Assembly: GCF_034259325.1 (NCBI RefSeq)
Contig: NZ_JAXIVS010000003.1
Location: 434,001-498,000, forward strand
DNA: 64,000 nucleotides
Origin: Hyalangium ruber
Lineage (GTDB): Bacteria > Myxococcota > Myxococcia > Myxococcales > Myxococcaceae
Direction: 5' to 3'
Program-made: the position numbers and the translations under genes
The notes under the pieces: generated by a model
The model's input: the letters and a program-made list of their open reading frames with translations, nothing else
Told to the model about the DNA's origin: nothing
Database searches by the model: none
Shown: piece after piece, positions 1 through 64,000 of the stretch
How the letters are laid out: each line of letters begins with the position of its first letter
How positions within the stretch are numbered: position 1 is the first letter of the stretch

Positions 1-1136
1 AGAAGAACGGCGTGGCGCTGGAGCAGCTCTCGGGGACGGTGCAGAACGACATCCTCAAGGAGTACATGGCGCGCGGCACGTACATCTATCCGCCCGAGCC
101 CTCGCTGCGGCTGATTACGAACATGTTCGCGTTCTGCGCGAAGCGGATTCCGAAGTGGAACCCCATCTCCATCAGCGGCTACCACATCCGCGAGGCGGGC
201 TCGACGGCGGCGCAGGAGATCGGCTTCACGCTGGCGGACGGCATCGCCTACGTGGACGCGGCGCTGAAGGCGGGGCTGGCGGTGGATGAGTTCGCCGGGC
301 GGCTCTCGTTCTTCTTCAACGTCCACAACAACTTCCTGGAGGAAGTGGCGAAGTTCCGGGCGGCGCGGCGGCTGTGGGCCCGCATCATGAAGGAGCGCTT
401 CAAGGCGAAGGATCCGCGCTCGATGATGCTCCGGTTCCACGCGCAGACGGCGGGCAGCACGCTGACGGCGCAGCAGGTGGACAACAACGTGGTGCGCGTG
501 GCGCTGCAGGCGTTCGCGGCGGTGATGGGTGGGGCACAGTCACTGCACACCAACAGCCGGGACGAGGCGCTGGCGCTGCCCTCCGAGGAGGCGGCGCGGC
601 TCGCGCTGCGCACGCAGCAGGTCATCGCCTACGAGTCGGGCGTGGCGGATGTGATTGACCCGATGGGCGGCTCGTACGCGGTGGAGGCGCTGACGGACGA
701 GCTGGAGGCCAAGGCGGAGGACTACCTCCGGCGCATCGACGACATGGGCGGCATGGTGGCGGCCATCGCCAAGGGCTACCCCCAGGGAGAGATCCAGGAG
801 GCGGCCTACCAGGCGCAGCGGGACATGGAGGAGAAGCGCACGGTGGTGGTGGGGGTGAACCAATTCCAGGTCAAGGAGCCACCGCCGTCAGGGCTGCTGC
901 GCGTGGACGAGAACGTGGAGCGGGTGCAGGCCGAGCGGATGAAGAAGCTGCGGGCCGAGCGGGACAACGCCGCGGCGACGCGCGCGGTGGACACGCTGCG
1001 CAAGGCGGCGGGCACGGCGGACGAGAACCTGCTGCCGCTCATTCTCGACGCGGTGAAGGCCTACGCGACGCTGGGAGAGATCTCCGACGCGATGCGCGAC
1101 GTCTTCGGCGAGCACAAGGAACACGTGGTGCTGTAG
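1..1136 (+). CDS. Methylmalonyl-CoA mutase-type large (catalytic) subunit, 5' truncated
   Basis: Coenzyme B12-dependent acyl-CoA mutase, catalytic part; in the family this rearranges (R)-methylmalonyl-CoA to succinyl-CoA or a close branched acyl-CoA analogue. The frame is open to the left edge (codons from base 3), so the N-terminal part of the barrel lies outside. Visible family signatures are the [10 protein letters not shown] stretch, [12 protein letters not shown], the [17 protein letters not shown] helix and [14 protein letters not shown], which carries the active-site His. The protein stops after a short linker (EHVVL end) with no C-terminal cobalamin-binding DxHxxG domain, so the B12 domain must be a separate polypeptide, as in two-subunit mutases. 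Whether the substrate is methylmalonyl-, isobutyryl- or hydroxyisobutyryl-CoA cannot be told from this part. Confidence 0.9.
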
Positions 1137-1162
1137 TCAGCCCTCGAGCCCCAGGAGCCACC

Positions 1163-1678
1163 ATGGAAATGCTCTGCACCCTGCGCAGCGCGACGGAGGC
1201 CCAGCGCGAGGCACTGTTGAAGGCACCCGAGCGGCTGGAGCCCTTCCTGGATGACGAGGAGGACTTTGGCGATACGCAGGGCACGAAGTTCCTGGAGCTC
1301 GACATCGGAGAGACGTGGCATGGGCTCCAGTACCTGCTCACGGAGACCGCCTGGGAAGGCACCGCCCCCTTGGACTTCCTGGTGCGCGGCGGGCAGGACG
1401 TCGGAGACATCCCCTCGGATGAGGGCACGGCACGCATCTTCACGCCAGACCAGGTGAAGAAGCTCTCCGAGGCCCTGCAGAAGCTCTCGCTGGACACGCT
1501 GCGCCAGCGCTTCGACACCGGGACGCTGCAGCAGCTCGAAATCTATCCGGGCACGTGGGACGAGCCGCCGGACGACGAGGACCCGCTGGAAGAGCTGCTG
1601 AGCTACTTCGCGGAGCTGCGCAAGTTCGTGAGCCAGGTGGCCCGGCGCGGCCATTCGATGCTGGTCCACATCGGCTGA
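1163..1678 (+). CDS. DUF1877 (YfbM-like) family protein
   Basis: A 171-residue cytosolic protein with the look of the DUF1877/YfbM family: an N-terminal LRSATEAQREALL segment, an acidic middle (DDEEDFGD), a WHGLQYLLTETAW block typical of the family core, then an LxxLRQRFDTGTLQQLEIYPG region before a helical end. No signal peptide or membrane segment. It begins 26 bases after the mutase gene with AGGAG upstream, so it may be read from the same transcript, but nothing links the functions. The family has no established biochemical role. Confidence 0.75.
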   Translation: MEMLCTLRSATEAQREALLKAPERLEPFLDDEEDFGDTQGTKFLELDIGETWHGLQYLLTETAWEGTAPLDFLVRGGQDVGDIPSDEGTARIFTPDQVKKLSEALQKLSLDTLRQRFDTGTLQQLEIYPGTWDEPPDDEDPLEELLSYFAELRKFVSQVARRGHSMLVHIG

Positions 1679-1706
1679 CCGCCCGACAGGCGTGTTACGA
1701 AGAGGC

Positions 1707-2168
1707 ATGCGCTCGACCCTCTTCCTCTGCCTCTTTGCCCTGCTCACCGGCTGCGCCACCGGTAAGGCCGCTCAGGCCCAGCCGCCGGAGCCCCCGCGCG
1801 AAGAGTTCAAGATGCGCACCTACTACATGGCCTTCCTGCGACGCGGGCCGGCCTGGAGCGCGGAACGGACTCCGGAGGCCGTCGCGGCGGGCGAGGGGCA
1901 CATGGCCAACATCCATCGGCTGGCGGCGTGCGGCAAGCTGCTCATCGCCGGCCCCTTCGACGTGGGCGCCAACCCACCCAAGGATGCGCTCGCGGGCCTC
2001 TTCATCTTCGATGTGCAGACGATGGAGGAGGCCGTCGCGCTCACCCAGACCGATCCGGCCGTCAAGGCGGGCCGCTTCACCATCGAGGTCATGCCCTGGT
2101 ACGGGCCCGCCGGGCTGACGTACACCGGGCACCCGCCGCCCGCGCCCGGCGCGAAGTGCGAGCCCTGA
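1707..2168 (+). CDS. YciI-like (YCII-related) lipoprotein
   Basis: Small exported protein of about 153 residues. I chose the ATG at 1707 because it gives a clean lipoprotein signal peptide, MRSTLFLCLFALLTGC, with lipobox LTGC; a GTG five codons upstream at 1692 is also open. The mature part resembles the dimeric ferredoxin-like YCII fold: YYMAFLRRGPAW, a GHMANIHRLAACGKLLIAGPF strand-helix-strand block, and AGLFIFDVQTMEEAVALTQTDPAVKAGRF. YCII proteins are usually cytosolic; a lipid-anchored version is less common. No substrate can be inferred. Confidence 0.7.
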   Translation: MRSTLFLCLFALLTGCATGKAAQAQPPEPPREEFKMRTYYMAFLRRGPAWSAERTPEAVAAGEGHMANIHRLAACGKLLIAGPFDVGANPPKDALAGLFIFDVQTMEEAVALTQTDPAVKAGRFTIEVMPWYGPAGLTYTGHPPPAPGAKCEP

Positions 2169-2241
2169 GGGCGAGCGATGCTGGGCCGCTCGTCCCGAGA
2201 AGCTCGAGGCCCTCCGGGAGCACGGTGTCCCACCTGGCGAC

Positions 2242-3051
2242 TCACCTCGACAACAGGTCGCTCCCCAGCTTCAGGACCAGCGCCGCCACCACGACGAGCA
2301 CCACCTTGCGCACCAGCTTGTCCCCACCCTTCACGGTGAGGTGGGCGCCGATCCACGCGCCGGTGAACTGGGCCACGGCCATGGGCAGGGCCACCTTCCA
2401 CAACACCACGCCCTTCCACGCGAAGAGCGCCACGGAGGCGATGTTGGAGGCGAAGTTGACCACCTTGGCGTCCGCGGACGCGCGCATCAGCCCATGCCCC
2501 AGCAGGGTGGAGAACGCGACGATGAGGAAGGTGCCCGTCCCCGGACCGAAGAAGCCGTCGTACGCGCCAATCACCAGGGCGACCACGCCTCCGAGCACCC
2601 GCATCCTCGACAGGGGCGGCTCCGGCCGCTCCCCCGGCGGAGGCCCTCTGCGGAAGGCGAGGAAAGCCGCCACGGCGATGAGCAGCACGAGCACCAGCGG
2701 CTTGAGCACCTCGGGCTTCACCCACAGCACCAGCCGCGCTCCCGCGAATGCCCCCGCGAGCCCCAAGGGGAACGTCACCCACGCCAGCTTCCCGCTCACC
2801 AGCCCCGCGCGAGAGAAGCGCACCAGCGCGGCAAAGGCTCCGAAGACGGACTGGCCCTTGTTGGTGCCCAGCGCCACGTGCGGTGGCAGCCCGGTCGCCA
2901 GGAGCATGGGCAGGGTGATGAGCCCTCCCCCGCCAGCGATGGCATCCACGCCGCCCGCGATCAGCGCCGCGAGGCACAGCAGGACAATGTCGAGGGAGGA
3001 GACATCCAAGGCAGGGGCCCACCTCCGCGCGGGCGGCGCCTCCACTACCAT
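2242..3051 (-). CDS. TSUP-family (TauE/SafE) membrane permease
   Basis: Integral inner-membrane protein of 269 residues with about eight hydrophobic segments and the two-fold repeated layout of the TSUP (sulfite/organosulfonate exporter, TauE/SafE) family. The N-terminal repeat has GGVDAIAGGGGLITLP and the ALGTNKGQSVFG motif; the second has the matching GAYDGFFGPGTGTFL and NFASNIASVALF motifs. Substrates of the family are sulfite, sulfoacetate and other small anions; the one here is unknown. It is divergent from the cysteine-repeat gene at 3130, with 78 bases between them to hold both promoters. Confidence 0.88.
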   Translation of the reverse strand: MVVEAPPARRWAPALDVSSLDIVLLCLAALIAGGVDAIAGGGGLITLPMLLATGLPPHVALGTNKGQSVFGAFAALVRFSRAGLVSGKLAWVTFPLGLAGAFAGARLVLWVKPEVLKPLVLVLLIAVAAFLAFRRGPPPGERPEPPLSRMRVLGGVVALVIGAYDGFFGPGTGTFLIVAFSTLLGHGLMRASADAKVVNFASNIASVALFAWKGVVLWKVALPMAVAQFTGAWIGAHLTVKGGDKLVRKVVLVVVAALVLKLGSDLLSR

Positions 3052-3129
3052 GCCCTTCCGCCGACGTCGCGCTTGCGCCCCAGGCCCACCTGAGCGTCAA
3101 TCCCGGATCCGCTGCCCTCCGAGGTCCCC

Positions 3130-3945
3130 GTGCCCGTTTCGCTCGTCCCTCTTGTCCTCGTCCTGCTGTCCCAGGCGCCTCGGGCCTCGTCGGACCCCTC
3201 GGTGCCCACCTGCCGTAACATCGATGGTCAGGTGGCCTGTGGCTTTGCCTGCAAGTCGGACGGCATGCGCGCCCGGTGCGCCAAGACTCCGCAGGGCATC
3301 TGCCAGGTGCTCGACGGGCAGGTGGTGTGCTTCGACCCGCCCGCCTATGTCGTCCGGGCCTATGGCGGCGCGCTGCCCCAGCCCGAGTGTACGGTCTCCG
3401 AGGGGCAGGTGGCGTGCGGCTACTCCTGCGCCTCGTACTTCGGCAAGGTGAACTGCGCGCGCACGCCCGCGGGCGTGTGCCGGGGCCGCGGGCAGACCGT
3501 GGAGTGCGTGGACCCTCCCGCCTCGGTGTTCGCCATCTACGGCCGGGAGACGCCCAAGGTCGAGTGCAAGACCCAGGGGATGGACTTCGCCTGCGGCTAT
3601 AAATGTGCCGCCAGCTCCGAGGGCGTGAAGTGCGCCGCCACCCCTTTCGGCATCTGCAAGGCGGAGGGCGGGCGCGTCACCTGCTTCGACCCCTCTCCGG
3701 GGGCCGTCTGCGCCTTCGGGCGCAACCTGCCCGCCCCCCAGTGCCGCTCCAATGACGGCACCGCGGCCTGTGGCTACGCGTGCGCGACGGCCTACTCCCG
3801 ATCCGCCTGCGCCTCGACGCCCAAGGGGGTGTGCAAGGTATTCGACAGTGAAGTCCATTGCTTCGACCCTCCCACCACCCTCCAGGGTGAGGACTCCTGC
3901 ATGGCCCTCATCGGCCTGGCGGCGATGGAAGGGGCCCAGCCCTGA
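3130..3945 (+). CDS. Secreted protein of four 59-residue six-cysteine repeats
   Basis: 271 residues, GTG start, signal peptide (PVSLVPLVLVLLSQAPRAS). The mature protein is four tandem repeats with an exact 59-residue period: cysteines at 28, 37, 41, 50, 58, 67; 87, 96, 100, 109, 117, 126; 146, 155, 159, 168, 176, 185; and 205, 214, 218, 227, 235, 244. Each repeat therefore reads C-x8-C-x3-C-x8-C-x7-C-x8-C, with recurring VACGYxC, CAxTPxGxC and a closing CFDPP (CVDPP in repeat 2, CFDPS in repeat 3). Two further cysteines, near 194 and 259, sit outside the pattern. I do not recognise a named family. An extracytoplasmic disulfide-bonded module is the natural reading. It lies divergently from the TSUP permease and ahead of the GYF-PATAN-J protein. 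Confidence 0.8.
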   Translation: MPVSLVPLVLVLLSQAPRASSDPSVPTCRNIDGQVACGFACKSDGMRARCAKTPQGICQVLDGQVVCFDPPAYVVRAYGGALPQPECTVSEGQVACGYSCASYFGKVNCARTPAGVCRGRGQTVECVDPPASVFAIYGRETPKVECKTQGMDFACGYKCAASSEGVKCAATPFGICKAEGGRVTCFDPSPGAVCAFGRNLPAPQCRSNDGTAACGYACATAYSRSACASTPKGVCKVFDSEVHCFDPPTTLQGEDSCMALIGLAAMEGAQP

Positions 3946-4020
3946 AGCAACGGGCCTGCATGGCTGTTTGGTTGAATGCGCCGATGGCGCTAGGGTGACA
4001 CCCAAGGAGCGAGACCGCGC

Positions 4021-6645
4021 ATGGCGGAGGGAGAAGTCCGGCAGTACTTCGTCCGCAACGACAAGGGCGTTGTGTGGGGCCCGCTGACCCTGGCGACCAT
4101 CGAGCTGTTGATCGACAACGGCGTCATCCAGGGTCGGCTGCAGGTGTCCGAGGATGGGCTTCAGTTCGCCTTCCCGGGGCGGTTTCCGCATCTGCGTGAC
4201 GCGTTCCCCCGCGAGATGTGGGGGGACGTCGTGGCCCCGGGTGCAACCGTCCCCGTGGCCAGGGCGGAGCTTCCCCCGGAGATGGGGCGGCCGACCGCCG
4301 CCGCCGCGCCTCCAGTCACGGCAACCCCAGGGGCAGCGCCCATGGCGGGCCCGGGAGCCGTGGCTCAGGCCAACGCGCCCCGACCCGCGCCCGGCACCGT
4401 TCCTCAAGCCGGCGCCCCCAGGCCCGTCGTCCCCGGCGCTGTTCCCCAGGCCGGCGCCCCAGCAGGAGCCCCCGGAGCCCGCCCCGCCGGGGTGCCCCCG
4501 GGCGCCATGCCGAGCAACCCCTCCGGTAGCTTCCGTCCCGTCGCGCCTCCGGGCGCGGCGCAGCGTCCGCCCGGGCCCGCCGGTGTAGCTCCGGGCGCAC
4601 CCGCCGCCCCCGGAGCCCCAACCGCCGGTACCGCGCCCAGGCCTGCCCCAGGCGTGGCGCCTTCGGGCGCTCACGCCGCAGTGGGGCCTGGAGCCGCCTC
4701 GCCGGCACGCCCCTCGGGACCAGTGCCCACGGTGGGGCCCGCTGCCGCCACTTCCCCCGCCGCGACGCCCCCTCCTGTCGCTACTCCGGAGTCCCTGGCG
4801 CCGCCGCCCGCGCAGGGCTCGCTCGAACAGAGCTCGCCCATCCAGCTCTACGGCCGCATCTCCGCGGGCACGCACACGGGCCTGCTCACCCTGAGGCTCG
4901 CCGACCGCGCCATCCAGATCCACTTCCGCAAGGGCAGCCCCGAGTTCGTCGACTCCTCGCACCCCGAGGACGCGCTCGGCACGGTGCTCACCCAGGCGAA
5001 GCTGCTCTCCGCCGAGCAGCTCCAGCAGGCCGAGGGCGCCCGCGCGCGCTTCGGAGGCGATCTGCTCGCCGCCCTCTTCGGCATGGGGCTGCTCCAGCCC
5101 GCCAGCGCCTTCAATCACCTCTCCCAGCGCGCCCTCTCCCTCCTCCACAAGGGCCTGCGCGCCGAGTCCGGCACCTTCACCTACGAGGCGAAGGACCTGC
5201 CCGCCGCCAAGGCGATGCCGCTGGGCAACCGCTGGGCCGTGCTGAGCGACCAGGTCCGCCGCATCGCCTCTCCGGACCTCAAGCGGCGCCTGCAGCCCGT
5301 GCTCAACCTGCCCATCATGAAGGCAGGTGGCATGGTGGCCGCGAGCGACCTGCGCCTCACCCCGCATGAGGTGCGCGTGCTCACCGTCATCGACGGCGTG
5401 CGCTCCATCGCGCAGCTCCTCACGGACTTCCCCCAGGACACCGACCACATCCTGCGCCTGGCGTTCCTGCTGAAGGAGCTGGAAGGAGTCTCCTTCGCGG
5501 CCGTCGCCCAGCGCGCGGCACCACCCCCGCCTGCCGCCGCTGCCCCGAATCCGCCTCCGGCCGCCGCTGCTGCTCCCAGGCCCGCCGCTCCCAACCCGGC
5601 GCCTGCTGCCGCCCCGGCCGCCGCTGCCCCCAGGCCCGCCGCGCCCAACCCGGCACCCGCTGCCGCCCCGGCCGCTGCTCCCAGGCCCGCCGCTCCTGCG
5701 CCCGCAGCGGCCCCAGCCGCCGCCCGGCCCGCGGCTCCCAACCCAGCGCCCGCCGCAGCCGCCGCTCCCACCGCACCCACCCGGCCCGCGGCGGCTCCGA
5801 ACCCCGCCCCCGCCGCTAGCCCCGCGAAGCCCGCCGCGCCCGTGCTCAAGCCGGCGGCTCCCGGAGCAGCGCCCGCTCCGGCCGCGCCCACGGCCCCGAA
5901 GCCCGCCGCACCGCAGCCGAGCGCTCCGGCAGCCTCCGCGGCTCCCGCCAGCGCAGCAGGGCCGGACGACCTCCCCACCCTGCGGCAGACGGCGGCCACC
6001 CTGAAGGGCCAGAACCACTTCGATCGGCTGGGCCTCCCGCAGCAGACGGACGCGGGCGCGGTGAAGGGCGCCTACTTCAAGCTGGCCCGGCTGTACCACC
6101 CGGACACACTGCCACCCAACGCGCCGCCGGAGCTGGAGAAGCTCAAGGCGGAGATCTTCGGCTACATCGGCGATGCCTACCGCACGCTCACGGACGACAA
6201 GAGCCGGGCCGATTACATCGAAACGCTCAAGGGGGGCGCGGAGGGTCAGGAAGAGGTGGACGTGGTGGCCATCCTCCAGGCGGAGGAGCGCTTCAAGAAG
6301 GGCACCATCTTCATGAAGGCGCGCAAGTACGCCGAGGCGGTGGCCATCTTCGACGAGGCCATCCAGCTCAACGGGGCGGAGGCCGAGTTCCACGCCTGGC
6401 GCGCCTACGCCCGCTTCTGCGCGGCGCCGGACAAGAAGGCCATCCAGCCCGAGGTGTTCCGAGAGCTCCAGCAGGCCATCAAGAAGAACGAGCGCTGCGC
6501 TCCGGCGCACTACTTCATGGGCCTCATGGCCAAGACGCTGGGGGACGCCACCGGGGCCCTCAAGCACTTCAAGCGCACCGTGGAGCTTCAGCCAGATCAC
6601 ATCGATGCGCAGCGAGAAGTGCGCATGGCGGCCCAGAAGAAGTAG
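4021..6645 (+). CDS. GYF_2 - PATAN (DUF4388) - J-domain - TPR mosaic protein
   Basis: An 874-residue cytosolic protein of several modules. Residues 7-50 look like a GYF_2 domain ([22 protein letters not shown]). Residues 70-265 are a Pro/Ala/Gly linker. Residues about 270-490 hold a DUF4388/PATAN-type region ([30 protein letters not shown]). A second Pro/Ala linker of near-repeats runs 497-646. A J-domain follows at about 664-738 with the diagnostic HPD at 693-695, then TPR-like helices to the end. An HPD implies it stimulates an Hsp70 ATPase; TPR and GYF domains bind proteins, so it is probably a client-recruiting cochaperone or scaffold. PATAN domains are common in myxobacterial signalling proteins. 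Partner unknown. Confidence 0.85.
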
Positions 6646-6700
6646 GGTGCGCCCCCGCATGAGGCGCTGGAGTGCGCCTCACGCCACTGAAGGAGACGAC

Positions 6701-6991
6701 GTGCCGCTCACCGGCAAGCAGCGCCGCGCCCTGCGCGCGAAGGGGCACCACCTGGAGCCCGTGGTTCTCGTAGGTCAGTCCGGCGTCACCGAGGGCGTGC
6801 TGAGCGCCCTGACGCAGGCGCTGAACGACCACGAGCTCATCAAGGTGAAGATCAACGAGGGCCCGGAGACGCGGCACGAGGCCGCCGAGCGCATGGCACA
6901 GGGCACCGGCTCGGAGCTGGTGCAGCTGCTGGGGCGCACGGCGCTGCTCTTCAAGAAGCGCAAGGAGGACTCGGAGTTCGACGACCTGTGA
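6701..6991 (+). CDS. yhbY: YhbY-family (CRM domain) ribosome-associated RNA-binding protein
   Basis: A 96-residue single CRM-domain protein. The GTG at 6701 is preferred: GAAGGAG sits just upstream and the product then begins at LTGKQRRALRAKGHHLEP as in other YhbY proteins, whereas the longer frame from 6605 overlaps the preceding gene. The family GxxG loop is seen as VGQSGVTEGV, followed by LNDHELIKVKI and LVQLLGRTALLFKK. In E. coli the protein binds pre-50S particles; a role in large-subunit assembly is the likely function. It lies 55 bases after the J-domain gene on the same strand. Confidence 0.9.
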   Translation: MPLTGKQRRALRAKGHHLEPVVLVGQSGVTEGVLSALTQALNDHELIKVKINEGPETRHEAAERMAQGTGSELVQLLGRTALLFKKRKEDSEFDDL

Positions 6992-6994
6992 GCC

Positions 6995-8305
6995 CTACGG
7001 CTCGCGGGTGAAGCCCGCGGCCTCGGAAGCGCTCTGGGCCGCGGCGCCCAGGCGCTCGAGGAGCGTGGGGCCGAAGTACTGACGCTTGGACTCGCCGGCC
7101 TTCTGAGCCACCTGCTCGGGCGTGTCCACATAGCCGATGTAGTCTCCGGAGAGCCCCAGCACGCGCGTGGCGCCGGTGCGCTGGAGCAGCACCTGGCCCG
7201 CTCCCATGGTGGGCTCACCGGGGAGCGTGAGCAGCTCCAGGGGCCCCAGCGCGAGTGCATTCACCGCGGCCACCCGGGCGGAGGAGTGGCACAGGAAGTT
7301 GTCCCCAGCGGCCCGGGTGAGGGCGGGCACCAGCCGGGAGGAGTCCGGCCGAGGCAGCGCCACCTCCGCGCGCGCCAGCGCCAGCCGCGTCGGCCCCGGA
7401 ACGGCCGAGGGCACGGCCTTGTCCACCAACCCCGAGAGCGCCTGGGCGAAGGCCGCCGCGCGCTCCACGCCCTGTCCCTCATTGAAGGCCACGGAGGCGT
7501 TGCCCACGGCCCCCTGGAGCACGAGCACCACCCCGCCCCCGGCCTCGCGAAGTTCGCTGAGGCGACCCGGATAGTCCGGGTCCACGGAGGCATGCTGGCG
7601 GGGTACCAGGGTGGGGTGCGCGGCGAGCAGGAGCAGCTCGGCGACAGGCCCCGACGCCCCCCGGAAGACGACCCGGGTGAGCACGCCATCCGGAGGCTCG
7701 CCACCCGAGCGCGAGTAGACGAAGCCCGGCTCACGCGCCTCGCCCACCTCCAATGTCGCGTCCGTGAGCGTGGCGGCGGCCTGCCTGAGCGCCTCCAGGG
7801 CCGCGGAGCTGACCGCGCTCAGGGAGTCGTCCCGGTAGCGCCCGGTGCCCGCGATCTGGGCCACCAGCCGCGAGTCATAGCCACCCAAGGACGAGTGCGT
7901 GTGCGTGGCGAACACCAGCACGTCGTTGATGCCCAGCTCCGCGCCTCGCAGGCGGAGGGGCTCCACCAGGTTCGCCGTCACCGACAGCAGCTCCAGGGAG
8001 ACGAGGCCCACGCGCACCTCGCCCACCTGCACCACGACGGCGCGGGCGTGGGGAGCCGGCGCGGCCTGGGAGGCCTCGGGACGCGGAGGCGGGTAGCCGG
8101 CGACGACGACGGGAAAAGGCGGCTGCAGCGGCACCCGAGCAGCCCCGACCTTCAAGGCCCCCTCGGCGCGGGTGTTGAGCATGAGCGCTGGAGGGCGGGT
8201 CTCCCACCGCCCGCACCAGTTCCACGAGGCGATGGCATACGCCGCGCCCGCAGTGAGCAGCGCGAAGGGCAGCAGGGAGCGCAGGAGGCGGCGTCTCGAG
8301 GCCAT
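6995..8305 (-). CDS. Neutral/alkaline ceramidase-like secreted or anchored hydrolase
   Basis: 436 residues with a basic N-terminus and one hydrophobic segment (LLPFALLTAGAAYAIASW), a signal peptide or anchor. The body matches the N-terminal catalytic part of the neutral/alkaline non-lysosomal ceramidase family: KVGAARVPLQPP at the start, the metal-binding block VFATHTHSSLGGYD, LLAAHPTLVPR, and VLVLQGAVGNASV. Ceramidases cleave the amide of ceramides with a zinc-dependent mechanism. The protein is shorter than full-length enzymes (about 650 residues), so the C-terminal Ig-like domain is missing; many bacterial short homologues have unknown substrates. Convergent with yhbY, three bases between stop codons. 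Confidence 0.75.
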   Translation of the reverse strand: MASRRRLLRSLLPFALLTAGAAYAIASWNWCGRWETRPPALMLNTRAEGALKVGAARVPLQPPFPVVVAGYPPPRPEASQAAPAPHARAVVVQVGEVRVGLVSLELLSVTANLVEPLRLRGAELGINDVLVFATHTHSSLGGYDSRLVAQIAGTGRYRDDSLSAVSSAALEALRQAAATLTDATLEVGEAREPGFVYSRSGGEPPDGVLTRVVFRGASGPVAELLLLAAHPTLVPRQHASVDPDYPGRLSELREAGGGVVLVLQGAVGNASVAFNEGQGVERAAAFAQALSGLVDKAVPSAVPGPTRLALARAEVALPRPDSSRLVPALTRAAGDNFLCHSSARVAAVNALALGPLELLTLPGEPTMGAGQVLLQRTGATRVLGLSGDYIGYVDTPEQVAQKAGESKRQYFGPTLLERLGAAAQSASEAAGFTREP

Positions 8306-8481
8306 GCGGGGCGGAAGCCTAACCGTTCAGGTTTTCCGGGGGCTGGCTATCGCACAGCCACCACGCGGGCCCTCCCCTGCCCGCCCGCCCACACGCTCCG
8401 ACCTGGGGTGGGTGGAATACCCAGCAGAAGGGAGAGGGTTCCTGTTCCGCTGTGCGCTCGAAAAGGGGATAAGGCGCCACC

Positions 8482-9948
8482 ATGTGCGGCATCTTCGGAA
8501 TCATCGGACATCCCGAGGCCTCGAACCTCACGTACCTGGGTCTGCACGCGCTGCAGCACCGCGGGCAGGAGTCGGCCGGCATCGTCGCGTCTGACGGGCG
8601 CCAGCTGCGCTCGCATCGGCAGATGGGGCTGGTGGCGGACATCTTCGGCGCGCCGACGCTGGAGAAGCTGCCAGGCAACGCCTCGATCGGCCACGTGCGC
8701 TACTCCACGGCGGGCGTCAGCCAGCTCAAGAACGCCCAGCCGCTGTCGGTGGAGTACGCGGGCGGGCAGATGGCCGTGGCGCACAACGGCAACCTGGTGA
8801 ACGCCAAGGAGCTGCGGACGTCGCTGGAGGCCGACGGAGCCATCTTCCAGTCGGACTCGGACACCGAGGTCGTCATCCACCTCATCGCCCGCTCGCGGCA
8901 GCCCACCTTCGAGAAGAAGGTCATCGAGGCGCTGAGCAAGGTGAAGGGGGCCTACAGCCTGCTGTTCCTCACGCAGGGGCAGCTGGTGGCGGTGAGAGAC
9001 CCGTACGGCTTCCGGCCGCTGGTGCTGGGGCGGCTGCGCAACAGCTACGTGCTGGCCAGCGAGACGACGGCGTTGGACCTCATCGAGGCGGAGTACATCC
9101 GCGAGCTCGAGGCCGGCGAGATGGTCGTCATCGACGCGCAGGGCATGCGCACCAGCCAGCCCTTCGTGCCGACGCGGCTGGGGCGCTGCATCTTCGAGCA
9201 CGTGTACTTCGCCAAGCCGGACTCGGTGCTGTTCGGCACGAGCGTGTACGAGACGCGCAAGGAGCTGGGGCGACAGCTGGCGCGCGAGCAGCCCGCGCCG
9301 GGAGCGGACCTGGTCATCGCCGTGCCGGACTCGGGAGTGCCGGCGGCGATCGGCTTCTCGCAGGTGAGCGGGATCCCGTATGACGTGGGGCTCATCCGCA
9401 GCCACTACGTGGGGCGCACGTTCATCGAGCCGCAGCAGTCGATCCGTCACTTCGGCGTGAAGCTGAAGCTGTCGGCGGTGCGGCAGGTGCTCAAGGGCAA
9501 GCGCGTGGTGGTGGTGGACGACTCGATCGTGCGCGGCACCACGAGCCGGAAGATCGTCAAGATGCTGAAGGCGGCCGGGGCGGTGGAGGTCCACCTGCGC
9601 ATCTCGTCTCCGCCGACGAGCTGGCCCTGCTACTACGGCATCGACACGCCGAGCCGGCAGGAGCTGATCGCCTCCAACCACTCGACGGAGGAGATCGCCC
9701 GCTACGTGACGGCGGACACCCTGGGCTACCTCTCGCTGGAGGGGCTGGGCGCGGCGGTGGGCGACAAGGAGCGCAACACCTTCTGCACGGCGTGCTTCTC
9801 CGGAAAGTACCTGGCCGGAGAGCTGAGCGAGGCGGCGGCTGCGGCCAACGCCAAGGCAGCAACCGCGGCGAGCGCCGAGCCGAATAACGCCGAGGCGGCG
9901 GTGGCCACGGGCCCGACGATGCCCGCGGGCAAGCAGCTCACGGCCTGA
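8482..9948 (+). CDS. purF: Amidophosphoribosyltransferase
   Basis: First committed step of purine synthesis: glutamine and PRPP give 5-phosphoribosylamine. 488 residues. The N-terminal nucleophile glutaminase begins [10 protein letters not shown], so Cys2 is exposed by removing Met alone, without a propeptide. HRGQESAG and the NGNLVN loop follow. The PRPP site is [14 protein letters not shown]. Cysteines at 236, 383, 435 and 438 ([18 protein letters not shown]) match the four [4Fe-4S] ligands of the B. subtilis-type enzyme, so this is the Fe-S form. A 40-residue Ala-rich tail after the conserved FSGKYL end is lineage-specific. It stands alone, without other pur genes. Confidence 0.97.
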
Positions 9949-9965
9949 GCGCACGTGCATGGAAG

Positions 9966-10001
9966 CCGCCCTCCCCTCTCCCGTGCGGAGAGGGGGCGGG
10001 G
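9966..10001. repeat. CCCTCTCC palindrome in convergent gap
   Basis: GC-rich inverted repeat between convergent purF and the small gene at 10012. The core is CCCCTCTCC (9973-9981), loop cgtgc, GGAGAGGGG (9987-9995), with flanking CCGCC/GCGGG that extends the stem. No T-run follows, so it may be a factor-independent hairpin end for both genes or a REP-like repeat. A close relative of the core is at 26071-26092. Confidence 0.6.
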
Positions 10002-10011
10002 TGAGCGCTGC

Positions 10012-10248
10012 TCAGTGCTTGTTGTCGAAGGCGATGCCCTTCTTCACCTCATCGATGGCGTCCTTGGTGCTCTGGATGGCCTTCACGCGGTGCCCCCCCT
10101 TATCGGAGGCAGCCTTCTCCAGGGAGTCGAGCGCGGACTGCAGGTGGACCAGGGCATCCTTCATGCGAGGCTGACGGTCGGCATAGGCCTGGGTGGCGAA
10201 GCCTCCGAGGCAGAAGGCGGCGGCGGCGATGAGGAGGGTGCGGCGCAT
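10012..10248 (-). CDS. Small secreted helical protein with DKGGHR motif
   Basis: 78 residues. A signal peptide (RRTLLIAAAAFCLGGFATQAYA) is followed by about 55 residues predicted to form two amphipathic helices: DALVHLQSALDSLEKA, a DKGGHR turn, then AIQSTKDAIDEVKKGI. Short periplasmic proteins with this DKGGHR hinge occur across proteobacteria, but no function is established that I know of. It is convergent with purF, and a minus-strand terminator separates it from the upstream pseudouridine synthase, so it should have its own promoter. Confidence 0.7.
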   Translation of the reverse strand: MRRTLLIAAAAFCLGGFATQAYADRQPRMKDALVHLQSALDSLEKAASDKGGHRVKAIQSTKDAIDEVKKGIAFDNKH

Positions 10249-10267
10249 GGGTGACTCCCGAGAGTGG

Positions 10268-10292
10268 AAAAAGGGTTCGCCTGCATGAACCC
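10268..10292 (-). terminator. Rho-independent terminator of the pseudouridine synthase gene
   Basis: Read on the minus strand: GGGTTC, an 8-base loop, GAACCC, then TTTTT (bases 10272-10268). The stem is 6 bp and perfect and the U-tract is immediate. It lies 32 bases past the stop codon of the gene at 10324-11328. Confidence 0.75.
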
Positions 10293-10293
10293 A

Positions 10294-10323
10294 GGCCCCG
10301 CGAAAAGGTTGCGGGCCTTTTTT
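10294..10323 (+). terminator. Plus-strand-oriented terminator-like hairpin
   Basis: GGCCCCGC, loop gaaaaggtt, GCGGGCC, then TTTTTT (10318-10323), directly next to the minus-strand stop codon. One C is bulged. The U-tract faces the plus strand, where no gene is nearby upstream except purF read-through, so it may block transcription running into the pseudouridine synthase gene. Confidence 0.55.
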
Positions 10324-11328
10324 CTACCCCTGAGTTTTCTCGCCGTTCCTGCCCTCCATGAAGTCGACCAGGTCCCCCGGCAGCGGTGAGTCGAACGTCA
10401 CCCGCTCCCCGGTCCCCGGATGGGGAAAGGAGAGATGGGCGGCGTGGAGCGCGTGGCGGGGCAGGCGCAGGCGCACCCAGGCCTCGGGCTCCAGGCAGTG
10501 CTTGCTGAAACGGTCGAAGTAGCCCGGATCGGGGCCGTACATCTTGTCCCCCACGAGGGGAAAGCCCGCCGCGTGCAGGTGAATGCGGATCTGGTGCTGG
10601 CGACCCGTCTCCGGATAGCAGCGCAGCAGGGCGAAGGGCTCCCCGTCGCGGGTGAAGCGCTGGAGCACCTGGAAGCGGGTGCGACTCTCCTTGCCCTGCA
10701 CGGCGTCGATGCGCACGGCGATGCGGATGAGCGCGGTGCCCTCGGCGATGGGCGCGTCCACGAAGAAGGTGTCCTCGGGCGGGTGGCCCTCGCAGATGGC
10801 GAGATACTCCTTATGGACGTCGCGAGAGACGAAGAGACGCCCCAGCACGCGGCACGACTCGGTGGTGCGCCCACAGACGACGAGCCCGCTCGTCTCGCGG
10901 TCCAGGCGGTGGGCGGGCTCGGCGAAGTGCTCGCCAAAGCGCTCCCGCAGCAAGGTCGTCAACGTGCCCGTCTGGTAGCGGGCGCTGGGGTGGATGGGCA
11001 GGCCCGCGGGCTTGTCGAGCACGAGGAGCCAGTCGTCCTGGAAGGCGATCGGCAGCTCGGTCGGCGTGTCCGGCTCGTCGCTGGCGCGGCGGCGGATGCT
11101 GAAGATGAGCCCCGGGTAGACCAGCGTGGAGGGCGTGAGGCGGTGCTCACAGATGAGGCCCCGCTGGATGATGCCCCGGATGCGCGCGAGGGACAGGCGG
11201 CGGATCTTCTCGTTGAGGTAGCGGTCCAAGCGCCAGCCGGCGTAGTTGGGCTCCACGACGTACTCGATGTCGACGTAGCCCTCGGCCGCCTCGCCCGAGG
11301 TAGGGATTTCCGCGCTCTTCTCGCTCAT
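10324..11328 (-). CDS. RluA-family pseudouridine synthase
   Basis: 334 residues, cytosolic, converts specific uridines of rRNA (or tRNA) to pseudouridine. An S4-like RNA-binding region sits at about 35-85 (GWRLDRYLNEKIRRLSLARIRGIIQRG). The catalytic domain has LVLDKPAGLPIHPS and the family motif HRLDRETSGL, whose Asp is the nucleophile, then CYPETGRQHQIRIHL and PLVGDKMYG. Whether it is RluC- or RluD-like cannot be settled. Divergent from the histidine kinase at 11454. Terminated at 10268-10292. Confidence 0.93.
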   Translation of the reverse strand: MSEKSAEIPTSGEAAEGYVDIEYVVEPNYAGWRLDRYLNEKIRRLSLARIRGIIQRGLICEHRLTPSTLVYPGLIFSIRRRASDEPDTPTELPIAFQDDWLLVLDKPAGLPIHPSARYQTGTLTTLLRERFGEHFAEPAHRLDRETSGLVVCGRTTESCRVLGRLFVSRDVHKEYLAICEGHPPEDTFFVDAPIAEGTALIRIAVRIDAVQGKESRTRFQVLQRFTRDGEPFALLRCYPETGRQHQIRIHLHAAGFPLVGDKMYGPDPGYFDRFSKHCLEPEAWVRLRLPRHALHAAHLSFPHPGTGERVTFDSPLPGDLVDFMEGRNGEKTQG

Positions 11329-11453
11329 GCCGCCGGCCCCCTCCTAACACGGGCCGGAGCGCCACGCAGGAGGGCTCCGCCCCTCGCCCAGCAACCAGGG
11401 CAGCCATCCCACCCCGAGTCCGAGTATGATGGCTCCCTACCTCAGAGGTCCTG

Positions 11454-13604
11454 ATGTCCCCACCCAAAGGCCTGGCTCCACTCTCTCAAGAAGAGCGCGC
11501 CCCAGGGCAAGGGGGCATGCGTGTGACGTCGGAGGAGCCTCCAGCCCGCGACTCCGGGGTGTGGGCCGCGATGGAGCTCCAGACGGAGTTCCATCGGGGA
11601 GGTGACGTGCGGCAGCTCTGCGCCCGGCTGCTCGGGTTGCTCCTCGAACAGACCCGGAGCGGGTACGGGTTCGTGGGCGAGCTCTTCCCGGAGGCGGCGT
11701 CCGCTCCCCGCTTCCGGGCCCTGGCCTCCACGCCTACGTGTTGGATGGACGCGCTGGAGCGCGCCCCGGACTCAGAGCTCGCCGCGCTCTTCAATGATGC
11801 TTCGGCCCTCCGGGGCCTCCCGCTCTCACCGGGAGGCGCCCCCGTGAGCACCTTCCTGCTCTTGCCCCTCGAGGTGCGGCGGGAGCGGGTGGGGATGATC
11901 GGCCTGGCGAACCGACCCGGCGGCTATGACGCCGAGCTCATCGGCGCCCTCCAGCCCCTGCTGACCGTTGGGGCCGTCCTCGTGCAGGGCTCGCACGCCG
12001 AGCAGCGGCGGCAACGGACCGAGGAGGCGCTACGGCAGGCCCAGGCGAACACGGAGCGCCTGAGCCTGGCTCTAGGCTGCGTGGAGGATGGCTTCTGGGA
12101 GCTGGACCTCCCCACCGAGACGCTGCACCCGAGCCGACGCTTCCTGGAGCTGGTGGGCAAACTCCCCGGCGAGCTGGAGCACACCATCGCCGCGTGGGGC
12201 CGCCTGTGCCACCCCGAGGACGTGGCGGAGGTCCAGCGCATGTTCGCAGAGCAGCCGGGAGGAGACGCGCCCCGCATCCAGTTCACCTACCGGGCGCGGC
12301 GCCCCGATGGCACCTGGGCGTGGATCCTCTGCCGGGCCCAGGTGGTGGAGCGCGATGCGCAGGGCCGTGCGGTGCGGGTGATGGGCACCGACTTCGACAT
12401 CACCGTCCACAAGCAGACCGAGGAGCGCCTGAGCGCGCTGATCCAGGCCATCCCGGACCTCATCTTTCGCATCGGCGTCGATGGCACCTTCATCGACTAC
12501 AACGCCGGGAACCCGGAGCCGACGGCGCTGCCGCCCTCGGTGTTCCTGGGCAAGCGCATCCAGGACCTGCCTCTGCCCAAGCCCTTCATCGAGCTGACGC
12601 TCACCCAGGTACAGCGGGTCATCCGCGAGGGCGGCACGGCCGTCTACGAGTACCAGCTGGGCAAGCCGCCCTTGGGGCTCCAGCACTACGAGGCACGCGC
12701 GGTCCGCAGCGGGCCGGACGAGGCCGTCTGCATCGTGCGCAACATCACCGAGCGCAAGCTCTCCGAGGAGCGCCAGGCGCAGCTCATCCAGGGCGAGAAG
12801 CTGGCGCTGATGGGACAGCTCGCCGCGGGCGTCGCGCACGAGATCAACAACCCGGTGAGCTACGTGACGAGCAACCTGCGCTCCCTGGGCCGATACCTGA
12901 CGGACCTCACGCCGCTGCTGCGCTCCCAGCGCGAGCTCATGGACAGCCTGAAGCGAGGTGAGCCGCCCCCGGCGGAGCAGCTCACGCGGGCGCGCGAGCT
13001 GTGGGCGGGACAGGACACGGAGTTCCTGCTCCAGGACATGACGGACATCGTCCGGGAGTCGCTGGATGGCTCGCGGCGCATCAAGGAGATCGCCCAGGGC
13101 CTGCGCACCTTCTCCCGCGAGGAGGAGGAGCAGCCCCAGCACGTGGACCTGAACGAGGAGCTGGAGTCCACGCTGCGGATGGTCTGGAACGAGCTGAAGT
13201 ACAAGTGCGAGCTCAAGCGCGACTTCGGCGAGCTGCCGCTCGTCGCCTGCTACCCCACCCAGCTCGCGCAGGTCTTCACCAACCTGCTGGTCAACGCCTC
13301 GCAGGCCATCGAGAAGTGGGGAGAGATCCGCGTCCGCACGCGGCAGGAGGGTGACGAGGTGGTGGTGAGCATCTCGGACACGGGCAAGGGAATGGACCCG
13401 GAGACACTGGCCCGGCTCGCCACCCCCTTCTTCACCACCAAGCCCCGCGGCCAGGGCACGGGGCTGGGGCTCTACGTCAGCTACGGCATCATCGCCCGGC
13501 ACAAGGGGCGCGTCGAAGTGCGGAGCGAGCCGGGCAAGGGCACCACCTTCACCCTGCACCTGCCGCTCGTCCAGGAGGAGCGGCCCTCGGGCGCCATGGC
13601 CTGA
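11454..13604 (+). CDS. GAF-PAS-PAS sensor histidine kinase
   Basis: 716 residues, no obvious membrane segment, so a cytosolic sensor. Order: GAF-like domain (about 30-185, with TRSGYGFVGELF and FLLLPLEVRRERVGMIGLANR), a PAS/PAC block (about 200-325, ending VMGTDFDITVHKQTEERL), a second PAS (about 325-440, ending CIVRNITERKLSEER), a HisKA dimerisation helix with phospho-acceptor His462 in GVAHEINNP, and an HATPase_c domain (N-box NLLVNASQAI, DTGKGMD, GTGLGLYVSYG). The INNP variant of the H-box is typical of NtrB/ZraS-like kinases. No regulator gene is adjacent, so the partner is elsewhere. Convergent with wecB. Confidence 0.92.
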   Translation: MSPPKGLAPLSQEERAPGQGGMRVTSEEPPARDSGVWAAMELQTEFHRGGDVRQLCARLLGLLLEQTRSGYGFVGELFPEAASAPRFRALASTPTCWMDALERAPDSELAALFNDASALRGLPLSPGGAPVSTFLLLPLEVRRERVGMIGLANRPGGYDAELIGALQPLLTVGAVLVQGSHAEQRRQRTEEALRQAQANTERLSLALGCVEDGFWELDLPTETLHPSRRFLELVGKLPGELEHTIAAWGRLCHPEDVAEVQRMFAEQPGGDAPRIQFTYRARRPDGTWAWILCRAQVVERDAQGRAVRVMGTDFDITVHKQTEERLSALIQAIPDLIFRIGVDGTFIDYNAGNPEPTALPPSVFLGKRIQDLPLPKPFIELTLTQVQRVIREGGTAVYEYQLGKPPLGLQHYEARAVRSGPDEAVCIVRNITERKLSEERQAQLIQGEKLALMGQLAAGVAHEINNPVSYVTSNLRSLGRYLTDLTPLLRSQRELMDSLKRGEPPPAEQLTRARELWAGQDTEFLLQDMTDIVRESLDGSRRIKEIAQGLRTFSREEEEQPQHVDLNEELESTLRMVWNELKYKCELKRDFGELPLVACYPTQLAQVFTNLLVNASQAIEKWGEIRVRTRQEGDEVVVSISDTGKGMDPETLARLATPFFTTKPRGQGTGLGLYVSYGIIARHKGRVEVRSEPGKGTTFTLHLPLVQEERPSGAMA

Positions 13605-13610
13605 GGGCCG

Positions 13611-13632
13611 GCCACGGCTGTCACGCCGTGGC
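13611..13632. terminator. Hairpin between convergent histidine kinase and wecB genes
   Basis: Perfect 8-bp inverted repeat GCCACGGC, loop tgtcac, GCCGTGGC, just after the histidine kinase stop and overlapping the wecB stop codon on the other strand. There is no U-tract. A shared stop for converging transcription is likely but unproven. Confidence 0.5.
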
Positions 13633-14748
13633 GCGCAGCTCCTCGGAGCCCGCGCCCAGCACGCGCTCGTACAGCTCGGCGATGCGCTCGGCGGAGCGCC
13701 CATCCCACAGCGCCGGCACCCGGCCCTGCTTGCCCTGGCCGTCGAGGATGCGGTCCGCCTCCTGGCTGATGCGCACCGGGTCGGTGCCGACGACGAGGTT
13801 GGTGCCCTGCTCCACGGTGATGGGGCGCTCGGTGTTCTCGCGCAGCGTGAGGCACGGCACGCCCAGCGCCGTGGACTCCTCCTGAAGGCCGCCCGAGTCG
13901 GTGAGGATGAGCCGAGCCTGCGAGGTGAGCGCGAGGAACTCCAGGTAGCCCATGGGCTCCACGAGGCGCAGCGCCGGAGTGCGCTCGAGCATGCCGCTCA
14001 GGCCCTGGTCGGCCAACATCTTGCGCGTGCGCGGGTGGACCGGAAAGAGGATGGGCATCCGCCCGGCCACGTGGGCCAGCGCGGACAGGAGCCCGCCCAG
14101 CACCTTCGGATCATCCACGTTGGAGGCCCGGTGGAGCGTACACACCGCGTAGTTGCCGGCGGTGAGCCCCAGCTCCTGGAGCGTGGAGAGCTTCTCGGCC
14201 TGGGCCTTGGAGGCGAGCAGCGTGTCGATCATCACGTTGCCCACGAAGTGGATGCGGGACGGGTCCACGCCCTCCTTGAGGAGGTTGGCGTCGCCATCCT
14301 GAGAGGGCGTGAGGAGCAGGTCCGCGAGTCGGTCCGTGACGATGCGGTTGATCTCCTCGGGCATGGTGGTGTCGAAGCTGCGCAGGCCCGCCTCCACGTG
14401 GGAGATGCGGATGCCCATCTTCGAGGCCACCAGGGCGCCGGCCAGGGTGCTGTTGACGTCACCCACCACGGAGACGAGGTCTGGCTTCTCGCGCAGGAAG
14501 ACCTTCTCCAGCTCGATCATGATGCGGGCGGTCTGCTCCGCGTGGCTGCCCGAGCCGATGCCCAGGTAGACGTCCGGCGCGGGCATGCCCAGGTCGGTGA
14601 AGAAGACATCACTCATCTTCACGTCGTAGTGCTGGCCGGTGTGGACGAGGATCTGCGAGAGCCGACCGCGCTGGGCGATGGCCTTGTGGATGGGCGCCAC
14701 CTTCATGAAGTTGGGGCGCGCGCCGACGATATGGAGAACCTTCTTCAT
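13621..14748 (-). CDS. wecB: UDP-N-acetylglucosamine 2-epimerase (non-hydrolysing)
   Basis: 375 residues, full length for the family, GT-B fold. Interconverts UDP-GlcNAc and UDP-ManNAc for cell-surface glycans. Signatures: KVLHIVGARPNFMKVAPIH at the N-terminus, HTGQHYDVKMSDVFF, SVVGDVNSTLAGALVASK, SHVEAGLRSFD with MPEEINRIVTDRLAD, and LTDSGGLQEESTALGVPCLTLRENTERP near the end. The RxxxTExxE-type C-terminal pattern and lack of a signal peptide fit the bacterial cytosolic enzyme. It is divergent from kdsB with about 95 bases between, two envelope-sugar genes sharing one promoter region. Confidence 0.96.
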   Translation of the reverse strand: MKKVLHIVGARPNFMKVAPIHKAIAQRGRLSQILVHTGQHYDVKMSDVFFTDLGMPAPDVYLGIGSGSHAEQTARIMIELEKVFLREKPDLVSVVGDVNSTLAGALVASKMGIRISHVEAGLRSFDTTMPEEINRIVTDRLADLLLTPSQDGDANLLKEGVDPSRIHFVGNVMIDTLLASKAQAEKLSTLQELGLTAGNYAVCTLHRASNVDDPKVLGGLLSALAHVAGRMPILFPVHPRTRKMLADQGLSGMLERTPALRLVEPMGYLEFLALTSQARLILTDSGGLQEESTALGVPCLTLRENTERPITVEQGTNLVVGTDPVRISQEADRILDGQGKQGRVPALWDGRSAERIAELYERVLGAGSEELRATA

Positions 14749-14842
14749 GGCCCGGGGAAGCTAGGCACGGTCTGTCCGGTGGCCAGTGTCGGGGGCCCAT
14801 CAGTGCGGGCGAGGCGTCCTGAATCTGATAGACGGGCCGGCC

Positions 14843-15604
14843 ATGGCCTCTCTCCGGACCGTCGCCGTCATCCCCGCCCGCCATGCCAGCACCCGCTTCC
14901 CTGGCAAGCCGCTCGCCCTCATCGCCGGCCGGGCCATGGTGGAGCATGTGTGGCGCCGCTGTCAGGAATCCCACGCCTTCGATGAGGTGCTGGTGGCCAC
15001 GGACGATGTGCGCATCCAGGAGGCGGTGGCGCGCTTCGGCGGCACGGCGGTGATGACGAGCCCCGACTGCGCCACGGGGACGGACCGGGTGGCGGAGGTG
15101 GCGCGGGGCCGCCCGGGCGTGGACGTGTGGGTGAACGTGCAGGGCGACGAGCCGCTGTTGGACCCGGAGGCGCTGAAGGTGCTGGCGGGGCTGTTCTCGG
15201 ACTCGGCCGTGGAGATGGGCACGCTGGTCCGGCCGCTGGAGGCCGCCGAGGTGCCCAACCCGAACGTGGTGAAGGCGGTGCTGGCGCGCAACGGGGACGC
15301 GCTCTACTTCAGCCGGGCGGCGCTGCCCTTCATCCGGGAGGCGGGGCACGAGGGCAGCGTGCAGCGGTGGGCGCACATCGGCCTGTACGGCTATCGGCAC
15401 GAGACGCTGCGGAAGCTGGCCTCGCTGACCCCTACGCCTCTGGAAGAGGCGGAGAAGCTGGAGCAACTCCGGGCGCTGGAGCACGGCCTGCGCATCCGCT
15501 GCGGGCAGGTGCGCTGGAGCACGGTGGCCGTGGACGTGCCCGAGGACGTAGCCCGCGTGGAGGCGGTGCTGCGCGCCCGGGGCTCAGGGCCCGCTGTCTT
15601 GTGA
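14843..15604 (+). CDS. kdsB: 3-deoxy-manno-octulosonate cytidylyltransferase (CMP-KDO synthetase)
   Basis: 253 residues. Activates KDO with CTP to CMP-KDO for the LPS inner core. The ATG at 14843 places the nucleotide-binding motif VIPARHASTRFPGKPL at residue 8, as in other KdsB; a longer in-frame extension from 14786 is open but not family-like. Further marks: VEHVWRRC, DEVLVATDD, TSPDCATGTDRVAEVA, VNVQGDEPLLDP, and the SRAALPFIR and HIGLYGYR segments. Its substrate-supplying partners pyrG, kdsA and kdsC lie about 7 kb downstream. The 3' end overlaps the converging gene at 15584 by 21 bases. Confidence 0.96.
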   Translation: MASLRTVAVIPARHASTRFPGKPLALIAGRAMVEHVWRRCQESHAFDEVLVATDDVRIQEAVARFGGTAVMTSPDCATGTDRVAEVARGRPGVDVWVNVQGDEPLLDPEALKVLAGLFSDSAVEMGTLVRPLEAAEVPNPNVVKAVLARNGDALYFSRAALPFIREAGHEGSVQRWAHIGLYGYRHETLRKLASLTPTPLEEAEKLEQLRALEHGLRIRCGQVRWSTVAVDVPEDVARVEAVLRARGSGPAVL

Positions 15605-18600
15605 GCTCGCGGACGCGGGGGCCTCGGGCTCCTCCTGGCGCTGGCCGCCGGGCCCCGCCATCTCCCCCTCCCAGAGCAGGGGCGGCTCATCGACGAGGAA
15701 GGCGCTGAGCGAGGCCATGGCCTGCTCGCGCAGCGGATCCTTGTGGTGCTCGTAGCACTCGTAGCGATCGGCCAGGAAGCGCTGCCGCCACAGCGGGTGC
15801 TCCTGGTAGGGCTCGAGCGCCTTCTGACACAGGCCGCCCCAGTCCAACCGGCGAGCCAGGTTCACCCGCACCCGCTGCCGCTCGGCCTGGAGCGCGTAGC
15901 CGGCGAACGGCTGCTCCAGGTGGGCGTACAGGCGCAGTCCCAGGGAGCGCTCCTTGCGCGCCAGCTCCTGCGTGGCCTCCAGCAGCAGGGCGGTCACGGT
16001 GCGCTGGCCCCAGGGCTCCTTGGACAACCAGACATAGGCCTGCTCGAAGGCGCCCGCCGCCTCGGTCCACCGGCCCTGCCGCAGCCGCAGGACGCCGAGC
16101 AGCGCCTCCGCCTCCATGGCCGCCAGGGGCCGCAGCTGCTCGATGAACGGTAGCGCGGCCTCGTCCCCGGTCTGCGCGAGCGCCTGCGACACCCACGTCA
16201 GCTCCAGCAGGCCCTTGGGCTGCCACCCACCCTCGCGCCACTTGCTCACGGCCGCCGGGAAGTCCCCGCGCTGAACCAGCTTGATGAACTCCTGGTGGCC
16301 CACGGTGGCACGGTCGGGGTTCTGCGGCTGCGTCAACAGCACGCCCCGGGTGGCGGTCGCCACGGTCACGCGCTGCACCTCCACGCGCGCCCAGTCGACC
16401 GCGCCCCGGCTCAGGGCGGGCTGCGAGGCCTGCAGGGAGAGGGCCCCGGTGCGCAGCATGGCGGGAATCTTCGAGGACTCCGAGCGCCCCACCGTCCGGG
16501 CGATGGCGAACTCCATGAAGGACAGATCATCGGTGTTGATGAAGGCCTCGTGGCCCTCCGCCAGCTTCCGGGCCAGCGCGTCACTGCCGATGTAGTGGGC
16601 CAGCACGCCCTCCAGCTCGTCGGTGGACCACGCGACGAGGGCGGCCTTGCGGAAGGGCTCCTGGGCCAGCCGCGCCCGCATCCGGTCGGCGTCGTAGACG
16701 ATGGGCGCCTCGGTGGCGACCAGCAGCAAGTCACCCCCGTTGGTCTGCCACGTCTCCACCGCCGGGAACTCCGAGGCGAGCGTGGCGTAGGCGCTCCGCA
16801 CCGTCGTGGCGTCGATCTCATACGCCTGGAGCCACTGGATGAAGATGCCGCCCGGGGCCATGCGCTGCCGCACCGCCTGGTAGAAGTCCTGGGTGAAGAG
16901 GCTGGAGATGCCGGCGCGGTAGGGGTTGGAGGGCTCGGACAGGATGATGTCGTAGCGCTGCTTCGAGGCGAGCAGCACCTCGCGCGCATCCCCGATGAAG
17001 GTGTGAACCTTGGGGTTGGACATCACGTTCATGTTCACCGGCGCGGCGTGCTCGGCGAACTTGAGGATGGCAGGCTCGATCTCCACCACATCCACCCGCT
17101 CCACGTCCGGCACGGCGCCGATCCACCCGGCGGAGCTGCCCGTGCCCAGGCCGATGACGAGCGCCTGGCGCGGCTGCGGGTGGAGGAGCATGCCCACCAT
17201 CCCGCTCATCACCTGGGTGGACGCATCCCCGATGCTGTTCCCGTCCGACTTGCCGTTCACGTAGAAGGCGCTGCCATCCTTCACGAGCACGCCCACGCTG
17301 CTCTCGACGCCCTCGAACTCCAGCATCAGCTCGCGCTGCGGGGTGCTGGCCCACTCGCGCAGCCGGTTGAAGGTGGGGCGCTCCAGCCGGGCACGTCCCG
17401 CGCCGATGGGGTTGTGCCGCCAGGCGGCGCTGGGACCGGGCGCCATGAGCATCATCACGGCCAGGGCGCCCGCGACGGCGGGCAGCCACAATCTGCCGAC
17501 CTGCCGCTCGCGGAGCAGCGCCAGCACCAGGGCCGCCGCGCCGAGCACCAGCAGCAGGCCGACCACGAGCCGCCACGTTCCAGGAGCTGTCAGCAGCGGC
17601 ATCACCCCGAAGCCGCCGGCCAGGGAGCCGATGATGGCGCCCACCGTGTTCCACGCGTACGCGAGTCCCACTTCCTTGCCGACGTTCTCCCGCCCACGCC
17701 CCAGCAGCGCCAGCAGCAGGGGGAACTGGACGCCGGAGATGAAGGCCGCCGGGAGGATGACGAGCGCAGCCACCGCGGACCAGCTCATCACCAGTCCGAT
17801 GAAGCCGAAGCCCTCGAGCGAGCGCAGCATCATGGCGAACACCGCCACCCGGTCCCCGAGGGCATAGGGCACGGCGATGAAGAGCGCCTCCGCGAGGCAC
17901 GTAAGGGCAAAGCCCCGCACCGTGGCGGGCCGGTCCCGTCCCCATGCCGCGTAGGCACCGCCTCCCAGGCCGATGCCCAGCAGCGCGATGATGAGGATGA
18001 GCCCGAAGGTGAAGGTGGAGCCCCCCAGCAGCGGGCTGAGCATTCGGTACCAGACCAGCTCCATCAGCAGGAAGGCGAAGCCCACCGCGGCGGCGGCGGC
18101 CAGCACGAACGTGCGCGGGGGCGGAGCGAAGCGGGCGGGCTCGGCCTCGGGAGCGGGCTCGGCGGCAGCGGAGGAAGCCTCCTGCTCCGGCATCGAGCGC
18201 GACATGACCCGGGCCGCCATGGCGATGAGCCCATTGAGGAGACAGGCCAGCCACAGCGTCTGCTGGGTTCCGAAGACCTCGAAGAGGAAGAAGGTGGACA
18301 GGGCCGCTCCGGCCACGGCGCCCAGGGTGTTCACTCCATAGAGCACGGCCAGCGCGCGCCGACGCACGTCCCCGGTCGTCTCCGCCGCGCGGGCCACGGC
18401 CGGCAGGGTGCCGCCCATCAGCAGCGTAGGCACGGCCAGCAGCAGCGCCGAGAGCACCAGGCGCACCACGCTGCCCCCGGCCATGCCCAGCGCCACGGTG
18501 CCGCCCAGCGCGACGTACACCTCGCGGGCCAGCCACACGAGAACGGGCGTGGCCGCCGCGCTCAGGGCGATGAGGCCTTCCAGGTTGCCGTACAGCTCCA

Positions 18601-18808
18601 GTGGGCGGCGGTGCTTGTCGGCGCGAGGCCCCAGCAGCGCTCCACCCAGGCCCAGGCCGGCCATGAAGATGGCCAGCACAGCCGCCGACGCGGCGGTGGA
18701 GGCGCCAAAGATCAGGCGCAGCTCACGCTGCCACGCGGTCTGGTAGACCAGCGCGCACAACCCCGAGCCAAAGAGGAGCGGGGCAATCTTCCAAGCACGT
18801 GCGTTCAT
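15584..18808 (-). CDS. Membrane (MFS-like) protein fused to spermidine-synthase-like domain
   Basis: 1074 residues. The N-terminal ~460 residues hold about 12-14 hydrophobic segments in the arrangement of fused MFS/spermidine synthases (LLFGSGLCALVYQTAWQRE, FMAGLGLGGALLG). Residues about 480-740 are a Rossmann methyltransferase-fold aminopropyltransferase-like domain: VIGLGTGSSAGWIG, DVVEIEPAILKFA, FIGDAREVLL, LSEPSNPYRAGISSLFT. The usual catalytic Asp region is altered (SEPSNP), as in most bacterial fusions, so polyamine synthesis is doubtful. The last 250 residues are helical and TPR-like. Such fusions are common in myxobacteria; function is unknown. The 3' end overlaps kdsB. Confidence 0.85.
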   Translation of the reverse strand: MNARAWKIAPLLFGSGLCALVYQTAWQRELRLIFGASTAASAAVLAIFMAGLGLGGALLGPRADKHRRPLELYGNLEGLIALSAAATPVLVWLAREVYVALGGTVALGMAGGSVVRLVLSALLLAVPTLLMGGTLPAVARAAETTGDVRRRALAVLYGVNTLGAVAGAALSTFFLFEVFGTQQTLWLACLLNGLIAMAARVMSRSMPEQEASSAAAEPAPEAEPARFAPPPRTFVLAAAAAVGFAFLLMELVWYRMLSPLLGGSTFTFGLILIIALLGIGLGGGAYAAWGRDRPATVRGFALTCLAEALFIAVPYALGDRVAVFAMMLRSLEGFGFIGLVMSWSAVAALVILPAAFISGVQFPLLLALLGRGRENVGKEVGLAYAWNTVGAIIGSLAGGFGVMPLLTAPGTWRLVVGLLLVLGAAALVLALLRERQVGRLWLPAVAGALAVMMLMAPGPSAAWRHNPIGAGRARLERPTFNRLREWASTPQRELMLEFEGVESSVGVLVKDGSAFYVNGKSDGNSIGDASTQVMSGMVGMLLHPQPRQALVIGLGTGSSAGWIGAVPDVERVDVVEIEPAILKFAEHAAPVNMNVMSNPKVHTFIGDAREVLLASKQRYDIILSEPSNPYRAGISSLFTQDFYQAVRQRMAPGGIFIQWLQAYEIDATTVRSAYATLASEFPAVETWQTNGGDLLLVATEAPIVYDADRMRARLAQEPFRKAALVAWSTDELEGVLAHYIGSDALARKLAEGHEAFINTDDLSFMEFAIARTVGRSESSKIPAMLRTGALSLQASQPALSRGAVDWARVEVQRVTVATATRGVLLTQPQNPDRATVGHQEFIKLVQRGDFPAAVSKWREGGWQPKGLLELTWVSQALAQTGDEAALPFIEQLRPLAAMEAEALLGVLRLRQGRWTEAAGAFEQAYVWLSKEPWGQRTVTALLLEATQELARKERSLGLRLYAHLEQPFAGYALQAERQRVRVNLARRLDWGGLCQKALEPYQEHPLWRQRFLADRYECYEHHKDPLREQAMASLSAFLVDEPPLLWEGEMAGPGGQRQEEPEAPASASSQDSGP

Positions 18809-18914
18809 GAAATCCTTCGTGGGCGCATACCGAGGCGCCGGGGCGCGGATTAAACCTCGGCGCCTGGAGCCCAGCCAGAACCGGGACCGTGCCTGCTCGC
18901 TGGACTGGCTTCAC

Positions 18915-19772
18915 TCAGATGACGGGAAGGTCTCCCGTGTCGTGTCCAAGCGGGAAGGCCGCGTCGATCCGGGCCAGCTCCTCCGCGGACAGCTCCAGCG
19001 TGGCGGCCGCTGCGTTGTCGCGCGCATGCGCCTCCTTGCTCGCCTTGGGGATGGCGAACAAAGAAGGCCGGCGAACGAGGAACCGCAGAGCCACCTGGAA
19101 CGGGCTGGCGCCATGCGCCTTGGCGATGGAGGCCAGCACCCGCCCCCTTGGGCTGTCGGCGCGGGGAAAGCGCCCATTGCCAAAGGGGCTGTAGCCCACG
19201 ACGGCGATATTGGCGCGCTCGCACCAGGGGAGCACGGTGTGCTCGATGGCGCGCTCCTCCAGGTGGTAGAGCACCTGATTGCAGGCCATGCGGCCCGGAC
19301 CGGCGATGCGGACGGTCTCCTCCAGCTCCTCGACGCCGAAGTTGCTCACGCCCCAGGAGCGCACCTTGCCGTCCTGAACCAGCTTCTCGAAGGCGCGGAC
19401 GGTGTCCTCCAGCGGGTGGGCCCCCGGCCAGTGCAGCAGGTAGCAGTCCAGTCGGTCGGTCTTCAGGCGTTGGAGGCTGCGCTCGCACGCCTTCAGGGTC
19501 CCCTCGTAGGTGGCGTGGGAGGGCATCACCTTGGAGACCAGGAACACGCTGTCTCGACGACCGGCGATGGCCTCGGAGACGATGGACTCCTCCACCCTGC
19601 CCCGGCCGTAGAGTTCCGCCGTGTCGATGTGCGTCATGCCCAGGTCCATGCCGACCTGGAGCGCCCGAACGGCGCTTGCTCGGTCATCGTTCTCCATCTG
19701 CCAGGTGCCCTGACCGAGGAACGGAACGGCTACACCCGTGACGCCAAAGACGCGCTTCTCCATGGGTCCCAC
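18915..19772 (-). CDS. Aldo/keto reductase
   Basis: 285 residues, NADPH-dependent (beta/alpha)8 oxidoreductase. The catalytic tetrad is visible: Asp and Tyr in HIDTAELYGRG, Lys in LVSKVMPS, His in YLLHWPGAHP. The cofactor end is FAIPKASKEAHARDN. WGVSNFGVEELEE is the conserved family block. Two starts are possible (19772, or the ATG three codons in, MEKRVFG). Substrate unknown. Divergent from the ABC exporter. Confidence 0.92.
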   Translation of the reverse strand: MGPMEKRVFGVTGVAVPFLGQGTWQMENDDRASAVRALQVGMDLGMTHIDTAELYGRGRVEESIVSEAIAGRRDSVFLVSKVMPSHATYEGTLKACERSLQRLKTDRLDCYLLHWPGAHPLEDTVRAFEKLVQDGKVRSWGVSNFGVEELEETVRIAGPGRMACNQVLYHLEERAIEHTVLPWCERANIAVVGYSPFGNGRFPRADSPRGRVLASIAKAHGASPFQVALRFLVRRPSLFAIPKASKEAHARDNAAAATLELSAEELARIDAAFPLGHDTGDLPVI

Positions 19773-19857
19773 CCTTTAGCACCTCGCCGCTCGCCGGGCA
19801 GCCGAGTCGCCGTCGGGTAACGCTGCGAGTCCAACATCCCCGCGTTAGTCTGGCGCC

Positions 19858-21618
19858 GTGGAAAAACCCTCCAAGCCCCGACCTCCCTCCAAAGCTACCC
19901 TGCGCCGTCTCCTGAGCCTGGCTCGGCCGGAAGTGCGCACGCTGATGCTCGGCACCGTCTTCCTCGCTCTGGGCAGCGGCATGGGGCTGCTGTACCCCCA
20001 GGCCATGCGCTTCATCATCGACGAGGCGCTGGGCGAGCGGAACCGAGACCTGATCGACCGGGCCGCGCTGGTGATGCTGGCCATCCTGGCTGTGCAGGCG
20101 ATCGCGGTGGCGCTGCGCTACTACCTGTTCACCACGGCGGGAGAGCGCGTGGTGACGCGGCTGCGACAGGACCTGTTCGCCAGCCTCATGTCCCAGGAGG
20201 TAGGCTTCTTCGATGAGCGCAAGACGGGCGAGCTCACGAACCGCCTGGCCTCGGACACCACGGTGCTGCAGAACACGGTGAGCGCCAACATCTCCATGGT
20301 GCTGCGCAACGGGGCGCAGGCGTTGGGCGGCATCGCGATGCTCTTCTACACGTCGCCGGTGCTGACGCTGGTGATGCTGGCGGTGGTGCCGCCGGTGGCG
20401 GTGGGTGCGGTGGCCTACGGGCGGCGGGTGCGCAAGCTCTCCAAGGAGGTGCAGGACGCACTGGCCGCCTCCAACGAGGTGGCGGAGGAGAGCCTGTCGG
20501 GCGTGCGCACCGTGCGCGCGTTCGCGGCGGAGAAGCAGGAGGTACAGCGCTACCGGGGGGCGGTAGGCAAGGCATTCGAGCTGGCGCGGGGACGCATCCG
20601 CCAGTCGGCCACCTTCATGGGCGTGGCCTCCTTCTCGGGCTTCACGGCGGCGGCGGCGGTGCTCTGGTACGGCGGGCGGCTGGTGGTGGATGGGGCGCTG
20701 ACGGTGGGCGGACTGACCTCCTTCCTCGTGTACTCGCTGTTCGTGGCCTTCGCGCTGGGAGCGTTGACGGAGCTGTGGGCGGACTTCATGCGCGCCTCGG
20801 GGGCTGCGGAGCGCGTGTTCGAGCTGATGGACCGCAAGCCTTCCATCCCCATCACCGGGGGAGAGCGCCCGGCGGCCATCCAGGGTCGGGTGGAGCTGCG
20901 AGACGTGCGTTTCTCGTATCCGGCGCGCTCGGACGTGCAGGTGCTGCAGGGCATCGATCTGACGATTCAGCCGGGCGAGGTGGTGGCCATCGTCGGTCCC
21001 TCGGGCGCGGGTAAGTCGACGATCGCGAGCATGCTGACGCGGCTCTACGATCCGCAGGGTGGCCAGGTGGTGCTGGACGGCAAGGACTTGAAGGCGCTGG
21101 ATCCGGAGTGGTTGCGCCAGCAGATCGGCATCGTGGCGCAGGAGCCGCTGCTGTTCTCCTCATCCATCGCGGACAACATCCGCTACGGGCGGGCGGGGGC
21201 GAGCGACGCGGAGGTGGAGGCGGCGGCGCGAGCAGCCAACGCGCACGACTTCGTCTCGCGGTTCCCAGAGGGCTACAAGACGCTGGTGGGCGAACGGGGC
21301 GTGCAACTGTCGGGTGGGCAGAAGCAGCGCGTGGCGATTGCCCGGGCGATGCTGAAGGACCCGCGCCTGCTCATCCTGGACGAGGCCACCAGCGCGCTGG
21401 ACGCGGAGAGCGAGCACCTGGTGCAGGAGGCGCTGGAGCGGCTGATGAAGGGCCGCACCACGCTGATCATCGCTCACCGGCTCTCCACGGTGATTGGAGC
21501 CGACCGGGTAATGGTGCTCGAGGGCGGCCGCGTGGTGCAGAGCGGCAGCCACTCCGCGCTCATGGGGCAGGAGGGCCTCTACCGCCGCTTGGTGGAGCGG
21601 CAGTTCGTGGCCGCCTGA
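19858..21618 (+). CDS. ABC exporter, fused permease-ATPase (MsbA/LmrA-like)
   Basis: 586 residues from a GTG start: one membrane domain (about 1-320, six helices) and one nucleotide-binding domain, so it works as a dimer in the inner membrane. Motifs: Walker A GPSGAGKST, Q-loop VAQEPLLFS, signature LSGGQKQRVAIARAML, Walker B LLILDEATSALD, switch His in IIAHRLST. The FDERKTGELTNRLASDT loop and the ERVVTRLRQDLFASLM coupling region are typical of lipid/multidrug exporters. MsbA-type lipid A flipping is possible given the KDO genes next door, but this is context only. Confidence 0.93.
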   Translation: MEKPSKPRPPSKATLRRLLSLARPEVRTLMLGTVFLALGSGMGLLYPQAMRFIIDEALGERNRDLIDRAALVMLAILAVQAIAVALRYYLFTTAGERVVTRLRQDLFASLMSQEVGFFDERKTGELTNRLASDTTVLQNTVSANISMVLRNGAQALGGIAMLFYTSPVLTLVMLAVVPPVAVGAVAYGRRVRKLSKEVQDALAASNEVAEESLSGVRTVRAFAAEKQEVQRYRGAVGKAFELARGRIRQSATFMGVASFSGFTAAAAVLWYGGRLVVDGALTVGGLTSFLVYSLFVAFALGALTELWADFMRASGAAERVFELMDRKPSIPITGGERPAAIQGRVELRDVRFSYPARSDVQVLQGIDLTIQPGEVVAIVGPSGAGKSTIASMLTRLYDPQGGQVVLDGKDLKALDPEWLRQQIGIVAQEPLLFSSSIADNIRYGRAGASDAEVEAAARAANAHDFVSRFPEGYKTLVGERGVQLSGGQKQRVAIARAMLKDPRLLILDEATSALDAESEHLVQEALERLMKGRTTLIIAHRLSTVIGADRVMVLEGGRVVQSGSHSALMGQEGLYRRLVERQFVAA

Positions 21619-21708
21619 AGACCGACCGAGCAGCCCACTACCCCACACTGCGCACATCGATCCCTAGCGCACGTACCCGGGGGCCGATTAATACTGGTGC
21701 CGCAGTCG

Positions 21709-21788
21709 AAAGGAGGTGATGCCTTGACCGACATCAGTCAGGCATCCACCTCCGCTGGCATGGCGGCCTAAGCACCCCACCCAGCGGA
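21709..21788 (+). promoter_or_regulatory. Structured leader: buried Shine-Dalgarno with two competing stems
   Basis: Starts with AAAGGAGGTGAT (21709-21720), the exact complement of the canonical 16S rRNA 3' tail. The stretch GGAGGT-GATGCC-t-TGAC (21712-21728) pairs with GTCA-GGCATC-c-ACCTCC (21737-21753): 16 bp with two single-base bulges and an 8-base loop, hiding both the Shine-Dalgarno and the TTG start at 21724. A second stem, TCCGCTGG (21751-21758) with CCAGCGGA (21781-21788), reuses bases 21751-21753, so the two stems compete. A strong terminator follows at 21807. This is the architecture of an attenuator or translationally controlled leader, or of a small RNA; which one is not shown. 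Confidence 0.6.
21724..21771 (+). CDS. Candidate 15-residue leader peptide
   Basis: TTG start, product MTDISQASTSAGMAA, TAA stop. Evidence for translation is only the exceptional Shine-Dalgarno six bases upstream (GGAGGT, within a 12-base match to the 16S tail). The codons carry no run of one amino acid that would suggest classical amino-acid attenuation; Ser and Ala are the most frequent. Ribosomes on it would open the stem that hides the start and allow the competing stem further on. Confidence 0.4.
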   Translation: MTDISQASTSAGMAA

Positions 21789-21806
21789 TGTGGAGCCAAG
21801 CAGTGA

Positions 21807-21870
21807 GGGCCCGTTCCTCCCGCGCGCGCTGTACCCGAAAGGGGCGCCCGGGGAGAACGGGCCTTTTATT
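21807..21870 (+). terminator. Strong rho-independent terminator, possible attenuator
   Basis: GGCCCGTTC (21808-21816) pairs with GAACGGGCC (21855-21863) as a perfect 9-bp outer stem. Inner pairings include CTCCC with GGGAG and CCC-gaaa-GGG. TTTTATT follows at 21864-21870. It ends either a short RNA from the leader at 21709 or transcripts from the ABC exporter, and lies 166 bases before the zinc-ribbon gene. The rest of 21619-22036 holds no other gene that I can support. Confidence 0.8.
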
Positions 21871-22036
21871 TGCCCCTCCTCCGCCCCATTTCTCCTCGGA
21901 CTCTTCGGGAATGACCTCCCCGGTGCCCTGTTAGCGGCCCCAAGGGGGGAGCCTTCCGTCGTCCTGGAGAATCCCTGTCGTGTCCATTACACCCTGTCCC
22001 ACACCCCTGCCTTCCGCTCTCCGTGAAGAGGAGGCG

Positions 22037-22213
22037 GTGGACTCCCAGCGCAACCTCTTCTGCCCTCACTACGACGGCTGCCTGCACCAGGCCGTCAAGC
22101 GCGCCTGGGACGGCTGGAGCTGCCGTCACTGTCCTCTGCGGAACTTCCGCGTCGGAATGCCGGAGGCAAGCGAGTACGCCCACTCCCGGCCCCGAGGCCC
22201 GGATGGCACCTGA
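22037..22213 (+). CDS. Small four-cysteine zinc-ribbon-like protein
   Basis: 58 residues from GTG at 22037, preferred because GAGGAGG lies four bases upstream; an in-frame GTG at 21980 would add 19 residues. The core is C9-x5-C15-x13-C29-x2-C32 (CPHYDGC and SCRHC), with the aromatic WDGWSC segment between. The spacing suits one zinc site. Similar short CxxYDxC...WxxWxCxxC proteins occur in delta-type bacteria, but I know of no function. It precedes pyrG by 79 bases on the same strand and may be the first gene of the pyrG operon. Confidence 0.65.
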   Translation: MDSQRNLFCPHYDGCLHQAVKRAWDGWSCRHCPLRNFRVGMPEASEYAHSRPRGPDGT

Positions 22214-22262
22214 GCCCACCACGCGCCCGAACGGACGACAGCCGACCCCAGAGAATCGTTGA

Positions 22263-24751
<2,489 letters not shown>

Positions 24752-24778
24752 GCACCTGGGAGGGGACACGCAGCGGCC

Positions 24779-25357
24779 ATGACGGAGACACTTCCCAAGC
24801 CGAGCAAGGAAGAGCTGGTGGCCCGCGCGGCACGCGTGCGCCTGCTCGTGTTCGACGTGGACGGAGTGCTCACCGACGGCGGCCTCTATTACGGCCCCAG
24901 CGGCGAGGCCATGAAGCGCTTCGATGTAAAGGACGGCCACGCCCTGGTGATGGCCCGCCTGGCGGGCTTGCCGGCCGCCGTGCTCACGGCGCGCAGCTCG
25001 TCCATCGTCGATGTCCGTGGGCGCGAGCTGGGACTGGCCGCTATCCTCCAGGGAAAGAAGGAAAAAGGGCCTGCCCTGGACGAACTGCTCACCCAGTTCT
25101 CCATACCCGCTGAGTCCTGTGCTTATATGGGGGACGACCTGAACGACCTGGGTCCTATGTCACGGGTAGGATTGTCCGCATGTCCCGCGGATGCTGTACC
25201 GGAGGTCCGGCACGAGGCCCATTTCGTGGCTCAGAGCCGGGGCGGCCAGGGAGCCGCCAGGGAATTGGTGGAGCTGTGCTTGAAGGCCAGTGGTCGTTGG
25301 GAAGACGTGGTAGGTTTGATGAGACGCTCTGACACTCAGAGCATTCTCAAGGGTTGA
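24779..25357 (+). CDS. kdsC: KDO-8-phosphate phosphatase (HAD superfamily)
   Basis: 192 residues, typical length for KdsC. Removes phosphate from KDO-8-phosphate. HAD motif I is VFDVDGVLTDG with the nucleophilic Asp and acid/base Asp; motif II is the Thr/Ser of VLTARSSS; motif III the Lys in GKKEKGPAL; motif IV MGDDLNDL. YYGPSGEAMKRFDVKDGHAL and CPADAVPEVRHEAHFVAQSRGGQGAARELVE are KdsC-specific and form the tetramer tail. It follows kdsA by 27 bases, completing pyrG-kdsA-kdsC. Confidence 0.95.
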   Translation: MTETLPKPSKEELVARAARVRLLVFDVDGVLTDGGLYYGPSGEAMKRFDVKDGHALVMARLAGLPAAVLTARSSSIVDVRGRELGLAAILQGKKEKGPALDELLTQFSIPAESCAYMGDDLNDLGPMSRVGLSACPADAVPEVRHEAHFVAQSRGGQGAARELVELCLKASGRWEDVVGLMRRSDTQSILKG

Positions 25358-25391
25358 AGTAACCTCGGTTTCAAGGTAGGTGTTGAATTCC

Positions 25392-26021
25392 ATGAGCACC
25401 GGATCTGGGCAGCCTAAGGAAGAGTTGTTGCCGTCGGGGTCGACGGACAACCTGTACACCACCCACGACATCAGCCGTCTGCTGCAGGTGGACCCGTCGA
25501 CCGTGAGCAAGTGGATCGACCGGGGCATCCTGATGGCCTTCCGCACTCCGGGCGGCCACCGGCGCGTGCGCTCGGCGGACCTGCGCTCCTTCCTCATCGC
25601 CCACCAGATGCCGGTGCCGGATGAGCTGGGCAGCGGCACGGTGAAGCTGCTGGTGGTGGACGACGAGCGCCCCGTGCTCGACGCCATCAAGCGCGCCTTC
25701 AAGCCCTACACGGCCCAGGTGGAGTTGCAGACCACCAGCAGCGGCGTGGAAGCGCTGCTGCTCGTGTCGGAGCAGAAGCCGCACGGCATGCTCATCGACT
25801 TGAACATGCCGGACATCGACGGTCTCGAGGTCTGCCGTCGCATCCGCGCGCGCAAGCAGATGGAGAGCGTTCGCCTCATCACCATGACCTCCAACCACTC
25901 GCCCGAGGTGGTGGAGCAGTCCAAGCAGGCCGGCGCCATCGCGTGCCTGGCCAAGCCCCTGGACGTGCAGCAGGTGCTGGAGCTGTTCCGCATCCCGCTG
26001 GCGCTCGGCACCAAGAAGTAG
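25392..26021 (+). CDS. HTH (excisionase/MerR-like) - receiver domain regulator
   Basis: 209 residues from ATG 25392 (GTG 25380 and TTG 25383 are also open; a GGTAGG sits around 25374). Residues 20-72 form a helix-turn-helix of the excisionase/MerR N-terminal type (LYTTHDISRLLQVDPSTVSKW, then GGHRRV). Residues 84-205 are a CheY-like receiver with LLVVDDE, phospho-acceptor Asp136 in IDLNMP, and Lys in CLAKPLD. The order DNA-binding domain first, receiver second, is the reverse of most response regulators and is found in myxobacteria. It follows kdsC by 34 bases on the same strand. No kinase is adjacent. Confidence 0.88.
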   Translation: MSTGSGQPKEELLPSGSTDNLYTTHDISRLLQVDPSTVSKWIDRGILMAFRTPGGHRRVRSADLRSFLIAHQMPVPDELGSGTVKLLVVDDERPVLDAIKRAFKPYTAQVELQTTSSGVEALLLVSEQKPHGMLIDLNMPDIDGLEVCRRIRARKQMESVRLITMTSNHSPEVVEQSKQAGAIACLAKPLDVQQVLELFRIPLALGTKK

Positions 26022-26055
26022 AAAAGGGGCCCCCGCCCTCGCGGCGGAAGCCCCT
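26022..26055 (-). terminator. Terminator of the Hsp20 gene
   Basis: On the minus strand: GGGGC, CCGCC, loop, GGCGG, GCCCC, then TTTT. It lies about 45 bases beyond the Hsp20 stop and directly after the stop of the converging HTH-receiver gene, so it may serve both. Confidence 0.65.
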
Positions 26056-26070
26056 CTTCCCAGCACCGTC

Positions 26071-26092
26071 CCCTCTCCCTCTCGGGAGAGGG
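26071..26092. repeat. CCCTCTCCC-GGGAGAGGG palindrome
   Basis: Perfect 9-bp inverted repeat CCCTCTCCC, loop tctc, GGGAGAGGG, in the convergent gap between the HTH-receiver gene and Hsp20. It shares its core with the palindrome at 9966-10001, also in a convergent gap. Palindromes of this core recur in intergenic DNA of several proteobacteria as REP-like elements. Confidence 0.6.
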
Positions 26093-26098
26093 TCTGGC

Positions 26099-26536
26099 CT
26101 AGCCCTGCACCTTCACCTCGATGACGCGGGGCTTGGACTCCTCCTTGCGCGGCATCGCCAGGGTCAGCACGCCGTTCTCGTAGCGCGCCTCCACCTTGGT
26201 GGCGTCCACGGTGTCCGGCAGCTTGAAGGAGCGGGTGTAGACGCCGAAGCCGCGCTCCAGCCTGCGCGCGTTCTCCTTGGCGCCCTGCTCCGCCTTGCGC
26301 TCGGAGCGGAGGGTCAGCACGCCCTTCTCCACCTTCACCTCGATGGCCTTCGCGTCATGGCCCGGCAGGTCCACCTGCAGGGTGACGCCGGTCTCGGTCT
26401 CGTAGATGTCGGTGGCGGGGGCGAACTCGCGGCCCTGGCGCGTGGCCTGGCCCGTCAGCTCCTGGAAGAGCTGGTCGAAATCCCGCATCACCACGGCACT
26501 GTTGCTCAGCTCGAACGGATTCCAACGCGTCTGCAT
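26099..26536 (-). CDS. Hsp20-family small heat shock protein
   Basis: 145 residues. ATP-independent holdase that oligomerises and binds unfolding proteins. A short N-terminal arm (MQTRWNPFELSNSAVVMRDF) is followed by the alpha-crystallin domain: PATDIYETETGVTLQVDLPG, the KVEKGVLTLRSERK block and the family GVYTRSFKLPDTVDATKVEA, then YENGVLTLAMPRKEE. The C-terminal IxV-type anchor is IEVKV. The start is supported by GGAGAGGAG upstream. A possible -35 TTGACA lies at 26674-26669 on the minus strand but I see no convincing -10. Confidence 0.95.
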   Translation of the reverse strand: MQTRWNPFELSNSAVVMRDFDQLFQELTGQATRQGREFAPATDIYETETGVTLQVDLPGHDAKAIEVKVEKGVLTLRSERKAEQGAKENARRLERGFGVYTRSFKLPDTVDATKVEARYENGVLTLAMPRKEESKPRVIEVKVQG

Positions 26537-26676
26537 GGTCTTCTCCTCTCCGTGCCGCGGCGCTCCGCGGACGGCACATGATCAGGGTGTGTTCGTTGTC
26601 TCGGTCGCCGCCCCGGCTCTCGGGGTTCAGCGCCTCGCAAGACTCAAGAGAACCATGCTTCGAACCATGTCAAGGC

Positions 26677-26706
26677 GAGGCCCCGGCGAGCCTCGCGCCG
26701 GGCCTC
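26677..26706. terminator. GC-rich hairpin after the CPXCG gene
   Basis: GAGGCCCCGGCG (26677-26688) pairs with CGCCGGGCCTC (26696-26706) with one bulge, overlapping the stop codon of the CPXCG gene. There is no U-tract. It may end the DUF309-CPXCG transcript before Hsp20. Confidence 0.45.
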
Positions 26707-26899
26707 AATCGTCATCCCGGCCCAGAGCGACGAAGACCTCCTCGCCCTCTCGCGAGACGGAGACCGTCCACGGTCGGCAGCACACCGGGCAGTCTTCCAC
26801 GTAGCGCTCCGAGGAGGGCCCCACGCCCTCCACCTGCACCTCCACCTCCTCACCGCAGTAGGGGCAGCTCAGGACGTGTTCATCCGCGAACGGCTGCAT
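26705..26899 (-). CDS. CPXCG-motif cysteine-rich small protein
   Basis: 64 residues. Two zinc-knuckle-type pairs, CPYCGEE (residues 12-15) and CPVC (37-40), with a CC at 40-41, in the arrangement of the CPXCG-motif cysteine-rich family: SCPYCGE, a variable VQVEGVGPSSERYVEDCPVCCRPWTVSV, and an acidic tail. Likely binds zinc. No function is known to me. It follows the DUF309 gene by 11 bases, so the two form an operon. Confidence 0.85.
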   Translation of the reverse strand: MQPFADEHVLSCPYCGEEVEVQVEGVGPSSERYVEDCPVCCRPWTVSVSREGEEVFVALGRDDD

Positions 26900-26910
26900 G
26901 CTTGCTCCTC

Positions 26911-27252
26911 CTACCCAGGGCTCCAGGCCACCACCAAGGGCGCGCGGGTGTCTCCCTCACGCCATTGGCGCACGTTGTGTACCAGCGCTCCCACGTCTAC
27001 TCCCTCATGGTAGGCAGGCAGGCGCTCCAGGCGCTCGAGCGCTCGGGTGAAGAGCGTGCGAGCACCCGCGTCCCGCCCGGCCTCGCGCTGAAGCCGGCCT
27101 GCGGCCACTTGAATCAGCCCCTGTAGCAGTTGCCGGCGCTCTCCGGACTCCTCGCGCCAGGCGTCCTCCCACACCTCGTGGGCCTCGTACCAATGGCCGG
27201 CGTTGAACCGGGCCATCCCCTCGGCCAGGCACTCGTGGAAGTGAGAATTCAT
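26911..27252 (-). CDS. DUF309 domain protein
   Basis: 113 residues starting at the ATG at 27252 (MNSHFHECLAEGMARFN); an upstream in-frame GTG would overlap the divergent gene at 27285. The hallmark FNAGHWYEAHEVWEDAWREE of DUF309 is present near residue 15, followed by RRQLLQGLIQVAAGRLQ and ALERLERLP. DUF309 folds as a helical bundle. Its role is not established. In an operon with CPXCG. Confidence 0.88.
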   Translation of the reverse strand: MNSHFHECLAEGMARFNAGHWYEAHEVWEDAWREESGERRQLLQGLIQVAAGRLQREAGRDAGARTLFTRALERLERLPAYHEGVDVGALVHNVRQWREGDTRAPLVVAWSPG

Positions 27253-27284
27253 CCTTCCGCCACTCCTGACGTTACACTGCGCCC

Positions 27285-28100
27285 ATGGCCGCACCACCGC
27301 GCAACCGTATTGGGGAACTCCTCGTCAAGGCCCGCGTCATCGACGAGCTGCAGCTTCGCAGCGCGCTCGCTCGCCATGACCAATGGGGAGGCCGGCTGTC
27401 CCGCGTCATCACCGACATGGGCATCGCCAGCGAGGAGACCGTCATCAACGCCATCGCCCAGGGCACGGGCGCGCAGCGCGTCCACCTGGGCAACATCACC
27501 CGCGACGCGGGCGCGCTGGCCAAGGTGGACGTGGTGCTGGCCGAGCAGAAGGGCGTCTTCCCGGTCGCCCTCAAGGACAACGGCAAGACGCTCGTGCTCG
27601 CCATGTCCGACCCCACGGACCTGAACACCGTGGACCAGGTGGTCGCCAAGAGCCGCGCACGCGTCGTCATCGTGGTGGCCGGCGACCGGGAAATAGAACA
27701 CGCCATCCTGCGCCACTACCGCGGCCAGGAGCCGGCCATGAGCTCGCGCTACACCGGCCAGCAGCGGCAGCAGGAGTCCTTCAACGAGGACGACGAGTTC
27801 AAGGTCGTCGACATGAGCGGCAACACGGTGGTCAAGCGCATCGCCGACGTCGCCCCGTCCATGGCCGCGCCCGCAGCCGCCGCGCCCGCCTCCTCGGGAG
27901 GCTCCGCCTCGGACCTGCTGGACGAGATCCTCTCCGGCGGCTCGGCGCCCGCGGGCCTCACCGCCGAGGAGATGCAGCGGCTCGAGACGGTGCGGATCAA
28001 TCAGGAGAAGAGCTCGAAGATCCTCCGAGCCCTGCTGGAGCTGCTGCTGGAGAAGGGCGAGCTCAACCAGAAGGAGCTGGCGGCCCGCATCCGCGCCTGA
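27285..28100 (+). CDS. MshEN (GspE N-terminal) domain protein
   Basis: 271 residues. The first about 145 residues form a MshEN/T2SSE N-terminal domain without any ATPase: RIGELLVKARVIDELQLRSAL, GGRLSRVITDMGIASEETVI, and VLAMSDPTDLNTVDQV. In MshE this fold binds c-di-GMP through two RLGxxL-type motifs; here RIGELL (8-13) and GRLSRVI approximate the pattern. A Ser/Ala-rich linker and a C-terminal helix (QEKSSKILRALLELLLEKGELNQKELAARI) follow. It could be a stand-alone second-messenger sensor or adaptor for type II/IV systems; this is inference. Divergent from the DUF309 gene. Confidence 0.82.
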   Translation: MAAPPRNRIGELLVKARVIDELQLRSALARHDQWGGRLSRVITDMGIASEETVINAIAQGTGAQRVHLGNITRDAGALAKVDVVLAEQKGVFPVALKDNGKTLVLAMSDPTDLNTVDQVVAKSRARVVIVVAGDREIEHAILRHYRGQEPAMSSRYTGQQRQQESFNEDDEFKVVDMSGNTVVKRIADVAPSMAAPAAAAPASSGGSASDLLDEILSGGSAPAGLTAEEMQRLETVRINQEKSSKILRALLELLLEKGELNQKELAARIRA

Positions 28101-28131
28101 GACGCGGGGCCGCCGTTTCACCCTCGGGGCC

Positions 28132-29661
28132 TCAGCCCTGCGCCGGCTCCGAGGAGAGCACCAGGTCGCCCTTCTCGAGGAACTCGCGCTCCGGGAACGC
28201 CTTGTAGAGGTCGTCCAGCATGGCGTCGAGGTCCGGGTAGCGCTGCTCCTTCTTGTCCTGCGTCATCTTGTCGAAGATGGAGTCCAGCCCCGCGGGCGCC
28301 TCGGCGTTCACCTCCGAGGGCAGCGGCGAGCGCCGGCCCGGAATCTGCCCGGTCAGCATCTCGTAGAGCAGGATGCCCAGGCCGTACACGTCCGCCGCCG
28401 GGCCCACTTCCTTGGCGCGGTTGATCAGCTCCGGGGCCATGTAGACCATGCCGCCGGTGCCCATGAAGAGCTGCGGCATGCCCTTGGTCGCATCCACCTC
28501 GATGACGCGCCCCAGGCCGAAGTCACCCAGCTTGGCGTTGCCGCAGGCGTCGAAGAGCACGTTCTCCGGCTTGAGGTTGTGGTGCGTGAGCCCCGCTGCG
28601 TGCGCCGCGCGCAGGCCGTACGCCAGCTGCAGGAAGCAGCGCAGCGCCACGTTCACCGGCACGCCCTTGCCACCGCTGGCCTCCAACCGCTCCTTGAGGT
28701 TGCCGCGCAGCAGCTCCACCACGAAGTAGGGCCGCGCCGAGTCCACGTTCTGGTCGATGATCTGCGCAATGGACGGGTGGCGCACCTGCGCCTGCGCGCA
28801 CAGCTCCTTCTTCAGCCGCTTGAGCACCTCACCGCGCTGCAGGAAGGAGAAGTAGCCGAAGATGTCCTTCAGCTCCTTGATGGAGATGTCCAGCCCGAGC
28901 GCGTTGAAGCGCCCCTTGAACACGGTGCCGAGCGGTCCGGTGCCGATGGGATCGAACTTCTGGTAGCGCATGTCCAGGTCGGCGCCCTTGGGAGCGGCGA
29001 CCGACGAGGCGACGGAGGCGGCGGGAGGAGGCATGGAGGAAGAAGCAGCGACAGGCGGGGTGATGGTGGGCAGCGGAGCGGCGAAGGGCAGCGACTCCCT
29101 CCGAGGCTCGGGCGGCGGCGTATCCCCACGAGACGCGCTCATGGGAGCCACGGACGGCAGCGGCGGGATGATCGGCTCCACCGACGGCAGCCCCGTGCGC
29201 GACGCCTTGGCCGGAGGCAGCGGCACCGCCGGAGGCAGCGGCGGCGGCGCGGCGGGCCGCAGCACCTCCGACTCGTCCAGCGTCAGCTCGGGCGGAGGGG
29301 GCGGCAGCATCATGCCCAGGTCCTCTCCCATCACGGCCTGGGTGGACTCGTCCGCGCCGAGGATCTGATCGGCGAAGAACTCGCCGACCTCGGCGGAGAA
29401 GCGGTCCATCAACTCCCCGACGACGACGCGCTCGCCCTGGTCGGTGAGCCGCAGCTGCGCCTCCCGGTCCATGGCGATGTAGTGGTACTTGCGCAGGAAG
29501 AAGAAGTAGCTGTCGAACTCGAGTGAGACGGACGGTTCGAGCGCGGCCTTCACATCGGCCAGCTTGTTCGAACGTCCCAGGCGCGTGTTCTCCCTCAGGT
29601 TGCTGAGGATGAACAGCGCCTCGCCACTCACGGTATCGCGGCTGATGGCGGGCTTGAGCAT
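28132..29661 (-). CDS. Serine/threonine kinase-like protein, probable pseudokinase (HHN for HRD)
   Basis: 509 residues. N-terminal 1-105 is a winged-helix-like helical domain (DTVSGEALFILSNLRENTRLGRS). Residues 115-228 are a Pro-rich linker. Residues 235-490 form a Hanks-type kinase fold: glycine loop GTGPLGTVF (240-248), ATP Lys262 in ISIKELK, DFG at 380-382, APE as MAPEL (408-412). The catalytic loop reads THHNLKPEN, so the HRD aspartate is Asn362. Loss of this base normally abolishes phosphotransfer, while Lys262 and DFG suggest ATP binding is kept. It is read right after the response regulator upstream (37 bases apart), so the two probably act together as an allosteric signalling pair. 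Confidence 0.88.
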   Translation of the reverse strand: MLKPAISRDTVSGEALFILSNLRENTRLGRSNKLADVKAALEPSVSLEFDSYFFFLRKYHYIAMDREAQLRLTDQGERVVVGELMDRFSAEVGEFFADQILGADESTQAVMGEDLGMMLPPPPPELTLDESEVLRPAAPPPLPPAVPLPPAKASRTGLPSVEPIIPPLPSVAPMSASRGDTPPPEPRRESLPFAAPLPTITPPVAASSSMPPPAASVASSVAAPKGADLDMRYQKFDPIGTGPLGTVFKGRFNALGLDISIKELKDIFGYFSFLQRGEVLKRLKKELCAQAQVRHPSIAQIIDQNVDSARPYFVVELLRGNLKERLEASGGKGVPVNVALRCFLQLAYGLRAAHAAGLTHHNLKPENVLFDACGNAKLGDFGLGRVIEVDATKGMPQLFMGTGGMVYMAPELINRAKEVGPAADVYGLGILLYEMLTGQIPGRRSPLPSEVNAEAPAGLDSIFDKMTQDKKEQRYPDLDAMLDDLYKAFPEREFLEKGDLVLSSEPAQG

Positions 29662-29698
29662 GGGTGGCGCGACTCTATGTCGGCCACACGCTCCAGGG

Positions 29699-30163
29699 CT
29701 ACTTCCCGATGTGCAGGAGTTGCTTGACCGTCTCCAGCACTTCCACGAAGCGCACCGGCTTGCGCAGGTAGATGTCCACCCCCAGTTGCATCGCCCGGTC
29801 CTGCGCCTCCTTGCCTCCGGCGGAGATGGCGATGATGGGGATGTTGCGCAGCGCCTCCTCCTCGCGGATGCGCTCCACCAGGGCGAACCCGTCCATCACC
29901 GGCATGTACAGGTCCGTCATGACGAGGCTGAAGCGCTGCTCGTGCAGGAGGATCAGCGCGTGGTGCCCGTCCGGCGCGAAGTGCACCTCCAGGGGAACCT
30001 TGCCCGCCAGCTCTCCGCTGGCCAGCTTCTTCAGGACGTAGGCGTACATCTCGATGATGTGCGGGTTGTCCTCGACGATGAGCACACGGTAGCCCTCGGG
30101 ATTGACGCCCGACGGGAGCTGCGCGCCGCTTTGAGGTCCTGCCGCACTCAAGATGTCACCCAA
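29699..30163 (-). CDS. Single-domain response regulator (CheY-like receiver)
   Basis: About 154 residues from a TTG at 30163; the start is uncertain, since the frame is open to a GTG at 30337, but that extension is low in coding character. Receiver features: YRVLIVEDN, phospho-acceptor Asp84 in VMTDLYMPVMDG, switch Ser in AISAGG, and Lys in YLRKPVRF. There is no output domain. It is followed by the kinase-like gene in what looks like a two-gene operon. Its kinase is not in the vicinity. Confidence 0.85.
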   Translation of the reverse strand: MGDILSAAGPQSGAQLPSGVNPEGYRVLIVEDNPHIIEMYAYVLKKLASGELAGKVPLEVHFAPDGHHALILLHEQRFSLVMTDLYMPVMDGFALVERIREEEALRNIPIIAISAGGKEAQDRAMQLGVDIYLRKPVRFVEVLETVKQLLHIGK

Positions 30164-30455
30164 TCGCGCCAGTGCTGCTCGGGCCCTTCGCCCGGTCCAA
30201 CCCCCAGCGCCTCCCAACCCGCCGGCCGAAGCCGGATCCTGAAAGACTGATCGCCCGACTTCTACCGGATCCCGAGGTCTCGGAAAAGAAAGTGCCAACA
30301 CCGCCCTACACGGACCGTGAATGCTCGCCCGGTCCACGGCCCCAGGATGCCCCCTGATCCATCCACCTGTAAGCAGCGGCCGCCCCCAACCATAACAAGG
30401 GCTTGAAATCGCTCGGAAATTCGCTCATGGCCGTCCCGAGGAAGTTCGAGGGTTT
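30164..30455. other. Divergent intergenic region before nuoE
   Basis: 292 bases between the response regulator and nuoE, clearly less GC-rich than the genes around it. No gene or RNA is evident. TTGACA at 30459-30464, followed 17 bases later by ATACGA, could be a promoter; if so, the nuoE start would be the later ATG at 30498. Confidence 0.4.
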
Positions 30456-30986
30456 ATGTTGACAACGCAGCCATCTGAGCAATACGAAGCGCCCGCCATG
30501 GCGGAGCCCCTGTTCACCCCTGAAGAGCAGAAGAAATTCGACGCGGGGATCGCGGAGATCATCTCCCACTACCCGTCAGACCGGAAAAGCGCCGGGATGC
30601 TGCCCGCGCTGCGGCTGCTGCAGGACTTGAAGGGCTGGCTGCCGCCCGACGGCATGCGCCTGGTGGCCAAGCACCTGGAAGTGACGCCCGAGCGCGCCTA
30701 CGAGGTGGCCAGCTTCTATGTGATGTACCACCTGAAGAAGCCGGGCAAGTACACCATCGACGTGTGTACCAACCTCTCGTGCGCGCTGTGGGGCGCCGAG
30801 AAGATGCTCGCCTACCTGGAGGAGAAGCTGGGGCTGACGGCGGGCGAGGCCAACGAGAAGTTCACCCTGCGAGAGACCGAGTGCCTGGCCTCGTGCGGCA
30901 CCGCGCCCTGCTTGCAGGTGAATGAAGAGCACCACGAGAACCTGACGAAGGCGAAGCTGGACGCGCTGCTCGCCAAGCTCACCTGA
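30456..30986 (+). CDS. nuoE: NADH-quinone oxidoreductase subunit E
   Basis: 176 residues, the 24-kDa [2Fe-2S] subunit of complex I. Ligand cysteines are visible as CTNLSC and CLASC (C-x4-C ... C-x3-C), followed by GTAPCLQVN. The HYPSDRKSAGMLPALRLLQDLKGWL and TPERAYEVASFYVMY blocks are family marks. Two starts are possible: ATG 30456 with GAGGG just upstream, or ATG 30498 (MAEPLFTPEEQ). First gene of nuoEFJKLMN; nuoF starts 32 bases on. Confidence 0.96.
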   Translation: MLTTQPSEQYEAPAMAEPLFTPEEQKKFDAGIAEIISHYPSDRKSAGMLPALRLLQDLKGWLPPDGMRLVAKHLEVTPERAYEVASFYVMYHLKKPGKYTIDVCTNLSCALWGAEKMLAYLEEKLGLTAGEANEKFTLRETECLASCGTAPCLQVNEEHHENLTKAKLDALLAKLT

Positions 30987-31017
30987 TCGGCCCCCTTCGC
31001 AAGGAACCTGACCGCAC

Positions 31018-32355
31018 ATGGCGTCTACCACGGCCTTTGAACCGATCATTTCCGGCGCCTGGGGCAAGCCCCAGTCCTGGACGTTGGACAGCTACCGCAA
31101 GCGTGGCGGGTACGAGGCGCTGAAGAAGGCGCTGGAGATGGCGCCCGCGGCGATCATCGACGAGGTGAAGAAGTCCAACCTGCGCGGTCGCGGCGGCGCG
31201 GGCTTCCCCACCGGCCTGAAGTGGAGCTTCGTCCCCAAGGACAGCCCCAAGCCGAAGTACCTCGCCGTCAACGCGGACGAGTCCGAGCCGGGCACCTTCA
31301 AGGACCGCTACATCCTCGAGCTCGACCCGCACATGATGCTGGAGGGCATCGCCATCGCGGCCTACGCGCTGGGCGTGCACACCTGCTACGTGTACATCCG
31401 CGGGGAGTTCAAGTTCCCGGCCGAGCGCTGCCAGGCCGCCATCGACGAGGCCTACAAGGCGGGCATCTTCGGCAAGACGGTGCTGGGCAAGGACTTCCAG
31501 CTCGACTGCTACGTGGTGCGCGGCGCGGGCGCGTACATCTGCGGCGAGGAGACGGCGCTGCTCGAGAGCCTGGAGGGCAAGAAGGGCTGGCCCCGGCTCA
31601 AGCCGCCGTTCCCCGCGGTGGTGGGCCTGTTCGGCTGCCCCACGGTGGTCAACAACGTGGAGACGCTGGCCAGCGTGCCGCACGTCTTCTCGCGCGGCTC
31701 GGACTGGTACGCCAAGCTGGGCACCGACAAGTCGGGCGGCACCCGCCTGGTGTGCCTGTCGGGCACGGTGAAGCGCCCCGGCGTGTACGAAGTCGACATG
31801 TTCACCACGCTGTCGGACCTCATCTTCAACCCCAAGTACGGCCAGGGCATGCCCGAGGGCCGCAAGGTGAAGGCCGTCATCCCCGGCGGCTCCTCGGCCC
31901 CGGTGCTGGGCGCGGACGAGCTCGACGTGGCGATGGAGTTCGAGGCGCTCAAGGTGAAGCAGACGATGGCCGGCTCCGGCGGCGTCATCGTCATGGACGA
32001 CAGCTCCTGCATGGTGCGCTGCCTGTGGCGCGTGGCGCGCTTCTACGCCGAGGAGTCGTGCGGCCAGTGCACCCCGTGCCGCGAGGGCACGCCGTGGCAG
32101 ACGCGCCTCTTGCGCAAGATCGAAGAGGGCCGCGGGGAGATGAGCGATCTGGAGATGCTCAGCCACGTGGCGGCCTCCATCGCGCCCTACCCTCCCATCG
32201 GCCTGGGCAACACCATCTGCGCGCTGGGTGACGCGGCGGCGCTGCCCACGCACTCGTTCCTCATGCGGTTCCGCGCCGAGTTCGAGGCGCACATCCACGA
32301 GAAGCGCTGCCCGTTCGGCGACAAGCCCTGGGGTGCGTTCGGAGACTGGTCTTGA
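31018..32355 (+). CDS. nuoF: NADH-quinone oxidoreductase subunit F
   Basis: 445 residues. NADH- and FMN-binding subunit carrying the N3 [4Fe-4S] cluster. NADH site LRGRGGAGFPTGLKW; FMN site region NADESEPGTFKDR and AYICGEETALLESLEGKKG; N3 ligands in ESCGQCTPCREGT plus a distal Cys in GNTICALGD. Full length. Its stop overlaps the nuoJ start by four bases (TTGA), so the nuoG, nuoH and nuoI genes usual between F and J are absent here. Confidence 0.97.
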   Translation: MASTTAFEPIISGAWGKPQSWTLDSYRKRGGYEALKKALEMAPAAIIDEVKKSNLRGRGGAGFPTGLKWSFVPKDSPKPKYLAVNADESEPGTFKDRYILELDPHMMLEGIAIAAYALGVHTCYVYIRGEFKFPAERCQAAIDEAYKAGIFGKTVLGKDFQLDCYVVRGAGAYICGEETALLESLEGKKGWPRLKPPFPAVVGLFGCPTVVNNVETLASVPHVFSRGSDWYAKLGTDKSGGTRLVCLSGTVKRPGVYEVDMFTTLSDLIFNPKYGQGMPEGRKVKAVIPGGSSAPVLGADELDVAMEFEALKVKQTMAGSGGVIVMDDSSCMVRCLWRVARFYAEESCGQCTPCREGTPWQTRLLRKIEEGRGEMSDLEMLSHVAASIAPYPPIGLGNTICALGDAAALPTHSFLMRFRAEFEAHIHEKRCPFGDKPWGAFGDWS

Positions 32356-32858
32356 ACATCGAACAGGTGCTGTTCGGAGCCTTCGCGTTCCTGACGCTGC
32401 TGTCGGCCGCCCTGGTCATCTTCGCCAAGAGCCCGGTCAGCGCGGCCATGGCCCTGGTGTCCACCTTCTTCTTCCTGGCCGGCATCTACGTGCTCCTGTG
32501 GGCGCACACGGTGGCGGCGCTCCAGGTGCTCGTCTACGCGGGCGCCATCATGGTGCTCTTCCTCTTCGTCATCATGCTGCTGAACCTGGGAGAGGAAGCC
32601 CCAGGGCCACGGCTGACGCTGGGGCGCATCGCGGGCGGCGCGGCGGCCACGGGCCTGCTGGTGGTGCTGTCGATGGCGATCGCCAAGGTGCCCAACCGGG
32701 TGACCACGCTGTCGGAGAGCGCGGCCCACGAGTTCGGAACGATGAAGACGATCGGCACGGCCATCTTCACCCAGTGGCTGCTGCCCTTCGAGGCCGTGAG
32801 CTTGCTGCTCCTGGTGGCGATGGTGGGCGCGGTGGTCGTCGCCAAGTCGAGGATCTAA
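32352..32858 (+). CDS. nuoJ: NADH-quinone oxidoreductase subunit J
   Basis: 168 residues from TTG 32352. Five hydrophobic segments of the membrane arm subunit J, including the strongly conserved AALQVLVYAGAIMVLFLFVIMLLNL helix region, whose pi-bulge helps couple quinone reduction to proton pumping. The non-ATG start overlapping nuoF suggests translational coupling. nuoK follows after 4 bases. Confidence 0.94.
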   Translation: MNIEQVLFGAFAFLTLLSAALVIFAKSPVSAAMALVSTFFFLAGIYVLLWAHTVAALQVLVYAGAIMVLFLFVIMLLNLGEEAPGPRLTLGRIAGGAAATGLLVVLSMAIAKVPNRVTTLSESAAHEFGTMKTIGTAIFTQWLLPFEAVSLLLLVAMVGAVVVAKSRI

Positions 32859-32862
32859 GGCC

Positions 32863-33165
32863 ATGGTTCCCATCAACTACTATCTGTTTCTGGCCGCGGC
32901 CTTGTTCTGCCTGGGCATGTTCGGCGTGCTGGTGCGCCGCAACGCGCTCATCGTGTTCATGTGCGTGGAGCTGATGCTCAACGCGGCGAACCTGACCTTC
33001 CTGGCCTTCGCGCGCATGCGCGGAGACAGCATCGGCCACGTGTCGGCCTTCTTCGTCATCGCGGTGGCAGCGGCGGAGGCGTCCATCGGACTGGCCATCG
33101 TCATCGCCGTGTTCCGCAGCCGAGGCAGCGTCAACATCGAAGACATCAAGACGATGAAGCACTGA
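32863..33165 (+). CDS. nuoK: NADH-quinone oxidoreductase subunit K
   Basis: 100 residues, three transmembrane helices (YLFLAAALFCLGMFGVLV, NALIVFMCVELMLNAANLTFLAF, ASIGLAIVIAVFR). The two conserved membrane glutamates of the family are in FMCVELML and AAEASIG, parts of the proton path between J and N. Typical length. Tightly packed between nuoJ and nuoL. Confidence 0.96.
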   Translation: MVPINYYLFLAAALFCLGMFGVLVRRNALIVFMCVELMLNAANLTFLAFARMRGDSIGHVSAFFVIAVAAAEASIGLAIVIAVFRSRGSVNIEDIKTMKH

Positions 33166-33196
33166 CGCGGTCCTCCACCCCCCGAGAGCCCTCGCA

Positions 33197-35395
33197 ATGG
33201 ACCTCTTTAACTTCCAGACCGCCCCCATCCACCCGGATGTGTTGGAGCAGTCACTGTGGATGATCATCGCGCTGCCCGTCCTGGGCGCCTTCGTGTGTGG
33301 CGTGTTCGGCCGGATGATGGGCCGCGCCAACGTCCACCTCGTGGCCTGCTCGGCGGTGGCCGGCTCGTTCGTGCTGTCGGTGCTGGCCTTCTGGGCCACC
33401 AGCCACATGGTGGCCTCCGGCACCCCCATCACCGTGCCGAACACCTTCGGCGGCGCCGCCACCCGCTACGCCCTGTCGCAGGATTTGGGCACGTGGTTCG
33501 CCGCGGGTGACTTCCGGGTGAACTTCGGCTTCCTGGTGGACCACCTGTCCGGCACGCTCCTGCTGGTGATTACGGGCGTGGGCTTCCTCATCCACCTGTA
33601 CTCCACCAGCTACATGGAGCACGACGAGGGCTACTGGCGCTACTTCGCGTACCTGAACCTCTTCGTCGCGATGATGCTGACGCTGGTGATGGCCGACAAC
33701 CTCGTGCTCCTGTTCGTCGGCTGGGAGGGCGTGGGCATGGCCAGCTACCTGCTCATCGGCTTCTGGTACACGGACTCGGCCAAGGCGTGGGCCGGGCGCA
33801 AAGCCTTCATCACCAACCGCATCGGCGACTTCGCCTTCCTCATCGCCTCGTTCCTCATCGTCCTCATGGTGGGCGCCTACAACCGCCAGGCCAGCGACGC
33901 GGACTTCCGCGCGGCCGGCACCAACCAGGCGCAGTACACCTCGGCGCTGCAGCAGCGCGGCCCCCTCACCTTCCAGGGCCTGGAGCGCTTCGCCCAGGCG
34001 CTGCCGGACGGCAACGGCGAGGTGAAGCTCGACACGCCCATCAGCTCCGGTCCGCTCGAGGGCCGCACCTACGGCGGCATGCTGACGGTGGCGATGCTGC
34101 TGTTCCTGCTGGGCGCGGCGGGAAAGAGCGCGCAGCTGCCGCTGTACGTGTGGCTGCCGGACGCCATGGCCGGCCCGACGCCGGTCTCCGCCCTCATCCA
34201 CGCGGCGACGATGGTGACCGCCGGCATCTACCTGTTCTGCCGCATGAGCTACCTGCTGGTCATGAGCCCCACGGCCATGGCGGCGGTGGCCATCGTCGGC
34301 GCGGCCACCTCGCTGTTGGCCGCCCTCATCGCCTTCGCGCAGGACGACATCAAGAAGGTGCTGGCCTACTCCACGGTGTCCCAGCTGGGCATCATGTTCA
34401 TGGGCGTGGGCATGGGCATCTTCTGGGCGGCCGCGCTGCACCTGGTCACCCACGCCTTCTTCAAGGCCTGTCTGTTCCTCGGCGCCGGTAGCGTGATGCA
34501 CGGCAACGGGGACGAGACGGACATCAAGAAGCTGGGCGGCCTGTGGCGCCACATGAAGTGGACGTGGGTCACCTTCGCCATCGCCACGGCGGCCATCACC
34601 GGCATCATCCCGCTGTCGGGCTTCTTCTCGAAGGACGCCATCTTCCACGGCGTCCACCACAACCACCTGCACGGGCTGGAGTGGGTGTCCGGCTTCCTCT
34701 ACTACGTGGGCCTGCTCATCGCCCTGTGCACCGCCTTCTACATGACGCGCCTGTACGTGCTGACGTTCCACGGCAAGCGCTCGGCCGAGGCGAAGGTGAC
34801 CGAGGACCACGTCCACGAGAGCGCCTGGCCGATGACGCTGCCGCTCGTCGTCCTGGCGGTGCTCAGCGTGGTGGCCCTGGTGTACGCGCTGCCGCTGCTG
34901 CGTCCCCGCGTGGACCAACCGCTGATGGAGAACTTCCTCAGCCCGGTGTTCGACACCGCGCGTGGCATCGCGAAGTCCACGGAGCTGGTGGTGCTGGATA
35001 CCAGCCGGCCCACCCTGGTGGACTACCTCATCGCCTGGGCCGTGGCGGCCACGGGCGGCGCACTTGCCTACTTCCTCTACATGAAGGTCTTCCCGGCCCG
35101 GGCGGGTCAGCCGGAGCCCGCGGCCCTGCGCGCGGTGCGCCGCGTGGCGCTCAACAAGTTCTACGTGGATGAGGTGTACGAGTTCCTCATCATCCGCCCG
35201 GTGAAGATGGTCAGCTTCGTGCTCTTCCGCGTGGTGGACGCGCTGCTCATCGACACGGTGCTGGTGCGAGGCACGGCGTGGGTGACTGCCCGGGTGGGCA
35301 GTGCGCTGCGCTATGTGCAGACGGGCGATGCGCAGGCCTACGCCGCCGTCATGGCGCTGGCCCTGCTGGGCGGCTTGCTCTACGTGATTTTCTAA
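33197..35395 (+). CDS. nuoL: NADH-quinone oxidoreductase subunit L
   Basis: 732 residues, a Mrp-antiporter-type proton-pumping subunit at the far end of the membrane arm, with about 16 helices. Motifs: VGWEGVGMASYLLIGFWY with the key Glu, GKSAQLPLYVWLPDAMAGPTPVSALIHAATMVTAG with the essential Lys and His, and KKVLAYSTVSQLGIMFMGVG. The C-terminal lateral helix region and last TM (AVMALALLGGLLYVIF) are present. There is a longish loop at about 230-290. Confidence 0.97.
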   Translation: MDLFNFQTAPIHPDVLEQSLWMIIALPVLGAFVCGVFGRMMGRANVHLVACSAVAGSFVLSVLAFWATSHMVASGTPITVPNTFGGAATRYALSQDLGTWFAAGDFRVNFGFLVDHLSGTLLLVITGVGFLIHLYSTSYMEHDEGYWRYFAYLNLFVAMMLTLVMADNLVLLFVGWEGVGMASYLLIGFWYTDSAKAWAGRKAFITNRIGDFAFLIASFLIVLMVGAYNRQASDADFRAAGTNQAQYTSALQQRGPLTFQGLERFAQALPDGNGEVKLDTPISSGPLEGRTYGGMLTVAMLLFLLGAAGKSAQLPLYVWLPDAMAGPTPVSALIHAATMVTAGIYLFCRMSYLLVMSPTAMAAVAIVGAATSLLAALIAFAQDDIKKVLAYSTVSQLGIMFMGVGMGIFWAAALHLVTHAFFKACLFLGAGSVMHGNGDETDIKKLGGLWRHMKWTWVTFAIATAAITGIIPLSGFFSKDAIFHGVHHNHLHGLEWVSGFLYYVGLLIALCTAFYMTRLYVLTFHGKRSAEAKVTEDHVHESAWPMTLPLVVLAVLSVVALVYALPLLRPRVDQPLMENFLSPVFDTARGIAKSTELVVLDTSRPTLVDYLIAWAVAATGGALAYFLYMKVFPARAGQPEPAALRAVRRVALNKFYVDEVYEFLIIRPVKMVSFVLFRVVDALLIDTVLVRGTAWVTARVGSALRYVQTGDAQAYAAVMALALLGGLLYVIF

Positions 35396-35404
35396 GGTGC
35401 TCTC

Positions 35405-37117
35405 ATGGGTTTCTTCGACACCCACCTGCTCAACATCGTCGTCTTCCTGCCGCTCATCTTCGCGGCGCTGGTCGTGCTCCTGCCGGCCAGCGAGTCCGGG
35501 CAGATTCGCACCATCACGCTCATCGGCATGCTGGTGGATCTGGTCTTCGGCGTCTGGGCCTACGCGCGCTACGTGCCCGGCGGCGCGGAGTTCCAGATGG
35601 AGTACCGCGTCCCCTGGTTCACCGAGTTCGGCCTGAGCTACCACATCGGCGCGGACGGGCTGGCCGTCAGCCTCATCCTGCTCACGGTGTTCCTCGGCCC
35701 GCTGGTGGTGATGGCCTCCACCACGTACATCTCCCACCGCATCAAGGAGTTCCACCTGGCGCTGCTCGTCCTGCAGACGACCATGCTGGGAGCCCTGGTG
35801 TCGCTGGACGTGCTGCTCTTCTACGTCTTCTTCGAGGCGATGCTCATCCCCATGTACCTGATGGTCGGCGTGTGGGGTGCCGAGGATCGCCAGATGGCCG
35901 CGGTGAAGTTCTTCCTCTACACCCTGGCCGGCTCGCTGCTGATGCTGGTGGCCATCGTCGCCCTGTACTTCCTCAGCGGCCCGAGCGGCAGCCGCTCGTT
36001 CGACTACGCCTCCATCTACAACACGCTGCTGAGCGCCAACCAGCAGGTGGCCCAATGCACCGCGGCCGGTGACGGCGGGTGCGCGAACCTGAGCGGCCTG
36101 GCCAGGACGCTGCACACCTGGGGCCCCATCATGTTCGCCGCCTTCGCCCTGGCCTTCGCCATCAAGGTGCCGATGTGGCCGGTGCATACGTGGTTGCCCG
36201 ACGCGCACGTGCAGGCGCCGGTGGCCGGCTCCATGATTCTGGCCGGCGTCATGCTGAAGATGGGCACCTTCGGCTTCTGGCGCTTCGCGATTCCCTTCTT
36301 CCCCGCCGCCGCCGAGCAGGCCCGCCCCATCCTGGCGACGCTGTCGGTGATTGGCATCGTCTACGGCGCGCTGATGTGCCTGGCGCAGCGGGACATCAAG
36401 AAGCTCATCGCCTACTCCTCCGTGAGCCACCTGGGCTACTGCATGCTGGGCATGCTGGCGGTCACCGCCGAGGGCGCCACGGGCAGCGCCTACCAGATGC
36501 TCAACCACGGCGTGTCCACGGGCGCGCTGTTCCTCCTGTTCGGCATCCTCTACGAGCGGCGCCACACCCGCCTCATGGCCGACTACGGCGGCATCGCCAA
36601 GGTGATGCCGGTGTTCACCGCCTCCTTCCTCATCATCACCTTCTCCTCGGTGGCGGTGCCGGGCACCAACGGCTTCGTCGGTGAGTTCCTGGTGCTCTTG
36701 GGCACCTTCAAGAGCAACCTGGGCCTCGTGTTCGGCGTGCTGGCGGCCGTGGGCGTCATCCTCGGCGCGGCCTACATGCTGTGGATGGTGCAGAAGGTGT
36801 TCTTCGGCACCATCACCCACCGGGAGAATCAGTTCCTGCCGGACATGAACCTGCGCGAGTTCGTCACCGTGGCGCCCTTCCTGGCGCTGGTGCTGGTGAT
36901 GGGCCTGCAGCCGCAGCCGTTCCTGGACCGCATCGCCCCCTCCACGGACCGCTTCATCGCCCGCGCCAGCGTGGGCAACCCCACCGCCACCCCGGACGCG
37001 GCCATGCTCCGGGTGGAGGTCCAGCCGCTGCCCACCGAGACGGCGGCCGCGCCTTCCCGCCTCCCCAGCCCGCTCGCCGCCGCGCCAGCGGTCGCCCCCT
37101 CGCCGTCCCGGCCGTAA
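35405..37117 (+). CDS. nuoM: NADH-quinone oxidoreductase subunit M
   Basis: 570 residues, second antiporter-like subunit. Key features: FFEAMLIPMYLMVGVWG (Glu of the proton site), KVPMWPVHTWLPDAHVQAPVAGSMILAGVMLKMGTFG (Lys, His) and KKLIAYSSVSHLGYCMLG. The last 45 residues are a Pro/Ala-rich tail (PTETAAAPSRLPSPLAAAPA) not usual in NuoM, probably lineage-specific. Nine bases after nuoL. Confidence 0.97.
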   Translation: MGFFDTHLLNIVVFLPLIFAALVVLLPASESGQIRTITLIGMLVDLVFGVWAYARYVPGGAEFQMEYRVPWFTEFGLSYHIGADGLAVSLILLTVFLGPLVVMASTTYISHRIKEFHLALLVLQTTMLGALVSLDVLLFYVFFEAMLIPMYLMVGVWGAEDRQMAAVKFFLYTLAGSLLMLVAIVALYFLSGPSGSRSFDYASIYNTLLSANQQVAQCTAAGDGGCANLSGLARTLHTWGPIMFAAFALAFAIKVPMWPVHTWLPDAHVQAPVAGSMILAGVMLKMGTFGFWRFAIPFFPAAAEQARPILATLSVIGIVYGALMCLAQRDIKKLIAYSSVSHLGYCMLGMLAVTAEGATGSAYQMLNHGVSTGALFLLFGILYERRHTRLMADYGGIAKVMPVFTASFLIITFSSVAVPGTNGFVGEFLVLLGTFKSNLGLVFGVLAAVGVILGAAYMLWMVQKVFFGTITHRENQFLPDMNLREFVTVAPFLALVLVMGLQPQPFLDRIAPSTDRFIARASVGNPTATPDAAMLRVEVQPLPTETAAAPSRLPSPLAAAPAVAPSPSRP

Positions 37118-37132
37118 GGGTCCCTTCGCGCC

Positions 37133-38704
37133 ATGACTCCCAATATCAGCTCGGCTGACTTCCTCCCGCTGCTGCCCGCCATCATCATGGTGGTGGGCGC
37201 CTGCGTCCTGCTGCTCTCGGAGGTGTTCCTCTCCGCCACCGCCTCGCGCGGCTACCAGGCGGTGCTCACCGCCGCCACGGCGGCGGCCGGCGGCGTCGTC
37301 TCCGTGTGGCTGATGTTCCAGCCCGCGCAGCAGGTGTTCCTCGGCTACGGGGTGTTGGATCCGTTCTCCAGCTTCATGTCCTTCGTCATCTGCGTGGGGC
37401 TGGGGCTGGCGGCCCTCAGCGCGGCGGGCTTCCTGCGCAAGCGCGGCGCCGAGCGCGGTGAGTTCTACGCGCTGATGCTCTTCGCCTCCGCCGGCATGAG
37501 CCTGCTGGGCATCTCCGCCGAGCTCATCACCCTGTTCGTCAACATCGAGGTGCTCTCCATCGGCACCTACGCCCTCACCTCCTACCTGCGGCGCGGCACG
37601 CGGCCCAGCGAGGCGGGCTTCAAGTACTTCATCCTCGGCGCCTTCTCCTCGGCGGTGCTGCTGTACGGCGCGGCCCTGCTGTACGGCGCCACCGGCAGCA
37701 CGCAGCTCCTGGAGATCAGCCGCACCATCGGCCCGGCCCTGAACGAGCACCGCGCCCTCATCTACAGCGGCATCGTCCTGGTCGCCGCCGGCTTCGCCTT
37801 CAAGGTCGCCGCGGTTCCCTTCCACATGTGGACCCCGGACGTGTACGAGGGCGCCCCCACCCCCGTCACCGCGCTGATGAGCGCGGGTGTGAAGGCGGCG
37901 GCTTTCGCGGCGATGGTGCGCGTGTTCCTCTCGGTCACCAAGGGCATCGATCCGCAGCTCCCGCTGGTCCTCTTCTCGGCCCTGGCGCTGCTGACGATGG
38001 TCATCGGCAACCTGCTCGCCATCCCGCAGCGCAACGTCAAGCGCATGCTGGCCTACTCCTCCATCGCCCACGCCGGCTACCTGCTGATGGGCGTGGCGGC
38101 CCTCTTCGTCACCCAGCCCGGTGAGGCGTTCCAGCTGCTGGGCCCCTCGTCGCTCTCGGGCAGCACGGCGCAGGAGCTGGGCCGGGGCGCGGCCCAGGCG
38201 GACGCGCTGCGCGGCATCCTCTTCTACCTGCTGGCCTATACCGTCACCGCCGTGGGCGCCTTCGCGCTCGTCTCCGCGCTGGAGCGCCGCGAGGACGAGG
38301 ACAAGGGCACCGCGTGGGACCTGGATCGCTTCAGCGGGCTGGCGCAGCGCCGGCCGGGCTGGGCCTTCGCCATGGCCGCCTTCATGCTGTCGCTCGGTGG
38401 CATTCCGCCCACCATGGGCTTCATGGGCAAGCTGCTCATCTTCCGCAGCGCCGTGGACACCGGCCTCATCGGCCTGGCCATCGTCGGCGTGCTCTCCAGC
38501 GCCGCGGGCGTCTACTACTACCTGCGCGTCGTCGTTTACATGTTCATGCGGCCGGTGCCCGAGGGCGCCCACGCGCTGGAGCGCAGCTGGACCACCGAGC
38601 TCACCCTGGTGCTGTCCACCGCCGCCGTGGTGCTGCTGGGCATCCTCCCGGGCCCCGTCACCGGCTGGCTCACCCAGGCCAGCAGCCTCTTCGGCGGCCC
38701 GTAG
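37133..38704 (+). CDS. nuoN: NADH-quinone oxidoreductase subunit N
   Basis: 523 residues, third antiporter-like subunit. Features: FVNIEVLSIGTYALTSYLR with the conserved Glu, FKVAAVPFHMWTPDVYEGAPTPVTALMSAGVKAAAF, and KRMLAYSSIAHAGYLLMGV. A loop of about 50 residues before TM 11 (QLLGPSSLSGSTAQELGRGA) is longer than usual. Last gene of the operon; a terminator follows within 35 bases. Confidence 0.97.
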   Translation: MTPNISSADFLPLLPAIIMVVGACVLLLSEVFLSATASRGYQAVLTAATAAAGGVVSVWLMFQPAQQVFLGYGVLDPFSSFMSFVICVGLGLAALSAAGFLRKRGAERGEFYALMLFASAGMSLLGISAELITLFVNIEVLSIGTYALTSYLRRGTRPSEAGFKYFILGAFSSAVLLYGAALLYGATGSTQLLEISRTIGPALNEHRALIYSGIVLVAAGFAFKVAAVPFHMWTPDVYEGAPTPVTALMSAGVKAAAFAAMVRVFLSVTKGIDPQLPLVLFSALALLTMVIGNLLAIPQRNVKRMLAYSSIAHAGYLLMGVAALFVTQPGEAFQLLGPSSLSGSTAQELGRGAAQADALRGILFYLLAYTVTAVGAFALVSALERREDEDKGTAWDLDRFSGLAQRRPGWAFAMAAFMLSLGGIPPTMGFMGKLLIFRSAVDTGLIGLAIVGVLSSAAGVYYYLRVVVYMFMRPVPEGAHALERSWTTELTLVLSTAAVVLLGILPGPVTGWLTQASSLFGGP

Positions 38705-38734
38705 CCCTCGCGGCTTCCGGCTCGGCCTTCCGCG

Positions 38735-38774
38735 CGCCCGCCCCGGCACCTTGCCTGGGCGGGCGTTGTCTTTT
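38735..38774 (+). terminator. Rho-independent terminator of the nuo operon
   Basis: CGCCCGCCC (38735-38743) pairs perfectly with GGGCGGGCG (38757-38765), then TTGTCTTTT. It stands 30 bases after the nuoN stop. Confidence 0.85.
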
Positions 38775-38876
38775 CAGCACCTCGCCTCCGCCCTGCGAGC
38801 AGGCAGGCGGGCTCGGCGCCCCGCCGGCTTCTCCTGCTTTCCCCCCGGCTCCACATTTGCTCCGGGAGGGCCGTGC

Positions 38877-39617
38877 ATGTCGTTTTCGGAGGAGCTGGGC
38901 CGTGTCATCGGTGCACTGTGGGGACCCGCCGTTCGAGCCGGAGCAGCCGCGAGGCACGCGCGCCTCCTCCACCCCGAGGGCGTCACCTACCGTGCCGAGG
39001 TGAAGGTGTGCGCGGCGCGCGAGAGCCTCGAGCCCCTGGCCTCGCGCCTCGCCGGCCCCGCCCTCGTGCGGCTCTCGACGGCCCTCTGGCGCGGACAGCG
39101 GGAGTGGCCGGACGTGCTCGGCCTCGCGGTGCGCCTGCGCTCGGAGGAGACCGTCACCGAGGAGCCGTCCGCCGGGGACCAGGATCTGCTCTTCGCCACC
39201 GTGCGCTCTCCGTGGACGCTGGCGCTGGCGCCGCTGAGCACCGACACCCACGACTGGCTGGAGAACGACTACTACGCCGTGTCCCCCTTCCGGGTGCGCG
39301 GCCTGGGCCGGGCGAAGCTGCGGATGACCGCCAGCCGCGCGGACGCTCCGGGCCACAGCCGCGTGGAGCGGCTCGAGGCGGCGCTCCGCTCCGGACAGGC
39401 CCGCTTCACCTTCGAGGTGTTCCCCCGCAAGGGCGAGGCGGCCGGGCGGTGGCACCCGCTGGCGGAGCTGCGGCTGGTGGAGCAGGTGACGCTGAATCCG
39501 GCCACCCTGCGCTTCTGGCCCTTCCGCGACGGGCGCGGCATCACCCCCATGGGGTTCGTCCACTCACTGCGCATCCCCACCTACCGGCAGAGCCAGAAGG
39601 CGCGGACGCTGCACTGA
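38877..39617 (+). CDS. Catalase-fold-like hypothetical protein
   Basis: 246 residues from ATG 38877 with GGGAGGG upstream; the frame is open far upstream but that part lies under nuoN and the terminator. Blocks such as RLSTALWRGQREWPDVLGLAVRLR, DQDLLFATVRSPWTL and DWLENDYYAVSPFRVRGLGRAKLRM recall the beta-barrel of heme catalase-related proteins, where the substrate protein is described as LAVRF-type. I cannot place the distal His/Asn or the proximal Tyr with confidence, so enzymatic activity is open. No signal peptide. Convergent with the GNAT gene, two bases apart. Confidence 0.55.
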   Translation: MSFSEELGRVIGALWGPAVRAGAAARHARLLHPEGVTYRAEVKVCAARESLEPLASRLAGPALVRLSTALWRGQREWPDVLGLAVRLRSEETVTEEPSAGDQDLLFATVRSPWTLALAPLSTDTHDWLENDYYAVSPFRVRGLGRAKLRMTASRADAPGHSRVERLEAALRSGQARFTFEVFPRKGEAAGRWHPLAELRLVEQVTLNPATLRFWPFRDGRGITPMGFVHSLRIPTYRQSQKARTLH

Positions 39618-39619
39618 CT

Positions 39620-40432
39620 TCAGAGGGGACCCTGCATCTGCAGGGTCTCCATGTCCACGCCCGCCCCCGCCCCGCGCAGCAGCCGCTCCAGCGGGGCATC
39701 GTCCGTCACCACGGCGTGGAGCACCGAGGCGCCCGTGCGCTGGAAGGCGTCCTCGAGCAACACACGCGCGTGGCCAGGGGTGGCCGCGAAGAAGGGAGAG
39801 ATCACCCCACCCGAGCGCAGGTCCATCACCCCCAGGCCCGCGAAGTCGGCGTCGCCCGGCCGCTCCAGCCGCAGCAGCTGGTGCCCGATGCGGAGGGAGA
39901 AGCGCGCGAGCTTGCCCGGCGTCATCCGAAAGGCCGCCGTCAGCGCCTCCCACTCCGCCTCCACCGCCGGCACCACCCTCAACCCGGGAGGCGCTGGGGG
40001 CAACACCTCCAGGTGCTCTCGGGAGAGCCTCAGCGTGGCGGCCTCGCGCAGCGGCTTCATCCCCAGGGAGGCGTAGAGGGCCAGCGCCGCCGTGTTGTCC
40101 CGCTTCACGGTCAGCCCCCAACTGCGACAGCCCCGCGCCTGAAAGCGCGCCGCAACCGCCTCCATCATCCGCCGGCCCAGCCCCTGCCGCCGGGCGGAGG
40201 CGTCCACCACGAGGTTCACCACGTAACCCAGCTCGCCCATCACCTCCGCCACCGCGTACGCCACCGGCCCCTGGGGCCCGTCGTAGAACAGGGAACTGGG
40301 GAGCAGCTCCGCCTCCCACACCTCCGGCGGTGGCGGGGGCTCGGGCACCACCAGCTCCAGGAAGAGCCGGGCGAAGGCCGCGTAGTCCTCGGGCCTGCCC
40401 GCGCGAAGTGACAGCGCCGCTGTCTCAGTCAT
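39620..40432 (-). CDS. Double GNAT-family acetyltransferase
   Basis: 270 residues from the ATG at 40432 (MTETAAL); a longer start at 40465 is possible but lies in the terminator hairpin. The N-terminal GNAT domain is clear: acetyl-CoA loop ARRQGLGRRMMEAVAARFQARG, then LTVKRDNTAALALYASLGMKPL. The C-terminal half (about 140-270) keeps a degenerate second GNAT fold without a clear Q/RxxGxG/A loop. Acceptor unknown. Confidence 0.87.
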   Translation of the reverse strand: MTETAALSLRAGRPEDYAAFARLFLELVVPEPPPPPEVWEAELLPSSLFYDGPQGPVAYAVAEVMGELGYVVNLVVDASARRQGLGRRMMEAVAARFQARGCRSWGLTVKRDNTAALALYASLGMKPLREAATLRLSREHLEVLPPAPPGLRVVPAVEAEWEALTAAFRMTPGKLARFSLRIGHQLLRLERPGDADFAGLGVMDLRSGGVISPFFAATPGHARVLLEDAFQRTGASVLHAVVTDDAPLERLLRGAGAGVDMETLQMQGPL

Positions 40433-40803
40433 GTCACGAGTGTAGAAAAGAAGGCGGCCCGACACCCCAAAAGGGTATCGGGCCGCGGGTCTTCTAAAGG
40501 TGACTCACCGGAAGTGCTGAAGGGGTGGGGGGGAACCACCTTCAGCCTCGCTTCGATGCGTCCCGGGTTATCCTTTAGCAGTCCGCGTGCCAAGCCTCCG
40601 TTGCAGCAGAAACTCCAGTTTTCTCAGGCACTTGGAGGCTCACCCGACACTTTTAAGGGGCTCCGGTTCCATTTCAGCCCTGCAATGCGCTTTCAAAACT
40701 GAAAATCCCTTGGGAAATGGCCCATTTGGCTTTTTCAGCAACGAACCCGGTCCACTTCACCTTTGCATCGATAGGGAAAGGGCGGGCGCTTACACCGCGG
40801 GTG
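40433..40803. other. 371-base gap with two hairpins, lower GC
   Basis: Between the GNAT gene and the sigma54 regulator. Composition is visibly poorer in GC than the neighbours between 40600 and 40800. Short open frames exist but none has a good start or family resemblance. It holds the terminator at 40441-40490 and a stem at 40516-40546 (GCTGAAGG...CCTTCAGC, extendable to CCACC). It could be the 3' untranslated tail of the regulator or encode a small RNA on the minus strand. Confidence 0.5.
40441..40490 (-). terminator. Terminator for the hslO-selB-kinase-regulator transcript
   Basis: GCGGCCCGA (40454-40462) pairs with TCGGGCCGC (40478-40486), with an inner ACCC-aaaa-GGGT; on the minus strand the stem is followed by CTTCTTTTC, and AGAAG/CTTCT may extend it. 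It lies just upstream of the GNAT start and about 320 bases after the regulator stop. Confidence 0.7.
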
Positions 40804-42248
<1,445 letters not shown>

Positions 42249-42252
<4 letters not shown>

Positions 42253-44762
42253 GGAGGCGTCGGGGGTGAGAGGGGAAGACGAAGGGTGAAGGTGGTACCG
42301 CGGGCGGAGGTGCTCTCCACGGCGATGTCCCCGCGGTGCTCCTCGAGGATGCGGCTGACGACGGCGAGCCCCAGGCCGGTGCCCTGGGCCTTGGTGGTGA
42401 AGAAGGGCTCGAAGACGCGGTGGAGCAGCTCCGGGGGAATGCCCATCCCCTGATCGGTGATGTCGATGCGCAGGGACTCACGGCCATTGTACGGCTCCCT
42501 GCGGGCGCGCACATGCACCACGCCCCCCTGGGGCATGGACTGGACCGCGTTGACGACCACGTTGATCAACGCCTGGCGGATGAGGCGTCGATCCATGGGC
42601 ACCGAGGGCATCCCCGGCTCCACCTCGACCTGGAGGGTGATGGGCTGGCTGCCCACGCCACCCTGGGAGCGCACCGCCTCGAGGGAGTCTTGCAGCACCC
42701 GCGTCAGGTCCTCCGGCTGGAGGATGGGCTCGCGGGGGCGGGTGTAGTCCAGCAAGTCCCCCACCATGTGGTTCAGCCGGTCGCTCTCCTCGAAGAGGAT
42801 GTCCAGCAGCATGGCCGCGTCGCCCTCGGGCTTGAGCAGGCGGCGCAGCGAGGCCACGGCGTTGAAGATGACGCCCAGGGGGTTGCGCACCTCGTGGGCG
42901 ACGATGGCGGACAGCTCGCCCAGGGCGGCCAGGCGCTCGCGGGTGACCATCTCCGCGCGGGCGGCGGCCAGCTCCGCGTAGGAGGCCCAGAGCGACTCGT
43001 AGAGGCGGGCGTTGGCGATGGAGAGGGCGAGCTGACCACACGTGGCCTCGGCCAGCTCGATGAGCGCGGGGCTGAAGACGCGCGGGCCCCGGGTGTCATC
43101 GACCATGACCACGCCAATGAGCTCCTCGCGGGAGGTGAGCGGCACGGCCAGCAGGGCGCGCTGCTGGAAGCGCTGGACGAACTCGCTGTTGAAGCCATCC
43201 GGCTCCCGGGAGAGATCCTCGATGGCCAGGGAGCGGCGGCTGCGTGCCGCCTTGGACGCGAGGCTCTCCCCGTGCAGCGGCATCGTCACGGTGCGGAAGT
43301 AGTCCCGGTGGGTGGCGGAGGCGGCCGAGCCCCGCAGGCTCTTGGTCTGCTCCTCGTAGAGCAGGATGAAGCAGTTGGACACGTCCAGCAGGCGCACGAG
43401 GAAGTCGGCCGCGACGTCCAGGATGCTGGCCGAGTCCAGCACGCCCGAGGTGGTGCGGGCCATGTCCAGCAGCAGGCGCGTCTCGGTGAGCTGCCGCGTG
43501 GACTCGGCGCGCAGGCGGTGCTGCTCCAGCAACGTCACGAGCAGCTCGGCCACCGTGCCCAGCAGCCGCAGGTCCGACTCGCCGCAGTGACGACCGGGAG
43601 CGCGCAGCAGTTGCAGGGTGCCAAACAGCTCGCCGCCACGGGTGAGGCGTACGGCCACTCCACAGCCGAAGCGCGAGGCCGAGGCCCGTATCAGCGCGCG
43701 CTCCTCGGCCTCCGCCGAGAGCACCCCTTGCTCGGACTGGGCCACCGCCTCGCTCAGCACCTGGCCCAGGGCCTCCGCCGCCGAGCGCTCCACGCCCGCG
43801 AGCCCCACATGGGCGCGCAGGGTGAGCCGGTTGCCGGACTCCTCCTTGAGGTGCAGCAGCGCCGCGTCGGAGGAGAGCAGCTCGGCCAGGCACTGGAGGA
43901 AGGCCTCGGGGGTGGGCGGGACGGGCTGGGCGACGAGGCGCGCCACCCGTGCCACGGCCTGCAGCTCCCACTGGCTGCGCGCGCTCTCGGCCTTCATGCG
44001 CGCCTCGGAGAGCGCGGCGCCCACCGCCTTGACGAAGAGCGCGAGCGCCGAGCCGTGCGCGGGGTCCAGCTTGGGGCCTCCCACCCACAGCACCTCGTGG
44101 CGCGCATCTCCCACGGGGAGGTAGACGTGGTTGGCGTCGATGGAGTCCACCCCGCCGAAGACGGGGTAGCCCTCGGCGCGCGCCTCGAGCGCCAGCGCCA
44201 GGTCCGGCGGCGTGGGGCCCTCGTCGCGCGCCACCAGCGTCTGCCCATCCCAGCGCAGGAAGCGCGCGCGGAAGCCCGCCAACTCGAGCCCCTCCAGCGC
44301 CACCCGGCGCACGGCCTCCTCGGTGTTCGCGCTCACCAACCGCGCGGACGTCTCCACCAGCCGCTCGGCGATGGCCAGCACGGGAGGCCGGTCCGTCAGC
44401 TTGAGGATGTTGATGAGCAGCGCCTTGGCTCCGTCCTCCAGCTCCACCTCCTGCGAGCGGGCGGCCACCTCGTGCCGGCGTCCGTCTCCGGCGGGAATCA
44501 GGCGGTGGGTGGTGATGTGCGGCGCTTCCGTCACCTCCCCGGTGCTGGAGCGTTGCAGGAGCAGGGCCAGCCGGCTGCGCTCCTGGGGATCCACGAAGTC
44601 CATCGCTGGGCGGCCCTCCACCTGCTCGCGCGGCAACCCCACCAACTGGAGGTACGCGGCGTTCACCATCCACACGGCATGCTGGCGCAACACCGCCATC
44701 GGGTTGTCGAAGGACTCGATGAGGGAGCGCAGCTCCATCAGGCTGTAGCGTTTCGTGTTCAT
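42249..44762 (-). CDS. PAS-GAF sensor histidine kinase, partner of the sigma54 regulator
   Basis: 837 residues, no membrane span. A PAS domain (about 8-130, AVLRQHAVWMVNAAYLQLVGLP), a partly GAF-like region (130-265), then two GAF domains (about 270-410 and 430-580: LLDMARTTSGVLDSASILDVAADFLVRLLDV and LAVPLTSREELIGVVMVDD). HisKA with phospho-acceptor His in IVAHEVRNPLG; HATPase_c with NVVVNAVQSM, ITDQGMGIP and GTGLGLAVV. The GAF-rich sensor points to a small intracellular ligand or redox signal. Its start overlaps the selB stop by four bases. Confidence 0.93.
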
Positions 44763-46675
44763 CCGCGCCGTAGCACCCTCTTCTCCCCCACCCGCAGCGT
44801 CACCTTCTCACGGTCGAAGTACTCCGACAGAGGGATGACGAACTTACGACTCTGGCCAACCATTTCCTTGAAGGCCTGGGTGGAGATTTCCTTGTTCTCG
44901 CGCAGGTGCGCCACCAGCCGCTCCTTGAGCCCGGCGAGCGCCTCCGCGTCGAAGTGCAGCTCCTCACTCACCCGCACGACATGGCCCCCGGCCACCATCA
45001 ACTTGAGCAGCTCCTGGAGCCGCGGAACCGGCAGGTGGAGCTTCTGCGCCAGCTCGTTGAAGGTGGGAGGAGCCAGGGCTGCCGCCGCCAGCTCGGCCGC
45101 CACGCGCGCGCGGGCCCCCTCGTCACTCACCGTGAGGGTGCGGCCCCGGCCCTTGAGCCGCATGACCTCCTTGTCCAGCTCGGCCTTGCCGGAGTCCACC
45201 AGCGCCTGCGCCACCCGCTGGAAGATGCGCGGATCCAGCTCCGGCGAGAGCCGCTGGCGCAGCTCTTCGCGCGAGAGCCCCTCGCGCATGGGCTCGCGCT
45301 CGTGGAAGGCGGCCAGCAGCGCCAGGGCGCGCTTCTGCAGGCCCTCGAACACCTCGCCGGAGAGATAGAGGCGCTTCTCCTTGTCCACCAGCAGCACCCC
45401 ACCCCGCGCCCCCAGCAACTCCAGCGCGCGGGTGAGCACCTTGGGCGACAGCGCCGAGCGGCCGAAGAGCTCCGCCTGCGTGAGGCCCCTATACCCCGCC
45501 TGGCGCAGCAGCCACGCCAGGTGCCCTCCGGCATCGGCCTCCAGGAGTGGGGCCACCACGGCGGAGGCGCCCTTGCGGCGGCGCGGCGGAGTGATGGCGA
45601 GAATGCGCCCACCGGCCACGGTGGCGCCCCGCCCGGGCAGCACGCGCGAGCCCCGGAGGATGAAGCGCTGCCCCACCAGCGCGGCCAGGGGCGCGGCGAG
45701 CCGAAGCTGGGCCAGGCCCGTCTCCCCGGGCTCCAGCTTCTCCAGGTCCAGCAGCGCCACGGTGGCCTCCACCTGCGCGGTGCCCAGGTGCAGCAGCAGC
45801 TTGCGGCGGCGGGGCAGCGGCTCCTCCACGGCGGGCAGCAGGCTCAGCTCCACATCCAGCATCCGCGTCTCGGGCAGCTCGCCGGCGCGCACCAGCACCA
45901 TGCCGCGGTCGATCTCCTCGGGCTCCACGCCCACCAGGTTCACGGCGGTGCGCTGGCCCGCCACCACCTTCTGCGCGCTCTGGCCATGCACCTGCAGCCC
46001 GCGCACGCGGAAAGGACCGGGCCGCCCCGGCAGCAGCGCCCCACCCTCCTCCACCGACAGCGTGCCCGACAGCAGCGTGCCCGTCACCACGGTGCCGAAG
46101 CCCTTGATGGTGAAGACGCGGTCCACGGGCAGGAAGACCGGCCCATCGGAGGGGCGCTGGGACAGCCCCCGCGCGGCACGGGTGAGCGCCGCGCGCAGCT
46201 CCGGCAGACCCGCGCCCGTCTTGGAGGAGCACGGCACCACGGGCGCGCCCTCCAGGAAGGTGCCAGCGGTGAGCGCCACCAGGTCCGCCTTCACCAGGGT
46301 GAGCCACTCCTCGCCCAGCTCCGCGAGCAGGTCGCTCTTGGTGAGGGCGATGACGCCGGCCTTCACGCCCAGCAGCCGGCAGATGTCCAGGTGCTCGCGC
46401 GTCTGGGGCATCACCCCCTCGTCGGCCGCGACGACCAGCACCGCCAGGTCCACGCCGCCGGCGCCGGCGGCCATCGCCTTGACGAAGCGCTCGTGGCCGG
46501 GCACGTCCACCACGCCAGCGACGGTGTCGTCATCCAGCGTCAGGTGGGCGAAGCCCAGCTCCAGGGTGATGCCCCGGCGCTTCTCTTCCTTGAGCCGGTC
46601 CGTGTCGATGCCCGTGAGGGCCTTCACGAGGGACGTCTTGCCGTGGTCGATATGGCCCGCCGTCCCGATGATCAT
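44759..46675 (-). CDS. selB: Selenocysteine-specific translation elongation factor SelB
   Basis: 638 residues from the ATG at 46675, which places the GTPase start as MIIGTAGHIDHGKTSLVKAL. G motifs: P-loop AGHIDHGKT, DVPGHERFVKAM, TKSD. VFTIKGFGTVVTGTLLSG begins domain 2; domain 3 follows; the C-terminal winged helices (THLPVPRLQELL-like, HLRENKEISTQAFKEMVGQSRKF) bind the SECIS hairpin. It delivers Sec-tRNA to in-frame UGA codons. No selA, selD, tRNA-Sec or selenoprotein gene is in the window. It is translationally coupled to the downstream kinase and 16 bases after the phosphoribosyltransferase gene. Confidence 0.94.
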   Translation of the reverse strand: MIIGTAGHIDHGKTSLVKALTGIDTDRLKEEKRRGITLELGFAHLTLDDDTVAGVVDVPGHERFVKAMAAGAGGVDLAVLVVAADEGVMPQTREHLDICRLLGVKAGVIALTKSDLLAELGEEWLTLVKADLVALTAGTFLEGAPVVPCSSKTGAGLPELRAALTRAARGLSQRPSDGPVFLPVDRVFTIKGFGTVVTGTLLSGTLSVEEGGALLPGRPGPFRVRGLQVHGQSAQKVVAGQRTAVNLVGVEPEEIDRGMVLVRAGELPETRMLDVELSLLPAVEEPLPRRRKLLLHLGTAQVEATVALLDLEKLEPGETGLAQLRLAAPLAALVGQRFILRGSRVLPGRGATVAGGRILAITPPRRRKGASAVVAPLLEADAGGHLAWLLRQAGYRGLTQAELFGRSALSPKVLTRALELLGARGGVLLVDKEKRLYLSGEVFEGLQKRALALLAAFHEREPMREGLSREELRQRLSPELDPRIFQRVAQALVDSGKAELDKEVMRLKGRGRTLTVSDEGARARVAAELAAAALAPPTFNELAQKLHLPVPRLQELLKLMVAGGHVVRVSEELHFDAEALAGLKERLVAHLRENKEISTQAFKEMVGQSRKFVIPLSEYFDREKVTLRVGEKRVLRRG

Positions 46676-46691
46676 CGCACCACTCCGCCCC

Positions 46692-47363
46692 TCAAGCCCC
46701 AGCCAGGTCCGGGTCCACGTCCGAGGCGCGGTCATCCCCCGTCACGGGCGCGTAGTCCCAGGGGAAGACGAGGAAGTCGTGGGTGGACAGGGCGAGGAAG
46801 TCGGGCCGATAGCCCTCGGGCCGCGCCACCAGGCATGCGGTCATCACCTCGCGGGCGCCCGCCTCACGCGCCAGCCGGGTGGCCATCTCCAGCGTGTCGC
46901 CGCTGGCGGCCACGTCATCGACGATGAGGACGCGGCGGCCCTTCAGCTCGCGCGGCATCTCACCCGAGAGCTGGGGCTTGCTCGCATCGGCCCGGTCCCG
47001 GCTGCGGCGGCTGATACGCACCGGGAAGAACTCGCAGCCGAGCGCGCTGGACAGGGCGCCGCCCACGAAGACGCCGCCGTGGGCCACGCCCACCACGCTC
47101 TGGGCCTTGAAGGACTTGCCGATCGTGCGCGCCAGCTCCTGCACGGCACGGTCGAAGTGGGCCCACGACAGCTCCTTCACCGCGGAGCGTTGCCGCGACT
47201 GGTCGCGGCCGGTGGGCGTGCGAGGCGCCTCCACTTGAGGTGCCAGTACGACGTCCGACGGGATGGAGACGAGCTTCTCCACTTGCTGCTTGGAAGGCTT
47301 GGGCGAGGGCTTGCTCTTCCTGGAGGGCTTGCCCTTGCCGGGCGTTGCCCGCTTGGTGGCCAC
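46692..47363 (-). CDS. Phosphoribosyltransferase
   Basis: 223 residues from GTG at 47363, with GGAG nine bases upstream. A basic N-terminal tail (ATKRATPGKGKPSRKSKPSPKPSK) precedes a type I PRTase fold: VVGVAHGGVFVGGALSSALG, RISRRSRDR, and the PRPP motif RVLIVDDVAASGDTLEMA. YDxxFPWDYAPVT near the end resembles xanthine/guanine PRTases (the purine-stacking aromatic). The base is probably a purine, but the long Lys-rich tail is unusual and could bind nucleic acid. Confidence 0.85.
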   Translation of the reverse strand: MATKRATPGKGKPSRKSKPSPKPSKQQVEKLVSIPSDVVLAPQVEAPRTPTGRDQSRQRSAVKELSWAHFDRAVQELARTIGKSFKAQSVVGVAHGGVFVGGALSSALGCEFFPVRISRRSRDRADASKPQLSGEMPRELKGRRVLIVDDVAASGDTLEMATRLAREAGAREVMTACLVARPEGYRPDFLALSTHDFLVFPWDYAPVTGDDRASDVDPDLAGA

Positions 47364-47462
47364 GAGTGAAAACTCCAGATGAGGTGTGGCCCTGTCATAT
47401 CCCGGGCCGAGCGCCGGGGCTACTCCCCGCGTAGGCCCTCGGCGGCCCGGGCTTTCCACCAG

Positions 47463-48356
47463 TCAACTCGTCCCGGCCTGCAGCAGCGCGCGAATCTCCT
47501 CGCCGGGGATGACGTACTGTGTCGTGCAGAACTGGCACGTCACCTCCGCCTTTCCCTCCTTCTGGAGCATGTCCGTCAGCTCCTCGCGCCCCATCGCCAG
47601 CAGCGCGGTCTTCACCCGCTCCCGGCTGCACGTGCAGGCGAAGCTCAGGGGGTAGCGGGACATGATCTCCAGGTCCGTGCGCTCGGGCAGCAGCGCCTTG
47701 AGTATCGCCGCCCCGCCCTCGGCCCCATGGGCCCGCAGCGCCTGTGGGAAGCCCTGCTTGATCTGCCGGCCCAGCGCCTGGAAGGCCTCCCGGTCCCCGT
47801 TGGGCAGCGGCTGGAGGAGCACCCCGGCCACCAACCCCAGGGGCTCGGTCGTACCGTTGCCCGTCAGGGGAAACTGCTCCAGCGTGAGCTGGGTGGCCAC
47901 CTGGTCGGAGATGGCGAAGTAGCGCTCCAGGTCCTCGACGAAGTCGAAGCGCTCCAGCTCCACCGAGGAGCGGTAGTGCTCGCCCTCTCCGATGTCGCGC
48001 AGCACGGAGATGTAGCCCTTGTTGCCCAGCACGGGCCGCCAGTGCCACTGGCCCTCGGCGCCTACGTGCTTCACGTGCGGGTTCTTCGTGTAGCCGCGCA
48101 CCACGCCCGCGTTGTCCCCATCCACGAAGAAGCCGCGCAGGGGGCCATCACACTCGAGCTGCACGTTGATGCGCGCCGGGCCCTTCTGCAGCGCCCCCAT
48201 CAGCGCGGCGGCGGTGAGCCCCTGGGAGAGCAGGGCCGCGGAGGCCGCCTGACTCTGGTGCGTGTCACGCGCCTTGCGTGACAGCTCCGAGGTGAGGGCG
48301 AGCACCACGCGCACGTCCACGTCCTTCAACAGTCCACTGACGAGTTCATCGGCCAT
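47463..48356 (-). CDS. hslO: Hsp33 redox-activated chaperone
   Basis: 297 residues from ATG 48356. Holdase switched on by oxidation when its zinc is lost. The C-terminal redox switch has all four ligands: Cys241 and Cys243 (CTCS) and Cys274 and Cys277 (CQFC). The substrate-binding core shows RINVQLECDGPLRGFFVDGDN and LRDIGEGEHYRSSVEL. The start is not ambiguous: residues upstream do not resemble Hsp33. It is the first gene of the minus-strand array that runs to 40804. A 5-bp palindrome GGCAC-tagc-GTGCC at 48366-48379 precedes it. Confidence 0.95.
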   Translation of the reverse strand: MADELVSGLLKDVDVRVVLALTSELSRKARDTHQSQAASAALLSQGLTAAALMGALQKGPARINVQLECDGPLRGFFVDGDNAGVVRGYTKNPHVKHVGAEGQWHWRPVLGNKGYISVLRDIGEGEHYRSSVELERFDFVEDLERYFAISDQVATQLTLEQFPLTGNGTTEPLGLVAGVLLQPLPNGDREAFQALGRQIKQGFPQALRAHGAEGGAAILKALLPERTDLEIMSRYPLSFACTCSRERVKTALLAMGREELTDMLQKEGKAEVTCQFCTTQYVIPGEEIRALLQAGTS

Positions 48357-48596
48357 AAGAGCAGGCACTAGCGTGCCCAACGGCGGGGCGCTCGCCAATG
48401 AGAGATACGGCCTGGACGCCTGCCCGGGAGGGGGGCGCTGGGGCGAAGCATCGGCCCGGCTTATGCCTTCAAGCGCCCCGGCTGCCAGCTGCCCTGGCTG
48501 ATCCTCGCCCCTCCCCGGGCGGGACCGACTATAACCCCCTGTCCGACCCACCTACCCGCGGGGTTCCCACCCTGCCCGCGCGTCGCCGGAGTCTCG

Positions 48597-49262
48597 ATGA
48601 GCACCGAAGCTGCCACCCTTCCTCGCAAGAACTCGCTGCTCCAGTCCCGCCTGGGCTCGTTCCTCGCCGTGGTGCCCCTGTCCATCTGGGTCATCAACCA
48701 CCTGTGGGACAACCTGGCCGCCTTCAGCGGCGCCCAGGCCTGGCAAGCCTCGGTGACGACCTACGCCCACCCCTTCTCCCAGGCGCTGGCGTTCATCATC
48801 TCCCTGGTGCCGCTGGTGATTCACACCGGCTGGGGCCTGGTGCGGATGTTCAGCTTCAAGCCCAACAACCTCGCCTACAGCAACTACGGCAACCTCAAGT
48901 ACATCCTCCAGCGCGCGAGCGCCCTGGGCGTGCTGGCCTTCCTGGGCGCCCACATCTGGAAGGCCTTCCTGGCGCCCCGGCTGCTCAACGGCGCTCCCGA
49001 GGCCTTCGACGACATCGCCCGGGAGATGCGCTTCCACGGGCCCACGCTCTTCGTCTACGTGCTGGGCACCCTGGGCACCGCGTACCACCTGGCCAACGGC
49101 CTGCAGGGCTTCGGCATGGCCTGGGGCATCTTCGCCAGCGACCGCTCCATGCGCCGCTTCGAGCCCGTCGTCATCATCGTCTTCCTGGTGCTGCTGGCCA
49201 TGAGCTGGGGCGCGCTCTACGCCCTGTTCCAGGCCGGCGAGGCCCTCGGGCCCCGTCCCTGA
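48597..49262 (+). CDS. sdhC: Succinate dehydrogenase cytochrome b (SdhC, B. subtilis-like), orphan
   Basis: 221 residues, five hydrophobic segments. Histidines suited to ligate two b hemes lie in or near the helices: His35 (INHLW), His58 (YAHPF), His76 (VIHTGW), His119 (GAHIWK) and His164 (AYHLANGLQGFG). This pattern is that of the single-subunit diheme anchors of succinate:quinone oxidoreductases. No sdhA or sdhB follows: the next gene is on the other strand. Subunits may be encoded elsewhere. Divergent from hslO. Confidence 0.88.
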   Translation: MSTEAATLPRKNSLLQSRLGSFLAVVPLSIWVINHLWDNLAAFSGAQAWQASVTTYAHPFSQALAFIISLVPLVIHTGWGLVRMFSFKPNNLAYSNYGNLKYILQRASALGVLAFLGAHIWKAFLAPRLLNGAPEAFDDIAREMRFHGPTLFVYVLGTLGTAYHLANGLQGFGMAWGIFASDRSMRRFEPVVIIVFLVLLAMSWGALYALFQAGEALGPRP

Positions 49263-49283
49263 GAGGCCCCGTGAGGCCTCGGG

Positions 49284-49309
49284 GGGTGCGCGGCTCGCCC
49301 CGCGCACCC
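49284..49309. terminator. Hairpin between sdhC and the anchor-A gene
   Basis: Perfect 10-bp inverted repeat GGGTGCGCGG (49284-49293) and CCGCGCACCC (49300-49309) in the convergent gap. No U-tract. Confidence 0.5.
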
Positions 49310-49325
49310 TCCCCCTGCTGAAGCG

Positions 49326-50534
49326 CTAGGTGCCGACGCCGCCGCCGCAGAACTGGAAGTCGCGCAGCGGGTTGATGTGGCCCTCGGCGTTGCCCGTGAA
49401 GGAGGCGGCGTACATACCGCCGTCCCAGCTGCCATCGCTGAAGTCCACGTGCGCGTTGGGCGCCAGCACCGTGCCCCAGAAGCCGTAGCCGTAGGCGGTG
49501 ATGTTCGTGGCGTCCGGGAAGTTGAAGAGGACGCCCGTCTGGTCGATGCCGCCGCTGAAGTTGTGGCCGAAGCCGCTGAAGCGCGCCGACTCACCCCACA
49601 CGTTCACCACCACCGTGGCGTTGGCCGGCGCGGTGATGGACAGGTACTTGGCGCGAGCGAAGACGCTGGCCTCCACGTGGAAGACGTTCAGCCCCGGCAA
49701 GGTGCCCTCCAGGAAGACGCCGCCCCAGGACTCCACGCGCTTGGTCCCGGTGGCCCGGCTGCTCGCCAGCCCGCTGGACAGCGCCCGCAGCTCCTCGGAC
49801 CGGCCGAAGAAGTCCACCGGCGCGCCCTGCGCCAGCTCGCCCCGGTAGAACGTCGTCGTCCCGTTGGCCGTGGTGCTGTCGCCGTAGTAGGCGTTTCCGA
49901 AGATGGCGCCGCGGGAGATGTTCAGCTGGCCGCCCGCCACCAGCACGTTGTCGAGGTCGTCCTCCGCCACGCGGTGGCCCACCGCGAAGTTCTCCATGGA
50001 GATGTTGCCGCCCACCGCCACCTTGCCCTCCACGTCGTGGCCGCCGTTGTAGTCGCCGGTCAGGAAGAGGTTGAAGTCGCGCAGGCTGATCTCCGTGCAG
50101 GACGGAGGCGGCACGGTGAGGTTGATGACCAGCGTCTGGGGCGGCTCGTAGTTGCCGGAGCCGTCCTTGGCGTAGAAGGTGATGGTCGTCTGGCCCAGCT
50201 CGGTGAGGATGGGCACGTACGCCGTGGCGCCGCTCACCGTGGCGCCGCCGGTGTGCATGCCGCTGACGGTATAGGTGATGCTCTCCACGCCCGAGGCGTC
50301 ATCGGTCGCGGTGATGGTGATGGACACCGCGCCGCTATAGGTGCCATCCGGGTTGGGGTTGGGGTGAGAGAAGGTGCTGCTCACAGGCGGAGTCGAGTCG
50401 TCGCTCAGGGCCACCAGGCCCGCACCGCGCGAGAGCTGCTGGGCCTCCGCCGCCTGTGAGCCCGCCTCCGGCGTACCGCAAGCCACGGCAGACAGCGCGA
50501 GAAACACCAGACACGAGATGAATTGTCCCTTCAC
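49326..50534 (-). CDS. Choice-of-anchor A domain lipoprotein
   Basis: 402 residues from GTG 50534 with AGGAGG upstream. Lipoprotein signal peptide ending LSAVAC. Residues about 50-145 form an Ig-like chitobiase/HYR-type beta sandwich (STFSHPNPNPDGTYSGAVSITITATDDASGVE). Residues about 150-398 are a choice-of-anchor A domain: FNLFLTGDYNGGHDVEGKVAVGGNISM, LNISRGAIFGNAYYG, GFWGTVLAPNAHVDFSDGSWDGGMYAAS. These domains occur on bacterial surface proteins with varied anchors; here lipid anchoring supplies it. Ligand unknown. Confidence 0.88.
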   Translation of the reverse strand: MKGQFISCLVFLALSAVACGTPEAGSQAAEAQQLSRGAGLVALSDDSTPPVSSTFSHPNPNPDGTYSGAVSITITATDDASGVESITYTVSGMHTGGATVSGATAYVPILTELGQTTITFYAKDGSGNYEPPQTLVINLTVPPPSCTEISLRDFNLFLTGDYNGGHDVEGKVAVGGNISMENFAVGHRVAEDDLDNVLVAGGQLNISRGAIFGNAYYGDSTTANGTTTFYRGELAQGAPVDFFGRSEELRALSSGLASSRATGTKRVESWGGVFLEGTLPGLNVFHVEASVFARAKYLSITAPANATVVVNVWGESARFSGFGHNFSGGIDQTGVLFNFPDATNITAYGYGFWGTVLAPNAHVDFSDGSWDGGMYAASFTGNAEGHINPLRDFQFCGGGVGT

Positions 50535-51193
50535 GGGATTCCTCCTGACAGGGCGCGACTCAGAGCTGTGAGCCGCGCAAACATGGGGGGATTTGAAAGA
50601 CTTCTGTTATCAGACAGCCCCGGTGAGCTTCCGGCCACTGGACAGTAAACTTTCACTGCCCTTTGGCATAATCACGTCAGTTGAGAGATTCAGTAATTCC
50701 CCGACTAGCTCAACGACTTGGAATTCGTTGCAAGTGCTTGGATGCGGCAGCGCCACGGTTCAATTTCATCTTCGGGAGAAGTCGGCGGCACGTTGCGCCT
50801 CAGGCCGAAAAATCAGCGCGCAACGGTTTTTCGCCGCCTGATCAGCGCTCTCCCTCGGCCCAACCCTCCACGTGTGTGAGCAACATTTCCCTCTCGGGGA
50901 AAGCGCGGGAATTCCGCCGACACGGGACGTCCACTCGAACTCCGCTCCCCACGTGTTGGGTTCTCTGCAGGGCTTCGGAGTGCAGCTCGGAATTCATGAA
51001 AGCCAAGCAGGCCCTGTCACAAGGTCGTCACATCGAAACCTCTCAATTCAAGACAGGGCTGAATTGATGGGAGGGATTTTTGAGTTCTTTTTGGTCCTAA
51101 CACCGGAATGAATGTGTCGACTATTCAACGTCGTGGCGGGAGCGGCGAGCGGTTCGCCGTGTTTCGCGCCACGCCCACGCGGAGCCTCACACC
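50535..51193. other. 660-base gene-poor gap, AT-richer
   Basis: Between the divergent anchor-A lipoprotein and the carboxypeptidase-regulatory-like gene. Clearly lower GC than either gene. Open frames of 65-128 codons occur on the plus strand but lack plausible Shine-Dalgarno sites and family resemblance. No tRNA fold or direct repeats are seen. It may hold long divergent regulatory regions, a small RNA, or the relic of a lost gene. Confidence 0.5.
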
Positions 51194-53836
51194 ATGCGCA
51201 AGCTCCTCATCGCCTCGACCCTCCTGGTGGGACTGGCCCTCGCGCTCTTCTTCCTCTCGCGCTCGGCGCAGCCTGAGGACACCGGGGAGACCCGCTCCGC
51301 CTCGGCCCCCTCGGTGAGTCCCCCTGCGGCGCCACAGGCGGAGCGCCCCGAGGAGCCGAGCACGAGAGGTACCTTGGACGCGGGCAGCACTCCCGCGTTG
51401 GCGGCGCTTCCCTCCGAGGTGGATGGCGTGCTGGAGGTGGAGCTGCTCGCGGGCGCGCGGCCCCTGGCGGGCGCCACCGTGCGGCTCTACTGGCGCGGAC
51501 CCAGGGATCCGAACCTCGATGAGGTGTCCTGGCGCCTGGCGAGCACGGACACCACGGATGAGCAGGGCCGCGCGCGGCTCGCCTCGGGGCCTGGAAGCTA
51601 CCTGCTGGCGGTGCGCGCCCAGGCCCATGCGCCGCTGCTGCGCCACGTGGTCCGCCCATATGGCGAGGCGCGCACGCACCTGCGCCTCACGCTGGAGCCG
51701 GGCCAGACGCTCACCGGCCGCACGGTGTCGCTGGACTCGGGGGAGCCGCTGCCCCTGGTGGAGCTCGTCCTCACCGCGCATGGCCTCCAGTTGGAGCGCT
51801 ACCAGTCCGCCGAGGCTCCCCCCGAGGAGCGCGTGTACGCCACGAGCGATGCCCGGGGGAGCTTCCGCATGGACGGGCTCGCTCCGGGCACCTACCAGTT
51901 GGAGGCACGCGCGCCGGGGCACGCCCGCGAGGTGCTGCCCGACGTGAAGGTGCCGGCGCCGGCGCCGCTGACGGTGGCCTTGCGGATGGCGGGCGTCATC
52001 GAAGGCTTCGTCGTGGACGCGCAGGGGCAGCCGGCCCCGGGCGCCGAGGTGCAGGTGAACGGGCGTGAGCCCCAGACGGTCACCACGGGCGCGGGCGGTG
52101 GCTTCTCGCTCGAGGTGGAGGCCGGAACCCACACCGTGTCCGCGCGCCGGGGCAGCGAGGCGGGGACGCTGGACAGGCCTGTCCTGGTCAGCGCGGGGAA
52201 GACGGTGCGAGATGTGCGGGTACGGCTGGGCCAGGGCGCGACGGTGGAGGGACGCGTGGTGGCGGACTCCACCCGCGCGCCCGTGGCGGGCGCCAGCGTC
52301 GACGTGAGTCCCTACGGAGAGAAGGGAGACTCCGGCCGCGCGACCACGGATGTCGACGGCCGCTTCGTCGTAGGGGGCCTGGCTCCCGGTGGCTATGACG
52401 TGGTGGTGAGCGCCCCGGGCTTCTCCAAGCTCACGCGACAGGGGCTGACGATGTCCGCGGGCGAGCGCTTCTCCCTCGAACTCGCGCTCAAGGGCACCGG
52501 CGCGGTGCAGGGCCATGTGCGAGATGGCGCGGGACGGCCCATCCCGGGGGTGCGCATCGGGAGCGGCGCCCTGGGCACTTCCCTCTTCGAGGCCCGCACC
52601 GATGGCGAAGGCCACTATCGACTGGAAGGGCTCTCCGCCGGTTACCTCTTCCTCATCGCCCGCCGGGAGGACGCGATGGCGGGGGCTTCTCAGCGGGTCG
52701 CGGTGAAGGCGAACGACACGGCGACGGCGGACTTCACCCTGGAGGAGACGGGCACCGTGGAGGGTGTGGTGCGCACGGCCCAGGGCGCACGGCCCCCTGA
52801 GCCCATGGAGGTGCGGGCCTATCCCAGGCAGAGCGGCATCCACGGTTCCATGAGTCAAATCCGAACCGAGGTGGATGCAGCGGGCACCTTCCAGCTGACG
52901 CTCCCGCCCGGCCCCTACGAGCTGCTCGCGATTCCCACGGGGCCCTCGCTCCCGAGAATGCACAGAATGAAGCCCGTGGAGGTGGCGGCAGGCAAGACCC
53001 TCCAGGTGGAACTCATCTGGAAGCCCGATGAGGACGATCCAAACGCGCTCACGGGCCACGCGCTCGAACCGGACGGCGCTCCTGCCTCGGGCGCCTTCAT
53101 CCAGCTGAGGGCCGCGCAGACGCCACAGGGCATGGAGGGGTCGACGATCGCGGACGAGGCGGGCCGCTTCTCGGTAGCCCTCCCTTTTTCCGACCCCGCC
53201 GCCATGGGGGCCCTGAGGGTGGATGCGCGCAGAGGCACCCGTGTCGGCATCGTGCAGGGCCTGAAGCCGGGCACGCACGGGGTGGTGGTGAAGCTGCGGC
53301 CCTCGGCTTCGCTCGAGGGCCGAGTGGTGCGCACCGACGGCGCGCCCGTACAGGGCTTCACCCTGCTCCTGGCTTCGCAGGAATGGCAGTTCTTCATGAT
53401 GGGCAACACCGTCTGGGAGTTCCCGGGCGATCGCTTCGAGCTCCGCGACATCGCGGCCGAGACCGTGAAGGTGGTGGTGACGACCCCCGACGGCACAGCC
53501 GGTGACGCCCGGGTGTCCCCGGAGCCTGGAGGACACGTCGTGGTGGAGATCTCCCTGAAGACCCAGGCCACCGTGAGTGGCCGGGTGCTGGACGCGCAGA
53601 CGCAAGCGCCCGTAACCGGGGCCTTCGTCTTCGTCCAGACCGGGGTTCCCAGCAATGCCAAAGGCACGACGGGGAGCGATGGACGCTTCACCCTGAAGGG
53701 AGTGCCCCCGGGCGAGCACACGCTCGTCATCCGACCCGGCGCCTCCCGGCCCCCCGAGCGTCGCCCGGTGACGGTGCGCGAAGGCCAGGTGCTCGAGGTG
53801 GGCGATGTGCTGCTCAGCCCACCCCGGGCTCCTTAG
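51194..53836 (+). CDS. Large exported protein of carboxypeptidase-regulatory-like repeats
   Basis: 880 residues. N-terminal signal anchor RKLLIASTLLVGLALALFFLS, then a Pro/Ser linker. From about residue 75 to the end come some eight beta-sandwich domains of the carboxypeptidase regulatory-like/Cna-B kind. Recurring elements: a strand like GVIEGFVVDAQGQPAPGAEVQV, then a TDxxGRFxxxGLxPGxYxxxxxAPG half (DVDGRFVVGGLAPGGYDVVVSAPG; GSDGRFTLKGVPPGEHTLVIRPG). No catalytic domain. Probably a surface or periplasmic binding/spacer protein; proteins of this type are numerous in myxobacteria. Confidence 0.85.
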   Translation: MRKLLIASTLLVGLALALFFLSRSAQPEDTGETRSASAPSVSPPAAPQAERPEEPSTRGTLDAGSTPALAALPSEVDGVLEVELLAGARPLAGATVRLYWRGPRDPNLDEVSWRLASTDTTDEQGRARLASGPGSYLLAVRAQAHAPLLRHVVRPYGEARTHLRLTLEPGQTLTGRTVSLDSGEPLPLVELVLTAHGLQLERYQSAEAPPEERVYATSDARGSFRMDGLAPGTYQLEARAPGHAREVLPDVKVPAPAPLTVALRMAGVIEGFVVDAQGQPAPGAEVQVNGREPQTVTTGAGGGFSLEVEAGTHTVSARRGSEAGTLDRPVLVSAGKTVRDVRVRLGQGATVEGRVVADSTRAPVAGASVDVSPYGEKGDSGRATTDVDGRFVVGGLAPGGYDVVVSAPGFSKLTRQGLTMSAGERFSLELALKGTGAVQGHVRDGAGRPIPGVRIGSGALGTSLFEARTDGEGHYRLEGLSAGYLFLIARREDAMAGASQRVAVKANDTATADFTLEETGTVEGVVRTAQGARPPEPMEVRAYPRQSGIHGSMSQIRTEVDAAGTFQLTLPPGPYELLAIPTGPSLPRMHRMKPVEVAAGKTLQVELIWKPDEDDPNALTGHALEPDGAPASGAFIQLRAAQTPQGMEGSTIADEAGRFSVALPFSDPAAMGALRVDARRGTRVGIVQGLKPGTHGVVVKLRPSASLEGRVVRTDGAPVQGFTLLLASQEWQFFMMGNTVWEFPGDRFELRDIAAETVKVVVTTPDGTAGDARVSPEPGGHVVVEISLKTQATVSGRVLDAQTQAPVTGAFVFVQTGVPSNAKGTTGSDGRFTLKGVPPGEHTLVIRPGASRPPERRPVTVREGQVLEVGDVLLSPPRAP

Positions 53837-53842
53837 AGGCGA

Positions 53843-54334
53843 CTAGAACGGGATGTCGTCGTCCCCGTTGCCGCCGCCACTGCTCTGGTTCATCCCGTCG
53901 TCCATCCCGGGAGGCGGGGGACCGAAGTCGGAGTCCGCCCCGCGCGATTGCCCGCCGCCGCCACTGCTGCGCCGACCCATGCCCTCGCCCGAGCCCGCGT
54001 CACGCCCACCCAGGAAGGTGACCGAGGTGGCCACCACCTCCGTGGTGTAGTTCTTGCGGTTCTCCTTGTCGGTCCACTCGCGCGTCTGCAGGCGGCCCTC
54101 GACGTAGCACTGCCGGCCCTTCTTCAGGTACTCGCCGCACAGCTCGGCCAGCTTTCCCCAGACGACGATGCGGTGCCACTCGGTCCGCTCCTGCTTCTGC
54201 CCGTTCTTGTCCGTCCAGCTATCGCTCGTGGCGATGCGGAAGTTGGCGACCGCCTGACCGCCCGGGGTGAAGCGCACCTCGGGGTCCGCTCCGAGGTTAC
54301 CAATGAGGATGACCTTGTTGACGCCTCCAGCCAT
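53843..54334 (-). CDS. ssb: Single-stranded DNA-binding protein
   Basis: 163 residues from the ATG at 54334 with AAAGGA upstream. N-terminal OB fold: [68 protein letters not shown] Gly/Ser-rich linker ends in the acidic tip DDDIPF, which docks partner proteins in replication and repair. Convergent with the repeat-protein gene, six bases between stops. Two inverted repeats lie in its upstream region (54361-54424). Confidence 0.97.
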
Positions 54335-54360
54335 GACTGCCGTTCCTTTCTGCTCGAAAG

Positions 54361-54424
54361 CTGGTCCACCACGGACCAGCCACATTCCCCAGACCCACGT
54401 CCGGGAAAGTACCTATAGGGTACT
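54361..54424 (-). promoter_or_regulatory. Two inverted repeats upstream of ssb
   Basis: CTGGTCC-accac-GGACCAG (54361-54379) and AGTACC-tatag-GGTACT (54408-54424). The second contains a TATAG centre that could be a -10 element, so a repressor bound there would block transcription. Neither matches the myxobacterial LexA site as I know it. Confidence 0.4.
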
Positions 54425-54513
54425 CAAAAACCAGGAGGAGTGGGGGTTGATCAGCAGCAACCCCACGGGCTCCGCGGACGCCTAGACGGAGGGCGGCCCA
54501 GCAAGCGACCGGA

Positions 54514-56751
54514 CTACCCTCCCGGGCGCGTCTCCGCCGTCTGGGGAGTCACTGGCGACGTCGGCGTCAGGACTCCCGGTACCACCATCTGCGTGGCATC
54601 CAGCGCCCGGGGCGCCTTGTGCTCCGCCACCTTCTGCGAGAGCGCGGCATCCAGGTTCCGCACGAACGTGGCCTGAGCGGGATCCGCGGCCCCGAGCTGC
54701 TTGCGCAGCGACTTCCAGAACGGGTGCTCCGCGTCCTCGGCCTGCACCAGCCCGCGGGCCAGCAGCGTGACGGCCGTGTCCCGCTCCGGCACCCCGGCCT
54801 CGCGCAGCGCCATCACCAGCTCCTCGGGCGCCGTGCGAGCCACCTCGCCCAGGGCCACCGCCAGCTCGCCTTCCGCCTGCATGTCTCCACGCGAGGCCCC
54901 CGCGAGCTCCACCACCCGCGCCAGCGCCTCCGCGTTCCCACCGGCCGCCAGCTCGACCATGCTGCCCACGCCGGGCACCTCCACCGCCAGCTCACGCGCC
55001 ACGGTCCTCAGCCGCCCGTACACGTCCCCGGTCGCCGCGTAGCTGTCCAGGAGCGTGCGCGCCCCCAGGTAGTCATTCGGGTTGGACTGGTAGAGGCCGT
55101 CGGCCAGCACCGCGCGCACCGCCGGATCCCTCTCGCTGCGCCACGCCGTGCGCAGGAAGCTGATGTTGCGCTGGTCGCGCTGCTTGCCCAGCGCCAGGTA
55201 CGTTTTGATTCGGCTGGCCACCTCGCCCAGCTCGCCGCCCGGCTTCACGCTGTCCGACAGCGCCGCCACCGCGCGAGAGGGCCCAATCGTCGAGCCCGTC
55301 GCCGCCACCGCCGCGCCCAGCGCATCCAGCCCCTGCACCACCGGCCCCGAGCGCCCCGGGTAGTCATTCACCATCATGGAGAAGATGAACTTCTCGCCGC
55401 CGGCCGCCTGCACGTAGCCACTGAGCGCCGACACGTTCTCCAGCGTGCCCGTCTTCGCGCGCAGCCGGCCCACCGCCTCGCTGCCCTCGAAGCGGTACTT
55501 GAGCGTGCCGTCCTTGCCGGCGATGCCCAGCGAGGACAGGAACTCGGGCGCCAACGGGAAGTTGGCGTGCATCCGATAGAGGATGCGGCTGAGCTGCGCG
55601 GCCGAGAACCGGTTGGTGTCGTTCAGCCCGCTGCCGTTCTTCATCACGTACGTGCCGCGCGGAATCCCCACGTCGCGCTCGAGGAACTGCTCCACCACCT
55701 CGATGCCCTTCTGGAAGCTGCCCGGCGCGCCCTTCACCTCCGCGCCCATCGCCTTGAGCAGCGTCTCGGCCACGAAGTTGTTGGACAGCTTGTTGAGCCG
55801 CTTGAGGATGATGTCGAACGTGTCCGACTGGGACACGTACAGAATCTTGGCCCGCGAGGGCGACAGCCCCAGCTTCACCCGGCCCTTCACCTTGATGCCG
55901 CGCGACTTGAGCATCTCCTTCAGCGTGAAGCCGAAGTACATGGGCGGGTTGTCGATCTTCTTGTAGACGCTCAGCGCCCCCTGCTCGGGCGGAAGCTGGC
56001 CGCGCACGATGATGCGCTGCTTGTCACCCGCCGGCTTGCTGGTGACCGAGACGCGCCGGGCGCGCCGGCTGCCCGTGGAGAGCTGGTTCTCGATGACGAA
56101 GAAGTCGCTGGCGGGCTCCATCTCCACCACGCCCTTGGAGCCCGGCAACTCCCCGGGCCGCAGGTAGATGGCCGTCGCGTTCCAGTTGAGGCTCACCGCG
56201 CCCGTGGGCGCCATGTAGGCCCGGTCCGACTCCTCCTGGTCATACCCGGGCGGGGTGCGCTCGGTGTCGAACCAGGAGTCGTCGATGATGATGTCCTGCA
56301 CCTCGCGCAGGCCCGTGTGGAACAGCTCCGCGGTGATGCCGTAGAGGCGCTCGGTGGTGATGGACGGGTCACCCTTGCCGCGCACGTAGAGCGTCTTGAC
56401 CTTGCCGTCGACGGGCAGCTCCGGGTCCACCAGGAACTCGGTGTCGAAGCGGTACTCGGGCCCCAGCATCCCCAGCGCCGCGGCGGCGGTGACGAGCTTC
56501 ATGTTGGAGGCGGGGTTGAGCAGCTCGTCCGCGTTCTGGGCGAAGACGACCTGGCCGTCATCCAGGCTCTGCATGTGGATGCCGACCCGCGCCGCCTTGA
56601 GGGACGAGCGTTGGAGGACCTCGAGCAGCGCCGTCTTCAGCGCCTCACGCTCCGCACGCTTGTCCGCAGGGGCGGCGTGAGCGGCTGAAGCCAGCGAAAC
56701 AACGAAAATGGCCGTCGCGGCCAAGAGGGCTCTGGCTCGATGAACCTGCAC
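54514..56751 (-). CDS. dacB: D-alanyl-D-alanine carboxypeptidase/endopeptidase (PBP4, S13) with C-terminal extension
   Basis: 745 residues from GTG 56751, chosen because GGAG sits five bases upstream and the product begins with a signal peptide (QVHRARALLAATAIFVVSLASAAHA). S13 motifs: SNMK at 82-85 with the nucleophile Ser82, SNN at 323-325, KTG at 433-435. It trims or cuts peptidoglycan cross-links in the periplasm. PBP4 proteins are about 480 residues; here residues about 510-745 add a helical, HEAT-like region (RDQRNISFLRTAWRSERDPAVRAVLADGL and similar units) ending in a Pro/Thr tail. That part may hold a protein partner. Confidence 0.92.
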   Translation of the reverse strand: MQVHRARALLAATAIFVVSLASAAHAAPADKRAEREALKTALLEVLQRSSLKAARVGIHMQSLDDGQVVFAQNADELLNPASNMKLVTAAAALGMLGPEYRFDTEFLVDPELPVDGKVKTLYVRGKGDPSITTERLYGITAELFHTGLREVQDIIIDDSWFDTERTPPGYDQEESDRAYMAPTGAVSLNWNATAIYLRPGELPGSKGVVEMEPASDFFVIENQLSTGSRRARRVSVTSKPAGDKQRIIVRGQLPPEQGALSVYKKIDNPPMYFGFTLKEMLKSRGIKVKGRVKLGLSPSRAKILYVSQSDTFDIILKRLNKLSNNFVAETLLKAMGAEVKGAPGSFQKGIEVVEQFLERDVGIPRGTYVMKNGSGLNDTNRFSAAQLSRILYRMHANFPLAPEFLSSLGIAGKDGTLKYRFEGSEAVGRLRAKTGTLENVSALSGYVQAAGGEKFIFSMMVNDYPGRSGPVVQGLDALGAAVAATGSTIGPSRAVAALSDSVKPGGELGEVASRIKTYLALGKQRDQRNISFLRTAWRSERDPAVRAVLADGLYQSNPNDYLGARTLLDSYAATGDVYGRLRTVARELAVEVPGVGSMVELAAGGNAEALARVVELAGASRGDMQAEGELAVALGEVARTAPEELVMALREAGVPERDTAVTLLARGLVQAEDAEHPFWKSLRKQLGAADPAQATFVRNLDAALSQKVAEHKAPRALDATQMVVPGVLTPTSPVTPQTAETRPGG

Positions 56752-57037
56752 ATTCGCTCCGGGGAAGACGCGGGCCATCATGAGAAGGCGATCCACCAGA
56801 ATCAAGGGACGAAGGGTAGGCACGTCCACGGTTGTGCGCTTGCTCATCCACCAGCCAAAGGTGCCGAGCCGTGGATGTGGACTTTTCCTCATCGAGCAAG
56901 GATTCGAGCGCACCTGCAACCCCGTGGACCGACCTTCTGTTCCACTACCGCCCGGGCCGCTCGCGGAGAAGTACGCTGAAAGGAGTATTGGCAACACGGT
57001 CGACCCTACCAGCCGGGTGTGACAAAACCGGGAGCAG
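56752..57037. other. Divergent intergenic region dacB / peptide importer
   Basis: 286 bases without a supported gene. The dacB frame stays open upstream but is not family-like. A TGAAAGGAGTATTGGCAACAC stretch lies at 56979, too far from the importer start to be its Shine-Dalgarno; no clear promoter is identified. Confidence 0.4.
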
Positions 57038-58582
57038 ATGCCGCCGCTCCACCGTGCCTTCCTGGGGCTGTGCCTGGTGCTCGCCGCCGGCTGTCGACCG
57101 GAGCGCGCGCCGGACGGCATCACCGTGCTGCTGGAGGCCCCTCCGGACAGCCTGGATGACCGCTTCGCCCTGGCCGCCATCGGGCAGCGCATCGGCCAGC
57201 TCATCGCTCCGGGCCTCATCGTCTTCGATGACACGGGCGCCCCGGTGCCGGCCCTGGCCGAGTCCTTCCAGGAGCTGTCGCCCACCGTGATGGAGTTCCG
57301 CCTGCGACCGGGACTCACCTTCCATGACGGCACGGCGCTCACCGCCGAGGACGTGAAGGCCACCTATGAGGGGGTGCGCGACCGCGCGCTCCAGAGTCCT
57401 CGGGCGGACCGATACGAGCCCATCGAGAAGGTGGAGGTGGTGAATGATCGCACCCTGCGCTTCCACCTGCGCCGGCCCTACGCCCCGCTGCTGGCGGAGA
57501 TGACGCTGAGCATCCTGCCCTCCGAGCGAGCAGGCCCGGAGGGGGTGGCGCTCCAGGGCTCGCACCCGGTAGGCGCCGGGCCGTTCCGCTTCGAGTCCGC
57601 GCCGGACGACGAGCACCTCACGCTGGTGCCGTTCGCGGGCTATCACGGAGGGGCTCCCGCCATCCCCCGGCTGTACTTCCGGGTGGTGCGCGACGAGACG
57701 ACCCGTGTGCTGGAGCTGCGCAAGGGCCGGGCGGACCTGGTCATCAACGCGGTATCGCCGGCGGTGCTGCCCGCCCTGCGAAAGGAACCCGGGCTGCGCG
57801 TGCTCACACGGCCGGGCACGGGCCATGCCTACCTGGGCTTCAACCTGCGCTCCGGTCCACTGGCGGACGTGCGGGTGCGGCAGGCGGTGTGCCACCTCAT
57901 CGACGTGCGCCCCATCGTGGAGCACAAGTTCCACGGGCTGGCGGTACCGGCCACGGGCCTGCTGCCGACCACCCACTGGGCCTACGCGCCGGGTGGGGAC
58001 TGCGCGCCGGACGCGGCCGAGGCGGCGCGGCTGCTGGACGCGGCGGGCTACCCCGACCTGGACGGTCCCGGCGGGCGGCCTCGGCTGACGCTGAGCCTCA
58101 AGTCGAGCACGGATCGGTTCCGCAAGTCGGTGGCGCTGGTGCTCCAGGAGCAGCTCGCGCGGGGCGGCGTGGCGGTGGAGGTGCGGACCCTGGAGTTCGG
58201 CACCCTCTTCAATGACATCCGCCGGGGCAACTTCGAGATGGTGACGCTCAAGTGGGCCGCGGTGATGGAGCCGGATCTGATGCGCGGCGTGTTCCACTCG
58301 CGCAACGTGCCCACGGAGGAGAACCTCTGGGGCGGGCTGAACCGCGGCGGCCTCCGGGATGCGGCGCTGGACGCGCTGCTGGACCGGGCCAGCCAGGCTT
58401 CCCGCGAGGAGCGCCGAGAGCTCTACGCCCGGGCGCAGGAGCGGGTGGGCATGCTGCTGCCCTCCGCGCCGCTGTGGCACGAGAGCAGCGTGGCGGTGGT
58501 GTCCCGGCGGCTGGAGGGCTTCGAGCCCAGCGCCCATGGCTTCTTCACCCCGCTGGAGCGGGCGCGGATGGTGGCGCCATGA
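57038..58582 (+). CDS. Peptide/oligosaccharide ABC importer, substrate-binding lipoprotein
   Basis: 514 residues, SBP_bac_5 (DppA/OppA) family. Lipoprotein signal ending LVLAAGC. Typical blocks: PALAESFQELSPTVMEFRLRPGLTFHDGTALTAEDVKATYEG, HPVGAGPFRF, YFRVVRDETTRVLELRKGRADL, LGFNLRSGPLADVRVRQAVCHLID, EAARLLDAAGYPDLDG. Captures peptides or similar solutes in the periplasm for the two permeases that follow. The stop overlaps the next start by four bases (ATGA). Confidence 0.94.
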   Translation: MPPLHRAFLGLCLVLAAGCRPERAPDGITVLLEAPPDSLDDRFALAAIGQRIGQLIAPGLIVFDDTGAPVPALAESFQELSPTVMEFRLRPGLTFHDGTALTAEDVKATYEGVRDRALQSPRADRYEPIEKVEVVNDRTLRFHLRRPYAPLLAEMTLSILPSERAGPEGVALQGSHPVGAGPFRFESAPDDEHLTLVPFAGYHGGAPAIPRLYFRVVRDETTRVLELRKGRADLVINAVSPAVLPALRKEPGLRVLTRPGTGHAYLGFNLRSGPLADVRVRQAVCHLIDVRPIVEHKFHGLAVPATGLLPTTHWAYAPGGDCAPDAAEAARLLDAAGYPDLDGPGGRPRLTLSLKSSTDRFRKSVALVLQEQLARGGVAVEVRTLEFGTLFNDIRRGNFEMVTLKWAAVMEPDLMRGVFHSRNVPTEENLWGGLNRGGLRDAALDALLDRASQASREERRELYARAQERVGMLLPSAPLWHESSVAVVSRRLEGFEPSAHGFFTPLERARMVAP

Positions 58583-59490
58583 GGCGTGTCCTCTCCGCGA
58601 GCATCGCCGTGGTGGGCGCGCTGCTGCTGGTCTCCCTGTTCCTCCACCTCGTGCCGGGAGACCCCATCGACGTCATGCTGGGTGAGCAGGCCTCCGAGGT
58701 GGACCGCGAGGCCATGCGCCGCGCCGTGGGCCTGGACCAGCCGTGGTACTCCCAGCTCTGGACGTTCACGAAGGGGTTCGCCACGGGCGAGCTGCGCACC
58801 TCGCTGCCGCCCTTCCAGAAGAAGGTGCTGCCCGCCATCGCCCAGGCGCTGCCGAAGACCCTGCTGCTCACGGTGGCCTCGCTCTTCATCGCGATCGCCA
58901 TCGCGATTCCCCTCGGCGTGGCGGCGGCGGCGCGCAAGGGCACCGCCGTGGACTCGGCGGCCATGGGGGTGGCGGTGGCGGGCGTGGCCCTGCCGCGCTT
59001 CTGGCTGGGGCCGATGCTCATCATCGTCTTCGCGCTGTGGCTCGACTGGCTGCCGGTGTCGGGCGCCGAGTCCTGGCGCCACCTGGTGCTGCCCGCCTTC
59101 ACCCTGGGCACGGCGTTGGCCGCGTTCCTGTCTCGCATGACGCGCGCGGCGGTGCTGGAGACGCTGCGCGAGGACTTCGTCACCGTGGCCCGCGCCAAGG
59201 GGCTGCACCCGCGCGTCGTGCTGTGGAAGCACGCGTTCCGAAACGCGCTGCTGCCCATCCTCACCGTGCTCGGCCTGGAGTTCGGCTCACTGCTGGGCGG
59301 CGCCATCGTCACCGAGAAGGTGTTCGCCTGGCCCGGCATGGGCACCCTGCTGCTCACCTCCATCGAGCGGCGCGACTACAACACCGTGCGCGCCACGGTG
59401 CTCGTCTTCACCCTGTGCTACGTGCTCGTCAACGCGCTCACCGACGTGGCGTATGCGCTGGTGGACCCGCGCGTGCGGAGGCGCTCGTGA
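58579..59490 (+). CDS. ABC importer permease, DppB-like
   Basis: 303 residues from ATG 58579, overlapping the binding-protein stop. Six membrane segments. N-terminal FLHLVPGDPIDVMLGEQAS and the EAA loop FVTVARAKGLHPRVVLWKHAFRNALLPILTVLG are typical of DppB/OppB. EKVFAWPGMGTLLL near the end. It pairs with the DppC-like permease that begins within its last codon. Confidence 0.95.
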   Translation: MRRVLSASIAVVGALLLVSLFLHLVPGDPIDVMLGEQASEVDREAMRRAVGLDQPWYSQLWTFTKGFATGELRTSLPPFQKKVLPAIAQALPKTLLLTVASLFIAIAIAIPLGVAAAARKGTAVDSAAMGVAVAGVALPRFWLGPMLIIVFALWLDWLPVSGAESWRHLVLPAFTLGTALAAFLSRMTRAAVLETLREDFVTVARAKGLHPRVVLWKHAFRNALLPILTVLGLEFGSLLGGAIVTEKVFAWPGMGTLLLTSIERRDYNTVRATVLVFTLCYVLVNALTDVAYALVDPRVRRRS

Positions 59491-60308
59491 GCTCCCTCCC
59501 GCACACGTGGGGCGGCCGCTTCGGGCTGGGCGTGGCCGTGCTGCTGGTGCTTACCGCGCTGCTGGCGCCCGTGCTCAGCCCCTACGCGCCCGAGGCCATC
59601 GATCTCGCCTCGGAGCTGGCGCCTCCCGGCCCGGGGCACCTTCTGGGCGCGGGCGAGAACGGCATCGACGTGCTCACCCATGTCCTCCACGGCGCGCGGG
59701 TGTCGCTCGTGGTGGCCCTGTTCGCCGTGGTGCTGTCGGCGCTCGTCGGGGTGACGCTGGGCGGGCTGGCCGGGTACGCGGGCGGCTGGCTGGACGAAGT
59801 CCTGATGCGCACGGTGGACGTGTTGCTCGCCTTCCCCGGCATCCTCCTGGCCATCTTCATCACCTCGGTGCTGGGCCCGAGTCTGATCAACGTGGTCTTC
59901 GCCCTGTCCTTCACGGGCTGGACGGGCTACGCGCGGCTGGCGCGCGGCCAGGTGCTCACGCTGCGCGAGCGCGACTACGTGCAGGCGGCTCGGGCGCTGG
60001 GCAGCAGCGATGCGCGCATCCTCTTCCGCCACCTGCTGCCCAACGCCGCGGGCCCGCTGCTCATCCAGGTGACGTCCGCCTTCCCCGGCGCCATCCTCGC
60101 CGAGGCCTCCCTGAGCTTCCTGGGGCTGGGGGCGCCTCCGGGCACCGCCTCCTGGGGCGCGCTGGTGGATCAGGGGACGCAGTACCTGCTCGTGGCGCCG
60201 CACGTGGCCCTGTTCCCCGGGCTCGCGCTGGCGCTCACCGTGCTGGGCTTCAACTTCCTGGGCGACGCCGTGCGCGACGCGCTGGACCCCAAGCGCACCG
60301 AGCGCTGA
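59487..60308 (+). CDS. ABC importer permease, DppC-like
   Basis: 273 residues from GTG 59487 (four-base overlap GTGA with the previous gene). Six membrane segments; HLLGAGENGIDVLTHVLHGARVSLVV and the EAA loop YVQAARALGSSDARILFRHLLPNAAGPLLIQ mark DppC/OppC. LSFLGLGAPPGTASWGALVDQG follows. No ATPase genes (dppD, dppF) come next: the following gene is on the other strand, so ATPases must be supplied from elsewhere. Confidence 0.95.
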   Translation: MSSLPHTWGGRFGLGVAVLLVLTALLAPVLSPYAPEAIDLASELAPPGPGHLLGAGENGIDVLTHVLHGARVSLVVALFAVVLSALVGVTLGGLAGYAGGWLDEVLMRTVDVLLAFPGILLAIFITSVLGPSLINVVFALSFTGWTGYARLARGQVLTLRERDYVQAARALGSSDARILFRHLLPNAAGPLLIQVTSAFPGAILAEASLSFLGLGAPPGTASWGALVDQGTQYLLVAPHVALFPGLALALTVLGFNFLGDAVRDALDPKRTER

Positions 60309-60325
60309 GGCGCCATGAACGAAAG

Positions 60326-60357
60326 AAGCCTGGCGACCCCGAGGGGCTGCCAGGCTT
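60326..60357. terminator. Bidirectional terminator between importer and cytochrome genes
   Basis: AAGCCTGGC (60326-60334) pairs with GCCAGGCTT (60349-60357), a perfect 9-bp stem with an inner CCCC/GGGG. On the minus strand it is followed by CTTTC. It serves the converging importer and cytochrome transcripts. Confidence 0.65.
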
Positions 60358-60386
60358 CCGTGGCTCGATTCAGTCGAGCGAAGCGA

Positions 60387-61025
60387 CTACTTCTTCGGGG
60401 CCGGGGTCGGAGCCGGGGGCCCGCCCGCCGGAGCACCGCCCGGAGGACCACCCGCGCCAGCCGCGGGCGGCGTGGGCTCGGGGACCTTGTTCTTGAGCGG
60501 CGGGGTCGACTTCAGGTACGCGAAGACCGACTTCAGGTCCTCATCCGTCATCGCCGCCAGGTTCTGCCACGGCATCGGCGGGAGGATCGGCCGGCCAGCG
60601 CCCATGTGCTTGCCGGTCTTCATCGCCTGGGTGAACTGCTGCTCCGTCCAGGCACCCATGCCGGTGTCCTTGTCGGAGGTGATGTTGGCCGCGTAGCTCA
60701 CGCCCCACGGACCCGCCATGGCGGTGTTCGTCCCCGCGAAGGCGACGATCCACGGCCCCTGGGCGGCCGGCGCGGGCGGCAGCTGCATGCCCTCCGGGTG
60801 GCCCGAGAGCGCCTTCGTCATGTCCGGAGCCGGTCCCTGGGGGCCCATGGCCATCGGCGTGTGGCAGTCATGACAGCCAGCGATGCGAACCAGATACTCG
60901 CCGCGCTGAACCTGCTTGTTGCCCTTGGCGGGCGCCTTGGTGGCCGGCTTGGCCTGCGCCGCGGCGACAACAGGGACACCCACTGCAACCGCAGACACCA
61001 GTAACAGTACACGGCTCGACTTCAT
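60387..61025 (-). CDS. Monoheme cytochrome c, secreted
   Basis: 212 residues. Signal peptide SRVLLLVSAVAVGVPVVAAAQA. One heme site, CHDCH, in YLVRIAGCHDCHTPM; axial Met probably in ILPPMPWQN. The core is flanked by WGVSYAANITSDKDTGMGAWTEQQFTQAMKTGKHMGAGR and MTDEDLKSVFAYLKSTPPLKN, typical of cytochrome c family proteins that accompany dehydrogenases. The tail is Pro/Gly/Ala-rich. Follows the larger cytochrome gene by nine bases, so they form an operon. Confidence 0.92.
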   Translation of the reverse strand: MKSSRVLLLVSAVAVGVPVVAAAQAKPATKAPAKGNKQVQRGEYLVRIAGCHDCHTPMAMGPQGPAPDMTKALSGHPEGMQLPPAPAAQGPWIVAFAGTNTAMAGPWGVSYAANITSDKDTGMGAWTEQQFTQAMKTGKHMGAGRPILPPMPWQNLAAMTDEDLKSVFAYLKSTPPLKNKVPEPTPPAAGAGGPPGGAPAGGPPAPTPAPKK

Positions 61026-61034
61026 TGCCCCTCC

Positions 61035-62129
61035 TCACGGTGTGCTGGAAGAACTGCCGGACAGCACGGGCGCCGTCGTGGGCGTCGGGCTCTCCGCAAT
61101 CCAGCGAGATACCAGGGCAATTGCCTCGGCGTCCAGAATTACGGTGCCCAAAGGTGGCATCTGCAACGCCGCGTAACGCGAGCCCATTCGCTGCATCACC
61201 ACGCTGCGCGCCGGGTGGCCGGGTTCAATACGCAACACCGCGTCCTGCGTTTGCCCCGAGGCGCGCGCCTTGATGGGCTGTCCCATGGACGTGGCGATGC
61301 CGCGCTCGGGCGCCGAGGGCGAGTCTCCCAGGGCGGAGCGCAGCGCGAACTCCAGCATCTTCAGCGAGCCCTCATCATTGTGGCAGTGGCCGCAGTTGCC
61401 GTGCAGGTAGCCCAGCGCCGCGCGCTCGGTGTCACTGGCCGCGGCGATGCGAGGCGGAGACTCCAGCAGCGCCTTCGGGAAACGTTTGAGCAGCTTGTTC
61501 TTCACCAGGTAGTTCAGGTCCACGCCGGGGGCGGGCATCGGCTCGCCATGCACGGCGTTCGGGTCCCGGTCCGGCGAGAGCTGAAGCGCCCCAAAGCCCA
61601 GCACCTCGGTGCGCTGGCCCTGGTGGCAGACCTTGCAGTCATTGACGCTGGGGATGAGGTGCCAGCGCCCCCCGTCCAGCTCGCAGCCCGGCTTGCCCTT
61701 GTCCGAGACGAGCACCGCCTCGGTGCCGTCCTCGCTCCAGGCGTACGTGGCATACATCCATGAGCCATTCGCCTGGCGCTCCAGGTAGCGCGTCTCGATG
61801 CGCCGCCCGTGGAAGGAGAACTCCTTCCAGAACTTCGTGCCCACGGGGAACACCCAGCTGTCCGGGTTGGAGCCGTCGATGGCGGTGCCCGCCGGCAGCG
61901 AGAACCAGCGCCGCTTGATGGAGCCGTCGGACCAGAGCGGGTACTGCGGCGAGTACTCGAGGTTGCGCGCGGCCACCGTGTGCTTGCCGAAGTCGGAGTA
62001 CAGCCCCGTCTCGCTCAGGAGCTGGGGCGGGGAGCGCGGGCGCCCCGTCTTGCGCGCGGAGGCCACGCCCGCCCAGAGCGCCAGGGCGACCGCCACGCCA
62101 CAGGAGAGCCACTTCAGGCGCACACTCAC
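61035..62129 (-). CDS. Secreted protein with two c-type heme sites
   Basis: About 364 residues from a GTG at 62129, chosen because GAGGAGG lies upstream and the product then begins with a signal sequence (SVRLKWLSCGVAVALALWAGVASA); ATG 62153 is also open. Two CxxCH sites: CKVCH (SVNDCKVCHQGQ) and CGHCH (GNCGHCHNDEG). The N-terminal half (LYSDFGKHTVAARNLEYSPQYPLWSDGSIKRRWFSLPAG) is shared by periplasmic proteins predicted to be oxidoreductase-linked cytochromes, without a proven role. Probably passes electrons with the monoheme partner downstream. Confidence 0.82.
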   Translation of the reverse strand: MSVRLKWLSCGVAVALALWAGVASARKTGRPRSPPQLLSETGLYSDFGKHTVAARNLEYSPQYPLWSDGSIKRRWFSLPAGTAIDGSNPDSWVFPVGTKFWKEFSFHGRRIETRYLERQANGSWMYATYAWSEDGTEAVLVSDKGKPGCELDGGRWHLIPSVNDCKVCHQGQRTEVLGFGALQLSPDRDPNAVHGEPMPAPGVDLNYLVKNKLLKRFPKALLESPPRIAAASDTERAALGYLHGNCGHCHNDEGSLKMLEFALRSALGDSPSAPERGIATSMGQPIKARASGQTQDAVLRIEPGHPARSVVMQRMGSRYAALQMPPLGTVILDAEAIALVSRWIAESPTPTTAPVLSGSSSSTP

Positions 62130-62344
62130 GGACTGCCGGACCTCCTCGAGCATATCGAGCACTACGCCAAGAGGTTGTGACGCATTCAAGGTGGGGGACT
62201 CAGACGAAAGCCCGCCTCCTGGCGGAGCTAGTAGACGGCACCCCGGGGCGGCTGGCAACCCGGAGCGAGAAAGCAGGCAGGCGAGCGCCTGGACAGGATT
62301 AACCTCAGGGTCGCGGAAGACCGAGAGATTCTCTGGAGGAAGCG

Positions 62345-62800
62345 ATGCGGGCCGTGGTGCAGCGGGTGCTCGAGGCGTCAGTCACCATCGACGGGGCGAA
62401 GGTGAGCCAGATTGGCCCCGGCCTGCTGGTGCTGTTGGGCGTGGGCAAGGGCGACAGCGAGGCGGATGTGCCGTGGATGGTGGAGAAGCTGGCCACCTTG
62501 CGCATCTTCGAGGACGCGGCGGGCAAGATGAACCTCTCCCTGGAGGACACCCACAAGCAGCTCATCGTGGTGAGCCAGTTCACCCTCTATGGAGATACGC
62601 GCAAGGGCCGGCGCCCCAGCTTCATCGACGCGATGGAGCCGACGGCGGCCAAGGCGCTCTACGAGCGCGTCTGCGAGGGGCTGCGCGGGCGGGGCCTCAC
62701 GGTGGGCACCGGCGTGTTCGCCGCGGACATGAAGGTGGCGCTGATCAACGACGGCCCCGTCACCCTCCTCCTGGAGACCCCGGGCGCGGCCGGCGCCTAG
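62345..62800 (+). CDS. dtd: D-aminoacyl-tRNA deacylase
   Basis: 151 residues. Removes D-amino acids (and glycine from tRNA-Ala) wrongly charged to tRNA. Family motifs: RAVVQRVLEASVTIDG at the start, GLLVLLGVGKGDSEAD, SQFTLYGDTRKGRRPSF, and the cross-subunit Gly-cisPro motif in NDGPVT. GAGGAAGC sits before the ATG. Cytosolic homodimer. Confidence 0.97.
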   Translation: MRAVVQRVLEASVTIDGAKVSQIGPGLLVLLGVGKGDSEADVPWMVEKLATLRIFEDAAGKMNLSLEDTHKQLIVVSQFTLYGDTRKGRRPSFIDAMEPTAAKALYERVCEGLRGRGLTVGTGVFAADMKVALINDGPVTLLLETPGAAGA

Positions 62801-62804
62801 CACC

Positions 62805-63650
62805 TTAGAGGTGCATCTCGACGCCCTTGGTCACCAGCGACACCAGCGCGGTGTGCTCCTGGGCCGCCTCGCGCACGTGGCCGGTGATGACGCCGATCTC
62901 CTGGATCCACCCCGGGGCGCGGGGCCCCAGCCCGGAGAAGACCACCGCCAGCGGGGGCGGCTGGGTCGCCTTGCCCGACCAGTACGCCAGCAGCTCCTCG
63001 CGCTCCGGCAGCGACGTCAGCTTCAGCCGCTCCTGCTCCCGGGTGAGCAGCCGCTCCAGCTTGCGCGGCAGGCTCTGGTTCCATTGGGCCACCATGCCGC
63101 CCGGCCGCCACGCCCAGTCCGCGAAGGCGAAGCGGTCCCGGGGCACGTACTCGCCCCGGCCCTGAGTGGAGAAGATCTGATCCGGAGGAAAGTCCGGGAA
63201 GGGCTCCCACACCCCCGCCACCAGCGAGGCCAGCCCCATGTCTCCCCGCGGCTTGAGCCGGAACGCATCCCGCTCGGCCCGCGCCTCACGCGCGTGCGCG
63301 TAGGGGTAGTCGGGCGACTCCACCATCATCGCCAGGTGCAGCGCCTCGTCCCAGTCCCCGGCGTACCCCGCTCGCTGCCCCGCCACCTCCCAGCCCGCCT
63401 CGCCCTGGCTCCACTGGAGGAAGACGAGCCGGTCCACCAGCTCCGCCCAGGACTCGGGCTCCAGGGTGCTCAACCCGCCGTGGGCCCCCGCGGAGATCAG
63501 CTGCTCGCACAGGAACCGGGACTGCTCATCCGCCAGGATGCCGCTCAGGGCCTCCAGTGCCAGGGCCGCGTTGCCCATGGCGTGGGTGAGCACGGGCAGA
63601 ACCGCCTCCTGGAAGAAGCGGTCACTGACAGGTCGAAGAACGATTTCCAT
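62805..63650 (-). CDS. Conserved-looking protein of unknown function
   Basis: 281 residues from ATG 63650 (MEIVLRPVSDRFF). I do not recognise a family. It looks soluble, with alternating helical stretches (HAMGNAALALEALSGILADEQSRFLCEQL), a WSQGEAGWEVAGQRAGYAGDWDEALHLAMM segment, DFPPDQIFSTQGRGEYVPRDRFAFADWAWRPGGMVAQW, and a C-terminal strand-rich part (PPPLAVVFSGLGPRAPG). No signal peptide or cysteine pattern. It follows the ptsN-like gene by 22 bases on the same strand, so they are probably one operon. Codon use matches the neighbours. Confidence 0.75.
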   Translation of the reverse strand: MEIVLRPVSDRFFQEAVLPVLTHAMGNAALALEALSGILADEQSRFLCEQLISAGAHGGLSTLEPESWAELVDRLVFLQWSQGEAGWEVAGQRAGYAGDWDEALHLAMMVESPDYPYAHAREARAERDAFRLKPRGDMGLASLVAGVWEPFPDFPPDQIFSTQGRGEYVPRDRFAFADWAWRPGGMVAQWNQSLPRKLERLLTREQERLKLTSLPEREELLAYWSGKATQPPPLAVVFSGLGPRAPGWIQEIGVITGHVREAAQEHTALVSLVTKGVEMHL

Positions 63651-63672
63651 GGGCCCCCCAGCCCGGCCCCCT

Positions 63673-64000
63673 TCAGGGCCTCGCGTCTTCCTGCACAATC
63701 AGCGCGTGGATGTCCGCGGCGCTGGGCGCCTCGAGGATGGCGGCCCGGAAGCGTGGGTTCTTGAAGAGCCGGGAGATGCGCGCCAGCGCCTTGAGGTGTA
63801 CCCCCGCGCTGTTCTCGGGCGCCACCAGGGCGAAGAACAGGTGGGTGGGCTTGCCGTCAATGGCCTCGAAGTCCAGGCCCTGCTTCGACACCCCGAAGGT
63901 GGCCAGCAGCTGCGTCATCCCCGGCAGCTTGCCGTGGGGAATGGCCACACCCTCGCCAATGCCCGTGGAGCCGAGCTTCTCGCGCTCCTTGAGCACCTCC
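63673..64000 (-). CDS. ptsN: PTS EIIA (PtsN-like) protein, 5' end beyond the window
   Basis: C-terminal ~109 residues of a fructose/mannitol-type EIIA domain. The active-site phospho-His is in GVAIPHGKLPG; KQGLDFEAIDGKPTHLFFALVAPENSAGVHLKALARISRLFKNPRFR is characteristic of EIIA-Ntr. It accepts phosphate from an EI-Ntr/NPr relay and regulates nitrogen, potassium or other traits rather than sugar uptake. The frame is open through the right edge. Confidence 0.9.
   Translation of the reverse strand, partial: EVLKEREKLGSTGIGEGVAIPHGKLPGMTQLLATFGVSKQGLDFEAIDGKPTHLFFALVAPENSAGVHLKALARISRLFKNPRFRAAILEAPSAADIHALIVQEDARP

Follow-up and report, generated by a model that had tools for sequence, protein, structure and literature searches.

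The locus and the layout of its product

The open reading frame at positions 3130-3945 on the plus strand of the window (the whole 64-kb stretch of DNA analyzed here) encodes a protein of 271 amino acids from a GTG start, with GAGG, a plausible ribosome-binding site, 5 nt upstream (3121..3124, + strand). In genome coordinates, the locus of this four-module protein is C3:437130-437942. Divergent from it lies a gene for a TauE/SafE-family transporter (2242..3051, − strand; PF01925, E=4.5e-49), and 75 nt downstream, in the same direction, is one for a DUF4388-DnaJ-TPR protein, assigned with Pfam (4021..6645, + strand); synteny marks both as conserved neighbors. The DUF4388-DnaJ-TPR protein itself contains long Pro/Ala-rich low-complexity stretches. 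It is possible that its gene forms an operon with the open reading frame upstream; scans for sigma-70 promoters and terminators found none.

The product starts with a predicted signal peptide (3130..3192, + strand), the hydrophobic stretch MPVSLVPLVLVLLSQAPRASS, which on inspection of the translation by eye has neither a lipobox cysteine nor a charged n-region; the same reading revealed neither a lipobox nor a C-terminal anchor in the protein. Similar hydrophobic leaders, also without n-region charge, recur in relatives. The rest, all on the plus strand, is a regular array. Module 1 (C28-C67; 3211..3330), with three C-x8-C hairpins, is the most conserved whole module. It is followed by linker 1 (19 aa; 3331..3387), with FDPP and a predicted short helix; module 2 (C87-C126; 3388..3507); linker 2 (19 aa; 3508..3564), with VDPP and again a predicted short helix; module 3 (C146-C185; 3565..3684), which evolves fastest; linker 3 (19 aa; 3685..3741), which bears an extra cysteine, C194 (3709-3711); and module 4 (C205-C244; 3742..3861), whose third hairpin, CKVFDSEVHC, is the best conserved in the protein. 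A C-terminal tail with another extra cysteine, C257 (3898-3900), and the stop codon complete the frame (3862..3945).

The original prediction of four 59-residue six-cysteine modules in one register, without an indel, was borne out. The modules start at C28, C87, C146, and C205, each with cysteine gaps of 8-3-8-7-8 and separated from the next by 19 residues, so that the register is C-x8-C-x3-C-x8-C-x7-C-x8-C-x19. At an offset of +59, all 18 possible Cys-to-Cys matches are present, while the best of 20,000 shuffles gave 11, even with the period left free and every value from 20 to 79 tried. The count of 24 cysteines holds for the modules but not for the protein, which has 26, as the full series of gaps makes clear: 8 3 8 7 8, 19, 8 3 8 7 8, 19, 8 3 8 7 8, 8 (C) 10, 8 3 8 7 8, 12 (C). 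The extra pair, C194 and C257, is invariant in 20 non-redundant orthologues and has counterparts in a more distant group of four-module proteins (L024-L027), and we therefore imagine that a thirteenth disulfide, C194-C257, probably connects linker 3 with the C-terminal tail. With only 34-42% protein identity and 46-58% DNA identity between them, the modules are old copies rather than the outcome of a recent tandem expansion.

A predicted hairpin ladder cut into beads

Across the family, the module reads C-x8-C-G-[YF]-x-C-x8-C-A-x-[TS]-P-x-G-x-C-x8-C-[FW]-D-P, and its three segments resemble one another. Column by column, the hairpins are alike to a degree reached by few permutations (1/2000 for hairpins 1 and 2, 23/2000 for 2 and 3, and 0/2000 for 1 and 3). 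In simple members (L031, L032, L051, and L073), the three are plainly one decapeptide, C-x3-Y-G-x-[VI]-x-C, and more distant members form uninterrupted ladders, spaced 9-3-9-7-9-3-9-7-9 in L078 and L079 and 8-3-8-7-8-3-8 in L075, L076, and L083. Given the likeness of the three segments and these continuous ladders, the basic repeat unit is the predicted ten-residue C-x8-C hairpin rather than the 59-mer. The window protein is thus a ladder chopped into three-hairpin beads, parted by a short-helix linker starting FDPP. The idea of a fold repeated as a string of 59-residue modules therefore stands for the string but not for the unit. Hairpin length is nearly always 8 or 9 across the family, rarely 7 or 10; the linkers of 3 and 7 residues kept their size in every array parsed, and length changes fall in the hairpins and in the linker between modules.

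Structure prediction is consistent with this anatomy. The best of five AlphaFold models of module pairs (pLDDT 59.5 to 85) was built from 18 aligned module pairs and reached a pLDDT of 85.0. Its predicted strand pairs are 6-10/13-17, 20-23/26-29, 36-40/43-47, 65-69/72-76, 79-82/85-89, and 95-99/102-106; each C-x8-C is modeled as a beta-hairpin with a two-residue turn and directly opposed cysteines, and the FDPP linker residues as a short helix. A full-length model from 6 sequences had low confidence (pLDDT 46.6), and its secondary structure agrees with that of the two-module model. Cross-strand disulfides favor non-hydrogen-bonded positions, and by counting in the model, the opposed cysteines occupy such positions. 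Because the cysteines face each other in the modeled hairpins, one disulfide per hairpin, and hence pairing within the module, is most likely; as to whether the cysteines would pair within a module, the question raised with the original prediction, the strand registers thus point to yes. We could not derive the pairs from joint loss of cysteines, since no real case of a lost cysteine was found among about 290 family modules.

The original prediction could name no disulfide domain for the module, and none emerged. When Pfam, NCBIfam, PHROGs, PADLOC, and PDB sequences were searched with the protein, with simpler relatives of it, and with a profile of the module, no significant match to the module came up, and no described cysteine-rich domain matched. 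A fold search of the PDB with the two-module model at pLDDT 85 returned no Foldseek match at E<4 and no VIA match at Z>=2, a miss that does not prove a new fold, and predicted viral structures gave no fold match either.

Distribution, selection, and relatives

A profile of 59 modules (alignment A1; threshold E<=0.001) matched 89 of the 195 Myxococcota genomes searched, 81 in the family of the window genome and 8 outside it; two of these outer matches (G173 and G178) are weak, and stops interrupt them. Strong matches are found mainly in large-genome members of the family. A single scan of genome contigs with the whole protein recovered close relatives only. An origin from a phage or other mobile element was considered and rejected, as searches of phages, plasmids, and viral contigs yielded no relatives; a single weak plasmid match falls inside a sarcosine oxidase gene.

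Orthologues are 54-77% identical and, wherever the flanking sequence sufficed, adjoin the TauE gene and a DUF1877 gene; the DnaJ/DUF4388/TPR gene, a YhbY gene, a ceramidase-like gene, and purF are usually nearby. Since these neighbors are mostly housekeeping genes, the context is uninformative on function. Two records call for comment. In the orthologue of genome G130, module 1 is out of frame with modules 2-4 and the rest is intact, which is a frameshift or an assembly error. Another record is titled Comamonas sp. KCTC 72670, a name that is probably wrong, given that its locus carries Myxococcaceae genes in the order of the window at 56-82% identity.

High GC content and long overlapping reading frames make false ORFs common in this window, and one might ask whether the frame is spurious, or a tandem repeat of mechanical origin whose product is not under selection. 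We find this hardly credible. The dN/dS against close relatives is 0.22-0.42, and that of two relatives against each other is 0.16; the gene order around orthologues is kept across many genera, the cysteines are invariant, and the modules are too diverged in DNA for a recent tandem repeat. The dN/dS values, conserved neighbors, and widespread family orthologues establish that 3130-3945 is a real gene under purifying selection. Together with the invariant cysteines and the empty library and fold searches, this selection also supports the suggestion that a selected fold is repeated as a string.

Within orthologues of the window protein, copy number is fixed at four, and per-column entropy places conservation in module 1 and the third hairpin of module 4 (mean of 0.43 bits, compared to 1.5-1.8 for the hairpins of module 3). 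This pattern suggests specific contacts at both ends rather than a purely passive spacer. In the module tree, many forks of which are weak, modules 1, 2, and 4 of this clade are each united on one side of a branch and module 3 is split over two; module order appears to be fixed across these orthologues. Modules of simple members tend to cluster with others of their own protein, the pattern that recent internal duplication would give.

The module also occurs in other settings. A three-module paralogue lies elsewhere in the same genome (G000:C16:15561-16148) and in several relatives, in a context that is not conserved. In these proteins (L010, L028, and L035-L039), a single additional cysteine is conserved beyond the last module (SLLHCDH or SLVQCAH), leaving an odd count in the module region, and this residue could form an interchain disulfide. 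In genome G005, of the same family, the module is fused to the C terminus of two exported-looking tetratricopeptide-repeat proteins (L077 and L086, the L086 fusion read by inspection), hinting at a role in the envelope. In other Myxococcota families, the four-hairpin ladder of L075, L076, and L083 stands at the end of lipoprotein-like proteins with a common N-terminal motif (CNYDGSYEMGMNEA...); Pfam gave no match.

Possible function and comparison with known systems

What might such a string of beads do? The original prediction suggested binding or inhibition, and both are still conjecture. We give about an even chance to a rigid, multivalent binding or scaffold protein that acts outside the cytoplasm. 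As we envision it, the hydrophobic leader would direct export, leaving the protein periplasmic, on the surface, or extracellular. Each bead would consist of three C-x8-C beta-hairpins, every one closed by its own cross-strand disulfide and joined to the next by the fixed 3-residue (GYx) and 7-residue (AxTPxGx) linkers; four beads would be strung on 19-residue linkers starting [FV]DP, with their short helix. Conserved Gly, Pro, and Cys would keep the frame, the product would be protease resistant, and the hairpin faces of successive beads might touch a cell-surface, matrix, or prey ligand. None of the fusion partners or neighbors of the module points to a ligand.

Two other readings are ranked behind this one. 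The protein could be a passive structural part of the envelope, extracellular matrix, or spore coat, valued for toughness rather than for specific binding. The predominance of structural residues (Cys, Gly, Pro, or aromatic) at almost every conserved position speaks for such a role, as does the concentration of strong matches in large-genome members of the family; we nonetheless consider it doubtful, given that conservation is much higher in module 1 and in the last hairpin of module 4 than elsewhere in the protein and that the orthologues hold to four copies without fluctuation. Less likely still is a multi-headed protease inhibitor, in which the C4-x7-C5 loop of each bead, A-x-T-P-x-G-x, would be a canonical reactive loop guarding the cell against proteases of its own or of prey. 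Inhibitors are common among small tandem six-cysteine domains, and tandem disulfide inhibitors offer an analogue; moreover, the residues beside the fixed T-P differ from bead to bead and, for modules 3 and 4, also from one orthologue to another (entropy of 2.0-2.4 bits). However, the core of the loop, T-P-x-G, hardly varies in the family as a whole, the average rate of change in the loop is no higher than in the hairpins, and no Pfam inhibitor family, pacifastin, or PDB fold was matched.

Extending the binding or scaffold reading, one can picture a new disulfide fold family, a C-x8-C hairpin ladder with alternating 3- and 7-residue linkers, which grew from a single ten-residue hairpin and in social myxobacteria was cut into three-hairpin beads to give a multivalent cell-surface or prey-recognition protein; we put this forward tentatively, as a speculation that is unlikely to hold. 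Whatever its role, a strictly conserved disulfide module that is present in most large genomes of the family has neither a family entry nor a structure. Its nested anatomy, from ten-residue hairpin to three-hairpin bead to four-bead string, is a clear example of how a disulfide repeat protein can be put together, and its decapeptide might find use as a stable scaffold for display.

Among catalogued domains, DUF6464 (PF20065) and DUF4124 (PF13511) show a weak likeness, with alignments that recur near the CGYxC and hairpin part of the module and fall far below the curated cutoffs (about 10 versus 25 bits and 17.4 versus 22 bits, respectively). Like the pacifastin light-chain domain (PF05375), the module is small, tandem, and six-cysteine, with beta-hairpin content. 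Pacifastin has a C-N-x-C-x-C core, however, which the spacing of the module lacks. The best Pacifastin_I match in the genome (E=0.32) lies elsewhere, with none at the locus of this protein, and neither Foldseek nor VIA-align matched the two-module model to pacifastin. The domain has been reported from myxobacteria by structure search (PMC13388995).

TIGR04201, the cysteine repeat of the myxobacterial cell-surface recognition protein TraA (PMC3325183), and TIGR02232 (myxo_disulf_rpt) are also tandem cysteine-rich repeats of exported myxobacterial proteins, but their cysteine spacing differs from that of the window protein. The genome contains 42 matches to TIGR02232 and, down to E=0.9, 57 to TIGR04201, none of them at this locus; for TIGR02232, hmmscan gave no match either.

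Finally, secreted cysteine-rich repeat proteins (SCREPs), reported from bacteria and eukaryotes alike, carry a small cysteine-rich domain in tandem; the term is an architectural umbrella rather than a homologous family, and those characterized are toxins of animals, built of ICK or Kazal domains (PMC6262176). In none of the searches made was the module here either ICK or Kazal. The window protein resembles SCREPs in being a pure domain repeat, [AAAA], with four tandem copies of one cysteine pattern, and, like its relatives, it has by eye a hydrophobic leader that may direct secretion. By family, it would seem to belong to nothing catalogued; by architecture, it would fit among the SCREPs.

Follow-up and report, generated by a model that had tools for sequence, protein, structure and literature searches.

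A Myxococcota pseudokinase family, probably ATP-binding and non-phosphorylating, encoded behind pixA in the family of Hyalangium ruber

We analysed a 64,000-nucleotide stretch of Hyalangium ruber DNA (hereafter the window), taken from a genome of 10.77 Mb in 43 contigs. The locus of interest holds a gene for a 509-residue kinase-like protein and, upstream of it, a gene for a response regulator receiver. The gap of 37 bases between them (29662-29698) is as given in the preliminary description of this DNA, which was made from the sequence alone. The features are listed below, with the evidence for each in brackets.

28132..29661, minus strand: pseudokinase gene, 509 residues, ATG start; N-terminal domain, Pro-rich linker and kinase-like domain (ORF; Pfam; ortholog alignment)
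29347..29661, minus strand: N-terminal domain, residues 1-105 (profile searches of genomes)
28981..29346, minus strand: Pro/Ala-rich linker, residues 106-227, poorly conserved (ortholog alignment)
28192..28980, minus strand: kinase-like domain, residues 228-490 (Pfam and PDB matches)
28876..28878, minus strand: codon of beta3 Lys262, retained in 48/48 of the phylum sample (alignment)
28576..28578, minus strand: codon AAC of Asn362, at the position of the HRD Asp (DNA reading; ortholog set)
28522..28524, minus strand: codon of DFG Asp380, retained in 48/48 of the phylum sample (alignment)
29699..30163, minus strand: PixA ortholog reduced to its receiver; start approximate, the open frame reaching a GTG at 30337; receiver domain at about 29726-30085 (ORF, Pfam, alignment)
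29912..29914, minus strand: codon of the phosphorylatable receiver Asp (equivalent to PixA Asp180), retained in 97/97 aligned receivers (alignment)
30245..30298, minus strand: PilZ relict of 18 residues, 12/18 identical to the PilZ domain of the PixA encoded at locus L069 (E = 0.002), with a weak profile match in the same frame at 1.5e-4 (sequence comparison)
27285..28100, plus strand: conserved neighbour with a putative role alongside the pseudokinase (Pfam, locus comparison)

The 509-residue protein contains a Pfam Pkinase match (residues 233-480, E = 5.6e-33) and displays the elements of a Hanks-type kinase fold, namely a glycine loop, beta3 Lys, HxxxKxxN, DFG and APE (Pfam, PDB sequence/profile matches). 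The catalytic loop is encoded by CAC CAC AAC CTC AAG CCG GAG AAC, in which His-His-Asn replaces His-Arg-Asp, so that Asn362 stands where an active Ser/Thr kinase has its catalytic Asp. The glycine loop (240-247), Lys262, the alphaC Glu286, DFG (380-382) and Pro-Glu 410-411 are all retained. Of the three residues by which pseudokinases are recognised (at least one of the beta3 Lys, HRD Asp and DFG Asp missing), the HRD Asp is absent and the other two are present. The HHN loop with Asn362, together with Lys262, the glycine loop and DFG, can be read directly in the DNA and open reading frame of the window, just as first described. A hydropathy scan of the window protein and the members of its order found no transmembrane segment, the best 19-residue means being 1.08 and 1.46, respectively. 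Hyalangium versicolor is the closest named relative in the set of loci analysed; its ortholog shows 82% identity across the aligned region.

A search of 145 genomes of the order, using the N-terminal domain as the query, returned 98 positive genomes with a single match each, 88 of them from the same family as the window (f1). In 11 of these 88 genomes the contig stops short of the loop; the other 77 carry HHN (75) or HQN (2), and the codon is AAC in every one. The ten loci from other families of the order read HQN (4), HGN (2), HHN (1), HRN (1) and HGA (2). Across the phylum, 118 of 195 genomes have the N-terminal domain, giving 20 further loci beyond the order (1 from the same class and 19 from other classes), all of which were read. 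Each is a full-length relative (profile E of 1e-95 or better) in which the N-terminal domain is accompanied by this kinase domain, and their loops are HGN (7), HQN (3), HAN (1), HGG (2), HGS (2), HRG (2), HTG (1), HLG (1) and HGD (1). A contig scan produced three loci: a pair of close orthologs and a distant kinase from a planctomycete. Our phylum sample is a 48-row alignment of 18 f1 members, the 10 loci from other families and the 20 beyond the order. In this alignment the catalytic Asp column holds N in 37 rows, G in 6, A in 2, S in 2 and D in 1, the sole bearer of Asp being locus L181 (HGD). All 48 rows retain the beta3 Lys, the DFG Asp and both the Lys and the Asn of the catalytic loop.

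The ortholog alignment proposed in the preliminary description therefore finds Asn fixed in all 77 f1 genomes with the loop. Orthologs with HRD, which would have spoken against that description, did not appear: Asp occupies the site in 0/77 f1 genomes and in 1/48 of the phylum sample. Recent decay, a strain-level mutation or a sequencing error would be another origin of the Asn, and a frameshift does lie inside the gene in 2/88 f1 loci (L084 and L102), both in assemblies of at least 800 contigs and both with the loop Asn visible in the shifted frame. However, the Asn is common to 77/77 f1 genomes, 75 of which show it without a frame shift, and conservation of the domain is strong. We consider the chance of such an origin negligible, all three variants of it being refuted by the ortholog set.

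The nearest kinase paralogs from the same genome have the catalytic Asp in 29/29 cases when aligned; a thirtieth row, L168, was added as the genome's other HxN loop. Genome-wide, a degenerate DNA pattern for HxD-x-K-x-x-N occurs in 152 places and its HxN version in 2, with reversed-pattern controls matching once and not at all, respectively. When the 48 family members were placed with the 29 paralogs on a maximum-likelihood tree, built with the Asp column omitted, the pseudokinase family formed one side of a 100/100 branch, although the long branch of paralog L007 joins that of the family. The family has a single origin. The D/not-D state requires 2 changes on this tree and L181 is nested within members that have no Asp, for which the simplest history would be a single loss at the base and a single regain in L181. 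A history in which L181 separately retained the Asp and several losses occurred elsewhere is also conceivable.

The fixed Asn and the invariant ATP and Mg residues are what one would expect of a protein that binds ATP without phosphotransfer, as had been predicted for the window protein, and to this extent they support the prediction. These proteins constitute an ancient Myxococcota pseudokinase family that probably binds ATP and does not phosphorylate. Weak phosphotransfer or another ATP-dependent activity (e.g. nucleotidyl transfer), with Asn tolerated at the base position, strikes us as quite improbable. Retention of the beta3 Lys, the DFG Asp and the Lys and Asn of the catalytic loop in 48/48 would suit such an activity, as would the HGD loop of L181, and pseudokinase folds with other chemistry, SelO and SidJ, are mentioned in the cited part of a recent review (PMC12599244). 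Against it, the base position is N, G, S or A in 47/48, and the aligned P+1 Thr has been lost in f1. In a profile alignment to StkP, the P+1 Thr/Ser position holds Gly in 16 and Ser in 2 of the 18 f1 rows, and Gly in 7, Asp in 2 and Ala in 1 of the 10 other-family rows of the order. The 20 rows beyond the order are mixed (Thr 4 and Ser 7, hence 11/20 with Thr or Ser), so the loss belongs to the order and not to the whole family. Paralogs have Thr (24) or Ser (2) in the 26/29 with a matched motif.

The segment from the alphaF-end Gly to the C-lobe Arg, which holds alphaG, likewise counts against residual activity, being short in the family (35 residues in 44/48 members versus a paralog median of 48, with 24 measured). 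The closest paralogs, L002 and L004, bear the Asp and also have 35 residues, and L007 has fewer still; the short segment is thus no proof of inactivity, and we rejected it as a unique mark of that state. The alphaC Glu is retained in 18/18 f1 rows, 8/10 other-family rows and 4/20 rows beyond the order, which means that not every member has a canonical pocket.

The winged-helix-like fold suggested for the N-terminal domain was not borne out by searches of Pfam, PDB profiles and folds, none of which produced a significant match. The N-termini of one or two members show weak Pfam matches, such as HTH_45 (0.033) and DUF6293_C (0.041). From a three-sequence alignment, the best model of the N-terminus reached a pLDDT of 73 and the other four averaged 53-58; no match reached E 0.001 in a fold search with this weak model. 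The full-length prediction, also from a three-sequence alignment, had a pLDDT of 39 and was useless.

The upstream gene proved to be an ortholog of PixA (MXAN_1087), a PilZ-receiver response regulator of Myxococcus xanthus with an R9xxxR motif and a phosphorylatable Asp180 (PMC8316039). According to the cited passages of that study, PixA is a c-di-GMP-binding protein on which the unipolar placement of MglA depends, and it inhibits reversals independently of Frz; it may be active in its unphosphorylated form, and its partner kinase is given as not known (PMC8316039). In f1, the receiver gene is longer in most genomes and includes an N-terminal PilZ domain. The ortholog at L069, putatively from a Myxococcus, matches Pfam PilZ (3.4e-13) and receiver (1.8e-18) models and has R9xxxR and an Asp at 180, 171 residues after R9. 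The window receiver is 92% identical to the receiver of G103, the genome to which L069 belongs. Orthology by sequence and the phosphorylatable Asp both identify the window gene as PixA, and the receiver Glu, Asp, phospho-Asp, Ser and Lys are conserved in all 97 aligned receivers, of which 88 come from f1 genomes and 9 from loci with no pseudokinase adjoining.

A PilZ match in the receiver frame is strong in 62 of the 88 f1 genomes (RxxxR in register in 61), a weak relict in 3, including the window, and missing in 23. Only the 18-residue relict is left of an N-terminal PilZ domain in the window gene, which makes its single-domain receiver PixA minus the c-di-GMP domain. It is a PixA ortholog that lost PilZ and not an ancestral single-domain receiver, which corrects the preliminary description on this point. 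With PilZ gone, c-di-GMP binding by that domain is not expected in the window's protein. An R9A variant of PixA without c-di-GMP binding still restored M. xanthus motility, according to the same part of the PixA study, so loss of PilZ need not end PixA function (PMC8316039).

Within f1, the order of PixA and pseudokinase is stable. The receiver lies upstream on the same strand in 90/90 loci (88 genomes), with a gap of at most 171 nt in 89/90 and of 687 nt in L094; the gap is below 10 nt in 8 loci. When PixA is counted at E 1e-30 or better, the 96 f1 genomes comprise 88 with both genes, 3 with PixA alone (G042, G092 and G068, the last with a contig that ends inside PixA), 5 with neither and none with the pseudokinase alone. 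In G042, serB comes immediately after pixA, an order that looks like excision of the pseudokinase. Divergent from the receiver and within 700 nt of it, nuoE is found in 75/88 f1 genomes; it is 1-3 kb away in 5 and absent from the available 0.5-3.8 kb flank in 8, and PixA and the pseudokinase are together in all 13. No promoter-like match was seen between the two window genes in a scan for sigma-70-type sites. In M. xanthus, pixA was judged from intergenic distance not to be in an operon, in the cited passages of PMC8316039.

Outside f1 the arrangement is different. No PixA adjoins the pseudokinase in the 10 other-family loci or the 20 beyond the order, the upstream flank being short in a few (358 nt in L188). 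At L131, a degenerate receiver whose phospho-Asp position looks by eye like Ser lies 138 nt upstream (Pfam Response_reg 1.6e-6, just under the cut-off). PixA-like receivers occur near nuoE without an adjoining pseudokinase in G137, G138 and G139 and in the genomes G013, G015 and G024 of another family (f3); in G137 and G139 the pseudokinase is on a different contig from PixA. Since PixA also exists alone and is missing beside the pseudokinase in 30/30 more distant loci, it cannot be the general controller of the family, and this role was rejected. PixA and the pseudokinase are separate modules joined in one taxonomic family, and control by the receiver is lineage-specific at most. The idea of a receiver-controlled switch thus keeps its footing in the 88/88 f1 genomes that have the receiver upstream, but fails as a general rule (0/30 distant loci; PixA alone in G042, G092 and f3).

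Two accounts of this linkage have to be weighed. We favour, with moderate confidence, the pseudokinase as a cytosolic, ATP-Mg-binding and non-phosphorylating adaptor or allosteric partner that in f1 takes part in the PixA pathway. In the main competing account it acts independently of PixA, its partners being encoded elsewhere and the adjacency being an inherited insertion behind the pixA-nuo locus; this is possible, though we lean against it. Independence fits the wide distribution of the family in the phylum with PixA adjoining in 0/30 loci outside f1. Moreover, PixA stays near nuoE where the pseudokinase is absent or located elsewhere, as well as in f1, so the adjacency could be inherited synteny, and its confinement to one family would amount to a single inherited event. 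Set against this are the persistence of the order in 88 genomes (including the 13 in which nuoE has moved or is outside the available flank), a pseudokinase that never occurs without PixA in f1, gaps that have shrunk to <10 nt in 8 loci, and the recurrence of c-di-GMP receptor genes beside the pseudokinase elsewhere.

These receptor genes take two forms. Immediately downstream of the pseudokinase, a stretch coding for PilZ is found in 5/10 other-family loci (L122-L125 and L128; tblastn) and in L169, and Pfam confirms PilZ in 4/4 of the stretches scanned (L122, L123, L125 and L169). A convergent gene for an MshEN protein is present in 40 f1 loci, including 31 of the 47 with >2500 nt downstream, and an MshEN protein is also encoded beside the pseudokinase in L122, L124 and L128. 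Profile searches found no PixA, MshEN or PilZ neighbour in the remaining loci beyond the order. These neighbours hint at a place for the pseudokinase in c-di-GMP-linked control; the motility restored by PixA R9A speaks against PixA needing c-di-GMP for motility, within the cited part of that work (PMC8316039). We rejected SerB as a partner: its gene follows the pseudokinase in 45 loci but was not found in 31 with >900 nt downstream and is absent from the window, the downstream flank being too short in a further 24.

In the preferred PixA-pathway account, the cytosolic Hanks-type pseudokinase would bind ATP-Mg in its intact pocket, and no phosphotransfer from the bound ATP would follow, the catalytic base being Asn. 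Stabilised by the nucleotide, the protein would serve as an adaptor or allosteric partner, using its conserved N-terminal domain and the surfaces of its kinase fold. In f1, where it is encoded behind pixA, it most likely acts in the pathway of PixA, by which M. xanthus sets the unipolar location of MglA and the reversal frequency. Its natural contact would be the receiver in the unphosphorylated state, the one thought to be active in PixA. A bolder extension holds that the family founder lost its catalytic base once, near the Myxococcota root, and became an ATP-liganded output partner of c-di-GMP receptors (PilZ/MshEN in some lineages, PixA in f1). It would relay the signal from PixA to the MglA polarity module, in the window's lineage after PixA had lost its c-di-GMP sensor, as an independent bacterial counterpart of JAK JH2. 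We think this extension doubtful, and its c-di-GMP part is made less probable by the activity of PixA R9A in motility (cited passages of PMC8316039).

We recognised no study of this pseudokinase in the open-licence literature on Myxococcus xanthus and Myxococcota pseudokinases, response regulators and locus tags near pixA. From gene order, the tag of the M. xanthus ortholog may be MXAN_1088, for which no paper was found in the same literature. It may be one of the 11 pseudokinases that the cited portion of an earlier survey counts among 99 M. xanthus kinases (PMC6791715). Bacterial pseudokinases are a known kind, and a 2025 review, which states that those of the Ser/Thr type 'remain largely unexplored experimentally', has sections on ActPs1-3, GLW, CP1, DYD and DLHK; no word beginning 'myxo' occurs in its main text (PMC12599244). 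The present family is unusual in being widespread in the phylum, in keeping its ATP-pocket residues invariant while the catalytic base has been released, and in adjoining PixA, whose polarity phenotype has been measured. A neighbour with a measured phenotype makes the function of a bacterial pseudokinase directly testable, and those genera in which PixA has naturally lost PilZ provide a ready experiment on the contribution of c-di-GMP binding.

Among the systems with which the locus can be compared, PixA itself is the closest for the upstream gene, which has the receiver Asp at the orthologous position. R9xxxR and Asp180 are found unchanged in other genera, whereas the window version is without PilZ, except for the relict (PMC8316039, cited passages). 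For the kinase domain, the nearest solved structures are StkP, PknA and PknB, which align with the family profile at E values down to 5.2e-43. StkP differs in showing the catalytic Asp in the alignment, a residue that the family lacks, and the family segment after alphaF is shorter. Asn in place of the HRD Asp is also a trait of ActPs2, which the cited sections of the review describe as mainly actinobacterial, often with transmembrane regions, and as having Arg for the beta3 Lys in almost all members, a DFG deletion in most and large insertions in about 90% (PMC12599244). In contrast, Lys262 and DFG are present in the window protein, the Lys and DFG Asp are kept in 48/48 of its family, the insertion before alphaC is short relative to StkP, and members of the order have no strong hydrophobic segment. 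EpsW provides an M. xanthus precedent for a single-domain receiver that acts by direct allosteric binding, the phosphorylated form activating EpsZ, but its target is a phosphoglycosyl transferase and PixA is thought to be active unphosphorylated (PMC12802240, in part). JH2, the pseudokinase domain of the human Janus kinases (JAK), is a precedent for a nucleotide-dependent HGN pseudokinase: as set out in the cited part of PMC6287396, it has an HGN loop, no alphaC Glu, a retained beta3 Lys and DPG, and binds ATP with one cation, ATP binding being important for function. HGN without the alphaC Glu recurs in 7/20 members beyond the order, and L131 adds DPG. The window member differs in having HHN and a retained alphaC Glu, and the parallel with JH2 is functional only, the family being bacterial, unfused to an active kinase and equipped with another N-terminal domain.

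The PilZ domain has been lost from PixA, the PilZ-receiver motility regulator of Myxococcus xanthus, in the clade to which the window belongs and in several other genera, and the receiver remains highly conserved despite this loss. Weak matches to a PilZ relict are found in some of the PilZ-less genes, either in frame or in another frame. The sites concerned, with the neighbouring features of the window, are:

30245-30298: relict of the PilZ domain lost from PixA (the corresponding sites elsewhere lie in the receiver genes of loci L032-L038 and L058-L059)
30456-32355: nuoE and nuoF
25380-26021: gene for a receiver-domain protein that also has a MerR/excisionase-like HTH

In 75 of the 88 same-family genomes, nuoE is divergent to PixA and lies within 700 nt of it, and the two genes are also close together in several other families. 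A motility regulator is located beside genes for respiratory complex I. The HTH-receiver gene is found near the same cluster in relatives.

On the downstream side, the pseudokinase gene is followed in 45 loci by SerB, a phosphoserine phosphatase-like protein with ACT, ACT and HAD domains (e.g. L064:2147-3376); neither the window nor the loci most closely related to it have SerB at this position. In six loci (L171-L174, L177 and L178), a small protein of 134-162 residues recurs downstream of the pseudokinase, carrying the motif LAGVGxxFMTEEGIRS or a near variant. The two examples scanned, from L173 and L178, gave no Pfam match above the cut-off.

The window's own genome (G000) has HRN in another catalytic loop, HRNVKGDN (L168, C17:53397-53422), in a protein which gives only a distant kinase match to the pseudokinase family profile.

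Two genes and about 1.6 kb separate the pseudokinase of L171 from an upstream ORF (2384-2779, in the pseudokinase orientation) that appears receiver-like by eye. At L131, a degenerate receiver (2-403) with an apparent Ser at the phospho-Asp position is encoded 138 nt upstream of a pseudokinase which has HGN and DPG motifs and no alphaC Glu. L131 would pair a pseudo-receiver with a pseudokinase.
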